Shown here piece by piece: positions 1 to 64,000 of a stretch of 64,000 bases of DNA. Position numbers and translations under genes: made by a program. This DNA is from Odontesthes bonariensis (taxonomy: Eukaryota; Chordata; Actinopteri; Atheriniformes; Atherinopsidae), in assembly GCF_027942865.1 (NCBI RefSeq), contig NC_134524.1, positions 6,726,036-6,790,035 of the forward strand, in the 5' to 3' direction. Position 1 is the first letter of the stretch, and each line of letters begins with the position of its first letter. A model generated the notes under the pieces. That model had not been told where the DNA came from. It worked only from the letters and a program-made list of their open reading frames with translations, and did no database searches.

Positions 1-2691
1 GAAGAGAAGCAGAGGAGGAAGCTCAATCGCGAGCAGCGGTCTGGTAAGGATAAAGTACGGAGAATCGAGCAGATGAGCAAATTAGGAAGATTTGAGGAGA
101 AAGTCCTCAGGCTTTATAATCAGAACACTTTTATTTGTTTGTCTTTTACACAGCTGCCTGCACAGACTGTCCTCAGGTCACAAAACGAGTCATGAAGGCG
201 ATCACCAAAGAGCGTTTAGCTGAGGCTCAGTCCACGGGGCTCAAACTCTGCGTTGACCTGGGGATGACGGACTGCATGTCTGACAAGGTGGGACGCAGCT
301 GAAGAAGCCTCATCATCTTTTTAAAATGCTGCACAGCCCGAGTTTTAGTTCCGGGTCGGGCTTTAGTTAGAACAGGCTGTAAAGCAGTGATACTCACTAT
401 TTTTTTCATAAGAGCCACATTGGCAGCAAAATCAACGGAAGAGCCACTTTTACCACAACATACTAAAGTCCCCTTTTGAAAATATGCATTTCTACATATA
501 AAACATCCCACAAAAAAAGAAACAACACAGCCAATACATTTTCAATTAAGACCACATTTACCTTAATACTGGGATGAGCGGAAGCTGGCGTGCATGTCCT
601 TGACTTTCTTCATGTTGTATTTGTAGTTTGTTGTTGTAATCATAGTGAGACATTCAGGATGAGCATGGTTTTTGTGCTGGTTTTTGCCCTTTTTTAATTA
701 AAAACCGATCCATTGTGCCTGCATCTCGCGCTGGCTAAAGCAGCTAGCGTGCTCTGCGGTCAAGTGTGAGGGTGGTTTAAGCGGGCTGCGTTGCCAGGTT
801 TAACAGTGTGCCCCCTTTAGGAAACACCATTAAGCCTTAATATTTAATAAAAAATACTTAATACTACAAAAACACAAACTTAATAGAAATACCTAATACT
901 GTGCCGTATTCGCTGTATGTTATTTGAAAAAAAAAATATTGTTATTGTTACCATATTGTTATAAGCTACTATGTGAGTGCGAGCCGCCAATTAAAGCTTG
1001 AGGAGCCGCACAATGAGTATCTCTGCTGTAAAGCATTCATTTAGCCTCTCTCATCTGTGTGTGATTTTCTTGGTCAGGAGATAAGCCGATTGGCCGGTCA
1101 GCTGAGGCGGCTGTATGGATCTAATAAGAAGGCAACTCGGCCGTTCCACCTGTTCCTGACGGACCTACGGGAGGACAGTCGTCTCTACAGAGAGTGTGTA
1201 CGCATGAACGACGGCTTCCTCAACTACACGGTGGTTATTGCTCTTTACATCCAGCATTCGTTGAACCTTCCTGAAAGAGCTGACACACATTTAAAGTGTA
1301 TTAACACAGTGGATCAGCGTTCATCAGGTTCAGGTTGCTGCATTTGTGGCCGTAGGTGTGATTTTAATGACAATTACATCCACTGTGACAACGTACAATG
1401 CAGATAAAAAAACAAAAAACAGCTTATCTACTAAAAACATGTTAAAAATCCCCAAATTAGTACATTAAAACGATTCAACTGCTCAGAATATAAAAGAGAG
1501 AATAAGATCAGCCGATAACATTGATTTGAATAAGACCCAATTCTGGACTTGAGTTTGTGAATAAAAGAGTGAATGTGTGAATTTTAAGTATAGGAAACTC
1601 AAAAGTGTCTTACCTCTTTTACTTCCTCTATAACTGGAACTAATAATAGCATAAAATCATAGATTAAATCTTATTTTTTTCCTATCTTGTGTCTTTTTCT
1701 TTCAGATGGAAATAACAGAAGAAAGCTGTTTGGACCTGTTCCCCTCAGAAAATGTTGTCTACCTCACACCAGATGCTGAAGAAGGTTTGATGCATTTGAG
1801 TTCTTTTCATATAGCGTCCAGTTTCTGCTTAACTTTAGGACGGGGGGAGCATTCATATAAAGTCGATCTGGGAGTTTCTGTTCTCCTGTTGTTGCATCTT
1901 TTGGCCAGCAGAGGGTGCCATTTGACACCAAATAAAACTCTGAGCCAAACTTTAAAGAGATTATAAAGATATATGGGATCAAATATACAGTATATGTATA
2001 AAGAAAAATGTGCACGATTACATTAACTCCATCTTTTATTTCAGCCCTGGAGACAGTGGACGCTGATAAAGTGTACGTCCTCGGTGGTCTTGTGGATGAA
2101 AGCATCCAGAAGGTATTTGAACTGGTGGCATATTAATCAAATATGATTAATTAGCTGATAGTTAGCTTTTTTTAACCAGCTCATCCTAGTTGCTTCAGCT
2201 AAAATGGATGTAGTATCTATCATTTTTTGCAGTCATATCCAACTTTTAGCACATATTTGGACGATATGTGTGTGAATGGCAGGGATATCAACGATTATGT
2301 TGAGTTTTCAGCCTTTTTTATTTCCCTGGTTGCAGAAGTTGAGCCTCTGCAGAGCCGGAGAACTGAGTGTGTGCACACTGAGGCTTCCCTTAGACGAGTA
2401 CATGGTGAAGAAAAACAACGTGAAGAATTTCCACTCGAAAATCCTGGCTATTAATCAAGGCAAGCAGTGTTTTGTTTTTTTTCATCTGTAGAACAGTTCG
2501 AGGTCTCTTTTTTTTGTTCTTTTGCTTGTTGTTTTAATAGCTTCTCTCTGTTTGCAGTGTTTGACATCTTGTTGACTTACACTGAGACTGGCAGCTGGAC
2601 TCGAGCTCTGCAGACGTGGTTCCCTCAGGGGAAAGGTTACGTGGTGTCGCCAGCCGGTTCAGCACCAGCGCAGACTCAGCGAGAGGATTAA
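1..2691 (+). CDS. trmt10b: tRNA methyltransferase 10 homolog B, 3' part (7 exons, 5' end outside window)
   Basis: SAM-dependent SPOUT-fold methyltransferase that modifies the purine at position 9 of tRNA. Exons read as 1-43, 154-287, 1078-1230, 1706-1784, 2045-2112, 2336-2459 and 2558-2691, with all phases compatible; 244 residues and a TAA stop. The first exon is the lysine/arginine-rich stretch before the catalytic domain. Diagnostic motifs are RLAGQLRRLYGSNKKA, RMNDGFLNY, VYLTPDAEEALE, YVLGGLVDESIQK, LPLDEYMV and ILAINQVFDIL. They match TRMT10B better than TRMT10A, which lacks the LYGSNKKA and MNDGF forms. All introns are GT-AG except the one after 2459, which begins GC (AAG|GCAAGC). The N-terminus lies before base 1. 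No internal stop or frameshift was seen. Assignment to B rests on recalled family motifs. Confidence 0.9.
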
Positions 2692-2842
2692 AGTTTTTCA
2701 TGCTTTTCACAGACGTTACGGTTAAAAGACTCCTGCTGTTGCACACTCTGATAAGTGCCTTATTTAAGAGAAATAGCTCTCAGTTTGTTTTTTTTTTTTG
2801 GTTTATCTTCAGCACTTGGAAACTTTTCAGATCCTTTTTATG

Positions 2843-3340
2843 TTCTATCCATCTGTTATCTTCCGTTTATCCGAGGCCGGGCCATGGAGGCAACAGGTCC
2901 AGGAGGGGAACCCGGACATCCCTCTCCCTGGCGTTCCCAGGCCAGAAGGGACATATAATCCGTCCAGTGGGTTTGGGCCTCCTCTCAGTTGGACATACCC
3001 TAAAAAAAAAAAGGGGGGAGTGGCCTAAATCAGGAGCTGAACCACCTCAGCTGACTCTTTCCATTCTTGAGGAGCAGCAGCTCTTCTCCGGGCCGGAGCA
3101 GAGCCTTCATTGCTGCCGACGGAGCCCCGATCCGTCCGTCCCTCTCTCGCTCCAACCTGCCATCATCATCAAGAGAACAAGATCCGGAGATTCTTAAACT
3201 CTGCCTTTTTCAGCGCCGTGAAGGAAGAAGCCAACAGAACAACATCATCTGCAAAAAGGCAAAAAGCAGAGATGAAACCCAACCTCAGATTTCCTCCCCC
3301 TGAGTCCTGACCCCAGGTGAAAGCGGCATCCTGTCGCCCC
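2843..3340. repeat. LINE-related repeat fragment (fish RTE-like tail)
   Basis: Contains the common fish signature 'TTCCGTTTATCCGAGGCCGG' followed by a degenerate reading in the style of a reverse-transcriptase gene tail. Several short overlapping open frames exist but none resembles a host protein. It lies just downstream of trmt10b, partly in what may be its 3' UTR. Confidence 0.5.
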
Positions 3341-3343
3341 ACA

Positions 3344-3973
3344 TACGGTGGCCCTGAAGGGCAAATCACAACAGCAAAAGAGAAACGACATTTACCAAAA
3401 CGGAAATGATACTTTCAAAAATAAATTGGCTTAAACAATTTATCAAAAACCCATCTTCAGTTTGGAACTTCATACCAATATCGTTCCTTATGTTGTATCT
3501 ATGTGGGGGAAAATTATGTTTGTAGATCAATGACCAAGAAAGAAGCAGCTGTTATGAAAGAAGGATAGTTTTTTTTTCAACCAATACAAAGTAAAAAGAC
3601 ATTTAGGCCTCCTAATGTAGAGAAAATTTGGTATAAAATTATTTAAAGTGTAAAAGTCTAAAAAGTTTAGGCCGCGATTATCATATGAGTTCATTATTAC
3701 GGATTTTTTTTTTAATATAGTGGTTTTTGTTCCTCCATATAAAGTGTAATAACATCTTGTCAGATCTTTTTGTGAACATCGAGAGATAAAGCAGCATCAA
3801 AATACTCTTTAATATGAGCGCCTACGTTGTCACCAGCAGCGCTCATATTTTGAAAACATGTAAACCGTAGTCCTTCCGGTTTAAAGCACGGACCACCACC
3901 AGTCCGAGGGTACCGACCTTTTCCGTTGTCATTTCTCTTTTGCCGTTGTGATTTGCACTTCAGGGCCACCGTA
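3344..3973. mobile_element. Non-autonomous Tc1/mariner-type element
   Basis: Inverted termini of about 40 bp (TACGGTGGCCCTGAAG at the left, its complement at the right) with only a few mismatches, bounded by TA on both sides as expected for a TA target duplication. The interior is AT-rich and has no transposase frame. Superfamily assignment is inferred from the TA ends only. Confidence 0.7.
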
Positions 3974-4019
3974 GCCCTTTGAGCCGAGGCTGCTCCATCA
4001 AAGTCTTTGAATCCCTCTT

Positions 4020-4150
4020 AGTATAATTAGAAAATTTGCCTTGGGAGACCCTGCCAGGGGCTAATTGCCCCAACAGCAGAGCTCTCAGAGCTATGTGGGC
4101 ACTCAAACCTCCACCAGGTTAAGGTGGCAGTTCAACTGAAGGGTTCTTAT
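4020..4150. repeat. Short interspersed repeat fragment
   Basis: The stretch around 'TTGGGAGACCCTGCCAGG' and 'AAGGTGGCAGTTCAA' resembles a repeat tail seen widely in fish genomes, probably from a non-LTR element. Recalled similarity only. Confidence 0.4.
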
Positions 4151-6669
4151 GTTCTTAGACTTCTCATATGTGTACCAGATGTGGTTTTAGTGTCTTTTAC
4201 AGTAACGTCAGCCTCAGGGTTGCTTGGAAATAAGCCTATAAAGACTCTTCTTTCTTTGTAAAGGCGATCCAGGTTTTCTTAGCAGGAATGTTTATTCTCA
4301 CTCAGGCAGGATGGGGAGGACTAAAGGATTAAATAACTGGTTTCTGCAGAGATGCTGTGCTGGGTTCAGGTCCACACCTGTTGCTGTCTGAGCCTCAGAT
4401 CCTTCAGCCTGATCTATCGAAGCATCCTCAGTGCAAAACACAGCACATGGTTACTTTTTTTATCTGCTAAGAACAAGAAGCACATTTTAAAACAGTCTTT
4501 GGAATATTTTTCTTTGCCTTTAAATGTTCCTGTCCCTGAAAGTGGACAGACCCGCGAGGAGGACTGGTGATCCACAGGGTGTGGACACCCCGCAGTAACT
4601 GAGTGGACCACAAACTCCTCTGGATGCCAAAGAATTTGGAAGTGAAATTCAACAAACGTCCGTCCAACTGGCAAAACCGATGCTGCAAACCTCAGTGAGC
4701 TGAAGCAGCGTGCAGAACAACTGATATAAGAGAGTCACACGAGTTTAGGTTTTACTAAACTTTAAGACATCACTGCCATGTATGTTTTACACATCCGTCC
4801 TCAAACTGTGTGTTTATTGGTGTATATTTTATACTAAATGGATCTATTTTTCTGAACATGACTTCATGAAGTGAAATAACAAAACCTCAGTGAAGTATCT
4901 GCTGCTGCCTAAGTGAGACGTGTCAGCTGCTTTCTTTGTAAGACTGTTTAACTTCTCATACCGCTCTGCGTTCTGCATCTCTAAACATTTAGAGAGCTGG
5001 AATATCTTCTGGTTTAGAAGCGTAGAGGATGCAGGAAGAACTCTGCTGACACAGGTCCGTATCAGAGCTACAGACCGATGCATCAAGTCTGGAGAGATCA
5101 AAAATAACTCATAAGATTTACTTAAAAAACCCTTTGTAAGTATTTGCACTCAAATGATTTACGTAAAATGTAAGGCTGCAATATCAAGTAACACATACTT
5201 GCCAGTATGAAGTAAATGTTACCATAAAACATAACAGTTGTGAAGGTATTAAGTAACATTTACTTAATTACATCTAAGTTTTAAGTTATATTTATTTAAA
5301 CAAATTAAGTAAAGTCTACTTGTTTTTCATAGGCAGGAACATCATTTTACTCAAAATTCTAAGTAAATTTATATATATTTATTTGCTGTTATGAAGTCAT
5401 TTAGTAGATTTTAATTATTTTCTTGTGCTTGACATTTTAATTTACTTGGTTGCATTACGTTACATTACTCACCAAAATGAGGTAATCACTGCCATTATTC
5501 TTTTGATAAATATTACCAAATATATTTAACCCATACTCTATGCATTTAATATATATGTATCACATATCACACAACCAAAGTGCAATTAAACTGTTTATTT
5601 TTCATTTTAAACATTAAGTAGGGTAAAATCTTCCTGTTCTTTGGTGACCTTGAAGATGCTGCATGATAAAAGCCCGGATAAGGTGTGTGCTTATCTATTG
5701 AGCCTCTTCTGGAGACACAAACTGGGGAATGTGTTATTCTCAAGTTGTTTTATTTTAGCCCCAAACTCCCCGACACATCTGGTGATTATCCGACACTGCA
5801 GAGGAAACATCTGTCAGAGATCCAAACAAAGAGTTCTGCAGAACTCTTTTGAAACTCGACCCCAATTATCTGGAAAACTCTGGCACAGGCTTGAAAATGC
5901 AGATTAGCCCTCCCACAATAAAGTTCCTCTGAAAGGTTTGGACAAGCATGTTTTCCTGTAATAATGTGCTCTCTTATCTTAGTAGTTTTGGCCCAGCTCT
6001 ACGCCAAAAAAAAAGCAAGCGAAGACACCAGAGAGTTACTGAAAATAACTTTAATTCAACAAAAAAACTAATATTAAACACTTGACATAAATGTTTAGCA
6101 ACTGTGGCACTCAAAGGAAGACTTATATTTTATTAAACTTAGGCTTGTAAACACTGGCCGGCTGCCTGCAACTGCTATACTCACAAATCAGCCAGATAGT
6201 AAAAGTACAGGCACCACCAGAGCCTCCACCCCCCCCACAGAGTCAGGATCCCCACCAGAACCCTGGATAATGAATACCAAAACAAACATCGCATTCAGTT
6301 TTAGTATTAAATCTTTACTTTCAACACAAACAAAGTCTCCAGAACACTCCTTTTATTTCCCTTCTTTAAAACTCTGGTGCACTGAACTGATTTGTGGGAA
6401 TAATGACCAAACCTGGAGGCTGCACATGCTCGTTGAGGCTTGTAAAATCTGTAATTCACGTTATAGATGTATCAATAATGCAGGTTGGAGCGCACTGAAG
6501 TGCACTGTGTGTAAACGCTCTGCATACTGTCAGATCGATGAGTATGTCGTTTTCAAGTAGTAGGCTTGCGTCTTTTCTTGCGTGAAGTTTAGAAAATTGA
6601 GGTGACACACGCAAGCTCGCAATGGGGGGCTTGCAACCGCGCAACGGCTTGCGTTTCTTCTTGCGTCTT
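4151..6669. other. Intergenic stretch without recognised gene
   Basis: No frame resembles a known protein and no convincing splice pairs were found. 5150-5480 is AT-rich with many AAGTAA / TTACTT words and may be a degraded repeat. The remainder shows nothing I can name. Confidence 0.5.
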
Positions 6670-6684
6670 GCTTTGCGTCTTGCG

Positions 6685-7075
6685 TTACCGACTATAAACC
6701 AGGCTTAAGATGAAAACATGCAAAGATGTACATATAGAAATTGTCCTTAGAGCCTTTTCATTAGTAGAGTCTGTTATTGATTTAAAATATAGTCCTATAT
6801 CTTTAATAAAAATGGGGAAAATATGGAGTTTTATTAGCAAATTTCCATTTATGAATATGAAATTTAGCAAAAAAGGAAAAGCAAGTTTATTATAAAAAAA
6901 CAAACATTTAGCATCCTTTCTGGGGAATCTATAGAAACAAAATAAAACATTTTCCCAGCATAAGGAAAAATTCCTTAAAATATGGTCATTAATAAACCTG
7001 CTAAACTCCATCCAAAACCTTCGTGTGAAAGGGCAGAGCCAAAATAGATGCGTCACAGTTTCTGGAAGGCCATTA
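6685..7075 (-). mobile_element. L1-type LINE ORF2 C-terminal fragment
   Basis: The minus-strand frame reads THLFWLCPFTRRFWMEFSRF followed by a hydrophobic and lysine-rich tail. This is the cysteine/histidine-containing C-terminal region of L1-clade reverse-transcriptase proteins. It is 5'-truncated and stops before a poly(A) tail. No host function. Confidence 0.65.
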
Positions 7076-7083
7076 CAGAAACT

Positions 7084-7425
7084 AGTCCTTACCGGAGTAC
7101 AGTAGTGAATAAGTTGTGCTGCAGCGGCGCGGCGATGTCGTCATCCAAGTAACAACAACACGGCAGCTCTGACCTAACAGTGTAATAGTACGCGTTTATT
7201 CATTCATTGGTCTTAAAGTATTGGTGAAATAAAGACAGATAATGCCTTATTTAGAGGCTGTGTTGTTTCGGCCCTGTTCTCTCCCGTTATATGGATATAC
7301 GCCGATCTGAGTGATCTAAATATCTTCCGAAGGACGCCAACTTTCACCAAACTGTTATCGGTGAGTAGATGAAGGTATTTTATGCCAGAAATAAGGTCCA
7401 GGTTTAAAAAAACGTTAGTAGTAAA
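7084..7425 (-). mobile_element. Partial copy of the TTAA element that starts at 63347
   Basis: Its reverse complement matches 63363-63720 over most of its length, including the words AACAGTTTGGTGAAAG and CTGCCGTGTTGTTGTTA, with one internal gap. It ends before the P2X7-like coding region of the longer copy, so it is a terminal fragment. Confidence 0.75.
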
Positions 7426-8098
7426 ACCCTGGACATGTAAATCCTTCTCTTATGGGGAACAGGATGCAATGCAGCCTTATACTGCACGTGAATGTGTGAC
7501 AGAAGCATCATTTAAGGAACAGGATCTACTTCCCCTTTGAGCGCAGCCAGGCTTTAGCTGGAGGATTTAACCGGCTTTCACTTTAATGGGCTGGGCATCC
7601 TAAATGGTCGACGTCACGCAGCCTTGCGGTTACTGGCTGGTAAACTCGAGGTTGGACTTTCACGGCCAGAAGCTGGCTGCTGTATTTATTATTTCTGAGG
7701 AAAACACATCGTACATAAAGCCGATGAATTGGAGCAGTTAAAAAAAAGAAAAATGCATTGATTGATCATCACGAGAAAGTTATCCTCAGGATAGTGTAAA
7801 ACATTTCTAAACAAGCTTTTTGTTGTCAATTTCATGCAACTGGGTGCAGCAGGTGGTTATTATAGGTAGAGCCATGATGACGGAAAGTTTAGACTGCTCT
7901 GTTATTATATAGTTAACAGCACAATCTGTTGGATTCCTCTAAAGAAGCTGATAAGAAGCCAGCCTGACTCATGGCTGCTGTGCATGACTGCAACAGTTCA
8001 TACTTGTACTGTGTTGAAAGTGATACGGATCCGTGAGAATAAAACGTTGCAGAAAAGCACCAGGGGGGAGCGGTTAGGCCGTGACCCCAACATGTTCA
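7426..8098. other. Intergenic, nothing recognised
   Basis: Mixed-composition DNA between two repeats. No protein-like frame, RNA gene or repeat family was recognised. Confidence 0.4.
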
Positions 8099-9016
8099 GT
8101 CAAAGTCAAATTTATTTGTATAGCACATTTCATGTACAAAACAATTCAAAGTGCTTCACAGAAAATAAAAGCATTGCAGCAGGGAGTGTAAGAAGCATTA
8201 AAAATACATGAAAGAATATAAAGGGAAACAAATAAAATCATTTAAATTAATTTAAAAAAAAAGCAACAGTCTAGATAAGTTCAAAGATATTTCATGCATA
8301 GACACATGAGAACAGAAATGTTTTTAACCTGGATGTAAAAATGTCTCCATTTGGTGAAAGTTTAATCTCCACTGGCAGTTTGTTCCACTTATTTGCAGCA
8401 TAACAGCTAAATGCTGCTTCTCCATGTTTAGTCTGGACTCTGGACTGGACCAGCTGACCTGAGTCCTTGGATCTAAGAGCTCTGCTGGCTTTATATTCTC
8501 TGAACAGATCACAGATTGTGAACCATCAGCAGGCTTTTAAAATCTATTCTGTGACTGACTGGAAGCCAGAGTAAAGATTTTAAAGCTGCTGTGATGTGTT
8601 CAGATCTCTTAGTCCGGGTTAAAGCTCCAGCAGCAGCGTTCTGGATGAGCTGCAGATGTTTAATGCTCTTTTTTGGAAGTCCAGTTAAAAGAGAGTAAAA
8701 AGCTGCCTTGGTGACAGCTTTGATGTGGCTGCTGAAAGTCAGATCTGAGTCTATCAACACTCCGAGGTTACCGACTCGGTCAGTGATTGTAAGGTCCCGA
8801 GTCTCAAGATATTTACCAACGCTGACCCTCTTCTCTTTGCTCCCAAACAGAATGATCTCAGTTTTGTTTTCATTTAATCGTAGAAAATTCTTTCTCATCC
8901 AGGTGTTTACTTCCTTCAGACACTGACACAGTACGTCTGCTGGGCTGCAGTCGCCATAGTGACAGACACATACAGTTGTGTATCGTCTGCATAACTGTGA
9001 TAATTGATGTTAAAGT
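8099..9016 (-). mobile_element. L2-like LINE fragment, copy a
   Basis: The plus-strand left edge is the family tail (TCAAATTTATTTGTATAGCAC). Minus-strand frames read LLWLPVSHRIDFKSLLMV and LRLNENKTEIILFGS, the conserved end of an L2/CR1-type reverse transcriptase. Frames are broken by stops and shifts. Related pieces are at 19660, 23878, 27768 and, more distantly, 43012. Confidence 0.8.
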
Positions 9017-9450
9017 TCTGCAATATCAGTTGCCACCAGATGAATGAAAAGCAGGGCGTGTTTGAAAGGAGCTTCAGTTTGCAGCCAGCCCCTGTTGGCC
9101 ACCAGTAGTTGGTCCTCATTTTGTCTTGCTTCATATTGTCTTCTCAGGCTCCAGTTCGGCCTATATTTGGTGCCCAAAGTCACGATGTGTTCCTCAGGAT
9201 GAATTCAAGCAGCGCTCTCATGAAGTCAGATTGTCAGAAGTTGCATCGGTGCTTCAGTTTGTGACATGAATCGATGACATCCAGCCACAGCTGTTGTGAT
9301 TATGAGCCAGATGTCGAACCAAACATCAGCTTTATGGTTGGGCGCACACGTATCTTTGTGATGGACCCCGTTTTAAAATTTAATACGATTTGCATTCGAA
9401 GGCAGGCACAAGACTGAAGTCAAGAAGCAGCAAATTTGACTTTTAAAACA
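9017..9450. other. Intergenic, nothing recognised
   Basis: Lies between the LINE piece and the presumed 3' end of the first chemokine gene. No gene or repeat recognised. Confidence 0.4.
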
Positions 9451-9456
9451 TTTATT
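9451..9456 (-). terminator. Candidate poly(A) signal of chemokine gene 1
   Basis: AATAAA on the minus strand about 370 nt past the stop codon of the 9828-14309 gene, followed by T-rich sequence. Confidence 0.4.
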
Positions 9457-9827
9457 TGATTGTCTTCAAGGCTTCACATTATTTTTCAGAAGTTTTAAGC
9501 TAACAGGTTGTGTTGCAATGCTACATATCTGCTGCAAACAGGAATTTCATTCAGGAAGTCGTTCAAAGATCATTTTCACATATTCAAACTCTTCACAGCC
9601 GTCGATACAAACCCCCATTCGCACACTTTTCTTCTTTTCTGCGCTCTTTCTCACACTTTTAACAGTTTTGTTCTATAACTGATTGGGAAACGAGTGAAAC
9701 ATTCAGTAGAAAAACTGGTTGTAAAATATAAAAAGAGGCTGGATTAACAGTGAAAACGGACTCAGAAATAAAAAGAACAACTGTTAAATTACAGCGGTTA
9801 TTTTGTGAAAACACATGGCTGCATCTT

Positions 9828-12800
9828 CTATGCTTTATTCTTGGGAAGCGCTGCCTGCTGATGGAGCTGCTTCTCCAGAACGAATCTGACCAGCTTCTTC
9901 ACCCAGGTGGATCGAGGGTTCAGACACACCTTCTCCCCACTCGCCAGGCTGGCTCTGATCAAAGAGATTCATAACAATTAGCCGGAGTTACATCCCACCG
10001 TGAAGGCATTCCCACCCGCTCAAAACGTCTGTTCGACCCTGCATTTGCAATCCTGGGCACACGGGATGCGCTCCATTCAGACGCATCTATCAGATAACAG
10101 AGATTACTCAGAGTGGTGAAATATTCCACTCAGCAGACAGAAGCATTAGCATCTATCCTACAGTGTGTGTCAGCTCAGGATTGATTTATTTGGCACACTT
10201 ATGAACGGTTCAGGTATAATAATTCAGTTTATGGCATAACTATTCATTCAGACATGTCTATTTCCCAATAAAAAAAATCTAAACTTTACAGTTGTGTAGG
10301 CCTTCTCATTTATTTCTAGTTAAACAGTCCGTAAAAGAGCCCCAGCAAGTTTAAAAGCTCGTTATTTCAGATAAATATGAGATTTAAATGTAAAAGAAAT
10401 GTAAAAAACTACTCAAATAGAGGACACAAGTGGGCACAGTTTGAATGGAGCTTTATTCAAGCTCTCGGCTTGTTTTCTTTATCCATGTCCGACACTAAAC
10501 AGCATCCCAGTGGTTGTAAATGTTTTTCATATGTGTGGTTAAGCTTTATTCCCAACTCTGAAAAACAAACTTCTAAATTCCTTCTTTTCCCTCTTGCTGA
10601 TGACTCGCTCACCACAGCATGTCTCACTTTTATTGTCATCTGTGTTGATGAGATGACGCAGAATGTGTAGCTTGTAGCTGCTTTCTGTTACTTGCACACA
10701 CACACACTCAGTGGGGTCACATGGCACTGAAAGGATCGGATTATTGGCTAAATTACAATAAGAATGAGTTATTAAGTTCATGTAGACACCTTAATCTGAC
10801 AAGAAATCGGATCGGATTGGATTGAGACCCCGAGATAACTCGGTTGAAAGTCAAATGAAACGTGTTTGTAGACGGTGAAGCACGTGGTGAATTGAACCGC
10901 ATTCAGTGGAGTCACATGGCACTGAAAGGATCGGATTATTGGCTAAATTACAAGAAGAATGAGTTGAGCAAGGGTAATTATCCTTGGAAATATGGCAGAA
11001 TGAATCGAATCAGAGGCACAAAGCGTGTCATACCCCGGTATGATAGGTGGTGCTGTACCCATTCCAACTGCTGCTAATAGAGCCACTTCCTGTTGACCTC
11101 TTCACCACCAACAACAACAACAAACTCAGGCATTGGAGAAAGATGGAGAACGCAGAGCCAGATGAAGCTACGTCCCTCTACATTTGGTCTGTGATGAGCT
11201 GCTTGTTGCACAAACTCGATGCCCAACGGAGCATTCTCCATCGCGTTGTTTGTTTCTTTCTGACGGCGACAACAACAGGAATATCGTCTCCTTTGACTTC
11301 CGGGTCAAAACGTCTGGAGCATGCGCAGAACGCAAAGTCTGATTCACCACGTGCTTCAGCGTCTACAAGCAGGTTTAATTTGACTTTCAACCCAGTTATC
11401 TCGGGGTCTTAATCTAATCCACTTTCTTGTCAGATTAAGGTGTCTACATGCACTTAATAACTCATTCTGATTGTAATTTAGCCAATAATCTGATCCTTTC
11501 AGGGCCATGTGACCCCACTGACACACACACACACACACACACACACATGGTGTGAAATGACTCACATGACTTCTTTTTCTGCACAGTGGGGCCCCTCAGG
11601 GACCAGTTTGATGCTCCTCAGGCTGTCCGGAGGGATGATCCTCGACTCCAACTGAAGGCACTGACAGTGACTGTTGTAGTCCCGGTTGAGCGGCGGCATA
11701 CCTGTCGTCCAATCACACGAGAGATTTCACCATTTTGAGCAGGATAACATGTAAAACCGACGAGCTTTTTGGCATTGAGGAGCATAACTTCGCAGAGTTG
11801 TGGGATAAGAACATGCAGATGTTTTCACATTACTGTGATTACATTGAGGTTTGCCAATATCAATAAAAAAAGAGCCTCTGCTCCTCTTTTGTTTGCAGCC
11901 TTTTTTTGGATTTTACTTGGAACTCAGAACTCAAATCTGCCAAATTGTTCATCAAATGCTGACGTTTCCACTTTCTACCCGCATGTTTCAGCACGGCCAG
12001 CGTTGTTGTGAAATACTCAAACTTTGCACTTCTCCTTTTATTCATCTGAAAAAACTCAAATACTCAAAGTCACTGTTAGACAGGCGTTAGTGATTCAATC
12101 TGCTGTTCAAGATATGTTACAGAGATTAGAAAAGGTCACATCTACATTAAGTTTTAGCACGAAATGTTCCTTTAATCTGAAAATGTTGATTTGCAACAAT
12201 CAAAACCTTCATTTGTTCTCTTTTTATCAACCATTCAGAGTCATACATGCGTTTCAATTTATTCTAAAAACAGAATAAAAGCAGAAATTATTATAAAAGT
12301 GATAAAAGTCTCTGCAAAATGTTTTATTTTTTAACACCTACTGGAGGAACTCGGAGCTTCCAGAAATGTGAAGAGGTAAAAAACATGTTGAAACATCTTG
12401 TTTCTGCATGCTACACATCCCTGCTGGCATGCACGGGTGAGTTGATCCATCAGTCTGCGCGTTAAAGGAGAATTCCGGCATTTTTACAAACATATCCCAT
12501 CTTTTGGAGACCAAGGAAAGTTGGCCAAAGGGAAAACCGCGAGAAATTTTCATGCCCACTGCGCAAAGTTGTCCGATTGCGCTGATTTCCATGAAAGCGG
12601 GCTCTGTCGGGCAAGCTTTTAACCTTTCCTGAGGCTCTTAACGTGTATCAAAATACTTTTTACCAAATTGGCCGTGGTGTCAGTAGCAATACAATTCAAC
12701 CCAGGGGCTAACAGTACCGTTAGCTAGCACAGACATGATACATTTTGAGATTTCAGAAACAGCGCACCTACTGTACCTCTCTCAGCTTCCGTGTTCCACA

Positions 12801-14309
12801 GGCGTGCGCACAATCGATCGCCGAAGTCATACACTATAGTATTCCAAAGTGCTGTCTTCCTCTGTGGTCAGTGCAATACAATGTCCACATCTGCACCACC
12901 TCCCCAATGCGTGACCTAGCAGCAGCTCCCGTTTCTGGATCAGCGGTTTGAGCCATCCTCGCTGCATCTTGTGCCAACAACTCTTCATCAGTGTATTCTG
13001 GTTCAAAAAGATAACCCCGACCATCAAACTCATCAAACTCTTCCATTCCAACATCAGAATCTGACGAACTATCCATCTCTAAATTGCTTCCAATAAAACC
13101 CAGAGGGTTCTCATCTCCCGCAGCTGAATAATGGGCGAAGGTGCGCTCCTTCCAGCTGTCATGTGACACGTCATGACATCACGGCGAAAATGGGTGTTGA
13201 AACGAGTCAGCTGTTCGATAGGAAACAATAACAAACATGGCAATGTGTAGTTCGGTTCCCGAGGGTCGTTTTTGGTGGACAAAAAGACAATTTTGGAATA
13301 CTATAGTGTATGACTTCGGCGATCGATTAATTTGTGCGCACGCCTGTGGAACACGGAAGCTGAGAGAGGTAGGTGCGCTGTTTTTGAAATCTCAAAATGT
13401 ATAATGTCTGTGCTAGCTAATGGTATGGTTAGCCGCTGGGTTGAATTGTATTGCTACTGACACCACGGCCAATTCGGTAAAAAGTATTTTGATACACGTT
13501 AAGAGCCTCAGGAAAGGTTAAAAGCTTGCCCGATAGAGCCCGCTTTCATGGAAATCAGCGCAATCGGACAACTTTGCGCAGAGGGCATGAAAATTTCTCG
13601 CGGTTTTCCCTTTGGCCAACTTTCCTGGGTCTCCAAAAGATGGGATATGTTTGTAAAAATGCCGGAATTCTCCTTTAACCCTGAAGGATTGATTTATTCT
13701 CAGCTTTGCTGACTTGTTCAGTCACCTTTAAACACAACTGGCGCCCTCAGTAAACTGTCATGAGCTGCTGTTTTTATTCTCATGGGAATGATAGACAGAG
13801 TCCATGTTTGCACTGGAAAAAATCAAAGTCTTACCAGGTATATTTGTCTCATTTCTAGTCAAAATATCTCATTATACTTAATATAAGACACAACTGCCTA
13901 ACAAGTACCATTTCAGCCAGATATAGGGACTTGTTTGAAGACAATACATCTGGAATATCTTAAATGAAATTAAGTGAAAAAGTCTTGAAAACAAATTGTT
14001 TTGAGTCGGATTTCACACGAAACAAGCTTTTTTTTTTTTGCATTTGAAGAGGTTTTTAAGCTAATTTCAAGATCACTTTTAACTCAAAAGTCCCAAATAT
14101 CACATCTTATTTCAAGAAATCTTGACAAGCCGATTTTCACTAGTTCCATTGGCAGATTTTTTTTTGCTTATTTCAAGCTAAAACGTCTTGTATTTGCTGT
14201 TTTTCTAACTTATTTTTGGAGGGGCATTTTTTCCAGTGTGTTCGGTAGTATTCTTACCTTGGATGAGCACAACGAGGGTCCCGAGCAGCAGGAGGATGCA
14301 GAGCTTCAT
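9828..14309 (-). CDS. CXC chemokine, non-ELR type (3 exons)
   Basis: Secreted leukocyte attractant. Exons on the minus strand are 14309-14258, 11701-11566 and 9954-9828, giving 104 residues. Junctions AAG|GTAAGA, ACAG|GTATG, AT|GTGAGT and TCAG|AGCC are canonical and phases agree (1, then 2). Exon 1 encodes a signal peptide (MKLCILLLLGTLVVLIQ). Exon 2 holds the CXC motif in YNSHCQCLQL and the third cysteine in EGPHCAEKEVIA. Exon 3 holds GEKVCLNP (fourth cysteine) and a basic C-terminal helix with WVKKLVRF. There is no ELR before CXC. The HCAEKEVIA...VCLNP stretch resembles the CXCL1-3/8 pattern, but fish orthology cannot be settled by eye. A TATA box lies at 14399-14406. Exon 3 runs straight to the stop, so the usual fourth exon is absent or fused. 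Intron 1 (2.6 kb) carries two transposons. Confidence 0.85.
10709..11520. mobile_element. CAGTGGGG-ended DNA element, rearranged copy 1
   Basis: Termini CAGTGGGGTCACATGGCACT and its complement at 11501-11520. A second left end lies inside at about 10903, and 10709-10900 is an inverted copy of the right arm, so two copies are nested or partly duplicated. Cleaner copy at 35606-36240. It sits in intron 2 of chemokine gene 1, between (AC)n tracts. Confidence 0.7.
11521..11547. repeat. (AC)n microsatellite
   Basis: About 13 AC units immediately right of the CAGTGGGG element and only about 20 bp from the intron 2 donor of chemokine gene 1. A shorter (AC)n lies at the element's left edge (10695-10707), suggesting insertion into a pre-existing AC tract. 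Confidence 0.85.
12089..12186. repeat. Inverted-repeat arm, matches 17321-17413
   Basis: About 95 bp starting TGATTCAATCTGCTGTTCAA recurs in reverse complement at 17321-17413 with few mismatches. Unassigned repeat or dispersed duplication. Confidence 0.75.
12462..13678. mobile_element. TTAA-flanked element with about 385-bp inverted termini and a P2X7-like ORF
   Basis: Both ends are TTAA followed by AGGAGAATTCCGGC. The inverted arms run about 385 bp each (12466-12846 and 13292-13676). The roughly 445-bp centre holds a minus-strand frame (see 12827-13169). TTAA targets are typical of the piggyBac and Kolobok groups. No transposase is present, so this copy is non-autonomous. It lies in intron 1 of chemokine gene 1. 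Confidence 0.85.
12827..13169 (-). pseudogene. P2X7 C-terminus-like cysteine-domain ORF, frameshifted
   Basis: The frame from 13169 carries an acidic lead and GRGYLFEPEYTDEELLAQ. After a frameshift near 12905 an overlapping frame continues GRWCRCGHCIALTTEED. The order 'acidic - YxFEPEYTDEEL - WCxCGxC' is the pattern of the intracellular zinc-binding (ballast) region of P2X7 and its stand-alone relatives in fish; that resemblance is recalled, not searched. It is enclosed by the inverted termini of the TTAA element, so it is probably carried cargo. Confidence 0.55.
13811..14238 (+). mobile_element. CACTGG-ended short element, copy a
   Basis: Starts CACTGGAAAAAATC and ends TTTTTTCCAGTG, with related sequence internally. 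Nine copies lie between 13.8 and 34.5 kb in both orientations. No coding capacity; the open frames recurring between copies are by-products of repeat identity. The right end is only 19 bp from the exon 1 donor of chemokine gene 1. Confidence 0.85.
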
Positions 14310-14398
14310 GTTGTTCAGGCGGCTGCTCGTCAGGTTCTTGATCAAAGACTGCTTGAGTTGAGCTGCTGGAACTGTAAACCTGCATGTGCACGGCAGTG

Positions 14399-14406
14399 TT
14401 TATATA
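14399..14406 (-). promoter_or_regulatory. TATA box of chemokine gene 1
   Basis: TATATAAA on the minus strand, 90 bp before the start codon, suggesting a short 5' UTR. Inducible chemokine genes commonly have a TATA box. Confidence 0.7.
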
Positions 14407-14979
14407 CAGGTGGTCCTCGTGAAATTTAGCTGTGTGGGATTTAAAAAAAAAAAAAAAAAAAAGCCCAGAGCAGCGTATGTGTGTGGTTTCACTCTGAGCG
14501 CGTTCACATGTGCAGCAGAAGGTAGTCATGGGACGGTGGGTTCAGGGAGCGACTGGAGGCCCCGCTGAGGTTCAGACACGGCGCGCCCGCGGTCAGCCGC
14601 CACAGAGTTGCGTCACATAGACGGAGCACGGTCGCGTGGACAGTCAGCCAACAGCTGGATTTCTCTTCTGCTTGTCATAGCTCTGCAGAGCTGTCCCCCT
14701 TCTGACTCTGACAGAGCAAAACGGTCATCAGATGCAGTTCTGTAAACAGGCTCCGTTTATCCGGGGTATGATGCACTGAAGCAGTGTTGTTGTTTCCTAG
14801 GTTCTTTTTCTCCTGGGGGCTTCCGCTGACCCTGAACTTATGGTACAACCCGGTCACCACGTGAAACATCCCACTGTTTCTAATGTTTTTCTCCTTTTTC
14901 TCTCCCGGTACGAGGTGGTGATGTGTTTTTAGTTTGGCTCTTGTTCTGTGTTTCATTTCGGTGCAATTCGAGCAGAGAC

Positions 14980-15130
14980 AGGAACTGATACTGTTTGTGT
15001 AGGGAAAATGACTTTTAATTTGAAGTATTTGCTGCATGAAGAATCATCAAACTTTTTTTCTTTGATCAGCTTTAAAAGCAAACATTTAAATTTGAGCCTT
15101 TTTGTCATTTTTACTTTACAAGATCAAGCT
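14980..15130. repeat. Direct repeat unit A (matches 16448-16600)
   Basis: About 150 bp beginning GAACTGATACTGTTTGTGT and including TTTGATCAGCTTTAAAAGCA recurs in the same orientation about 1.47 kb downstream. Identity appears above 90%. Not recognised as a named element. Confidence 0.8.
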
Positions 15131-15131
15131 A

Positions 15132-15513
15132 CACTGGGAAAAATGCCCCTCCAAAAATAAGTTGGAGCAAATACAAGACGTTTTTGCTTGAAATAAGCAA
15201 AAAAATCTGCCAATGGAACTAGTGAAAATCGGCTTGTCAAGATTTCTTGAAATAAAATGTGATATTTAGGACTTTTGAATTAAAAGTGATTTTGAAATTA
15301 GCTTAAAAACCTCTTCAAATGAAAAAAAAAAAGCTTGTTTCATGTGAAATATGACTTTTTCACTTAACAAGATATTCCAGATGTATTGTATTAAAACAAG
15401 TCCCTATATCTGGCTGAATTAGTACTTGTTAGGCAGTTGTGTCTTATATTAAGTGTAATGAGATACTCAATGAGACAAATATACTTGGTAAGATTTAGAT
15501 TTTTTTCCAGAGT
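15132..15513 (-). mobile_element. CACTGG-ended short element, copy b
   Basis: Opposite orientation to copy a. Left end CACTGGGAAAAATGCCCC, right end TTTTTTCCAG followed by a degraded base pair. It sits directly against direct-repeat unit A and an L1 piece. Confidence 0.8.
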
Positions 15514-15515
15514 AG

Positions 15516-15905
15516 GAAGCAATACATTTCTAGAATACCAACAACTTAAGTCTATAACTAATAAGAAATATATCCTCCACCAACCAGACTTACAACTCCC
15601 TGTTAGGGTAGCAGAATTTTTAAGCATCTGCACCCCAAAACTGCTATCAAAAATATATAAATTACTGTCTAAGATGGATGACTCAATTTCTTTACCGTCC
15701 TCAAAATGGGAGGCAGATCTATCCCTCAGTTCTAATTCTAACCATAACCTCTGGCCACAAATATGTTTGAACACCTTCAGAATGACTCGAAATCCTAATT
15801 TGCAGCTCATACAATACAAAATCCTTCACAGAACACATTATACAGGACAAATGATGTTCAGGATGGTCTTGATCGCCCATTTAACAGGTAAAGAGGCAGG
15901 AGTAC
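15516..15905 (+). mobile_element. L1-type LINE ORF2 internal fragment
   Basis: Open frame with WPQICLNTFRMTRNPNLQLI and QYKILHRTHYTGQMMFRM, a conserved stretch of L1-clade ORF2 after the reverse-transcriptase core. Truncated at both ends. Confidence 0.7.
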
Positions 15906-17320
15906 AGGTAGTCTAACCGAGCATTTCTCCTTTATCTCATTGGAAAACATCATGTGATTAAGGTACGATTGCTGGAGAAGTTTGTAAGGACAAATGTGAC
16001 CATCTGATGTGTGTCTGCAGCTATAAAACCACTGGAGTTCAAAATAAATCTTACATTAAAAACATATGAAATGCTTTTCCACATTGTTTCAGAAAGATTG
16101 TATTATCATTATTATGATATTATTCATATAAGAACTCAAATATGGCTTCATAATCAATCCTGGTGATTCAAACAAGCAGAGATTCACCCTCCGGCCTTCA
16201 TTTTCACTCCCAGAAGTCCCAGTTAGGGATCTGTGCTGAAATAAAAGAAGCGTCGGACATCCTCTTCTTCGCAATTTAAAGAAGTCAAACGGTTCTTATC
16301 GCGCTGCTACTTACTTCTGGGTTGTTTTAAACAGTTACGGACCCTCCGAAGCAAAGAGACCCCAGCTATGAGGGCCGTTTGATATGTTTATACCATGTTT
16401 CTGACAGAATAATGTTAAACTTTAATATATCTATGTGGTATTTAACTATGAACTAATACTGTTTGTGTTGTAAAAATGACTCTTAATTTGAAGTATTTGC
16501 TGCATGAAGAATCATTAAACTTTTTTCTTTGATCAGCTTTAAAAGCAAACATATAAATTTGAGCCTTTTTGTCATTTTTAAAGGACAAAGTCAAGCTAAA
16601 ATCTCATATTTGCTTTCGTGTTTACACTACTCAGCATATTCCACCACTACATTAAAGTTAGCAGACAGACAGATAGAAACCGCATCAGACTTGGTGGTAA
16701 AAGCTGTCTTGATCTCTGTGGTTTGAGTATGAAATATTTCTCCCTCATGATTACAGGCATGTGTCCTTAGCAGACATGAAAGTGGATCATCGTGGAAACC
16801 CTGAAGGACACATGACTGCAAGGCAAGAGATGACGTTTTACAGGATGACTCGGTGAAATTTCTGCCTTTTTAAAAACAAACCTTCAGGGGACTTTTTACA
16901 ATCTGAGAGGCATGACAAGCACTTTAAATGAAAACGACAGTATCAGCTTAATAAGGTGACAGATATAAGGATTTAACGAGAGGTCGGGGAAGTGTTGTTT
17001 CGCCCACGTGAGATAATGGGTTGTGAGCAGTTCAGAGAAGCCGTGTAGCCTGGAAAGTACGGATGAAGCTGAATATTGTGGTCGTAGCTATCTTTAAATA
17101 AAACAAATACAAAACAAAGCTGAAGTCATTCAACATATTGTATTATTGCTCCATCTCAGGCTGTTTTTTATAAGAACTAACTCAAACTGTAGGATCAGGT
17201 ATTAGCTTCTTATCCTGATTTAACCTGCATGTTAAACACGTCTGACCACAAGTAGAAAAAAATAAACTTTTTAATAATTAGTTTGAATGATGAAACACAT
17301 CTTTATAGTCACTTTAGTCA
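15906..17320. other. Intergenic stretch, only repeat unit recognised
   Basis: Between the two chemokine genes. Contains direct-repeat unit A' at 16448-16600. Otherwise no gene, RNA or element recognised. Confidence 0.45.
16448..16600. repeat. Direct repeat unit A' (matches 14980-15130)
   Basis: Second copy of the ~150-bp unit, with small differences around the homopolymers. Confidence 0.8.
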
Positions 17321-17413
17321 CATTTTCAGATTAAAGGAACATTTCGTGCAAAAACTTAATGTAGATGTGACCTTTTCTAATCTCTATAATATATCTTGAA
17401 CAGCAGATTGAAT
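17321..17413. repeat. Inverted-repeat arm, matches 12089-12186
   Basis: Reverse-complement partner of the 12089 arm, immediately left of CACTGG element copy c. Confidence 0.75.
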
Positions 17414-17418
17414 CACAA

Positions 17419-17825
17419 CAATGAAAAAAATGCCCCTCCAAAAATAAGTAAAAAAACAACAAATAAAAGACGTTTCTGCTTGAAATAAGCAAAAAAATCT
17501 GCCAATGGAACTAGTGAAAATTGGCTTGTCAAGATTTCTTGAAATAAAATGTGATATTTGGGACTTTTGAGTTAAAAGTGATCTTGAAATTAGCTTAAAA
17601 ACCTCTTCAAATGTAAAAAAAAAGCTTGTTTCATGTGAAATATGACTCAAAACAAGATGTTTTCAAGACTTTTTAACTTAACAAGATATTCCAGATGTAT
17701 TGTTTTAAAACAAGTCCCTATATCTGGCTGAAATGGTACTTGTTAAGCAGTTGTGTCTTATATTAAGTGTAATGAGATACTCAATGAGACAAATATACTT
17801 GGTAAGATTTAGACTTTTTCCAGTG
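17419..17825 (-). mobile_element. CACTGG-ended short element, copy c
   Basis: Reverse orientation. The left end is degraded (AATGAAAAAAATGCCCC); the right end is TTTTTCCAGTG. Same family as 13811-14238. Confidence 0.8.
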
Positions 17826-18209
17826 CAGAAAGGTTAATCATTCACAAGATGGCGGGGCCCCTGCTCTAAAGAAGCTGTTGGCTTGGCTTCCCCCAAGAGA
17901 ATTCCTCCCTGCTTCTCCAAACAGATGCTCTTCTATCCCTTTAATGAGAAGAATAAGAACAATATGGCTTTTCTTTAGAAATTAGATCACTTTCCCTGCC
18001 AGCCAAAGGATTCGTGCCCGAGTTGACTTGAAACGAGTTTAGGATCCGATAAGATTCATCAATAATGTTGCAGTCAGTGTCACACTTGGACTCAGATGAT
18101 ACGATTTTCACTTTATGTTCCGTTTTTTTACTCAAATAAAGGAAAGTGAAAGAGAGAAAAAGCAGAAATTGCTGCAGCGTGACTGAGGGCTGATGTGTTT
18201 GATCAAATA

Positions 18210-18625
18210 CACTGGGAAAAAATCAAAGTCTTACCAAGTATATTTGTCTCATTTCTAGTCAAAATATCTCCTTACACTTAATATAAGACACAACTGTCTA
18301 ACAAGTGCTATTTCAGCCAGATATAGGGACTTGTTTTAATACAATACATCTGGAATATCTTGTTAAGTGAAAAAGTCTTGAAAACATCTTGTTTTGAGTC
18401 ATATTTCACATGAAACAAGCTTTTTTTTGACATTTGAAGAGGTTTTTAAGCTAATTTCAAGATCACTTTTATCTCAAAAGTCCTAAATATCACATCTTAT
18501 TTCAAGAAATCTTGACAAGCCGATTTTCACTAGTTCCATTGGCAGATTTATTTTGCTTATTTCAAGCTAAAACGTCTTGTATTTGTTGTTTTTTTACTTA
18601 TTTTTGCAGGGGCATTTTTTCCAGT
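18210..18625 (+). mobile_element. CACTGG-ended short element, copy d
   Basis: Left end CACTGGGAAAAAATC, right end TTTTTTCCAG. It abuts a LINE 3' end at 18627. Confidence 0.8.
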
Positions 18626-18626
18626 C

Positions 18627-18815
18627 TCTGGACTCTTACAAAACCTTCAAACTCATCTGTTCAACAAGGCTTTAGTCCCCTCCACCCTGTCTGTGTATCT
18701 TGTGTTCTGCTTGTTTGTTTGTTGGTCCGCGTCCATGTTTTTTGTTGATACAAAGCGACCTTTGGTCCTTTGAAAGGCTCTATATAAATTAAAGTTATTA
18801 TTATTTATTATTAAA
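18627..18815 (+). mobile_element. LINE 3'-end fragment with ATT-rich tail
   Basis: Reads as the last residues of a LINE reverse transcriptase (cf. 'LKTFKLICSTRL'-like coding) followed by CTCTATATAAATTAAAG and a short (ATT)n tail. 5'-truncated. Confidence 0.5.
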
Positions 18816-19407
18816 TCATTAGAAATGAGCAAAGAGGATGCTTTAACAGCCGCTGTGTTATTCATATTCGTGTTTATCATCGTGTTTTCACATGGCAAAG
18901 TGTTTGGATTGTATCTTACATATAAAATACATACAAAATATTTACAGTCTTTGAAATCAAAGGATGCAACATTTAGACATTACACATAGTACTGAGATGC
19001 TCGAATTACATCACAAACCGACAGTTTATCAGCTACATTTTGCACTGAATAAAAAATGCTACAGCACACTACAATAATCTTTAAGCTGTTCCAATCCAAG
19101 TGATGGGAACTTAAATAAAAACATGTATAAGTGGTACGGATAAATAGAATAAGAACAAAAAGGAATTATTTGTTATCAGGATCTTTTCTTATAAACCAGA
19201 AGGCTGGTGGCTCCATTCGCCGTCATGCAAAGCAATCGAGGTTTAAAAAAAACCCTTCACAGCATGTCCCTTTAATGGAGCCAAATATTTTAGCTTTGAC
19301 CCTTTTTACATCTTTACTTCAACTTTAACTGGCAATGTGAGAAGCTGCTCCTATTAGGCTGTTGCTTGTTTGCACGTTTATGGTAACTGTGACACGTCCA
19401 GAGCGCG

Positions 19408-21833
19408 TTACCATGGCGTCGGCCCTGCAGATGCTGATGCTGCGGCAGATGTCGTGTTTGATGATGAGGCGATGGCGTTCGTCTTAGCGAGTGCCTCCTT
19501 CCTGCTGTGAAGAAAACACATCATGGTCAAATGTTTTGAATGATAAAGAGATATGGCAGTCCAGTAAATGTTAAAGATAAAATAAAATGAACTTTATGCT
19601 GCAGAAAAGGTCCCTCAGATATATCTGTGACCTATCTTTTGGGCTCCTGTCCCTCTTTCAAATCAAATTTATTTATATAGCACATTTCATGTACAAAACA
19701 ATTCAAAGTGCTTTACATAAAATAAAAGCATTGCAGCAGGGAGTGTAAGAAGCACTAAAAACACGTAAAATAATATAAAGAGAAACAAATAAAATAATTA
19801 AAATGATTAAAAACAAGCAACAGTCCAGATAAGTTCAAAGATAGCGTGCAGATTTCATGCATAGACACATGAGAACAGAAATGTCTTTAACCTGGATTTA
19901 AAAATGTCTCCATTTGGTGAAAGTTTAATCTCCACTGGCAGTTTGTTCCACTTGTTTGCAGCATAACAGCTAAATGCTGCTTCTCCATGTTTAGTCTGGA
20001 CTCTGGACTGGACCAGCTGGCCTGAGTCCTTGGATCTAAGAGCTCTGCTGGCTTTATATTCTCTGAACAGATCACAGATTGTAAACCATCAGCAGGCTTT
20101 TAAAATCTATTCTGTGACTGACTGGAAGCCAGAGTAAAGATTTTAAAGCTGCTGTGATGTGTTCAGATCTCTTAGTCCGGGTTAAAACTCCAGCAGCAGC
20201 GTTCTGGATGAGCTGCAGATGTTTAATGCTCTTTTTGGGAAGTCCAGTTAAAAGAGCGTTACAGTGATGGAGTCTGCTGGAGATGAATGCTTGGATGCCC
20301 CTCCAAAAATAAGTAAGAAAAACAACAAATACAAGACGTTTTTGCTTGAAATAAGTAAAAAAAATCTGCCAATGGAACTAGTGAAAATCGGCTTGTCAAG
20401 ATTTCTTGAAATAAAATGTGACATTTCAGCCAGATATAGGGACTTGTTTGAAGACAATACATCTATCTTGTTAAATGAGAAGGTCTTGAAAACAAATTGT
20501 TTTGAGTCGGATTTCATATGAAACAAGCTTTTTTTTTTGACATTTGAAGAGGTTTTTAAGCTAATTTCAAGATAACTTTATCTCAAAAGTCCTAAATATC
20601 ACATCTTATTTCAAGAAATCTTGACAAGCCGATTTTCTCTAGTTCCATTGGCAGATTTATTTGCTTATTTCCACCAAAAATGTCTTGTATTTGTTTGTTT
20701 TTCTTACTTATTTTTGGAGGGGCATTTTTTCCAGTGTGCAGGCAGGGATGCAGGCCTTCCTGCAGCATCCTGACTGCTGACTCTTCCATTTTTTTTACAT
20801 CGAATGATTCGGGTTGTGTTGACCACAAGTGAAAGAGAGTGCAATAAATAAGGAGTTACTTACTTTCGCATCACTTGCAGGACGATCTTTGTGAATCTTG
20901 ATGTGGGGTCGAGACACACCAAGCTGTTATCCTTTAGTCTGGCGCTGGAATAGAAGAAGAGGACTTTGAGTAAAATAGCTCAGTAATCAATGCTCAGTGC
21001 TGTTTTCCTGGGCGTTCACTTCTGCAGGTACTTACATGACTTCCACTTTGTTGCAGTACGGACGGAGTGGATACTCCTTAACATCGGCGATGAGACGATG
21101 CTTCACTCCTGTGCTTGTTTTTACACACTGGCAGTTCTTAATAGCTGGGGGGAAAGAAACAGTTTGATCATTACGGTTCCCAGAAATATTGTTATCGTGA
21201 AAACATGCACGCACAGGAATAAGTTAACTAACTAACTACAACACTGGAAAAAATGCCCCTCCAAAAATAAGTAAAAAAACAACAAATAAAAGACGCTTTT
21301 GCTTGAAATAAGCAAAATAAATCTGCCAATGCAACTAGTGAAAATCGGCTTGTCAAGATTTCTTGAAATAAAATGTGATATTTAGGACTTTTGAGATAAA
21401 AGTGATCTTGAAATTAGCTTAAAAACCTCTTCAAATGAAAAAAAAGCTTGTTTCATGTGAAATATGACTCAAAACAAGATGTTTTCAAGACTTTTAACAA
21501 GATATTCAAGATGTATTGTATTAAAACAAGTCCCTATATCTGGCTGAAATAGTACTTGTTAGGCAGTTGTGTCTTATATCAAGTGTAATGAGATACTCAA
21601 TGAGACAAATATACTTGGTAAGATTTAGATTGTTTTCCAGTGTTGATCACTACGGTTCCCAGAAATATCGTAATCGTGAAAACGTGCATGCAGAGGAACA
21701 AGTTAACTAACTAACTACAAGCAGCATGGATGCACACAAGCCTTGCACAGCCTGTTGGTTCAGCACACTTACTCATTGAGGTACAAACGACCACGCTGAG
21801 GAGGAGAATGAAGCACTGGACTGCAGGATTCAT
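19408..21833 (-). CDS. CXC chemokine, CXCL9/10/11-like (4 exons)
   Basis: Secreted chemokine of 115 residues. Minus-strand exons are 21833-21773, 21144-21036, 20944-20864 and 19504-19408, with phases 1, 2, 2. Exon 1 encodes a signal peptide (MNPAVQCFILLLSVVVCTSM). Exon 2 carries KNCQCVKT (CXC, no ELR) and RPYCNKVEVI (third cysteine). Exon 3 carries RLKDNSLVCLDPTSRF (fourth cysteine). Exon 4 adds a lysine start and a serine/alanine-rich tail ending in PW. Lack of ELR and an extended C-terminus suit the interferon-inducible CXCL9-11 group, but orthology is not proven. The exon 4 acceptor is a CAGCAG tandem site, so two products differing by one residue are expected. TATA box at 21921-21928; ATTAAA at 19271-19276 may serve for polyadenylation. 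Intron 1 holds a CACTGG element between two 78-bp direct repeats. Confidence 0.85.
19660..20293 (-). mobile_element. L2-like LINE fragment, copy b
   Basis: Closely related to copies a, c and d. The RT-end frame is recognisable on the minus strand. The right side is cut off where CACTGG element copy e begins. Lies in intron 3 of chemokine gene 2. Confidence 0.75.
20294..20738. mobile_element. CACTGG-ended element, copy e, foldback composite
   Basis: The left part (20294-20427) is in reverse orientation and joins a forward part (from CAGCCAGATATAGGGAC to TTTTTTCCAGTG), so the copy is palindromic rather than a simple insertion. It interrupts LINE copy b. Confidence 0.7.
21163..21241. repeat. 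78-bp direct repeat, left copy
   Basis: The TTGATCATTACGGTTCCCAG... unit recurs at 21643-21720 with about eight mismatches; the CACTGG element lies exactly between the two. Confidence 0.85.
21242..21642 (-). mobile_element. CACTGG-ended short element, copy f
   Basis: Complete ends, CACTGGAAAAAATGCCCC and TTTTCCAGTG, in reverse orientation. Intron 1 of chemokine gene 2. Confidence 0.85.
21643..21720. repeat. 78-bp direct repeat, right copy
   Basis: Partner of 21163-21241. Confidence 0.85.
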
Positions 21834-21920
21834 CTTTGTCTCAGAGCGTTTTGCTGTGCTGTCTCTGGGTCTTCTGCTCTCCTCAAGCTGCCTGAATGAA
21901 CACGACCACGAGCATCAGCT

Positions 21921-21928
21921 TTTTTATA
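21921..21928 (-). promoter_or_regulatory. TATA box of chemokine gene 2
   Basis: TATAAAAA on the minus strand, 88 bp before the start codon. Confidence 0.7.
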
Positions 21929-22134
21929 CACCATGTTGAGCAAGACCTAATTCTTGAGAAGTCGTTAAAGAAAAAAAAAAACACTCGATTTTCCACCCGT
22001 GATGTAGCAACAAACAATTTTTCCTCAGAATCGGGCGTTCACTCCTTTTTGGGTGCTTCCTGTGTGCCTCCAGGGAAGTGTTTCACGCTGCTGCTGTCGC
22101 TTGCGTCACGGTTTGAACTCGCTCCACTCTTGAT

Positions 22135-22141
22135 TGAGTCA
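22135..22141 (-). promoter_or_regulatory. AP-1 consensus upstream of chemokine gene 2
   Basis: TGAGTCA, about 300 bp upstream of the start codon. A perfect consensus, but short enough to occur by chance. Confidence 0.35.
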
Positions 22142-22289
22142 TTACTCCTGCCAGATAAGTGAAATATGACTCCAGATCTTCTGTCTGATAACAAAGACTC
22201 AACTCTCAGCTGCTCACTTATTTGAAAAAACTTTAATCTGTGCTTGTAGCTGTCCAAATAATGGTGGTGTGCATGCCTGCTCACGAATT

Positions 22290-22500
22290 TTCAAGGACTC
22301 AAGGATGCTTTATTGTCATTCTCATCATGAAATGACACATGAAAGGAACAAAAATGGAGCAAAAGTAGCTTCTAAACCACTAAAATGTAAGTTGAATAGA
22401 TATCACCTCAGTAAAAAGACAGTTAACTTGGAATATTAAAAAGAAGGATAATAAATAAACAGCAGCATGTGAGAGTGGAGCCCTGACTGCATCAGGGTGG
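22290..22500. repeat. Probable SINE fragment
   Basis: 'GGATGCTTTATTGTCATTCT' followed by purine-rich sequence resembles a common fish SINE tail. Recalled similarity only. Confidence 0.35.
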
Positions 22501-22503
22501 AAA

Positions 22504-22920
22504 CACTGGAAAAAAATCTAAGTCTTACCAAGTATATTTGTCTCATTTCTAGTCAAAATATCTCATTACACTTAATATAAGACACAACTGCCTAACAAGT
22601 ACCATTTCAGCCAGATATAGGGACTTGTTTGAAGACAATACATCTGGAATATCTTATTAAATGAAAAAGTCTTGAAAACAAATTGTTTTGAGTCGGATTT
22701 CATATGAAACAAGCTTTTTTTGACATTTGAAGAGGTTTTTAAGCTAATTTCAAGATCACTTTTATCTCAAAAGTCCTAAATATCACATTTTATTTCAAGA
22801 AATCTTGACAAGCCAAATTTCACTAGTTCCATTGGCAGATTTTTTTTGCTTATTTCATGCAAAAACATCTTGTATTTGTTGTTTTTTTAACTTATTTTTG
22901 GAGGGGCATTTTTTCCAGTG
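22504..22920 (+). mobile_element. CACTGG-ended short element, copy g
   Basis: Complete copy with both termini, forward orientation. Confidence 0.85.
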
Positions 22921-23269
22921 AACTGACTCTCAGTCTGATGGTCCTGGCCTGGATGCTGCGCTGTCTGCCCAGTTTCTGATGTGAAGTGGAGCCTTCGAGA
23001 TAAACAGGGAGCACTTTTGCCTTAATTGGACAGCCAGCAGTGAGATCAGCCTGGAAACATGGGAGGAAAACAAAACTTCTTTGGGACTAGAAATAATAAC
23101 AAAGTCAAATCTGTTTCTTAAACATCATCAGTTAATTTCCCCAAATTACAATTTTCTATTCATTGTTTGTAGAATCCAATTCATTATACACATGGAACAC
23201 ATATTACAGACATAATTTAAACTTTACTATAAACTGACTTCCTGGGGCACAGTCCTGTGAAAGAAGCAC

Positions 23270-23510
23270 ACATTAGGGTGGAAGTTTTGCTGTTGCAGCA
23301 ACAGGAATGACCGGTTCAATGAATGATTGAAGGCATGAATGTGTGTTTGTGTAATTTGGTGCAAGTTTCTTCTGTTGTCTCCCTTTCAGGGTGTTCAGGC
23401 GAAGAGAACCCAGATGTCTGAAAACATGTGCCAAATCAATGATGTGAGATCGACTCGCTGTGGCGACCCCTGATAAAGGGAGAGGCCGAAAGAAGAAGGA
23501 GTGAAATTTT
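23270..23510. repeat. Interspersed repeat fragment
   Basis: Contains 'GTGGCGACCCCTGATAAAGG', close to a tail motif common in fish repeats. No host gene visible. Confidence 0.4.
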
Positions 23511-23877
23511 AGACTTTGTTGTAATGTAGGAGATGCTTGATTCATTTTGGAGATCCTGTTGTTTAATGCAACTTTGAGGCTGAGGTAGTTGTATTTTATA
23601 AGAGGCTGCTGCTGATAACACCCCAAACAACCTGTGGGATAGATGTCCCTGAATGTGTCACCACGCTGTCTGTTCAGTTTGTTCTCTACCGCAAGGCGCC
23701 TGTTTTTTCCAAACATTTAGTTACTCAACTTACCCCAGTTAAGTGTCATTTAAATTAAATGAGGAGTGCATATGTGCATTACTTACTGCCCTATGCAGGA
23801 TCCTTTACTCATTTATAGCCCAACTAAAGCATACATTGAGCCTCTAAATGGTTAAATAAATCTGTTCTAGCATATTT

Positions 23878-24782
23878 CAAAGTCAAATTTATTTGTATAA
23901 CACATTTCATATACAAAACAATTCAAAGGGCTTTACATATTATAAAAGCATTGCAGCAGGGAGTGTAAGAAGCATTAAAGATACATAAAAGAATATAAAA
24001 AGGAAGAAATAAAACAAATAAAATAATTTAAATGAATTTAAAAATAAGCAACAGTCCAGATAAATTCAAAGATATCGTGCAGATTTCATGCATAGACTCA
24101 TGAGAACAGAAAAGTTTTTAACCTGGATTTAAAAATGTCTCCATTTGGTGAAAGTTTAATCTCCACTGGCAGTTTGTTCCACTTGTTTGCAGCATAACAG
24201 CTAAATGCTGCTTCTCCATGTTTAGTCTGGACTCTGGACTGGACCAGCTGACCTGAGTCCTGGATCTAAGAGCTCTGCTGGCTTTATATTCTCTGAACAG
24301 AACACAGATTGTAAACCATCAGCAGGCTTTTAAAATCTATTCTGTGACTGACTGGAAGCCAGCGTAAAGATTTTAAAGCTGCTGTGATGTGTTCAGATCT
24401 CTTAGTCCGGGTTAAAACTCCAGCAGCAGCGTTCTGGATGAGCTGCAGAAGTTTAATGCTCTTTTTGGGAAGTCCAGTTAAAAGAGCGTTACAGTGATGG
24501 AGTCTGCTGGAGATGAATGCATGGATGAGTTTCTCCTGGTCTGTTTGGGAGAGGAAACCTTTAATTCTGTTGATGTTTCTGAGGTGGTAAAAAGCTGCCT
24601 TGGTGACAGCTTTGATGTGGCTGCTGAAAGTCAGATCTGAGTCTATCAACACTCCCAGGTTATCTCTCATCCAGGTGTTTACTTCCTCCTGACACTGACG
24701 TCTGCTGGGCTGCAGTCGTCTGGCGACAGAGACGCATAAAGTTGTGTATCGTCTGCATAACTGTGATAATTGATGTTAAACA
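23878..24782 (-). mobile_element. L2-like LINE fragment, copy c
   Basis: The minus-strand frame at 24284-24670 is the longest of the family here: LGVLIDSDLTFSSHIKAVTK, LIHAFISSRLHHCNALLTGL and LRWLPVSHRIDFKSLLMVYN, the thumb region of an L2/CR1-type reverse transcriptase. Family tail at the left edge. Confidence 0.85.
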
Positions 24783-27767
24783 GAAATGTCTGTTTGACAT
24801 GAATACAATCAAACATGTGGAAACATGTTCTCTCTGGATAATTATTAATAGTTTAGAATGAATGCGGTTTTATGCACTTTTCCAGTCATCTGTTGCCCCA
24901 CACCGATTGTTTATTTAAATTTGAATTAGAGAAATAAAAATTTAAATAATTCATTTTATTTATTTTCAACTAAATGAAGAGTATAAACTGCATTCTTTGA
25001 AAAAAAACCAAGATTGTATACAAAAATCAAATCATCTAACTTAACTTCCAGACAAATTTCAATCATTTTTGTCTGTTTATGATATTTTACTTATTAAAGA
25101 AACCAGCAGAACATGTAAAGTTTTCATTTGACACACTACTAAATACTAAACTATCTGTAAAAGAACTGATGCAAAAACTAACCTCATAATAAAAACTATT
25201 TTCTCATTTGCATCTCTGTTGGCTGCAGGGATCCACATGAGTGTAAATAACTCTACTTTAGAGAATGAAATGCTTTCTTTTTCTAAGAATTTCACCAAAA
25301 CACAAACCAAAGTTTGTTCCTCCTCTGAGGCGATCCATAATCAGCACCTCAGTACTATTCTTGGTGTGCTAGAAGCTTCAATTATATGTTAATAAAAGGG
25401 TTTTTAGTCCCCCTAAAAGACAGAAAAATTCGACTGAAACAAAACACTGTGGAGGAAACGATCCGATCTGCTTATTAATTCATGTTAGCAGAAAGCCTGA
25501 GAGATGCTGGGACACCTCTGTGACATTTCTGTTGATTTACTCACATAATAAAACATGAAAAAATGAGCTTTATCTGCGAGTGAAAACCTCAGATTTCACC
25601 ATTCGGCTGTCAGGGTTGATCCCCTGCTGTGATAAGAAGCGTCTGCATTCTTCAGATCAGGACACTGTGACGGTGGTGGCAAGTCGCGCCCACCTGTGGA
25701 TTTAACTCACCTGGATCGAATTTTTGTGTAAATGAGTCAGCGAGGATAAAAGAGAAGGAGTGGTATGGGAGTTCTCTGGCATCAGTGTGTAGGCATGTGT
25801 CGAGATCTGTCACATCAACCTTCACCTCTGCTACCGGTTTGGTGGTAAAATGACGTCTTTCAAACAATGGCGGGCTCTGTTTCACAGCCAGGCCTTCAGG
25901 GCAACATTTACTCTACATCGGCTGAGATTTAGTGGCTTCCTTGAATGCTCAACACAAGCAAGAGTTGCACAATCTAAGCGGATACATTGGAGCATATATT
26001 ATATCTATATATATATATATATATATGATAATAGCCACTCATTTTGCAGCATCACAGCATGTCTAAGTGAGCAGATTCTGCTTCAACCTCGTTACACCGT
26101 CTATTCAGAGTTCAGGCCCAAACACCCTTTGGAGAAAGCTTATTTCAGCCACCAGCGTCCACGATCGTGCTTTTTCTATTTCCACCCACGTCTCCTGACT
26201 AAAGCTGAGGATAGGAACCTAAAGTGAGCAGTAGACTCCCAGCTAAACATCACACCGATGGACCTCCATCTCCACGCTTCCGTCTCTTGTAAACAACACA
26301 TCCCGAAGTCGCTTCGCATTCAGCTGCAAATCACCCAGAATTGCTCGTTCCATGGGATGTTACGGCATCGGATTCAGCCAAGGATGCTTCTGTGAATCCT
26401 CTGCGTCCTCAAAACTCCCACAATCCTTTGCACACGCCTGAGATACTGCAGACAGAAAGATGGACTGATGTCGTTGCAATGTCCATTTAAATGTAACTAA
26501 GCTTGTGCATTGTAATGCGTTCCATCAAAGGACAGACGTGTGTAGTAGAGTGTGCAGTGATATGACAGTGATGCTGCTGTTACCGAGAACACTGACTCAA
26601 AACAGATGTTTTCCATGTTAAACCAACACTCAGAGAATAATCTCTCTCTGGCAGATAATACATCGTATCTTACTCTTACTCACTGAGACATACAAGTGCT
26701 CCAGTGGGAATGAAACATGGGCCATCAACATTAAAAATCACGATAAAACAGTCTCGGATGAATTATTGAATGAATTAAACCACAAAAAGTGCGATACATC
26801 ATTATTAGTCTTCATTTGAAAGGCTGAAAGCCTTTTTAACCCCTTCCAGTCCACACTGTATTGTTCAGAAAACCCTTTTGGGTTATTTGTTGCCTTTTTA
26901 ACCCATCCAGACATACAGTTTTAGTTTAAAACATATTCTAAACTGCAGCATTAAAACATGCTATTTTTCAGTCTTTATAGAAACTAGAAACAGGAAATTA
27001 GATCCATTTAATTTGTGTCAGCATTGGTTTATTGAGTCAGTGTACGTTAAAACAAGCATGGATCATCACATCTCACAGAGTTTTGCATAACACCGAAAAA
27101 AAAAGGAACTATTTGTGTGAAATCCTCAGGAACGGAGTGTCCAAACGTCCTGTGATTGAGTCATTTCTCCATGTTCATGCTCAGCTTATCGTCCCAGCAG
27201 AAACATGCATTTTGTATCTATTATGTAGGTAAGAAGAGAAAGATAAACGACTCTGTAAACACCCAGAAAATGTCAGAGAAGTACCTCCGGTAGCCTCGTA
27301 ACCTACTCACTGAAAACATGACAGTGCTGAGCGATAAACCTGTTCATGACCCCAAACGAGCCGTGCTTTGGATGATGGATGATCAGCTGTGTTTGGGTCA
27401 AGGAGCTGTGAAACTCAGCTTCATTTAGTTAGCAGTGAGCAGCAAAAGGATAAAAGATGTCTTGAAGCAGAAAGGGAGTTTGAATCCTGGACACCAAACT
27501 GGGAGCTGCTTCCGCAGCAGAGGAGCCGGAAAACTAAAGGCTCTGCCTCCCATTCGGGTCTTCAAAGTTCTGGGAGTAACAAGCAGGCCGGTGCTCTAAG
27601 GCCGAAGAGAGATATGGAAAGCCTGAATAAACATCTTCAAGGAGCCGATGTAGAGAGGCTAAACAGCGTTACTTTAGTCCAGTCCTGACCAGCTTTTCAT
27701 CCTGGCTTGGAGAGAGGATACTTTTGTTTTTGGTGCCATTCTGCAGATCAAATCAAATCAAAATCAA
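24783..27767. other. Intergenic stretch without recognised gene
   Basis: AT-rich. A (TA)n microsatellite lies at about 25998-26026. Open frames are short, unsupported by splice sites and unlike known proteins. Confidence 0.45.
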
Positions 27768-28245
27768 AGTCAAATTTATTTGTATAGCGCATTTCATGTA
27801 CAAAACAATTCAAAGTGCTTCACAGAAAATAAAAGCATTGCAGCAGGGAGTGGAAGAAGCATAAAAGAATATAAAGAGAAACAAATAAAATCATTTAAAT
27901 TAATTTAAAAACAAGCAACAGTCCAGATAAGTTCAAAGATATCGTGCAGATTTCATGCATAGACTCATGAGAAAAGAAATGTTTTTAACCTGGATGTAAA
28001 AATGTCTCCATTTGGTGAAAGTTTAATCTCCACTGGCAGTTTGTTCCACTTGTTTGCAGCATAGCAGCTAAATGCTGCTTCTCCATGTTTAGTCTGGACT
28101 CTGGACTGGACCAGCTGACCTGAGTCCTTGGATCTCAGAGCTCTGCTGGCTTTATATTCTCTGAACATATCACAGATTGTAAACCATCAGCAGGCTTTTA
28201 AAATCTATTCTGTGACTGACTGGAAGCCAGAGTGAAAGAAGGCTG
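27768..28245 (-). mobile_element. L2-like LINE fragment, copy d
   Basis: Family tail at the left edge. The minus-strand frame reads QTKHGEAAFSCYAANKWNKL and TSRLKTFLFS, the C-terminus of the reverse transcriptase. Confidence 0.8.
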
Positions 28246-28560
28246 CTCGAGAGACGTGTTTCACATGTGAATTACAAGACAAATCCTGGTCAAACACGAC
28301 TCCAAGCTTTCTCAGAATAGTACTGTAAGATGAGGTAAAACCACCCAGAGTCATTTTATGTTTAGATTGGGAATCTGTGAGTTTGTTTGGGGCTAAAAAC
28401 ATTTATATCAGTTTTATCTGAATTTAAAAGTAGAAATTATCGATCATCCAGGCCTGTAACGTCAGTAACTGATCGGTCTGCTCAGGTTTTATGGATGAAC
28501 AGAGCTGAGTGTCATCAGCTGAGCAATGCAAATATTATTCATGCTTCCCTAGAATACTGG
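28230..28560 (-). mobile_element. LINE RT fragment of a related family
   Basis: Continues from copy d with different sequence: LGVVFDQDLSCNSHVKHVSR reads as a reverse-transcriptase palm/thumb piece. A chimaeric or divergent LINE insertion. Confidence 0.55.
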
Positions 28561-30273
28561 CCAAATACAGAGGAAATTATTTACACAGATCAGATAACAT
28601 GACTTTAGCATAAAATCCTTTGGCTAAATATTTACCTGAATTAGTAAACCAGCTAGATTTCTTCAGAATGTGCTGCTGGATAAATTGAGCCAGGAAGTTG
28701 CAGTAATTTACATTTCACAGTTTTTTCAGGCTTTGTATTTAGTTTTAGACTTTATTCAAATGTTTATTAGCCTCAGTCACATTGATTCATTCATTCTACG
28801 TCAGTATTTATTAAGTTTTGGTGGTTTTTTTGGTTTTGTTTTATGATAAGTAAGCTTTAAATAAAGATGTATGACTGTTTGTAGAACGAAAGAAGACCAG
28901 TAAATTAGCTAAGAGGCAAGTTATCTTCAAAATTTCTCACGGGTTTGATTCAGTTAGATGGTCAGTTTACCCCCAGACGGTGCAACTTCCTCCCAACCCG
29001 GGGACAACTTTGAGCCACACTTTTCTATAAGAAGCCACAGATTAATCATGATTATTTAAATTCATAAGACACAATCCTCTAATTTGGTTAGAGCCTTTCA
29101 TTTTACTCCTGCCTCTCTTACCCTGAAAACCACACAAGTAAAAAAAAAAAAAAGGTCTCATCTCACCCCAGGCGCCCCTGTTTGGAGATATCCTCCTTGT
29201 GACCCATGCAACTGTGCCATCATCTGTTTCAGTAGCACAAAATGCCCAAAAACATGTTCATGCACCTGCTGTTTTTGAGATTATCGCATACAAATGCTGA
29301 TTACAAACTGGTTAACCATATGTTATCAGACAATCTGGAATCAGAAGATTCCTCAAGATGTTAAATCTCATTTGCTCTGGTGTAGTTTGTCTTTAACACA
29401 AGTATTGCCGAGCTTTCATGGCCCCTTAAAAAGCTGTACACAGAGAATAAAAATTTGTTTATTTTCCTGTACTTAGGAGCAATGTTGTAAGACTTGTATT
29501 TTAATTGCCACTTTATATTTCCACTTCACTATGACTCAGGGAGAAATGCAGCCGTCTGCTGTCGTCTGTATTTATTTAAAATAATTAGTTATAAGTGACT
29601 TTTAAGATGATTAATTCCAGTGAATTCACATAGTTTGGTCTGAGTCTGAGTTGCGAACAGGTGATCTGCACCTCTGAACGTCACCCCACATCCTTTAATC
29701 TAAATGAACGTTCAAATGATCCAACAAAACTCCAAACAGGAAAACAATTTTGTGACCTGAGGATAAATGTGGATATCAGATCTTTTTCCTCTTTCCTTCA
29801 TTATTAATGATCTCCTTAGAGGCCTTACATTTATCTGGTGTCTCTGTAAATAAAACGTTATTATAAAGTAGTGGCTGCACCTCCAGCAAACATCACAAAC
29901 TGATATTTTACAATCATTAGTCTCATGAAATCATATAAAAGAGAACAAGAGTGATGCAACTTTAATTTGATACATGAACCATATTTAATTTTTTAAGGAC
30001 TTTTTCTTGTAATGTGTTTTTGTGTTGTTGTATTGGCAGCTAAATAAAAGTCTGAGGATTACTTCCACCATAGCTGCACATCATTTTCAGCTCTCTGTGC
30101 AGTGTTTTAGTATCAGAGGGACATCTTGTGGTTTGATGAGGTCACGTCATGGTAATTTTCTGCTTTGACACTATATTACCGAACATATTCACTCACCCAT
30201 CCAAATAATTCAATTTAGGTGATCCAAGCCATCTGTGAAAGAATGGCTCGCTCTCAGGAGCTCAGTGAACTCC
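28561..30273. other. Intergenic stretch without recognised gene
   Basis: Between LINE remains and the element upstream of PARP14-like copy 1. No gene, RNA or named repeat recognised. Confidence 0.4.
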
Positions 30274-30594
30274 AGTAAAATCGGCTTGTCAAGATTTTTT
30301 TAAATAAAATGTGATATTTAGGACTTTTGAGATAAAAGTGATCTTGAAAGTAGCTTAAAAACCTCTTCAAATGAAAAAAAAAAGCTTGTTTCATGTGAAA
30401 TATGACTCAAAACGATTTGTTTTCAAGACTTTTTCACTTAACAAGATATTCCAGATGTATTGTCTTCAAACAAGTCCCTATATCTGGCTGAAATAGTACT
30501 TGTTAGGCAGTTGTGTCTTATATTAAGTGTAATGAGATATTTGGACTAGAAATGAGACAAATATACTTGGTAACACTTTGATTTTTTTCCAGTG
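30274..30594 (-). mobile_element. CACTGG-ended short element, copy h, truncated
   Basis: The right end TTTTTTTCCAGTG is intact; the left roughly 100 bp is missing. Lies about 200 bp upstream of the IRF-like motif of PARP14-like copy 1. Confidence 0.75.
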
Positions 30595-30793
30595 CACTTA
30601 TCACCACTAAGTATTGAACATGAAATACACTGGTTTTGAAGATGTTGGTGAATTATCGACATTAAAGTCACCATATTTGTCATCATTACACTGCATTTCA
30701 AATACACTGATAATAACCTGGCAAATGCTGCTTTTACAAGTGGATAAAACTGCGCTTTTGGGTGTTTGCATAAAACACCCAACATAAATATGA

Positions 30794-30805
30794 GGAAATG
30801 AAAGT
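30794..30805 (+). promoter_or_regulatory. IRF/ETS-type motif before PARP14-like copy 1
   Basis: GGAAATGAAAGT fits the ETS-IRF composite pattern GGAANNGAAA. It lies 81 bp before the start codon. The same 12-mer precedes copy 2. Confidence 0.5.
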
Positions 30806-30886
30806 ATTCAAAGCCCTTCAGAGGTAATCTTTCAGTGATAAGCAGCGGGCTTCGGGTTTCTCTCAGGTTCAGGGTTCTGACGGAAA

Positions 30887-33800
30887 ATGGAGGAATATCA
30901 GTATCCAATGTTCTTTGAGGCAAAAGATCTAACAGACAGAGAGAAGGAGAAGATCCGGAGACACTTCCAGAAAAAAAGAGACTCTGGAGGAGGGGATTGT
31001 GGATCGATTGAAAAGGTTGGAGGTAAAACATATCGGATATGCTTCAAGGAGAAGGAAGGTAAGAGTTAAAAAGCTTAACGAAAACATGGATGCCTGTTAC
31101 AGTTGGATTGTATTTTTAATGGCATGATTTTAGATCAAGAAAGGGTTCTGACGAAAGGAGAGCACACCGTCTGTTTTCCCCATGGAGAGTTACATCTGAC
31201 TGTTAGAGCGACCTGTTCCCCTCAGGGCACAGATGAGTCACACGCCACTCATTTACAGGTGAGATCATACTTCAGTATAATTGAACTAAATCCTAAATAA
31301 AATGATAAACAGATACGATATCTCTTCATTTAATGAACTGCAACATGAAGCCGTTTTTGTTCCAGAAAGTTTGGCATATACTTGCCGAGTACAGCAGAGG
31401 ATATGTGTCTTTAGAAATGTAGAAAAACAACAGTAATTCTCATGAACCTTTCATAAGAACAAAAGAAGATTTGTGTAACGAGAGCAGGAAAAACAAAGAC
31501 GAGCTGACTGAAAAGGAAAACTGGCCGAACCGGTTCTTAATGCAACAACACAAAGGTTACAGCAGAGCAGCCTGACTGCCGTCAATCTGTTTAACCCTCC
31601 TGTTGTCAAACGTGACCCACTACCATGTTTAACTGTAGAAAAAATACCTTAAACTATCTTTTTCTAACTTGAAATGTTATGACTTTTCCTAAAGGGAGCC
31701 CATCATTAGAAAAAGTCAGACTTTATTTTTGTTTATGTTTCCATGTGGGCTGTGCACCACTAGGGTACAAAGATTGTCTTATGGGTCATTTTTGACCCGT
31801 GAATTATAAAAACATTTAAACACCAGAAAAAAGTTCATTTTTTTTTCCCTTTCAATATAATTAATTCAGAAGTAATTTCTTCACATTTATATAATAGCAA
31901 TAATAAACCTTTATTATGTAAAAGAAAAGTGAGAAAACAAGAAAACTGTTGGTCCAACTGACAGTTCGTTTGTGGTAGAAAAAAAAAAAAAGTGTAATCC
32001 TGAAAACTGGTTAGTGTCTTTTTGTATTGTGTAACAAAAAATACATGATAAAAAATGTATTTAATTGAGTTGAATAGATAAATAACAGGTGGTTTCACCA
32101 TACAAAATAGATTTTGGATTTAAAATTCAATTAAGTTGCTTTATTTTGGGGCTTTGGTAGGGCGGGTCAAACAGAATGTTAAGACCGCACAAGGGTTAAA
32201 CTACTAATAATCCTGTTTTCCCTTTAAAACTTTTCTTTTTTAGGAAGGAAAGGCAAAAGTTCTCGAGAAGACATTCAAGCTCGACATCTTCCTCCTGTAC
32301 TACCTGCGAGACAACCCTAAAGCATTCAAATGGGTGCAGAAGCAGCTCGACTTAATCGGCTGCAATGTGCACTTGGATTTCGATGAAGAGGAGGCAGTGG
32401 TGAGGGGAGACATGGAGAAGGGGCCTGGAGGAGCTGTTGGTGCTGCAGAGAAGTGGGAGCAGCAGGTGGATCGGATCTTCATGGGCCTCACCGAGCGCTA
32501 CCTCTGCCATCACGTGTTTGAGCCGAGTCGTGTCAGAAAGGTGATGCAGGACCGCTCCTTTGTGTCGGATGATGTCAGAGTGTACACAGAGAGCGGCTAC
32601 GCTGTGGTGGTGGGAGAGGTGGAAGCTGTGAAGGAGAAGACCGCGATGCTGGAAGAGACCGTCCCGATCCGCAGGGAGCTTCCAGTCATGGAGAAGCAGT
32701 TCAAACTGGTAGAAGAAGTGTTCAATCGAGAAATGTTTGTTCATTGTCCAGAAGTCAAAGTCATCAGAGGCGCTGACGGGATCGTCTTGGAGGGACCTGA
32801 CGTGGAAGTGAAGGCAGCAGCTGAGAAGCTCGATGAACTGATCAAGAAGATAAAAGAAAAGAGAGTCCAGCTTCCAAAAGACTTGTTAACCTTCATAACA
32901 ACCAGCGGAGCCGTCTCCAAGTACCAGGCCCGCTTCCAGCAGACCTTCAGAAACCCCGTTTCCCTGGACGTGGGCTCGGACCTGGTGCTGTCCAGTCTGT
33001 CCCCTGCAGGTCTGGAGGAGGCTGAGGCAGCGGTGCTGAGAGAGCTGAGTGTGGCCGATGAACCGCTGCAGGGCGCCGCAGCTGCACCTCCAGATCTGAG
33101 CCCAGTGAAAGAGATCCTGATCAGAGCCAAGAACCAGGCAAACCGGGAGGAGTTCAGAGTGGACTTCAGCTTTACTCCAGCAGCCGGTGGAGGTCCGGTA
33201 ACCAAAGTGCAGCTGGTGGGCTTTACTGAACATGTGAACAGGCTCAGAGAACTTCTCCATGACTACCAGATGAATCAGGCTTCAGCTCAAGAAGTGCTGA
33301 ACCTGTCGCATCCTGAGCTGGTTGACTGCTTTGATCAACTCTTAGAGATGATCGGCATGAAGCAGACCAACGTGACCTTGAGAGCCTCTCATCTTCCACA
33401 GCCATGTGTGCTTGTGTCTGGTCCCCGTTGTCATGTTCAGCAGACCCATCGGGCCCTGATGTCGGCTCTCGCCGGTCTGACGTCTGACACTCTGGTTCTA
33501 GACGGACCAGGAGCTCTGCGCTACTTCCAGGGTGACGGTAAGGTGAGCAGGGAGCTGGTTGAGAGTTCCTGTCAGGTTCTTATCAGGGAGCAGCAACAAG
33601 CTCCTTCTGGAAATTCGAAAACAGCTCCCATAAAGTCACAGAAAAGCAGCTTCAGGTCCACCATCAGAGCTCCGAATACAGCAGCTGTCAACAACACAAC
33701 CCTGAAGATCAGACTTGGCAGTTTGGAGGATGAGCAGGTTAGACAACTTTAGGAGAATTAGACAGCCTCATTAGTGTGATATTGTACTCATTATTATTTC

Positions 33801-36800
33801 ATGACATCACAGGTGAGAGTGCTGGTGGCCCCCATGATCTCCAAAGAGCTCACTTCGACCAAAATTGGTAAAGGTCTACTGAAAAAAGGGGGGCCTGAAA
33901 TGCAGAAGAACTTTGAGCTCATGGCTAAGAAGGCGGCTTCCTCTCCTGGAAGTGTGATGGTGGTTGATGCTCCTTCATCTCTGGGCTGCTCCAAGATCTT
34001 CTTCATCGAGTGCCGGCCGTGGGACGGGGTCAGAGGCCGCAGCGTGCAGGTATGAGAGCTGTATAAATATAATATAATATAAACACAGTGCACTGGAAAA
34101 AAATCAAAGTCTTACCAAGTATATTTGTCTCATTTCTAGTTAAAATATCTCATTATACTTAACATAAGACACAACTGCCTAACAAGTACCATTTCAGCCA
34201 GATATAGGGACTTGTTTTAATACAATACATCTGGAATATCTTAAATGAAATTAAATTAAGTGAAAAAGTCTTGAAAACAAATTGTTTTGAGTCGGATTTC
34301 TTATGAAACAAGCTTTTTTTGTCATTTGAGGAGGTTTTTAAGCTAATTTCAAGATCACTTTTAACTCAAAAGTCCCAAATATCACATCTTATTTCAAGAA
34401 ATCTTGACAAGCCGATTTTCACTAGTTCCATTGGCAGATTTTTTTTTGCTTATTTCAAGCAAAAACGTCTTTTATTTGTTGTTTTTCTTACTTATTTTTG
34501 GAGGGGCATTTTTTCCAGTGTGAAAACCTTTCCAGGAAACTCTTTTGTGGTTTTTCTTTTACAGGCTCTCGGGAACGGGTTGAAGAGCTGTTTGGACCTC
34601 TGTGTAAAGCAGGGCTGGTGTTCAGTCGCCTTGCCAGTTATCGGACCTGGGGTGGCTTTAAAATACCCGCTGAGAGAGGCCGTTCAAGTGCTGACCGACA
34701 GGATTCATCAGTTTGGAGCGTCTGCTTCATGCGGTTCTGTCTCCACCATTCATGTGGTCATTAAACCTGACAACCCTAACTCAGAGGAGGTGAAGAATGT
34801 TTTACTTCTTTGAGTTTTAACTCCTCGTGGTAGGTCGATAATGTACCGTGCTCGATGTGTTTACAGTGTTACCATGATGTCCACAGTCGCCTGAGCTTGA
34901 GCATGAACCAGAGTGGCAGAGGTAAACACGCACAGCTGGTCAAAAGGATTACAAACATCTGTCTAAAGCAGTGGTCTAAACTTTTTCTAAAGAGGGCCGG
35001 CTCGCGCTGCATGGCTCTCTGAGAGGGCCGGAGATTTTTCCATGTAAATTACAGTAAATATGCCTATTGTATACAGTAGATCTATCTTAGCTGAATTTTA
35101 GCCCATTCGATGTAGGCTATTGTTATTATTTATGTTAGGCTACTATCATGTTAAAATGATTTTGCTTTGTCTTAAATGGAAATATCTGCAATCACAAAAT
35201 AAGAATAATAACGTTAATAATGTCAGGTAAAAGCCTGTTTGAGCATTTTCAAAAATCATATTTCATTCTAACATTTGTGAACTCACACAATTCTATTTGG
35301 CATATAAAACTTCCTGGAGTGAAGAACAATTAAGAAAATTTTAATGCCATATAAAACCATGGCTTAGAATTGGGGGGAAATTTGGCTCGGTGAGGAGGCT
35401 CGGTGAGAGCAGTGTGAACTTATGTTGTGATGGCTACATAGGATTCCAAAAACAGTGGCCATAAGAGGACAAAATTGCGTTTATGTTAATACATTTGAAG
35501 CATTTGCAGGCCAGAGTCCATGTCAGAAAAAGGCTGTGCAACAGCGCCAAAACCTTCCAGTGGCCAAAAAAGGAATGACACATGTACCTGTTAGGAGTCG
35601 CCATACAGTGGGGTTACATGGCACTGAAAGGATCGGATTATTGGCTAAATTACAATCAGAATGAGTTGAGCAAGGGTAATTATCCTTGGATATATGGCAG
35701 AATGAATCAAATCAGAGGCACAAAGCGTGTCATACCCCGGTATGATAGGTGGCGCTGTACCCATTCCAACTGTTGTTAATAGAGCCACTTCCTGTTGACC
35801 TCTTCACCACCAACAACAACAACAACAAACTCAGGCATTGGAGAAAGATGGAGAACAAAGAGCAAGATGAAGCTACGTCCCTCTACATTTGGTCTGTGAT
35901 GAGCTGCTTGTTGCACAAACTCGATGCCCAACGGAGCATTCTCCATCGCGTTGCTTGTTTCTTTCTGACGGCGACAACAACAGGAATATCGTCTCCTTTG
36001 ACTTCCGGGTCCGGGTTGACCCCGGGAAAAAATCTGGAGCATTCACAGAACGCAAAGTCCAATTCATCACGTGCTTCAGCGTCTGCAAACACGTTTAATT
36101 TGACTTTCAACAGAGTTATCCCGGGGTCTTAATCCGATCCAATTTCTTGTCACATTAAGGTGTCTACATGAACTTAATAACTCAGTCTTATTGTAATTTA
36201 GCCAATAATCCGATCCTTTCAGGGCCATGTAACCCCACTGATAGAGAATGAACAGAGAGAAGTAAGATTGACGGTGTTGAAGTCCGGTGCGGGAGGGATG
36301 GAATACATTACGGACATATTTTGGAGGGCCATAAAAAGTAACGTGCGGGCCGCTTCCGGAGTTTGGGGACCTTTGGTCTAAAGTGTAAATAAAATAGAAT
36401 AGAAGCAATTGCAAGCCACTTCCTCCTTTTATTCACCTGAAGATAGTTAATAGACAACATATTTAATGTTCAAAGGGCACAAAATGTTTTTTACACACTG
36501 TTATGTTACCCTTCAAAGTTATTTTAGGGTGTAAATTATTTGCAAATTGTTGTATTCGTTCCTATTTACATTTTCCACACCTGCATGTTCACTCGTATCC
36601 TGAATAATCAGATAAGATGTCTGACAGATGCACACCGTGTGATGCTCTTCCTCTCAGCAATTTTCAGCTCCTTCACCAGTGACCTCGCAGACGTCACCAT
36701 AACCGTGGGGGGCGGAGCTAAAGTGCAGATAATCTGCGGTGACATCACTAATGAGACTACCGATGCTGTGGTGAACACGACCGACTTCAAAGGTTTTCAG

Positions 36801-38701
36801 ACAAGTGAGTGCTCCAGCAGACTTTAGCGTTACCAGTTATATCCATGATCGCTGCTTAGTGACCTCACTGCGTTACCATCGATCTATGGCAGGTGCGTGT
36901 AAGGGCATCTTAACTGTAGCTGGACCCCAGGTGGAGACTGAACTGAAAAATGGTAAGAAGCTATGCCTCAAAATGAATATTTGCATCTTATTTTCACAAA
37001 TGCAATCTCAAACAAAGCGTCTTTGTTGGGTCTTCGCAGCGAATGTGAGCCGTGGCGACGTGTTTAAAACCCGGCCTGGATCATTCCCCTGTAAAGCCAT
37101 TTTGCATGTGTCTGGAGAAAGAGATGCAGATGTCGTTGAGCAGCTGGTGTGCCGCATTATGCAGCTCTGTGAATCATATGGATACGAATCTGTGGCCATT
37201 CCTGCCATCTGTGCTGGTACGTACGACGCTAGAAGGTCGAGAAGGTCAAACGAAAGAACAAAAAGTGAAGTGAAGTGAAATTTATTTCTATAGCCCTTTT
37301 CAGCAACAAGGCGATCCAAAGTGCTTTACAACACAGACAGAAATACAGAAATAAAAACATCAAAAAATCAAACACAGAAATACTACGGTAGATTATTAGG
37401 GCCAGGCATAAGAAAAAATATTTATATTTTGCCTGTCGAGAATAAAGTCGACATGTCGAGATTAAAGTCGAAATGTTGAAACGACTTTATTCTCGACAGG
37501 CAAAATATTATTTGTTTTTCTTATGCCTGGCCCTTATACTCTTCCATAGAAATACAGATACAGAACATCAATCAGGTCATTTTAGCTAACAGTAAGATTG
37601 GTATGACTATAACAGAGCAAAAGTAAATTTAGCTAATAGTAGGATTGGTATAACTATAACAGGTAATCTGAGTAAACTAACAAAAGCTAACAAACATGGA
37701 TAAACTTTCCTCTAAGAGGAAGCATTTAGAAATATAGCTAATAACAGAACGGTTGATATAATGAATGATAACAAATCTTTAAAAGACTTTCATCTGAGAG
37801 GAAATATTAAGGTTGATACAGTGGTAATAGGTCTTAATTGACCATTTGAATATGACTAAGTTTTCCTCGTAGTGAAGTATTAATAAGATCAGAAACATGG
37901 ATAAGCTTTCCTCTAAGAGGACGCATTTAAAACGCCGTTCGATCGTCTATAAATGAATGGGAATATTTTAAGGTCTATTATTTAACTTGGATTAAAAAAA
38001 AGTAAAAAATGTCTATCTGGAAAAAGCCACTCACAGTTTTTAAACCTGAATGATCACTCAGGAGCTGGTGGTTTGGACCCCGCTCTTGTGGCACAAAGAG
38101 TCCTCCGAGGGGTCGACACCACTGCATCGTCCGGGCGCCTCCGGACCCTCACCAACATCCGCCTGGTTCTGATCAAGATCCACGTCTTCCTGGCCTTTAA
38201 ACAGAGAGCGATGCAGATGTTTCCCTCTGCTGATGTCAGCACAGGTGAGACAGAGCAACACAGACGACCTTCCACTTCTTCCCAGCTGTCATTTTCAAAC
38301 ACATTTCCCCCCCTAAATCTGTTTTAGGAGCAGCTGGTGTTTCACCGCACCCTCCTCCACCTGTGACGAACATCGACCCGAGCATCCTCTGCACCACCTC
38401 TTCCACCCAGCAGTCAACCTTCACCATTGTGGGCCTGTGCAGAAAAGACGTTGACAAAGCCATCGCTACCCTCAAAAGTCTGTATCAGGCTCAGTGCACC
38501 ACACAGAGCTTCAGAGAGGGGGATCTCGCAGGCCTCACCCAGGAGGATGTGAGCAGTCTGAAGCAGATGATGAACCACCTGGGTGTGCAGGTGGAGCAGG
38601 TGGAGCAGGTGCAGGAGGACCGGGCTGGGCGGGGCGTGTGGACGGTGAGGGGGCTGAAAGATGGAGTCTACCAGGTGATGCGGATGATTAACAAATCCTG
38701 A
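30887..38701 (+). CDS. parp14-like: PARP14-like copy 1: RRM, KH-like repeats and macro regions, no WWE/PARP domain (11 exons)
   Basis: Exons 30887-31058, 31134-31258, 32244-33737, 33813-34049, 34565-34789, 34867-34921, 36658-36804, 36893-36952, 37040-37216, 38062-38244 and 38328-38701; all GT-AG, phases 1,0,0,0,0,1,1,1,1,1; 1082 residues. Residues 1-99 form an RRM-like domain with the KKRDSGGGDC signature. Residues 100-597 (one exon) form KH-like repeats. Residues 598-751 are a macro-like region lacking the ADP-ribose loop. About 770-958 form a second macro domain with CGDITNETTDAVVN and CAGAGGLDP. Residues 959-1082 form a further KH-like unit. The frame stops after VMRMINKS, exactly where copy 2 runs on into WWE, so there is no transferase domain; a role in reading or binding ADP-ribose is inferred. 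Introns hold a TTAA element, a CACTGG element, a hAT and a foldback. Candidate AATAAA at 39153. Confidence 0.85.
31591..32198. mobile_element. piggyBac-like TTAA element, copy Q1 (intron 2 of copy 1)
   Basis: TTAACCCTCCTGTTGTC at the left and CAAGGGTTAA at the right: CCCT/AGGG ends with TTAA duplication, as in piggyBac-type non-autonomous elements. Nearly identical to 44113-44715 in the matching intron of copy 2. Confidence 0.8.
34091..34520 (+). mobile_element. CACTGG-ended short element, copy i
   Basis: Complete element in intron 4 of PARP14-like copy 1, ending 44 bp before exon 5. Confidence 0.85.
34969..36375. mobile_element. hAT-type element with 8-bp target duplication (intron 6 of copy 1)
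   Basis: GTCTAAAG at 34961-34968 is repeated exactly at 36376-36383. The element runs from CAGTGGTCTAAACTTTTTC to GTTTGGGGACCTTTG. It has no transposase frame and is interrupted by the CAGTGGGG element at 35606-36240. Confidence 0.85.
35606..36240. mobile_element. CAGTGGGG-ended DNA element, copy 2, nested in hAT
   Basis: Long inverted ends (CAGTGGGGTTACATGGCACT and complement) flanked by ATA on both sides, a possible 3-bp duplication. Internal frames match those of 10709-11520. Superfamily not assigned. Confidence 0.8.
37268..37340. repeat. LINE/SINE-type tail fragment in intron 9
   Basis: 'GTGAAATTTATTTCTATAGC' resembles the tail of the L2-like family here, but no coding part remains. 37560-37930 after it has diverged internal repeats around CTTTCCTCTAAGAGG. 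Confidence 0.5.
37398..37535. repeat. Foldback element (near-palindrome)
   Basis: AGGGCCAGGCATAAG at the left pairs with its complement at the right, and the arms (including TTTTGCCTGTCGAGAATAAA) pair over about 55 bp. No gene content. Confidence 0.75.
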
Positions 38702-39152
38702 GGCCAAGAGTTACGTTTTTCCAACTGAAATTTAATTATATTTTATGATATATGGAATATAAAAGGAGGGATAATTCGTTGTCATGTCTTTAATACCAAT
38801 CAATGAGGGCTGAACGGTGGTTAGAATTCAAATCCCAGCTCAGACCTTTCTGTGTTAATTCAGATTCTAAATATTGTCCCAATATCCCCACCTAATGGCA
38901 ATTGGGATAGGCTCCTATGGAAGTTTTTCTGTGACATCAGAGTTTGAATACGCAGCCGGGATCAATTCTTCTTTTCTGTAGAAGACATCATTTTTCTGTA
39001 TTTCATTTTTTGATTTTCATGTGAACTGAATACATCTGTATCTGTAACCCTGTTTATTGCGCTTCAAGCCAGAAAACTACTGTAAAATATGAATTAATTG
39101 ATTAAAATTTTAATCTAAAAACCTTTCTAATTAAAACCATATTAAATTACAA

Positions 39153-39158
39153 AATAAA
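39153..39158 (+). terminator. Candidate poly(A) signal of PARP14-like copy 1
   Basis: AATAAA about 450 nt past the stop codon. Confidence 0.4.
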
Positions 39159-39511
39159 TGTGTCAGTCGTGCAAAAAAACAACATTATTTCAACCAAACG
39201 TTTTATTATAAAATGTCATATGGCAGCATGGCAGCAGCGACCACGTCTGCTGACCTCCCTGGCAACAACAACAGAGAAATGAATAAATTCATCATCACAG
39301 CTGCTGAGTCATGCTGAAAAAAACTTACTTAATTAGTTAAAGACCAGTCAGCTAATGCTTCAGAAATACCCAAAATGTTTTAAATGTATTAATACTTTAG
39401 GCCTATATATAGTATTTTGGTAATGTTTTAAAACCTAACAATCAAAACAACTTTACATAAAGTCACCTGACAATAAAAAGTTAACGGACTTTAGTGAAAT
39501 TATCACGTTAA

Positions 39512-40117
39512 TTAAAGCTGCAGTCTGCAACTCTTTTTCAAGCATAATGCCTGGAACTGTCCGGGGATTCTGAAAGTAGTACATTAAATACCCCAATACA
39601 GACAAAAAGAGTTCTCTAGGTCCCCTATATGTCCCGCTAGGTCCCTCCAAAGCCAGCAGGTTTGTTTACAAAATTGCAGACCGGACCGGTAAAAGGTAAC
39701 CAATCAGGTTACGAGCTGGGCTCTGCTGCCTGTCAATCACCGATTGTGCACGCGCGATACAAGGTAGGCTCGTCCCCACGCTTATTTATCTGGACTATTG
39801 AACTTCATTACGGGCTAGTCTACTTACTGTGTCTTCCATGATCGCAAATGACAGGTGAGTTGATGAATGAGGAGTCGTGTACGCGCATCTGGCGTGCACG
39901 TAGACGTGCACGAGTTCTCATTGTTTTGATGGGGCGGGACAGGAAGTTAAATAACTTTTTATTTTTCGGTTAAAAAATAAGCATTTCTTGCATTTTGCGA
40001 CTACGGAGGTCACCGTTTTCAACTTCAAGCGTTCTGATAGATCATGTAAACTCTTAAAATGCCAAAAATTAGGACTTTACGTATGACAACAACAAATCTT
40101 GCAGACTGCAGCTTTAA
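39512..40117. mobile_element. TTAA-flanked element, AGCTGCAGTCTGCAA ends
   Basis: TTAAAGCTGCAGTCTGCAA and its complement 600 bp apart, with TTAA duplication. No coding region recognised. Confidence 0.8.
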
Positions 40118-40173
40118 CTCACGTTAGCCTCCGTTACTAAGCTTTCAGTTAGGTCCCTAAATCCATTACATTT

Positions 40174-41204
40174 TTAAAGGGACACTATGTAATAAATTAA
40201 GTCATTTATTAGCTCAAATCAACATATTCATTCATAAGTTAGTCCTCATTGGTGTAAAATGATCTCTGTCAAAAATCTCACTTATCCTCCTGAGTGAAGA
40301 ATAACTTGTCTGTATCTACATAGAGCAGGTAAGCTCTATGGAGGCTGCCATGTCCTTCCGGTCTATGAAAAATGACGAAGTGCCGAGAGGGACATAAAGC
40401 ACTTCGAATCGCGATTTCCCCATCAGGCCTACAAGCAGAAATGACGTCATTGTGACGTCATTTCCGCCAAATGGCTTACAGCCGCTAATGCTAAATAGAT
40501 TTTATTCCTTGGCACATATGTCTTTGTGTTCATTAGCTTTCTTTTTGTAAGTGCATCATCTTCTTCTTTTTATTATTATTCCTATGCTCCCCCTGGATAT
40601 CTTCTTTTTGGCGTTATGCTCACATTTGTAAACTGTTATTTTGTTGATTTACTAATAAAGTTTAAAAAAAAAAATGCTAAATAGATTTTATCTCGTAAAT
40701 GATCCCACTAATAATGCATTGATTGTTATCAAACTTCTGCCGTAGTACACATAGGCTCTTAACTCACAAAACGAGGCATTAGAAAGTTTGTAAGTTTACC
40801 GGGAGTTTATTTACCGCTGCTATTGCTCCTATTGCTAACACAGGCTAATGCTAACGCTGCGTTGACGTCACTTCCGTTAACTCCCGGAATATGACTAATT
40901 GCATTGCTTGCACACCAAAGGAGATGTTATGTTATCTAACATGTTATCTGTCATCTGTATTTATAGTGTTGTTGTATGTGTGTTATATAATCCTTTGTAC
41001 TGTGTGTCTTGATTTCTTTTTGTTTGTATGGACCTTGAGTCTGAAGCTATAGCTTCTTGAATCTTGACACATTCCGCTTGCCGTAGTTCAAGAAGTTGCA
41101 GCGCACATTTGAAAACGTGAGGCGCTAGAGAGCAAAATCATTCAACTTTGCAAAATAAAATTGCACCACTAGATGGGGGAAGAAATTACATAGTGTCCCT
41201 TTAA
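40174..41204. mobile_element. TTAA-flanked element, AGGGACACTATGTAA ends
   Basis: TTAAAGGGACACTATGTAA at the left and the complement at the right, TTAA duplicated. Contains a retro-inserted fragment at 40506-40672. No transposase. Confidence 0.8.
40506..40672 (+). mobile_element. Retro-inserted LINE 3' end with target duplication
   Basis: Flanked by a direct repeat ATGCTAAATAGATTTTAT (from 40488 and from 40674). Ends TAATAAAG plus an A tract, the hallmark of LINE-machinery insertion. Only the 3' untranslated part is present. Confidence 0.75.
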
Positions 41205-41429
41205 CATCAACACGATATTTCATGCTAACCAAATGTAAAAATAATGATGTCTAAGAGTATACTTCTGATAGTTAATGCTTAGAAATGTAAAAAACGTTTA
41301 AAATGCTGTTATTTCATTAACTTACTAGTAATTGTTCTTAACGAGCAATTGAGATCAGCGGAGATGCGCCCTTTGTTTGGAACTATTGGCGTCTCCACAA
41401 CCCGGAAGTTTCGTCCGCCATTTTTTTAA

Positions 41430-41490
41430 TTCCTAATTTTTAATTTTTAATTTTTAATTTTTAATTTTTAATTTTTAATTTTTTAAATTT
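41430..41490. repeat. 7-bp tandem repeat (AATTTTT)n
   Basis: About seven near-perfect units, immediately before an L1 3' fragment. Confidence 0.85.
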
Positions 41491-41539
41491 AATTTAAAAC
41501 ATTTTTTTTACATTACACATGAAACATTTCTATATTATA

Positions 41540-42060
41540 CGCCAGGGGATAAAAGAGGTTACATTCAAATATTCAAGTGTTCACAGATATCAACAGTCTT
41601 AATCGCTTTCTGGTTGTTTGAAAATTTAATGCAGGTCACGTACTGCCTGAGGTCACCGAGAAAGGCAAGAAAAGATGTTTTTTTCCGCATGAATTTACAT
41701 TTATGGATATGCAATTTTGCCATTAAAATGATGAGGTTGATAATAAAAGTTATGTTGGCTTTTTCCTTGGTTTTGTTAAAGTCAGGGAGCCCAAACAATA
41801 CACTCCTTCAAGACAAATTAAACTCATTATTTATCAATGTTGTTAGCGATAAAGTTACAAATGTCACTCCACAGTCTTTGGACAATAGGGTAGTGCCAAA
41901 ATAAATGGGACACAGTTTCAGCATGTATAACAGAAAGTACATTTCACATCAATGTCTTTTTGAATCTTTTAACAATATGATCATTGGATGGATAAAATCT
42001 ATGAATTAACTTAAATTAAACTTCTCTGACTTTATTATTTACCATCCCCTCAGGCCAAAG
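41540..42060 (-). mobile_element. L1-type LINE 3' fragment
   Basis: The minus-strand frame ends KLHIHKCKFMRKKTSFLAFL and LRQYVTCIKFSNNQKAIKT, the C-terminal end of an L1 ORF2 protein. Confidence 0.7.
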
Positions 42061-42619
42061 ATACAGAAGTACATGAGTGAGAAGTAATGGGAACAAAAAC
42101 TCCTTTGTTCCCCGTGCAAAAGCTTTTTTACATAAGTCCATGTGATTTTATTCCATTTAGTGTTTTTATTCTGGGTGATTTGTTTAGCTGTTTTACTGTT
42201 TTTTATTTCATTTTTGGCATTTTTATTGAAGAGTTACGTAATATTGTTTATCACTGTGATATTTTATTTTTGAGGACCTGCCTGCAAACTAAGTTTCCCA
42301 TCAATAAAATGACTTTTATCAACACCATCTGCATCATGACTTGTAAAATGGGTCGAGGTGCGCACGCAGCACCACAAGCAGCACATTTAAAGCTCCGTGT
42401 GAAGAATGACGTCATTGTTTTTAACTGCTGTCACGTGGGAGGAGTAAAAGTGAAGCAGAAAAAACAACAATGAAAAAAAAAACTGCCTCTCAACACGTGG
42501 TTCAGTCTGTTAAAAATAGCATTTGGAAAGTCAGACAGGTATGGACAGGGAAACTTTCTGAGTCACTGGGAGTGTCAGTTTCTTGATAATAACGCGCATG
42601 CGCAGCCCGGCCTGTGCGG

Positions 42620-42631
42620 GGAAATGAAAGT
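42620..42631 (+). promoter_or_regulatory. IRF/ETS-type motif before PARP14-like copy 2
   Basis: GGAAATGAAAGT, 29 bp before the proposed start codon, identical to the 12-mer before copy 1. The preceding 90 bp also contain GGGAAACTTTC and AGTTTCTT, which are IRF half-site-like. Confidence 0.5.
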
Positions 42632-42660
42632 AGGGAAAAGCAGTCTTTAAGTGACCGTAC

Positions 42661-45600
42661 ATGCGGAGTGTGGCTGGGAAAGTGAGTAAATACCAACAAC
42701 ACTTGTTCCTTCGGAGTTCAGGAGGGTCAGGAATCCTCTCCGGGAAAGCAGAGACTCTGTGGAAGGTGACAGGGAAACAGAGGCTGTGGAAGAAGGAACT
42801 GCCCGGTGAGTAAACACTCTCTGCTCAGACTCAGCAAACAAAAATATACAGAAACACACGTGTACGTTCATACATATAGTTCCAATGACATCCAGATGTT
42901 GACCATGTTGGTCGTCTTAGCATGACAAAGTTATCAGAATCATCTTTAGGTGTATAGATTAAAACTTTGTCCAGCAGGTGGTGCAGAAATATAAGTAAGG
43001 GGAACTTTATTCAAGGCAAGGCAAGTTTATTTGTAGGGTTAGGGGTTAAATTCCAAGTTCTTTACAGCTACATAAAATCACAAAAAGGCAATAAAAGCAT
43101 ACAAAAAAAAAAAACATAAACAATAATCATTAATTAATTAAATTAAAAGCTAAGCGTGCAGATAAAATACTTTCAGGTGTCATATGCACAGCTAAATAGA
43201 ACTGTTTTCAGCCTGGATTTAAACATTGTCAGAGTTGAGGCCTGTCTCACATCTTCTGGAAGACTGTTCCAGATTTTAGGAGCATAAAACTGAAACGCAG
43301 CCTCACCATGTTTAGTCCTGACTCTGGGCACCAGCAGGAGACCCCTCCCTGAGGTTCTCAGAGCCCGAGTTGGTTCATATGGCTCTAACATGTCAGAGAT
43401 GTACTTTGGCGCTTGACCGTGAAGAGACTTGTACACAAGCAGAGCTGTTTTAAAGTCTATTCTCTGAGCGACAGGAAGCCAGTGCAGAGACCTGAGCACT
43501 GGACTAATATGGTCGTATTTCCTGGTTCTAGTCAGGACTCGAGCAGCAGCGTTCTGGATGTACTGCAGCTGTCTTATAGCCCGTTTAGAGCCCAGTGAGC
43601 AGGCCGTTACAGCAGTCTAACCTGCTGGAGACAAACACATGGATCAGTCTCTCTAAGTCTGGTTTAGACACTATTCCTTTGATTCTGCCAATGTTTTTTA
43701 GATGGTAAAAAGCTGCTGATGTTACAGATTTAATGTGGCTGTTAAAGTCCAATATTACCCCGAGATAGTTAGGTTTTAGAGAGAGTCTCAAGGTGACTGA
43801 TAACACTTTCTCTTTGTTTCTGTGGGCCACAGACGATGAGTTCAGTTTTGTCTGAGTTTAGCTGGAGGAAATTGTTTTGCATCCACACACTGATCTGTTC
43901 GATGCAGCGACACAATGTATCTACAGGCCCGTGTTCTCCTGCGGACTGGTTTTCAGACTGTTTTTTGTTCTTTGCAGAAAGGAGGGGGGAAATCTTGGAG
44001 AGGATTCTCATGATTAAAGAGCCGGGGATGAATCCCAGCCGTTCACCTCGCAGTCTCATGTGCACAAATGAGCCGTGCACCAGTCAACAGGTGAGTGCTT
44101 AAAACTGTGAGTTTAACCCTCCTGTTGTCCTGCGGGTCAAAAGTGAGCCACTACCATGTTTAGCTGTAGAAAAAATACCTTAAACTATCTTTTTCTAACT
44201 TGAAATGTTATGACTTTTCCTAAAGGGAGCCCATCATTAGAAAAAGTCATACTTTATTTTTGTTTATGTTTCCATGTGGGCTGTACACCACTAGGGTACA
44301 AAGATTGTCTTTTGGGTCATTTTTGACCCGTGAATTATAAAAACATTTAAACACCAGAAAAAAGTTCACTGTTTTTTTCCCTTTCAATATAATTAATTCA
44401 GAAGTAATTACTTCACATTTATATAATAGCAATAATAAACCTTTATTATGTAAAAGAAAACTGAGAAAACAAGAAAACTGTTGGTCCAACTGACAGTTGG
44501 TTTGTGGTTAAAAAAAAAATAAAAATAAAAATAAAGTGTAATCCTGAAAACTGGTGATTTTTGTATTGTGTAACAAAAAATACATGATAAAAAATGTATT
44601 GAATTGAGTTGAATAGATAAATAACAGGTGGTTTCATCATACAAAATAGATTTTGGATTTAAAATTCAATTAAGTTGCTTTATTTTGTGGCTTTGGTAGG
44701 GCGGACAAGGGTTAAAACTTCAAAATAAAATGAAAAATATTTGAGATTTACATAAATGAAACGGACTAAAAGTTTCCCAAATTTCTCCGGAAGGAATGCC
44801 GAGTCACAGAGAAGTGTTCCTCACTGGTGGAGGAAAAGTTTACCCGATTACTTCATACTTATCATCTCCCAAAAGTTGAAGATCTCAGAGGAAACACCGA
44901 TGCAATCATCTCGAAAGGCCCGGGACAGAAGGTGCAGTCAGGAGCTGCCAAACCCGATGAACCCATTGATAAAGTATTGATTAAGAGAGTTAAGCTCCCT
45001 CTGGATCTGATGAACTTTATAAAATCCAGCGGGGCCGTCTTCAAGTACCAGACTCGCTTCCACCGGAGCTTCAAAAGTCCTGTTTCCATAGAGGTGACGT
45101 CGGACCTGGTCCTGTCCAGCCTGAGCTCTCAGGACCTGGATGAGGCTCTGGCAACGGTCCTGAAGGACCTGAGCGTGGAGATAGAGAAGCTGCAAGGTGC
45201 TGCGGCCGTTCCTCCAGATATAGACCGAATAAAAGAAATCCTGATCAAAGCAAAGAACGACGCGAACCGCGGCGAGCTGAGAGTGGACGTCAGCTTCGTC
45301 CCGGGACTCTACGCAACCACGGTGGCCAAAGTGCGGCTGGTGGGCTACTCGGATCACGTGAACAGGCTCAAAGAGCTCCTTCGTGACTACCTGCTGCATC
45401 AGATTTCCACTCGAGAGGAGCTGATTCTGCCGCATCCTGAACTGGTCGACTGTTTTGACAAAGTCTTGGATCTGCTCGGCGTGCAGCAGATGAAAGGGAC
45501 TTTAAAAGCTTCACATTCTCCACATCCACACGTGCTCGTGTCAGGTCCCCGTCGCCAGGTGCAGGAGACCCGCCGCAGCCTCTCGGCGGCTCTCGCCGGT

Positions 45601-48600
45601 CTGATATCAGACACTTTGGTCCTCGATGGTCCGGGGCCTCTGCGCTACTTTCAGGGTGACGGGAAAGTGAGCAAAGAGCTGGTTGAGAGTTCCTGCCAGG
45701 TCCTTATCAGAGATCGACAAGGTGAGAACTGCACTTTAAAGGGATAGTTCGCCTCTTTTGACATGAAGCTGTATGACATCCCATACTAGCAAGTCCGGCT
45801 AGTTGGCTGGGGCTTAAAAAATAAAACGTTTTGCTTCTCAAAACAATATGCGTTCAAAAGAGTAATACATTTGCATCACAAAATTGTTCTCCAGGAAAAA
45901 GTCAGACCTCACAATCGCTTGGCCCTTTTTTCTCTCCCTTCGTATCACTGCCTGCTGTGTAAATCGAAGTGCAGACAGAGCAGTAAACACCGTAACAGGT
46001 GCGGCTGTCGTCAGACGGCAGCAAGCAGTGATATGAAGGGAGAGAAAATAGAGCCAAGCGATTGTGAGGTCTGACTTTTTCCTGGAGAACGATTTTGTGA
46101 TGCAAATGTATTACTCTTTTGAACGCATATTGTTTTGAGAAGCAAAACGCTTTATTTTTTAAACCCCAGCCAACTAGCCGGACTACCTTCATCAACGGGG
46201 GTAAGAACATGTTCACAAATGATATTGCTAATATGGGATGTCATAAAGCTTCATGTCAAAAGAGGCGAACTATCCCTTTAACGCACCGACACAGCTGCTG
46301 CAATCCACACAAATACAAAAACAGTCTTCTTCTTGATTTATTTATGCTCTAATATTTGCACCATCTGCCTGTATTTTGACTCACTTTGCAGTGGCGCTTC
46401 CCCAAGTGTTGCCCCAGAGATCAATAATCTCCCACCTGAGCATCCTCAGATCCAGTTCCACCTGTCAGCAGTCCTCCCTCTTGTTCTTGGGTCTACGCCG
46501 GGAGAGCGTCAACGACGCCATGAAGAAGATGAAGAGTCTGTACCAGGCTCACTGCTCCTCGCAAACCTTCACCAAGGTGGAGCTGGCAGACCTCACCCAG
46601 GACGACATGAAGAACTTAAAGAAGCTTGCAGAGGCCAAAGGTCTCTACGTGCAGGAGGGCTGGCTGAGCCTGGGCGGCTTGACGGTGAGCGGGTTAAAAG
46701 ATGGAGTCAACCAGGTGGTGCAGATGCTCCACACCATTACTCCCCTTCGGAGAGAAATGAGAATCAAAGAGGAGGAAATTCTCTACCCTCGTGTGGCCTG
46801 GTGTATCCTGGCGCTTAACGGCAGCTGGGAAAGACTCCCCAAAACGGCAAACTATAACCTGGAGAATCAGAATGTCACGACGGCCATAGTGGACGCAAAG
46901 GGAATGGTGTGGACTGTGGATCTGAGAAGGACGCAGGCCAAAAAACTAATAACCGGAGAGACGGTGAAGCTGAAACGCCTTCAGAATCTGCCAGGTGAGA
47001 GGAGCAGTGACATGTTCTGACTTGATTTAACAGCTTTGAGTCTGTCTGTTTCATACTGTTGTTCTGTTTCACAACGAGAGCCACGACACACTCACAATAT
47101 TTGACTTTGACCCACTGAAATGCATGTATTAAAGGGATAGTTCGCCTCTTTTGACATGAAGCTGTATGACATCCCATATTAGCAACATCATTTATGAACA
47201 TTTTCTTACCCCCTGCTGCGTCCTGTGAGCCGAGTTCCAGCCTCGTTTTGGTGTTGACGAAGGTAGTCCGGCTAGTTGGCTGGGGTTTAAAAAATAAAGC
47301 GTTTTGCTTCTCAAAACAATATGCGTTCAAAAGAGTAATACATTTGCATCACAAAATCGTTCTCCAGGAAAAAGTCAGACCTCACAATCGCTTGGCCCTA
47401 TTTTCTCTCCCTTCATATCACTGCCTGCTGTGTAAACCGTGCAGACCGAAGTGGAGACCGAGCAGTAAACACTGTAACAGGCGCGGCTGTCGGCAGGCGG
47501 CAGCAGGCAGTGATGCAGCCACACCCTCCACATGCAAAAGATCACAGGTTTAACAGCTTTGAACACGGCTGTGGAGTCACAGTATTCTGCTCATGACACT
47601 GTGGACGTTTTAAAGTTTGCAAATGTAAAGTAAGATGTCCCGTCTGATTACAGGATGTGTCAGGATGGGGGTTTCCAGACTGATAGAATAGTAACCCTTC
47701 AGTTACTGCGAATACATGCATTCTGATAAGATATACAAATGTAATTATGTTTTAGAAAGGATTTAATGGCAGCTGTTTAAAAAGGAAAGCTTGCTTCTCA
47801 TTCCTGGAGTTACACATTTAAGCTTTGCATTTAAAATGTTGATGCTGAGCCCAAATGGAACAGTAGTTTTATTTGCCCCTGTATTTTAGCTAAATTTCCA
47901 GTTGATTTAAGCTCAGTTGCTAGATTTCAAGCCTCCTGAGCATCTTATGTTATTCTCTCTGTATCCTCACTGACTGATCCACCTTTCTTTGGCAGACTTC
48001 ACTCTTCCCCTGTACTGGGACAACATGGCTACTGATGAAAACCTGCGAGTGGTTCCACTGGATCGTTCCTCTGCAGAGTACAGGACTGTCCAGGAGGCAT
48101 TTAAAAAGACTGTTCACAAAAACATTTTGAAGGTGGGAGGGGGCTCTCACTAGCTTCCATTTGCACCATCCTTTGTCTACAAAATGTACCATCAGTGCAT
48201 TTATAATCTCACAGAAAATGTACCATCAGTGCATTTATAATCTTACAGAAAATGCATTTATAATCTCACAGAATTGTTTATGTCAGAGCAGTGATACCTC
48301 ATAGTTTGTATCATGCATGCTCGGGCTCCTCCAGTGTGGTAAAACAAATTAAAATCAGCATTTTTCCTGCTCATACCTAACCCTAACCTGTTTCCTTCCA
48401 GATTGAGCGTTTGCAAAATGTTCATCTGCGTCGTGCCTACGAAGTGCAGAAAAAGCACATTTCTGAAAAGAACCGACGGGAAGGAGGAGCCGGTGAGAGG
48501 CTTCTGTATCACGGCACAAGCCTGGAAAACCGCGACGCCATCGAGACAAAAGGCTTCAATAGGAGCTTTTCTGGGAAAAACGGTAATGTAAATGTATTTT

Positions 48601-49384
48601 ATTTATACAGCCCTTTACAGACAATCATTACGATGTACCAAAGTGCTTTACAGCAGGTAATAACTAAAGAGAAGAATAAGTAAAAACAATAAAAGAACAG
48701 TGAAAGCAATAAAATACAACAAAATCAAATAAGATCAAATAAGATAAAAGTGTCATCATGCTACTGGGTATTAAAAGCAATCCTAAATAAGCAGGTTTTA
48801 GCCTAGATTTGAAGAATGGTAATGGCCATGTTGTCCAGAAAATTTCAACGGTAACATTTATGGAATTACGCATCGGTTTTTGAAGAAAGTGTCATTGTTT
48901 CAGCAGTAAAGTACACAGTAAATATACGATAACTGTCTCACTTTGGCTGCATTTGGTGCGTTTCCTGGGGTTAGGGTTAATAGGGGCTCGTGTTATGAGA
49001 GTTTTTGTAAAGGAGAGGCTTGTACTTCTTTGAAAGGGAAAAGTTGGAATGCAAATTTCTAAAACATTCAATATGTTGTGTAATTTCCAATTTGCAGCCA
49101 CCGTCTTTGGTCAAGGAACCTACTTTGCTGTAAACGCCAACTACTCAGCCAGTCCCACCTACTCAAGGCCGGCTGCTGATGGTACTCAAGTCATATTTGT
49201 GGCCCGAGTTCTGACCGGCGTCTACGCCCTGGGCAGCGGCGACATGAGGGTGCCTCCGCCTCGCAGCAGCCAGCAGCCCCACGACCGTTACGACAGCGTG
49301 GTGGACAGAATGGACGACCCCGGCATGTTTGTTGTGTTCCACGACAACCAAGCATACCCAGACTACCTCATCACCTTCAGATAA
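42661..49384 (+). CDS. parp14-like: PARP14-like copy 2: mono-ADP-ribosyltransferase with WWE and PARP domain, no macro exons
   Basis: Exons 42661-42805, 43978-44090, 44773-45721, 46392-46994, 47996-48132, 48402-48582 and 49098-49384; phases 1,0,1,1,0,1; 804 residues if all are used. Exons 1-2 keep an RRM-like pattern (FLRSSGGSGIL ... EILERIL). Exon 3 is the KH exon missing its first ~180 residues; its acceptor (CTAAAAG, weak pyrimidine tract) is the least certain junction. Exon 4 holds a KH-like unit and a WWE domain (VAWCILALNGSW ... MVWTVDL). Exons 5-7 are the catalytic domain: LLYHGTS (His), GTYFAVNANYSAS (Tyr), YPDYLITF (Leu). This H-Y-L triad predicts mono- rather than poly-ADP-ribosylation. 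No macro exons remain between exons 3 and 4; that 670-bp gap holds a foldback transposon. AATAAA at 49415 and 49450. Confidence 0.75.
43012..43925 (-). mobile_element. L2-like LINE fragment, copy e (intron 1 of copy 2)
   Basis: The minus-strand frames read LRSLHWLPVAQRIDFKTALL, LPEDVRQASTLTMFKSRLKT and, further 5', WMQNNFLQLNSDKTELIVCG. A divergent relative of copies a-d. It lies between exons 1 and 2 of PARP14-like copy 2. Confidence 0.8.
44113..44715. mobile_element. piggyBac-like TTAA element, copy Q2 (intron 2 of copy 2)
   Basis: Same ends and near-identical sequence as 31591-32198, in the matching intron. The right flank differs, and the 5' third of the following exon is missing. Confidence 0.8.
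45736..46281. mobile_element. TTAA foldback element (GGGATAGTTCGCC), copy P1
   Basis: TTAAAGGGATAGTTCGCC at the left and the complement at the right; the arms pair over most of 545 bp, so the transcript would fold into a long hairpin. Intron 3 of PARP14-like copy 2, starting 15 bp after the donor. Confidence 0.85.
47129..47515. mobile_element. TTAA foldback element, copy P2, one arm only
   Basis: Left end and arm as in P1 and P3, but the right arm is lost. Intron 4 of PARP14-like copy 2. Confidence 0.75.
48170..48275. repeat. Tandem repeat in intron 5 of copy 2
   Basis: Two and a half units of about 36 bp around TACCATCAGTGCATTTATAA and CTCACAGAAAATG. Confidence 0.8.
48590..48665. repeat. 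LINE/SINE-type tail fragment in intron 6 of copy 2
   Basis: 'TTTATTTATACAGCCCTTTA' and 'CAAAGTGCTTTACAGCA' match the tail pattern of the L2-like family here. No coding part. Confidence 0.5.
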
Positions 49385-49414
49385 AAGCTGGGGGATGGGG
49401 GGGTGATGCTGAAG

Positions 49415-49455
49415 AATAAAAGCTAAATATAAAACAGTTAAATGTGCTGAATAAA
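49415..49455 (+). terminator. Poly(A) signals of PARP14-like copy 2
   Basis: Two AATAAA hexamers (49415-49420 and 49450-49455), 31 and 66 nt past the stop codon. Confidence 0.6.
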
Positions 49456-50938
49456 AATGCACTTGTAAATAAGAAGTTATTTGGAAATGAGCCATATAAT
49501 TTTGAGTTTGAGAATGTATTTTTCACATTATTGTATTTTTGTTTTGAAAGCCAGAACATTCTTTGTTGACCGAATGAGAGAACGTGTCACTGTCGGTGCT
49601 TCTGATCAAGTAAAGATGGAAATAAGACCTATGAGCACCGTGGCGTTCTTTACCCTCTGACGTGCGCACAGTTTGGGGAACGTGTCACCGATTTTAAGCA
49701 GTTATTTATCTTTTCTCTGGGTTTATATTTTCATTCATTCTTGATTCGAGAACATTTAAATGTTGGAGTTTGATTTATAAGTAAGTTTAAACGGTACCTC
49801 TGACTGACATATGACATGATATTAATACTAATGTGGTGTAGCGCTTTACTGTCGTAGCCATGGAAACGCTTTAAGCAGCTACTTCTGAGAGGCTGTGAGA
49901 TGGAAAAGAGGACAAAAGTTGGTGTGAAACTGGATAATTTTAGCATTTTTATAGAAATGTTTGTAACAAGGCATTACTTATTAGAAGTTATTACTTGTGA
50001 TTAGTCATAATTTAACTATGTGGATGAATAATTAGTTTCCTGGCAGCCAGTCAAGTTGTTCCATTTTGTTTTTATTCGGCTTCATATTTTTGACAAATTC
50101 ATTTCACTGTTGTAACACTGACAGAGAGCCACTGCAGATATTTTCCTCTTCAGTGATGAAGTAAAACTGAATGAAAATCAGTCAAATTTAAGAATGCACT
50201 CAATGTTCCATCAGCTAAAGTTTTTATTAATGAGGGAAAATTTAACGACTACTTTCTCGAGTCCCAAATCTGGCTCGTTTGTGACCTTTTATCCACAAAT
50301 ATCACGTCTCTAAATTGCTTGTTACAGGAGTTTGTTTTAAAAACATTTATTTTAACTGATAAGTTCAGAAACTCGTAAATTTTTACTTTCATTCAGCTAA
50401 AAAAATGTCACTATAACAGAATAATACATGCTCTGAAACACCAGAACCTCTGATGGAGTTCTGATGATATTAACTGGATCCTGTGAGTTCATCCAACCAT
50501 TTTTTTTGTTTGTTTGTTTGTTAGATAAATACATGAACAGGTGAATAAATGGAAGAATGTTTTAACCACACAACAATGAATATATATACATGGATACAAA
50601 GGTTAATATGATAACGGGTGAAATTTAAAATGTTTAAATTCGACCATCGAATCCATGATTTGATGGTGTTTGGGGGAAATGATCCCTTCTTCAGGCCTGC
50701 AAAGCCAGATGTGGTGCTTTTTAGATGAGAACGGGAATTAAAGCTTATTTACAAGCATGTTCTCCAGGCCTACATTTGGACTGCATCTGAACTGGAAGCT
50801 GCGGTTAAACCCCTTCAAAACAAGTGGAAGTTTGCAAAGTTTACTGAAACAAATGCATGCGCACAGTTTCTACTCAGCAGAGTCGGTTGCATAACAAACC
50901 TTTGAGTGTTGATGCTTTCTTTTTAACTCGCCTTGTTG
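49456..50938. other. Intergenic stretch between copies 2 and 3
   Basis: AT-rich, no gene or named repeat recognised. Confidence 0.45.
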
Positions 50939-51137
50939 CAGGGATGTCCACATCTGGTCCCAGAGGGGCCGCCGTCCTGCAGGTGTGAGATGTTTCCCTG
51001 CTTCAACACACCTCAGTGCAACATTAGCACGCTCGTGCAGAACTTAACAATCATTTAAATTAATATATTTAATCTGAATCAGGTCCGTTGAAGCAGGGAA
51101 ACATCTCAAACCTGCAGGACGGCGTTGGACATCCCTG
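50939..51137. mobile_element. Short hAT-type foldback element (CAGGGATGTCC ends)
   Basis: CAGGGATGTCC and its complement 199 bp apart; arms containing ATGTTTCCCTGCTTCAA pair closely. A poor 8-bp flanking match (5 of 8) suggests an old insertion. Confidence 0.7.
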
Positions 51138-51352
51138 CTATATTGGACAAATCCCAACATATTGCACGGGTTAGATCAAATTAAGATCAAAAGGTCATTG
51201 TCAGAGTTTTATTACAATTAAAAAACAAAGCTTTGTTGTAGTAGCAGCACACCAGCATGAAAAGGGAACTTCTGCTCCACATTCCCTCTGTGTTAGTGCC
51301 TGGGTGTGTCTCGAAGCTGAATATGTAATATGGGATTGAACAATAAGCGATT

Positions 51353-51364
51353 GAAAGTGAAACT
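51353..51364 (+). promoter_or_regulatory. ISRE before PARP14-like copy 3
   Basis: GAAAGTGAAACT is an exact match to GAAANNGAAACT, the interferon-stimulated response element. It lies 65 bp before the start codon. Mammalian PARP14 is interferon-inducible, so this fits the gene. Confidence 0.75.
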
Positions 51365-51428
51365 TAGATTTCAGAGTGAACGTGTCCCTGAGGAAGGCCG
51401 GGTGCTTTAGTTTAGAGCTGTCGGTAAA

Positions 51429-54400
51429 ATGGATGAATACCAGCATCTGTTGTTTTTTGAGGCCAAAGATCTGACAGACAGAGAAGAGGAGAAGATTTGG
51501 AAATACTTTCAGAGAAAAAGAGACTCTGGGGGAGGCGAGTGCGCAATGATTGAAAACGTCGGAGGCGACAGATATAAAATACGTTTCAGGGAAAAAGAGG
51601 GTAAGCGGTGACGTTTAGTTTTTAAAATGTGAATACTTGAGCAGTATTCATTTGAACTGAGGATTTCTCGTGTTTTTTGGTGTTTTTTTTATAGACCAGG
51701 AAAGGGTTTTGCAGAGAAAATTTCACTCCATTTGTCTTCCTGACGGAGAACGATGTCTGATCGTCAGCCGAACCAATTCACCACAGACCCAGGATCAGCC
51801 GTTAACGAGCCAATCACAGGTGAGCTTCAGCGGTTATCGAGCCAATCACAGGTGAGCTTCTGCCGTTAACGAGCCAATCACAGGGGAGCTTCAGTTCCCC
51901 CTTCAACCATCGGCAGCTGCTTGATTGATTCCGGTAAAAAGCAGCTCCACTGTCACCTGTCAGACCGGTATCACGGTGGGCCTATTAAATCTAACTTAAA
52001 GGGATAGTTCGCCTCTTTTGACATGAAGCTGTATGACATCCCATATTAGCAATAACATTTATTAAATTTGACTTACCCCCTGCTCCGTCCTGTGAGCAGA
52101 GTTCCAGCCTCGTTTTGGTGTTGATGAAGGTAGTCCGGCTAGTTGGCTGGGGTTTAAAAAATAAAGCGTTTTGCTTCTCAAAACAATATGCGTTCTAAAG
52201 AGTAATACATTTGTATCACAAAATCGTTCTCCAGGAAAAAGTCAGACCTCACAATTGCTTGGTGCTATTTTCTCTCCCTTCGTATCACTGCCTGCTGCCG
52301 CCTGCCGACAGCCGCACCTGTTACGGTGTTTGCTGCTCGGTCTCCACAGCACGCAGTGATACGAAGGGAGAGAATATAGAGCCAAGCGATTGTGAGGTCT
52401 GACTTTTTCCTGGAGAACGATTTTGTGATGCAAATGTATTACTCTGTTGAACGCATATTGTTTTGAGAAGCAAAACACTTTATTTTTTAAACCCCAGCCA
52501 ACTAGCCGGACTACCTTCATCAACGTCAAAACGAGGCTGGAACTCGGCTCACAGTACGCAGCAGGGGGTACGTCAAATTTAATAAATGATATTGCTAATA
52601 TGGGATGTCATACAGCTTCATGTCAAAAGAGGCGAACTATCCCTTTAAAAGATTGAAATGTTTCCAGGTGGGCGGGTCGGCCTCTCTTTGGGCGGCACGT
52701 GGCTGCAGGGTGTGTTGTTTCTCTCGCTCTTCCCGACAGAAACCCGCTTTAGTGCCATAAGGAAGTACCTTACAGTAATTATATAACCTTTGATTGATTA
52801 AAATAGAATCTGAGGTAGTTTCTAATGTTTTCTGAACAACTAATAAAAATGATGAACATTTTACATAAATAAATTATTTTCTATTCAGTCGGGATTTTTA
52901 GCTGTTTCTTGGTACATTCTTTCTGTAATCATAATTTGTTTTCATTTTAGTGATTTATTATCTGGTTTATCTGTTTGTACTAGTTTTTTTTATCTAATTT
53001 TACTTCTCTTTATGGTCAGATTATACACTTTTATGATTTAAGAAGAGCACACTTTGGCCTTTCTTTTATCCTCCCTACTCTTTAGTCTCTTGTGTTGAGT
53101 TTTTGCTTGATTGTTTTTAAATCAGAACACAGTTTATTCGTGCTTTGGGCTTGGTGGGGGGGTTATATCTAGGTTGTAGAATAAGGTGGGGTGGGGATTT
53201 AAAGCATTTTTATTTTTTAAATGGCTCTTTTGATGTTTTTTCTGCAAGGATATTTAATTTCAATAATATAGTTGACTTAAAAACAGAAGAAATTCTCAAA
53301 AGTGAGGTGTTTTACTCTCAAACTAGGGCTGGGCAACGATTAACATTTTTAATCTAATTAATCACATGATTTCCCTGATTAATCACGATTAATCGCATTT
53401 GTATGCAAAATCCAAAAATGAATCCAAAAGTAGCGTATAGCTTTTAGCATTTAGCTTTATTTTAAATGTGCTGCCATATGAATGAAAGTGCCATAACATT
53501 TGTTGTGCAAACACACTTTTAACATCAGCATCTTTCTGTAGTTTTTATGTAGAAGCCTCGCTCCACTGTTTGTTTCCTTGAATGACTTGCTGCTATCAGT
53601 TGTGTGTTTTGCCTTGAAGTGATATTTTAGACTGGAACTACTACGCTGAGAAGACAATTCAACTTGGCAGTGTTTACAGATGACTTTGGTTCTGTCGACT
53701 CCGCCGTCTGGAAGAACTTTAAAATGAAAATGGCCGAGTAAAAGCTCCGTACCCTTCTCCATGTTTGGTGGATCCGCCGATTACTTTCTATTAGCAAATA
53801 CTTTCTTTTCCGGTTCCGCAGCAGACAGCAACAGACTTTTACAAAATAAAAGCCTGTGAGCAACAGACTTTTACAATAATAAAATAAATAATAAAACAGG
53901 GGTGGTCCGTGGCGTAGTGGGTTGAGCAGGCGCCCCATGTACAGAGGCTATAGTCCCAGGGGCGTAGCACCAAATTTGGGGCCCCAGGAACAACCACTAC
54001 CATGGACCCCGCCCCCCGCTATTGCATTGCTTGATACCTTAGCAAATATTGCACATGCACATTCTTTTGTTGTTTCATTTATTTACTCATAGCAACAGAA
54101 AAGGCATTACAACATTGAAGTGGGGATTCCTCTGAGCTTGTTTACAAAAAAAAGAGAAATGCAGTCTGATTTCTACACTCATGAAAAGAACTGAACTGCA
54201 GAAATGAACATGGAAAAACGCAAAACAGGCTTTCACAAGTTGTAGGGAAAGTTGTAATTTATATTCCACTAAATGCCCACTGACGAGTCTTTTTTGTGGC
54301 AAAATCACGGATGAGGTGCTTGAAGTCCAGCTGTCTTGCCAATTGACTTTCAATGGAGAGAAGGGCAAGGCTGTTTAATCTATCCTGGCTCATTGTTGAC

Positions 54401-57400
54401 CTTAAATAATTTTTCACCAGCTTCATCTTGCTGAATGCTCTCTCACCACCAGCAACAGTAACAGGCAGCGTACAGAAGATCCTTAATGCAGTGCATATCT
54501 CACCAAAAATGCTTTGTAGCTGCAGGTCATATATTGAATTAAGGAGTTGAAGAGGGAGCAGATTTGGAGGAAATGTGGCCTCATATACTGCATGCAAGTG
54601 CAGCATCTCATTTTCAAATTCACCCGAGAGGTCTTTTGGGTAAATACTTGCCAGAGCTCTGCTTGTCAGTTTGATTTTTTCTTCTGACATGTGCCCAAAT
54701 TTCAGAAGAGGTGCAAAAGATTCACAAATAGTGGCTGTGGTCTGAAACCTTGCACTTAAATCGCTTATGATGCTGTCAATTGCGACATGAAACACATTGT
54801 TTCTGAAAAGCACCTCAGCACTAGTTTGATGCTCTTCATCCCTTGACTCATCAGGCATTAGTTTACGTCTCCTTTTACGCCTCTCTTCTATCTTAAATTG
54901 GGCTGGGATTTCCATGGCTTGGGCTACTGAGGAGGCTTCTGAAAGAAGTGAGTCCCATTCATTCCGGATGTCTTGGACTTCCTCCTGCAGGGCCTTGATG
55001 TTTGCTGCCTCAGTAGCCAAGGAAATATTCCCTGCCTGAAGGATCAGGTTGCGACGTTCTATGCACTGTAGAACCTTGACCCACACAGTGAGGAGGACTA
55101 TTGCGTCAAAGGACTTAAAATATTTGGATAGGCCAGTTGCCTCAGACCTGGCTTCACTGGTGAGGCTGCATGTGTCTAAAACACACTCTAGGGCATCCAG
55201 AATGGATGGCAAGTGATTGGCCACAACTTTCACAGCAGCTATTCGAGATCCCCATCGAGTGTCTGACAAACGATGAAGCGAACACCCGGTTTTCCCCTTC
55301 AGGATTGCCCATCTTTCTGGACTAGCACTGAAGAAATTGTACAACCTGTTTATGGTGCCAAAACATGTTGCAACCTCATTTGACGATTCTGCTGCATGCA
55401 CGCCTACTAAGTTGAGGGTATGTGATGCACAGGGGGAGTATGTTGCAAATGGATTTTCTTTGAGTATTTCTGCTTGGACGCCTTTGAATTTCCCTGACAT
55501 ATTTGCTGCATTGTCGTAACCCTGACCTCTGCAGTCCTCCAGTGGTATACCACACTCTTGCAGCACACCCTGTATCATGTCTGAGATGTCCTTTCCTGTC
55601 TTCTTGTAGAAATCTTTAAACTGGCAAAATCTCTCAAATATTTTCCAACTTTCGGCATCTTTGTAAACGTACCTCAGTAAAAGGACATTCTGCTCTGTAT
55701 GCGAGATGTCTGGTGTTGAGTCACATTTTAAAGAGTAGTAAATTGCTGCTTGTCTTTCATCCATTATGGTTTTCAGTACTCTTTTACCACAGACATCAAT
55801 GAATTCATTCTGTGTCTCAGGACTCAGATAATGTGTTAATCTTGGCCCTTCTTTCTTTTGCCTTAATTTCTGCAAGTGCTCTTCCAAAATTGGATCATAA
55901 CGTGCCAGCAACTCTATAGTGCCTAGGAAGTTCCCGTTGTGTACATCATCTAGATGCGTGGTTTTGCCCCTAAATGGAAGGTTTCTTGATGCTAAATGAA
56001 GGGTCACATCCAAAAGCCTCTCGAGAATCATTGTATTCTTTTCGATTTCTGCCTGTATTTGTTTCTGTATGTGACTGTCAACTCCTGTTCCAGACAACAA
56101 TGCATTCTGAAGGCTTTTCCACTTCAAATAGCATTCCTTATGAGGCAAGGATGTTTCATGTTCTGGCAATCTTGTGTACATTGCTCTCCAAATAAATTGA
56201 GACATTTTCATACCATCCTTACTGAGAGCGCTCTTAGATGGCCTTTTTAACTCAAGAGAAAAGAGAAGGCATGGAATGCAATGCAGAGCGTTGGCGCTTT
56301 CACTACAGATAAGCCAATCTCTTCTGATTTTCTCTCTGCCATTGGCCGACTTCGCAAATTGGAGGTAAGACGGAAATGGTTTCCCTTCCTTATCCTTTGC
56401 AGTAATTATATTACTACCTTCTTTGCTTGCCAATCTATGTACTATTGTTTCTCTGTCTTCATTAGTTAAATTCTCTGGCCATAATGCTGGATCCTCTGGC
56501 AATGGCACACACTCCTTAGTGGTGTCCTGACCACCTCCTGATATGTCATCATCCTTCTTGCCTTCCTCAGAATAGCCCTCTATGCTTTCCTCTCCTTCAC
56601 TTGAATCATCCCCATCTTCCATCACATCTTTATCTACCTCCTGGACCTCTACAACCACAAAGCATACAGATATATGCATGCAATCTATTTGATATGACAG
56701 AACAGACATTGTTTTTTTTAAATTATAAAATGTCCTAGTCTTTCACATTACCAGTTTTATAATGAAATGTATCATATTTATAGATGTTAAAATCACTTCA
56801 TCACTAGGTATAAATAAATATCATTCATATTTGTTTAGAATCTATAATCTTGTTTTAGCAGTGTTTCTCAACCTTTTTAAGTCAAGGCACCCAGAAATGT
56901 AGGCCTGCTTAAGATTACATTAGCTAAAATAGGCTCACCTTCTCTCAAGTTGACACCACTTGCAGCTGCTGCGGCATCATCACATTCTGTGACATTTTCT
57001 GAAACTGAGTGGGATTCATTTTACAAATTAGCTTTGCTAACATTTGGACAAATATTTGAACCAACATCGACCCTATGTTAGGCTTTTGTGACACTTGTAT
57101 ACTGCCCTATAAAGCAAAAAGGCAGTAAATACCCAGAGTGCAGAACTGAGAAAAAGGACTTTAAAGTTATCCTGTCGTCCATCCTAAGCTGTTGTAGGTA
57201 GATTAATGGACATGTGTCAGTTTTGTTACTTTATATTAGCTTATTCTTTGTGTATATTAATCCTCATTATTGATTTGATGTTTTACCCTTTTTTGCAGTT
57301 ACTGTGTTCTTGCTTCGTATAACTTCCCAAAACTGTGGCACCATACCAAGGAAAAAGGCAGTAACTGTAGATTCTTCAAAAACTATTTGGTTATAACTTG

Positions 57401-60400
57401 GGCTCTTGGTGTGTTAGATACACTATATCTGTATCTGTATTTGTACATTGCAAAATAATTTAAACCATATGCATGATTCTCACTATGCATGGTTCCCCGG
57501 AGTTCCCCTTTAACTTTGTAGCAATATATAGGCAAGTTAGGCTAACTCCAGTTCAACAGAGCAAAACAAAATAATTTTGTCTTAGTTTTTTTAAGGCTTT
57601 TCAAACTCTTTTGATGATAACTAAGATGAAAAAGTTGATGATTTTATGTGGTACAGTATATGTTTCAGTAGGCTAATAAATACAAAGTAGTGAATGAAAT
57701 TAATAGATGCGACACATATTTCAAATTAGTAAATATTTAATAATAATTTGAGACAACTAAGACAACTGCAGATGGAAATTAGCTCCTGAGCTCAATCTGG
57801 CATATTTACAACAAATTATTTTCCCCACTTCCATCACAAATACACTAATAAATGAAAAACTCTACAAGAATCTTTGGATTAGGAAATCGGAATAGGAATA
57901 ATAATAATTCAGTGGAGGCCACTGTTTGAGTAAGCTACAAACTGAGATCATTTATAAGTGGTGTTGTTTTCTATAACTGCTCCAAGAAAGCTTAATCAAC
58001 CCTAAAACATCTAATAACAGCTGTATTGGGATACACGACATCGTTCACCACTAGAATAGATGATGCTTTGTGACTTCATGCTAACAAGCTAACTTAGCTA
58101 ACTTCTGTAAATAGCGGACATATTCTTCAAACAGCGGCTAAACAAAGAGTGTTTTAAGTTGAAGCGGACATGTGTCACGTTAAAGAACAGCTGTTACACC
58201 GACTGCTTTGTTTATTGGCAATATATTCCTGCCGGACAACGCCATGAATGATTATGAATAAAATGAAAATGCCGTTCATGTAATTAGACGAAGAGACAGA
58301 TAACGCTCTTGGCTGCTTGAATTTTGTGGGATAACTTTATACATGCCTTTCGTCTTTAAATATTTTACCACCGCTGGTTGGATTAAAACTGTGTGATGTG
58401 AACGACAAATCGATGACATGGCATTGACGATGATGTGAAGTTACAGAGGATAAAGTTACAGCTAAGAGCAGGGAGGCCCGGGAGCCGGTAAGTAAACGCT
58501 AGAAGCTGTATTACAGCTGTATGACAGCTGACAGGTGTTTATATTGTGATTGCTCATTTCTAAATGCTGAATGTCACTGTTACTTATCATAGTCCGGGTA
58601 CTTTCTTTTCAAGGCCAGTTCAACCATCATATTTCCCCTGGCTTGTGCCATTTAATACAAATGTGTGTGAAGTTAGAAACGTAAATTTGCCGGTAGAATG
58701 TCAAAACAGTCGCGTGAGGATGGGAAGCCCGCGAAATCGGCCACAGCTGTCTGTGTTCACCATGGTAACAGTAACTTCACTGTGCGGCAACAGGGGTGTT
58801 TTTACGTGAAGTAAAACAAAGCATAAGTACAGTAACTGACATGAAACAAAGCAAGAATACAGTAATGGATGTTACTGTATTCTTGCTTTGTTTCACCAGG
58901 GCTTTTTGCAGTTACTGTACAACCAAACGACTACCATTTTTCTCCAAAACGACACACATTTGAGATAAGATCTTTTGTCACATAACGAAGGATGCCTTGA
59001 ATGTCATGAAAATGATAACTCATTTTCGTCCAAAAATGCAGTTACTGCCTTTTTGCTTTGTAGGGCAGTATAGGCTAATAGTTATTATGAAAATAAATAC
59101 ATTTAAGACAAATATGGCTTCTATATCACAATTATGTGGTAGCCAACAAAATGAGAGATTATTTTTTTAATTATTTGACTTCGGCTGCTATCACAGTGGT
59201 ATGCAACGAAATGGGAATGGGATAATCAGTTACTGTAGGCTGTAATTTTGACATTTGGGCTCACCTTTCTTGGTAAAGAAATCAGTCAACAGTTGCTTTC
59301 CTTCATTTTGTTTCCTCTGTCTCTCTTGCCTTTCTTTTCTTTTCTGAAAACCTGATTTTTTTTGGATGACATCTTTGCATTTAATGCCTAATAATGAAGT
59401 GAGTGAAATTGATTGCGCATGTACAATCAAAAGTTCGCCAGAGGGCGGACTAAACCAATGCGCACTGATAATGGGGGTGTCTGATATAGATTATAGCCTA
59501 TTTGCAGGCTGGGATATACATTTCAACAGATATATTTCCAGATAACATCGGATTTGCATAAATTACCAACATATATTAACATTATTTAAAAAATAATTTT
59601 TAAAAAACGTAAGAAGAAAATTTCCCTTGGGGGCCCTCCCAGGGGCCCCCCCTGTAGGCTGGACCCTGTGAATCAGTCTGACTTTTCCCCCCTGTTCGAC
59701 GCCGCTGTATAGTCCTCACTGCAGCTGGCCCCGGTTCGAGTCCCGCATTGGACGGCCCTGTGCTGCGTGTTGTTCCCCCTCTCTCTGAACTTTCCTATTC
59801 ATTAAAGGCACAAAAGCCCCAAAAAATATATCTAAAACATTTTTTTTTTATTAAAAAAAGAATAAATAAATAAAACTGCGTCAATGCGCAATAGAATATT
59901 TAATCGGCGTTAAATAATTAACGAGTTAACGCGCCCAGCCCTATCTAAAAGACAAGGCAAGGCAAGGCATCTTTATTTATATAGCCCATTTCATACCACG
60001 GGCAACTCAATGTGCAGTTGCCTGTGGTATGAAATGTTGTTGTTTTGTTAAAACAACAAAAACACTATCAATCTCTGTTGTCTCAGAATTGGGCTGGACT
60101 CATGATCCACATTGATGTTCATTCTTTTTCTTTTTAGATATGGATTAAAGAAGACACTAAAAGTCTTGAGAAGAATGTCAATCTTGACATCTTCCTCCTG
60201 TACTACCTGCGAGACAACCCTAAAGCATTCAAAGTGTTAGAAAAGCAGCTCTCCTCAATCGGCTGCAATGTGCACTTGGATTTCGATGAAGAGGAGGCAG
60301 TGGTGAGGGGAGACATGGAGAAGGGGCCTGGAGGAGCTGTTGGTGCTGCAGAAAAGTGGGAGCAGCAGGTGGATCGGATCTTCATGGGCCTGACCGAGCG

Positions 60401-63309
60401 CTACCTCTGCCATCACGTGTTTGAGCCGAGTCGTGTCAGAAAGGTGATGCAGGACCGCTCCTTTGTGTCGGATGATGTCAGAGTGTACACAGAGAGCGGC
60501 TACGCTGTGGTGGTGGGAGAGGTGGAAGCTGTGAAGGAGAAGACCGCGATGCTGGAAGAGAGCGTCCCAATCCGCAGGGAGCTTCCAGTCATGGAGAAGC
60601 AGTTCAAACTGGTGGAAGAAGTGTTCAATCGAGAAATGTTTGTTCATTGTCCAGAAGTCAAAGTCATCAGAGGCGCTGACGGGATCGTCTTGGAGGGACC
60701 TGACGAGGAAGTGAAGGCAGCAGCTGAGAAGCTTGATGAACTGATCAAGAAGATAAAAGAAAAGAGAGTCCAGCTTCCAAAAGACTTGTTAACCTTCATG
60801 ACAACCAGCGGAGCCGTCTCCAAGTACCAGGCCCGCTTCCAGCAGACCTTCAGAAACCCCGTTTCCCTGGACGTGGGCTCGGACCTGGTGCTGTCCAGTC
60901 TGTCCCCTGCAGGTCTGGAGGAGGCTGAGGCAGCGGTGCTGAGAGAGCTGAGTGTGGCCGATGAACCGCTGCAGGGCGCCGCAGCTGCACCTCCAGATCT
61001 GAGCCCAGTGAAAGAGATCCTGATCAGAGCCAAGAACCAGGCAAACCGGGAGGAGTTCAGAGTGGACTTCAGCTTTACTCCAGCAGCCGGTGGAGGTCCG
61101 GTGACCAAAGTGCAGCTGGTGGGCTTTACTGAACATGTGAACAGGCTCAGAGAACTTCTCCATGACTACCAGATGAATCAGGCTTCAGCTCAAGAAGTGC
61201 TGAACCTGTCGCATCCTGAGCTGGTTGACTGCTTTGATCAACTCTTAGAGATGATCGGCATGAAGCAGACCAACGTGACCTTGAGAGCTTCTCATCTTCC
61301 ACAGCCATGTGTGCTTGTGTCTGGTCCCCGTTGTCATGTTCAGCAGACCCATCGGGCCCTGATGTCGGCTCTCGCCGGTCTGACGTCTGACACTTTGGCT
61401 CTAGACGGACCAGGAGCTCTGCGCTACTTCCAGGTAGGGTGTGTATTGGCAAGAATCTGGTGACACGATACAGGGGCAACGATACGATATATCGCGATAT
61501 ATTGCGATACTGTAGGAACAACGATATATTGAGTTTCTTAGAACAACTGTAACAACAAAGGGATCTTTTCCATCCAATCCCCATTCAGTCACAGCCTCAT
61601 TCAGTAACGCTGCTATGTGTTTCCCTGGTGACTGTCACTCATGGCTCAGGTTTACAGTACATGGGACTTGAGGTTCATCTATGTGATGTGCTGTAAGAGT
61701 TACATACGATTCAGTGGCCCTCGAAGTCCAAGCGTCGCATGTCAAAGTGAGTCTTCTCTTGACTTCTCTGTCCGTGATGTGTTGTCGGAAAGGGACGGTG
61801 TAACGGGGCTCCGGTGTTGTCATCATATTACGGAATCTCTCATTCTCCACAACACTCAGGGGGCGCATGTCTTTACAAATAAAAGACAGTACTGACTGTG
61901 TTATCTTGGTTGAGGTCGCTGGTATTTTTGAAAAGTTAACATCTTGAATAGTTCTTTGAGCAGGATCCACTCGTTTCACGTTAGCCTGTAATGCTACATT
62001 GTCGTGGTGTCTCGCCACATGTGCTCGCAAATTTGTAGTATTGCCCGAGTACTCGACTCTGGCATTGCAGAGTTTGCACACCGCATGGCTCTTGTAGTCG
62101 TAACTGCCTTCCTTTGTTTTGGACCCAAAATATGCCCAAACATCAGCTTTAAAAGCTGCTGGAGCCTCTCGTCCTCAGCCATCGCGGGTGAACTCTTATA
62201 TGTATTTGTGAGAACTGATCTCGCAGGATTTCATTGTTCCTTTTGGTGCGGAGGACATAATGACTGCTGCCAACTAGAGGCCGGAGGTTTAATTGCAACA
62301 CAAAAATGAACAAACAACGTGAATATTTGCATGTTAATTGTTAATAAAAAAAATCGATACAGTGTCGTTGAATATCAATACGGTATCGTCAAATAAAATA
62401 TCGCGATATTTAAGTGTATCGATATTTTCTTACACCCCTACTTCCAGGGTGACGGTAAGGTGAGCAAGGCACTGGTTGAGAGTTCCTGTCAGGTCCTTAT
62501 CAGGGAGCAGCAAGACATTTCCTCTCGAGATGCGACAGCCAGACCAAGAAGCATCAGCAGCATCACACCCAGACCCTCTGCTGACATATCCAACAAAATC
62601 AACCTAAAGATCAAGCTTAGCAGTTTAGAAGATGAGCAGGTTTGATGGGTTCTTATTACCTTCTACTTCTCAGAATCCACAGAACAGCAGCACAGTACAG
62701 ATACTCATTTTCAACCATTCTTTCACAGATGAATGTTTTAGTAGCTCCCATGCTGAACAAGCAGCTGACTTCTACAAAAGTCTGTACAAGTCTGCTGAGG
62801 AAAGGAGGCAACGCGGTCCAGTCAAAGTTTGACTCCATGGCAGTGAACCGCACCCTCGGCCCTGGTGATGTTCTGCAGGTTGATGGGCCTCCATCTCTGG
62901 GCTGCTCGAAGATCTTCTTCATAGAGTGTTCACCTTGGGATGGTTTCAGAGGAAACAGTGTGCAGGTGAGGAGGAAAACTTTCAAAGATTGCACTGTTTC
63001 TGCTCTTACTGAAGCAGTTATGAGAAGAGTGACTAATTTAGCTTGGTAAGTAAGCTTTGAAAACGCGTCACTTCTGTCTCATAGGCTCTGGGTAAGGGGC
63101 TGAAGACGTGTTTGGACCTCTGTGTCCAGCAGGGCTTCAGTTCAGTGTCCATACCAGTTATCGGACCTGGAGTTGTCTTAAGATACCCCCTGACTGAAGC
63201 CATTCAGGTGCTGGAGGAGACCATTCGCCAGTTTGGACTATCTCCATCCTTTGGGTGTCTCTCCACCATCCACATCGTCATTAAACCTGGTTATCCTGAC
63301 TCTGAGGAG
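51429..63309 (+). CDS. parp14-like: PARP14-like copy 3: RRM, KH-like repeats and macro-like region; split by a hAT element; runs past window end
   Basis: Exons 51429-51600, 51695-51819, 60138-61433 joined to 62448-62639, 62729-62965 and 63085-63309; phases and lengths match copy 1 (exons 1, 2, 4 and 5 are identical in length). RRM-like domain with QRKRDSGGGEC. The KH exon, without the insert, is 1488 nt (496 codons). The macro-like region begins MNVLVAPMLNKQLTSTK and, as in copy 1, lacks the GDI/VNxAN loop. If the insert is not spliced out, the frame stops at 61463 (after FQVGCVLARIW). If 61434-62447 is spliced, the frame is intact. Intron 2 is 8.3 kb of nested transposons. Near-identity of 60258-61434 to copy 1 contrasts with diverged flanks. 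Perfect ISRE at 51353. The next exons, and any WWE/PARP part, lie beyond base 64000, so it cannot be said whether this copy is catalytic. Confidence 0.75.
51801..51895 (+). repeat. 32-bp tandem repeat copying an exon end and splice donor
   Basis: Three units starting GTTAACGAGCCAATCACAGG at 51801, 51833 and 51865. Each includes the end of exon 2 of copy 3 plus its donor (CACAG|GTGAGC); the third unit has lost the GT (CACAGGGGAGC). Confidence 0.9.
51996..52648. mobile_element. TTAA foldback element, copy P3 (intron 2 of copy 3)
   Basis: Full-length copy with both TTAA ends; longer arms than P1. About 650 bp. Confidence 0.85.
53457..53762 (-). pseudogene. hAT transposase N-terminal BED zinc-finger fragment
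   Basis: The minus-strand frame has VICKHCQVELSSQRSSSSLK and YHFKAKH, the C-x2-C ... H-x-H pattern of BED fingers from ZBED1-like hAT transposases. The catalytic region is missing. Confidence 0.7.
53899..53956 (+). mobile_element. tRNA-derived SINE, left part
   Basis: Begins GGGGTGGTCCGTGGCGTAGT with an A-box-like TGGCGTAGTGGG. It continues at 59708 after the hAT insertion; the B box GGTTCGAGTCC is at 59733-59743 and the tail reaches about 59830. A SINE, not a functional tRNA gene. Confidence 0.75.
54259..59430 (-). CDS. hAT transposase, zinc finger MYM-type 1-like (2 exons, uninterrupted)
   Basis: Element-encoded transposase. Exon 1 is 59430-59265: basic KSGFQKRKERQERQRKQ then LLTDFFTKK, donor AAAG|GTGAGC, phase 1. 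Exon 2 is 56648-54259: acceptor GGTTGTAG|AGGTCC, opening with an acidic stretch (VMEDGDDSSEGEESIEG). A TTF-type finger region follows (IRRDWLICSESANALHCIPC), then the catalytic-core motifs KCDSTPDISHTEQNV and GQGYDNAANMSGKFKGVQ, and the C-terminal hAT dimerisation motif (VAGGERAFSKMKLVKNYLRS). Exon 2 alone is open for about 796 codons with no stop, unusual for a fish DNA transposon in an intron and a sign of recent activity. The exon 1 start Met is the upstream-most in that frame. A 2-kb foreign element lies in its intron (57098-59072). Confidence 0.8.
57098..59072. mobile_element. Element with TATACTGCCC ends, nested in the transposase intron
   Basis: TATACTGCCCTATAAAGCA at 57098 pairs with 59041-59072 over about 32 bp; TA at both edges. 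Inside lies a 26-bp-stem palindrome at 58839-58898 (AAACAAAGCAAGAATACAGT and complement). No transposase recognised. Confidence 0.65.
59955..60030. repeat. LINE/SINE-type tail fragment
   Basis: 'CATCTTTATTTATATAGCCC' resembles the L2-like tail; no coding part. About 110 bp before exon 3 of PARP14-like copy 3. Confidence 0.5.
61435..62440 (-). mobile_element. hAT (ZBED-type) element inserted in the KH exon of PARP14-like copy 3
   Basis: Exact 8-bp target duplication CTTCCAGG at 61427-61434 and 62441-62448. Ends TAGGGTGTG and ACACCCCTA. The minus strand carries a BED-finger transposase start (MAEDERLQQLLK, VCKLCNARVEYSGNTTNLRA, HVARHH) with one frameshift, then LTLTCDAWTSRATESYVTLT, and is internally deleted, so non-autonomous. 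Junctions form GT and AG splice sites (see findings). Confidence 0.9.
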
Positions 63310-63346
63310 GTAACGGTTAACACCTCTTATAACTGGTCCACATAAC

Positions 63347-64000
63347 TTAAAGGGGAAGTTTTTTTTTTTTTAAACCTGGACCTTATTTCTGGCATAAAAA
63401 ACGTTAATGTACTCACCGATAACAGTTTGGTGAAAGTCGGAAGATATTTAGATCACTGGAGATCAGCGTATATCCATATAACGGGAGAGAACAGGACAGA
63501 GACAACACAGCCTCTAAATAAGGCTTTATCTGTCTTTGTTTCACCAATACTTTAAGACCAATGAATGAATGAACGCGTACTATTGCACTGTTAGCTCAGA
63601 GCTGCCGTGTTGTTGTTATCGGGGGGCTTATAGGGGGCTTTCTACATCCGGGTCACTTGGGATAAAGTCATCGACGTTCACCGCTGCAGCATCAGCTTAT
63701 TCACTCCGTGCTCTGTGACGGTTGGCTAACTTCACATGGAGTTTGCTGCTGCTAGTTTTGTGCAACATGGCAGGTTATTTATCAGATTTTGACGACGTGG
63801 ACGACGACTTTGAGTACAATGGACGTCCTTACCGGAGTGAGCCAGAGTATATGGATGAGGAGCTCCTGGAAAGGAGGATGGCCGGAGAACAACAGACCGC
63901 TGCATGTCCTCGAATCGATGCTGACTGGTGGTGTTCTTGTGAACGATGTTATCCCAAGTGACCCGGGTGTGGAAAGCCCCCGATAGTCCCCAATAACAAC
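63347..64000 (+). mobile_element. TTAA element with P2X7-like ORF (continues past window end)
   Basis: Begins TTAAAGGGGAAG, 37 bp after the exon 5 donor of PARP14-like copy 3. 63363-63720 matches 7084-7425 in reverse complement. The right end is not in the window. Confidence 0.7.
63767..63961 (+). CDS. Small P2X7 C-terminus-like cysteine-domain ORF carried by TTAA element
   Basis: The frame from the internal Met at 63767 (MAGYLSDFDDVDDDFEYN) runs through GRPYRSEPEYMDEELLERR and DADWWCSCERC to a stop. The order acidic stretch, 'PYRxEPEYxDEEL', then WCxCxxC resembles the P2X7 intracellular zinc-binding region and the ORF at 12827-13169. An upstream Met at 63722 is in frame but adds a hydrophobic lead of doubtful relevance. 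Since it lies inside a repeated TTAA element, it is likely element cargo. Homology is recalled, not tested. Confidence 0.5.
   Translation: MAGYLSDFDDVDDDFEYNGRPYRSEPEYMDEELLERRMAGEQQTAACPRIDADWWCSCERCYPK

Follow-up and report, generated by a model that had tools for sequence, protein, structure and literature searches.

In maize, splicing of the hAT element Ds is reportedly seen in RNA and is said to be often imprecise or alternative. Studies of Ds spliced from exons (Dennis 1988, Wessler 1991, Giroux 1994) are among the references of PMC3260210, and PMC3443670 sets out the AGGT (protosplice) model of transposon-made introns. Introners, for their part, are DNA transposons that form introns at many sites, with families of 5 to more than 2,000 copies per genome surveyed (PMC9860276). 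In vertebrates intron gains are described as rare, and a fish case comes from the notothenioid slc26a2 gene, which gained introns from NTE elements and in which the GT-AG of intron 3 is assigned by the authors to direct and inverted repeats belonging to NTE-1 (PMC12357937).

Our locus resembles each of these systems in part. The window (the whole 64,000-nucleotide stretch of Odontesthes bonariensis DNA that was analysed) holds a tandem cluster in which a PARP14-like gene, gene C, lies with the related copies A and B, and coding exon 3 of gene C is interrupted by a hAT element, the original prediction having recognised a hAT transposon in a PARP14-like coding exon. The features of the insertion are as follows.

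61435..62440, no strand assigned: hAT-type element of 1006 bp with termini TAGGG(G)TGT.../...CTTACACCCCTA and multiple copies genome-wide
61427..61434, + strand: left target-site duplication (TSD) CTTCCAGG, whose last G makes the GT donor with the element's first T
62441..62448, + strand: right TSD CTTCCAGG, source of the AG acceptor and of the first base of the next exon
61434..62447, + strand: candidate new intron, 1014 nt, CAG|GTAGGG ... CTTACACCCCTACTTCCAG|G
61635..62174, - strand: BED zinc finger frame of 179 aa within the element, a hAT transposase remnant

As with maize Ds, a hAT element with an 8-bp TSD sits in a coding exon and would be removed as an intron, the difference being that for Ds splicing is seen at the RNA level, whereas for gene C both the splicing and its exact join are predictions. 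In line with the AGGT model, a duplicated AG|G target would yield both donor and acceptor and leave the coding sequence unaltered, yet the gene C target gives AGG only and the donor T is the element's first base (PMC3443670). With slc26a2 it shares a teleost gene and a transposon-like intron; the slc26a2 introns, however, have a 4-bp TSD and TGT...ACA ends unlike those of the gene C element, were gained after a split dated to 17-38 million years ago, and a second element later enlarged the intron (PMC12357937), whereas gene C carries a single hAT insertion and has uninterrupted paralogues within the same window. The likeness to introners lies in a DNA transposon whose TSD supplies part of the splice sites (PMC9860276), but of the 13 family copies with a recognised TSD, the window copy alone is seen interrupting a coding exon. 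The mechanism has published counterparts (the AGGT target model, maize Ds, introners, the 2025 fish case) and is not a new principle, and in gene C we have a young vertebrate candidate intron that can be tested; a literature search of partial coverage found no description of a hAT-derived intron in a fish PARP14 gene. In older vertebrate intron gains the event that started them is difficult to reconstruct; in gene C the element, its TSD, uninterrupted paralogues in the same window and an intact frame are all visible, which makes the steps directly testable. The locus also illustrates how antiviral-type genes in a tandem array might take in a coding insertion with the frame kept.

Between TSD copies that agree at 8 of 8 positions, just as had been predicted, the element starts with TAGGGTGTGTATTGG and ends with CTTACACCCCTA. 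The direct repeat as read is longer (11 bp, CTACTTCCAGG) because the element ends in CTA and CTA also precedes the target, and the ends of other family copies identify only its last 8 bp as the true TSD. Excising 61434-62447 takes out the element plus one TSD copy (1,014 bp) with GT-AG ends and restores the frame exactly, and the resulting join, ...TACTTCCAG|GGTGACGG..., equals the uninterrupted paralogue sequence. This bears out the derivation of the donor CAG|GTAGGG from left TSD and element and of the acceptor from the right TSD, as well as the rebuilt paralogue sequence, albeit that the 17-mer concerned lies at 33522-33538 and not at 33527-33543 as first given. Phase 0 and an unchanged codon number also hold, but since the intron, from the left copy's last base to the right copy's seventh, amounts to the element plus one 8-bp copy, exact phase is automatic once the target is NNNNNAGG and offers no independent support for an intron. 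In the modelled coding sequence of gene C, AGG occupies 89 of 4,069 triplet positions (2.2%).

Two paralogues in the window provide the uninterrupted state.

32244..33737, + strand: exon of paralogue A without the element, matching gene C at 97.8% identity across 1277 bp as far as the insertion point
44785..45720, + strand: uninterrupted homologous exon sequence of paralogue B, with the site TACTTTCAGGGTGACGG at 45646-45662

All four other gene copies found in the genome (A, B and those at C24:20.05 Mb and C7:2.77 Mb) align through the insertion site and are uninterrupted there, hence the insertion is derived. It is also young: 7 of 873 comparable columns of the window element carry private substitutions, and the age these give is an upper bound as they may predate the insertion. 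Judging from sequence identity, exon 3 of gene C and that of paralogue A are homogenised by gene conversion, probably before the element arrived. Across the converted exon the two differ by 15 silent and 18 replacement changes (dN/dS 0.36) and, past its ragged first 97 nt, by 10 silent and 6 replacement changes (Fisher p 0.0008), a count made by hand with scaled site numbers that mixes both genes as well as pre-insertion time. The changes on the gene C branch alone, 3 replacement and 2 silent in the converted exon, do not establish selection on gene C after the insertion.

In our favoured scenario a hAT element landed in exon 3 of this PARP14-like gene, most simply after homogenisation with the neighbouring paralogue, at a target sequence ending in AGG; the duplicated target, together with the element's TA...TA ends, gave rise to a GT donor that is strong and an AG acceptor that is usable; and in a substantial share of transcripts, or more, the spliceosome would precisely remove the element plus one TSD copy, with the full-length gene C protein retained after excision. 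We lean, if modestly, towards this newborn intron. The insertion with its polarity and TSD, the GT-AG ends, the open frame and the strength of the donor are direct observations; we infer that gene C is transcribed and that 61433 is joined to 62448. The gene model has the following parts.

51353..51364, + strand: ISRE consensus GAAAGTGAAACT, the only exact GAAANNGAAACT match in the window
51429..51600, + strand: gene C coding exon 1 (modelled), with the ATG and an RRM_PARP14_1 domain
51695..51819, + strand: gene C coding exon 2 (modelled)
60138..61433, + strand: gene C coding exon 3, upstream part of 1296 nt, phase 0
62448..62639, + strand: gene C coding exon 3, downstream part of 192 nt, beginning and ending in phase 0; its native donor, CAG|GTTTGA, is weak
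62729..62965, + strand: next native exon of gene C, with an acceptor that outscores the new one and is a rival partner for the new donor
63085..63309, + strand: following exon of gene C, the model continuing beyond the window

Past 63309 the model continues beyond the end of the window (L015), where it takes in macro and PARP domains, up to a TAA at 73387 (numbered from the window start). Gene C is a PARP14-like gene, with PF23222 (RRM_PARP14), two stretches of PF01661 and the PARP catalytic domain PF00644, and its closest solved relatives are PARP15 and PARP14; its KH-like exon has no Pfam match. That gene C could be a fragment is ruled out by its N-terminal exons (51429-51819) and the catalytic exons in L015. 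Roughly 65 bp upstream of its ATG lies the GAAAGTGAAACT / GAAANNGAAACT motif, which we take to be an interferon-stimulated response element. With the element excised the frame is intact over 15 modelled coding blocks (1,356 codons, from the ATG at 51429 to the TAA at 73387), and with the element retained it stops at codon 541, the tenth past the junction.

The latter outcome is what a plain knockout would entail, where the element stays in the message or is mis-spliced, translation stops early, the transcript is degraded, and a very young pseudogene is tolerated with the paralogues covering for it. Related copies A and B in the tandem cluster would fit this, as would replacement changes that slightly exceed silent ones on the gene C branch, yet we regard it as rather unlikely in view of the strong canonical donor, the usable acceptor, the intact state of the other modelled exons and splice sites and the ISRE in front. 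Moreover, a random coding target would provide AGG in only about 2% of cases, while exonic survivors are expected to be AGG-enriched if splicing saves them. For a dead gene of this length, about 4.9 disabling changes are expected at 0.8% neutral change (probability of none 0.008, under an assumed indel rate), and at 0.3% neutral change the chance of finding it undamaged is 0.16; as the insertion is young, an undamaged gene C is only moderate evidence against a knockout. The earlier suggestion of "not a knockout" fits the undamaged rest of the modelled gene, the splicing itself being a prediction.

The original prediction had further described the insertion as looking perfectly spliceable and proposed splice-site scoring as a check; "perfectly" goes too far, our scores being good for the donor and mid-range to poor for the acceptor. 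We used a vertebrate matrix and others trained on this locus, and took native sites for comparison from three paralogues of the locus. By U1 pairing, the new donor is better than 23 of 24 native donors; it is stronger than 13 of 22 with the vertebrate matrix and at least equals 15 of 24 with the locus-trained one. Among 166 other GTs in the stretch, one scores as high with the locus-trained matrix and three beat it with the vertebrate matrix, two of these in the coding sequence right after the new acceptor. The new acceptor is mid-range by the vertebrate matrix (stronger than 12 of 25 native sites and second among 209 AGs in the stretch) and poor by the locus-trained matrices, where, according to the settings, it matches or exceeds just 0 to 9 of the 26 native acceptors and is equalled or outscored by 23 of the 206 other AGs in the stretch. 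Its surroundings comprise 17 pyrimidines in 20 positions (native range 11-18, n=26), an AG-free span of about 33 nt and a CTTAC branch-like motif that is close, 15 nt upstream.

The next native acceptor, at 62729, is stronger than the new one (5.84 against 4.56 with the vertebrate matrix, and ahead in five of five locus-trained settings), which favours a different outcome, namely that the new donor is joined to 62729 or that exon 3 is skipped entirely. Both products would stay in frame, with phase 0 at each junction, and the protein would be shortened by 64 residues or by the entire 496-residue KH-like region. In addition, the 192-nt second half of exon 3 ends in the weakest of 22 native donors by the vertebrate matrix (CAG|GTTTGA, 0.0) and contains stronger internal donors at 62454 and 62459. 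By U1 pairing, however, 5 of the 23 other native donors are weaker than this one (62639), and skipping would lose a segment end (LKIKLSSLEDEQ in C, LKIRLGSLEDEQ in A, the latter read by eye) that is conserved though the surrounding stretch is just 55% identical over 73 aa. We regard either of these outcomes as unlikely.

Family copies elsewhere in the 945 Mb genome surveyed share the terminal inverted repeats TAGGGGTGTGTATTGG / CTTACACCCCTA with small variations, and the left end of the window copy has one G fewer than TAGGGGTGTGTATTGG. An 8-bp TSD was recognised in 13 of the 16 copies tested, the window copy included (11 exact, two with one mismatch), and in none of L002, L017 and L026. While the window element retains the BED finger only, a relative of its frame in L047 (51% identical over residues 4-167) combines BED, DUF659 (below cut-off) and the C-terminal dimerisation domain Dimer_Tnp_hAT, spread over two adjoining frames; the BED and dimerisation domains expected of a hAT transposase are therefore seen together in that relative and not in the window copy, and ours is best described as a non-autonomous hAT element. 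These like-structured copies, the family-typical termini and the exact TSD make an assembly or haplotype artefact highly improbable, even with a single assembly into whose primary contig a heterozygous insertion could have entered; among the first-look candidates of our gene search, 16 of 16 of which were scored, there is no empty second copy of gene C.

A broader view would see the ends of this hAT group, TAGGGGTGT...CTTACACCCCTA, as intron-ready in either orientation, so that every NNNNNAGG insertion is born a precise intron and gene C is one case of recurrent, low-rate intron gain in fish. The ends would supply the T and positions +3 to +6 of a strong donor, a C-rich tract and, in the orientation seen here, the CTTAC motif; if true, this would be a recurrent route of intron gain missed by burst-based introner searches. 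We consider it doubtful.

Of the 15 family copies outside the window, 12 have a recognised TSD, and none of these 12 has an AGG target. Across the genome, TTACACCCCTA followed by NNNNNAGG is matched four times, which is chance level as the reversed control pattern gives six; three of the four (L035-L037) have different subterminal sequence and lack a left TSD. In 11 of those 12 copies the empty-site frames span just 53-110 aa, and a Pfam search with the three longest gave a sub-cut-off match (MH1, E 0.03) as its sole result. Nor do many family copies serve as introns in coding genes, and we reject an introner-type burst because just 16 related 3' ends (at most two mismatches, the count covering copies with an undamaged 3' end) are recognised genome-wide, to which 14 sister-type ends may be added. 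The twelfth copy (L008, C24:6.25 Mb) was considered as a second exonic insertion and dropped when its 152-aa empty-site frame turned out to be antisense. Read in sense, the frame is a kinesin light chain exon and L008 sits at its edge, where its TSD, CTGGTGAG, seems to span the native donor, so that the element there is in effect intronic.

We are almost certain that a hAT element has inserted into exon 3 of the PARP14-like gene C, and equally so of the geometry of that insertion.

61435-62440, in gene C: hAT element of 1,006 bp with exact copies of CTTCCAGG on both sides
60159-61433 and 62448-~62513 in gene C, 32256-33596 in paralogue A: A/C conversion tract, ~98% identity in one exon

As originally noted, the two flanking copies are identical, and the uninterrupted exon claimed for one paralogue is found in both neighbouring copies, A and B, as well as in the distant genes at C24:20.05 Mb and C7:2.77 Mb. 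An assembly or haplotype artefact strikes us as very improbable.

The window corresponds to C24:6726036-6790035 of a genome of 945 Mb in 187 contigs, to judge by its genes and elements that of a fish. Searching this genome for relatives of the element gave 63 matches and 56 candidates, 40 of which were scored. A target duplication was recognised in 13 of the 16 family copies checked, the window copy included, and is exact in 11; these are the same 16 copies as the 16 related 3' ends, with fragments L020, L025, L027, L028 and L031-L033 left out. Across the 13 duplications, T occupies position 2 in 11 and A position 7 in eight, a composition close to the nTnnnnAn target preference of Ac-type hATs. 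Family termini (TAGGGGTGTGTATTGG and CTTACACCCCTA) vary slightly between copies. Since the minus strand of the element retains a BED finger within an open frame of 179 aa, and a relative of this frame (genome fragment L047) has a hAT dimerisation domain after it, the element is a short, non-autonomous hAT. A sister group of ends, CTCCCACCCCTA, is clustered (10 copies at C3:33.19-35.69 Mb, 4 at C7:3.41-3.43 Mb), which suggests that they ride on locally amplified repeats. Elsewhere in gene C, an open frame of 827 aa that contains DUF4371 and hAT dimerisation domains, apparently a hAT transposase frame, lies on the minus strand at 54259-56742 inside the modelled intron between 51819 and 60138, and 63360-64000, in the intron after exon 63085-63309, holds an apparent further mobile element whose open frame, read by eye, starts MAGYLSDFDDVDDD.

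Modelled by homology and splice consensus from paralogue A (32244 on), paralogue B (44785 on) and both distant genes, gene C comprises 15 coding blocks, the first opening with ATG 51429 and the last closing with TAA 73387 (numbered from the window start; beyond 64000 in the continuation fragment L015), with GT-AG at 14 of 14 modelled introns and consistent phases. Its predicted product of 1,356 aa has PARP15 and PARP14 as closest solved relatives and combines RRM_PARP14_1 with two macro stretches and a PARP domain. If retained, the element brings a stop at codon 541, upstream of the macro and PARP parts. A plain knockout of gene C is rather unlikely in our estimation, and the remaining modelled exons and splice sites are free of damage. 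At 0.8% neutral change since insertion, and on the assumption that indels arise at 0.12 per substitution, that 85% of them shift the frame and that 56 splice bases are essential, a dead gene should show 4.9 disabling changes; the probability of none is 0.008, rising to 0.048 at 0.5% and 0.16 at 0.3% neutral change. As private substitutions of the element may be older than its insertion, the lack of damage lends no more than moderate support to a live gene. A consensus interferon-stimulated response element, the sole exact match in the window, sits ~65 bp upstream of the ATG; as 29 of 100 shuffles held at least one match somewhere in the window, it is its position, not its mere presence, that counts. 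Polarised with paralogue B, the A/C differences assign 3 replacement and 2 silent changes to C, 2 and 5 to A (21 more are unpolarised), and are no proof of constraint on gene C.

We lean, on balance, towards predicting that the element is spliced out exactly in a substantial share of gene C transcripts. The proposed origin of both splice sites stood: in the donor at 61433|61434 (CAG|GTAGGG) the duplication supplies the first intron base and the element all later ones, while the acceptor at 62447|62448 (CCCCTACTTCCAG|G) owes its AG to the duplication and its tract in part to the element. Scoring found the donor strong. Only one of 24 native donors from the three paralogues has a better U1 pairing energy; on a general vertebrate matrix it outscores 13 of 22 natives and is itself outscored by 3 of the 166 further GTs in the stretch, and on a locus-trained matrix it equals or exceeds 15 of 24, with one of 166 as high. 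The acceptor, however, fared unevenly. It has 17 pyrimidines in 20 (natives 11-18), ~33 AG-free nucleotides and CTTAC 15 nt upstream, and on the vertebrate matrix exceeds 12 of 25 natives and ranks second among 209 AGs in the stretch; yet on locus-trained matrices it equals or exceeds only 0 to 9 of 26 natives, 23 of the 206 further AGs reach its score, and native acceptor 62729 outscores it in every comparison on either kind of matrix. Hence two in-frame variants, one that joins 61433 directly to 62729 and one that skips exon 3 altogether, have to be taken seriously, unlikely as we judge them to be. Immediately after the new acceptor, the coding sequence contains strong donor-like sites at 62454 (ACG|GTAAGG) and 62459 (AAG|GTGAGC), identical in paralogue A, which are possible alternative 5' splice sites or decoys.

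Over the 1,277 bp that lead up to the insertion, identity between A and C is 97.8%, against 67-81% in seven other aligned blocks, and the high identity continues ~65 bp beyond it and then ends. Such identity, confined to one exon and running past the insertion, marks a gene-conversion tract covering the site. Its ragged first 97 nt hold 16 differences, the remaining 1,245 nt 18. Conversion before insertion is the simplest order; of the 29 differences that set the element itself apart from what most of 19 other copies have, 7 are private substitutions (873 columns were comparable), a divergence that would fit an insertion more recent than the conversion.

With NNNNNAGG as target, exact intron phase follows automatically. 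This triplet makes up 89 of 4,069 positions (2.2%) of the gene C coding sequence and is absent from all 12 other family duplications recognised. One such coding insertion among 16 family copies is notable, yet of the type that outlasts selection, since coding insertions lacking the splicing option probably tend to be purged.

Maize Ds elements have reportedly served as introns. Nearly the present geometry is predicted by the AGGT model (PMC3443670). Introners, too, recruit part of their splice sites from the duplication; a survey of them records just two groups of animals and land plants that have any, and describes no pattern of gain in species with expected small populations, vertebrates among those named (PMC9860276). 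On the copies seen, we rejected an introner family for the gene C element. A teleost precedent is notothenioid slc26a2, where the GT-AG of intron 3 lies within repeats (PMC12357937). Gene C received a hAT element and has uninterrupted paralogues in the same window, and its insertion is apparently younger than previously described members of its kind. Another family copy (L008/L034, C24:6252590-6256072) is inserted at the point where a kinesin light chain exon apparently ends; there the duplication CTGGTGAG and the T of the element remake a donor-like CTG|GTGAGT.
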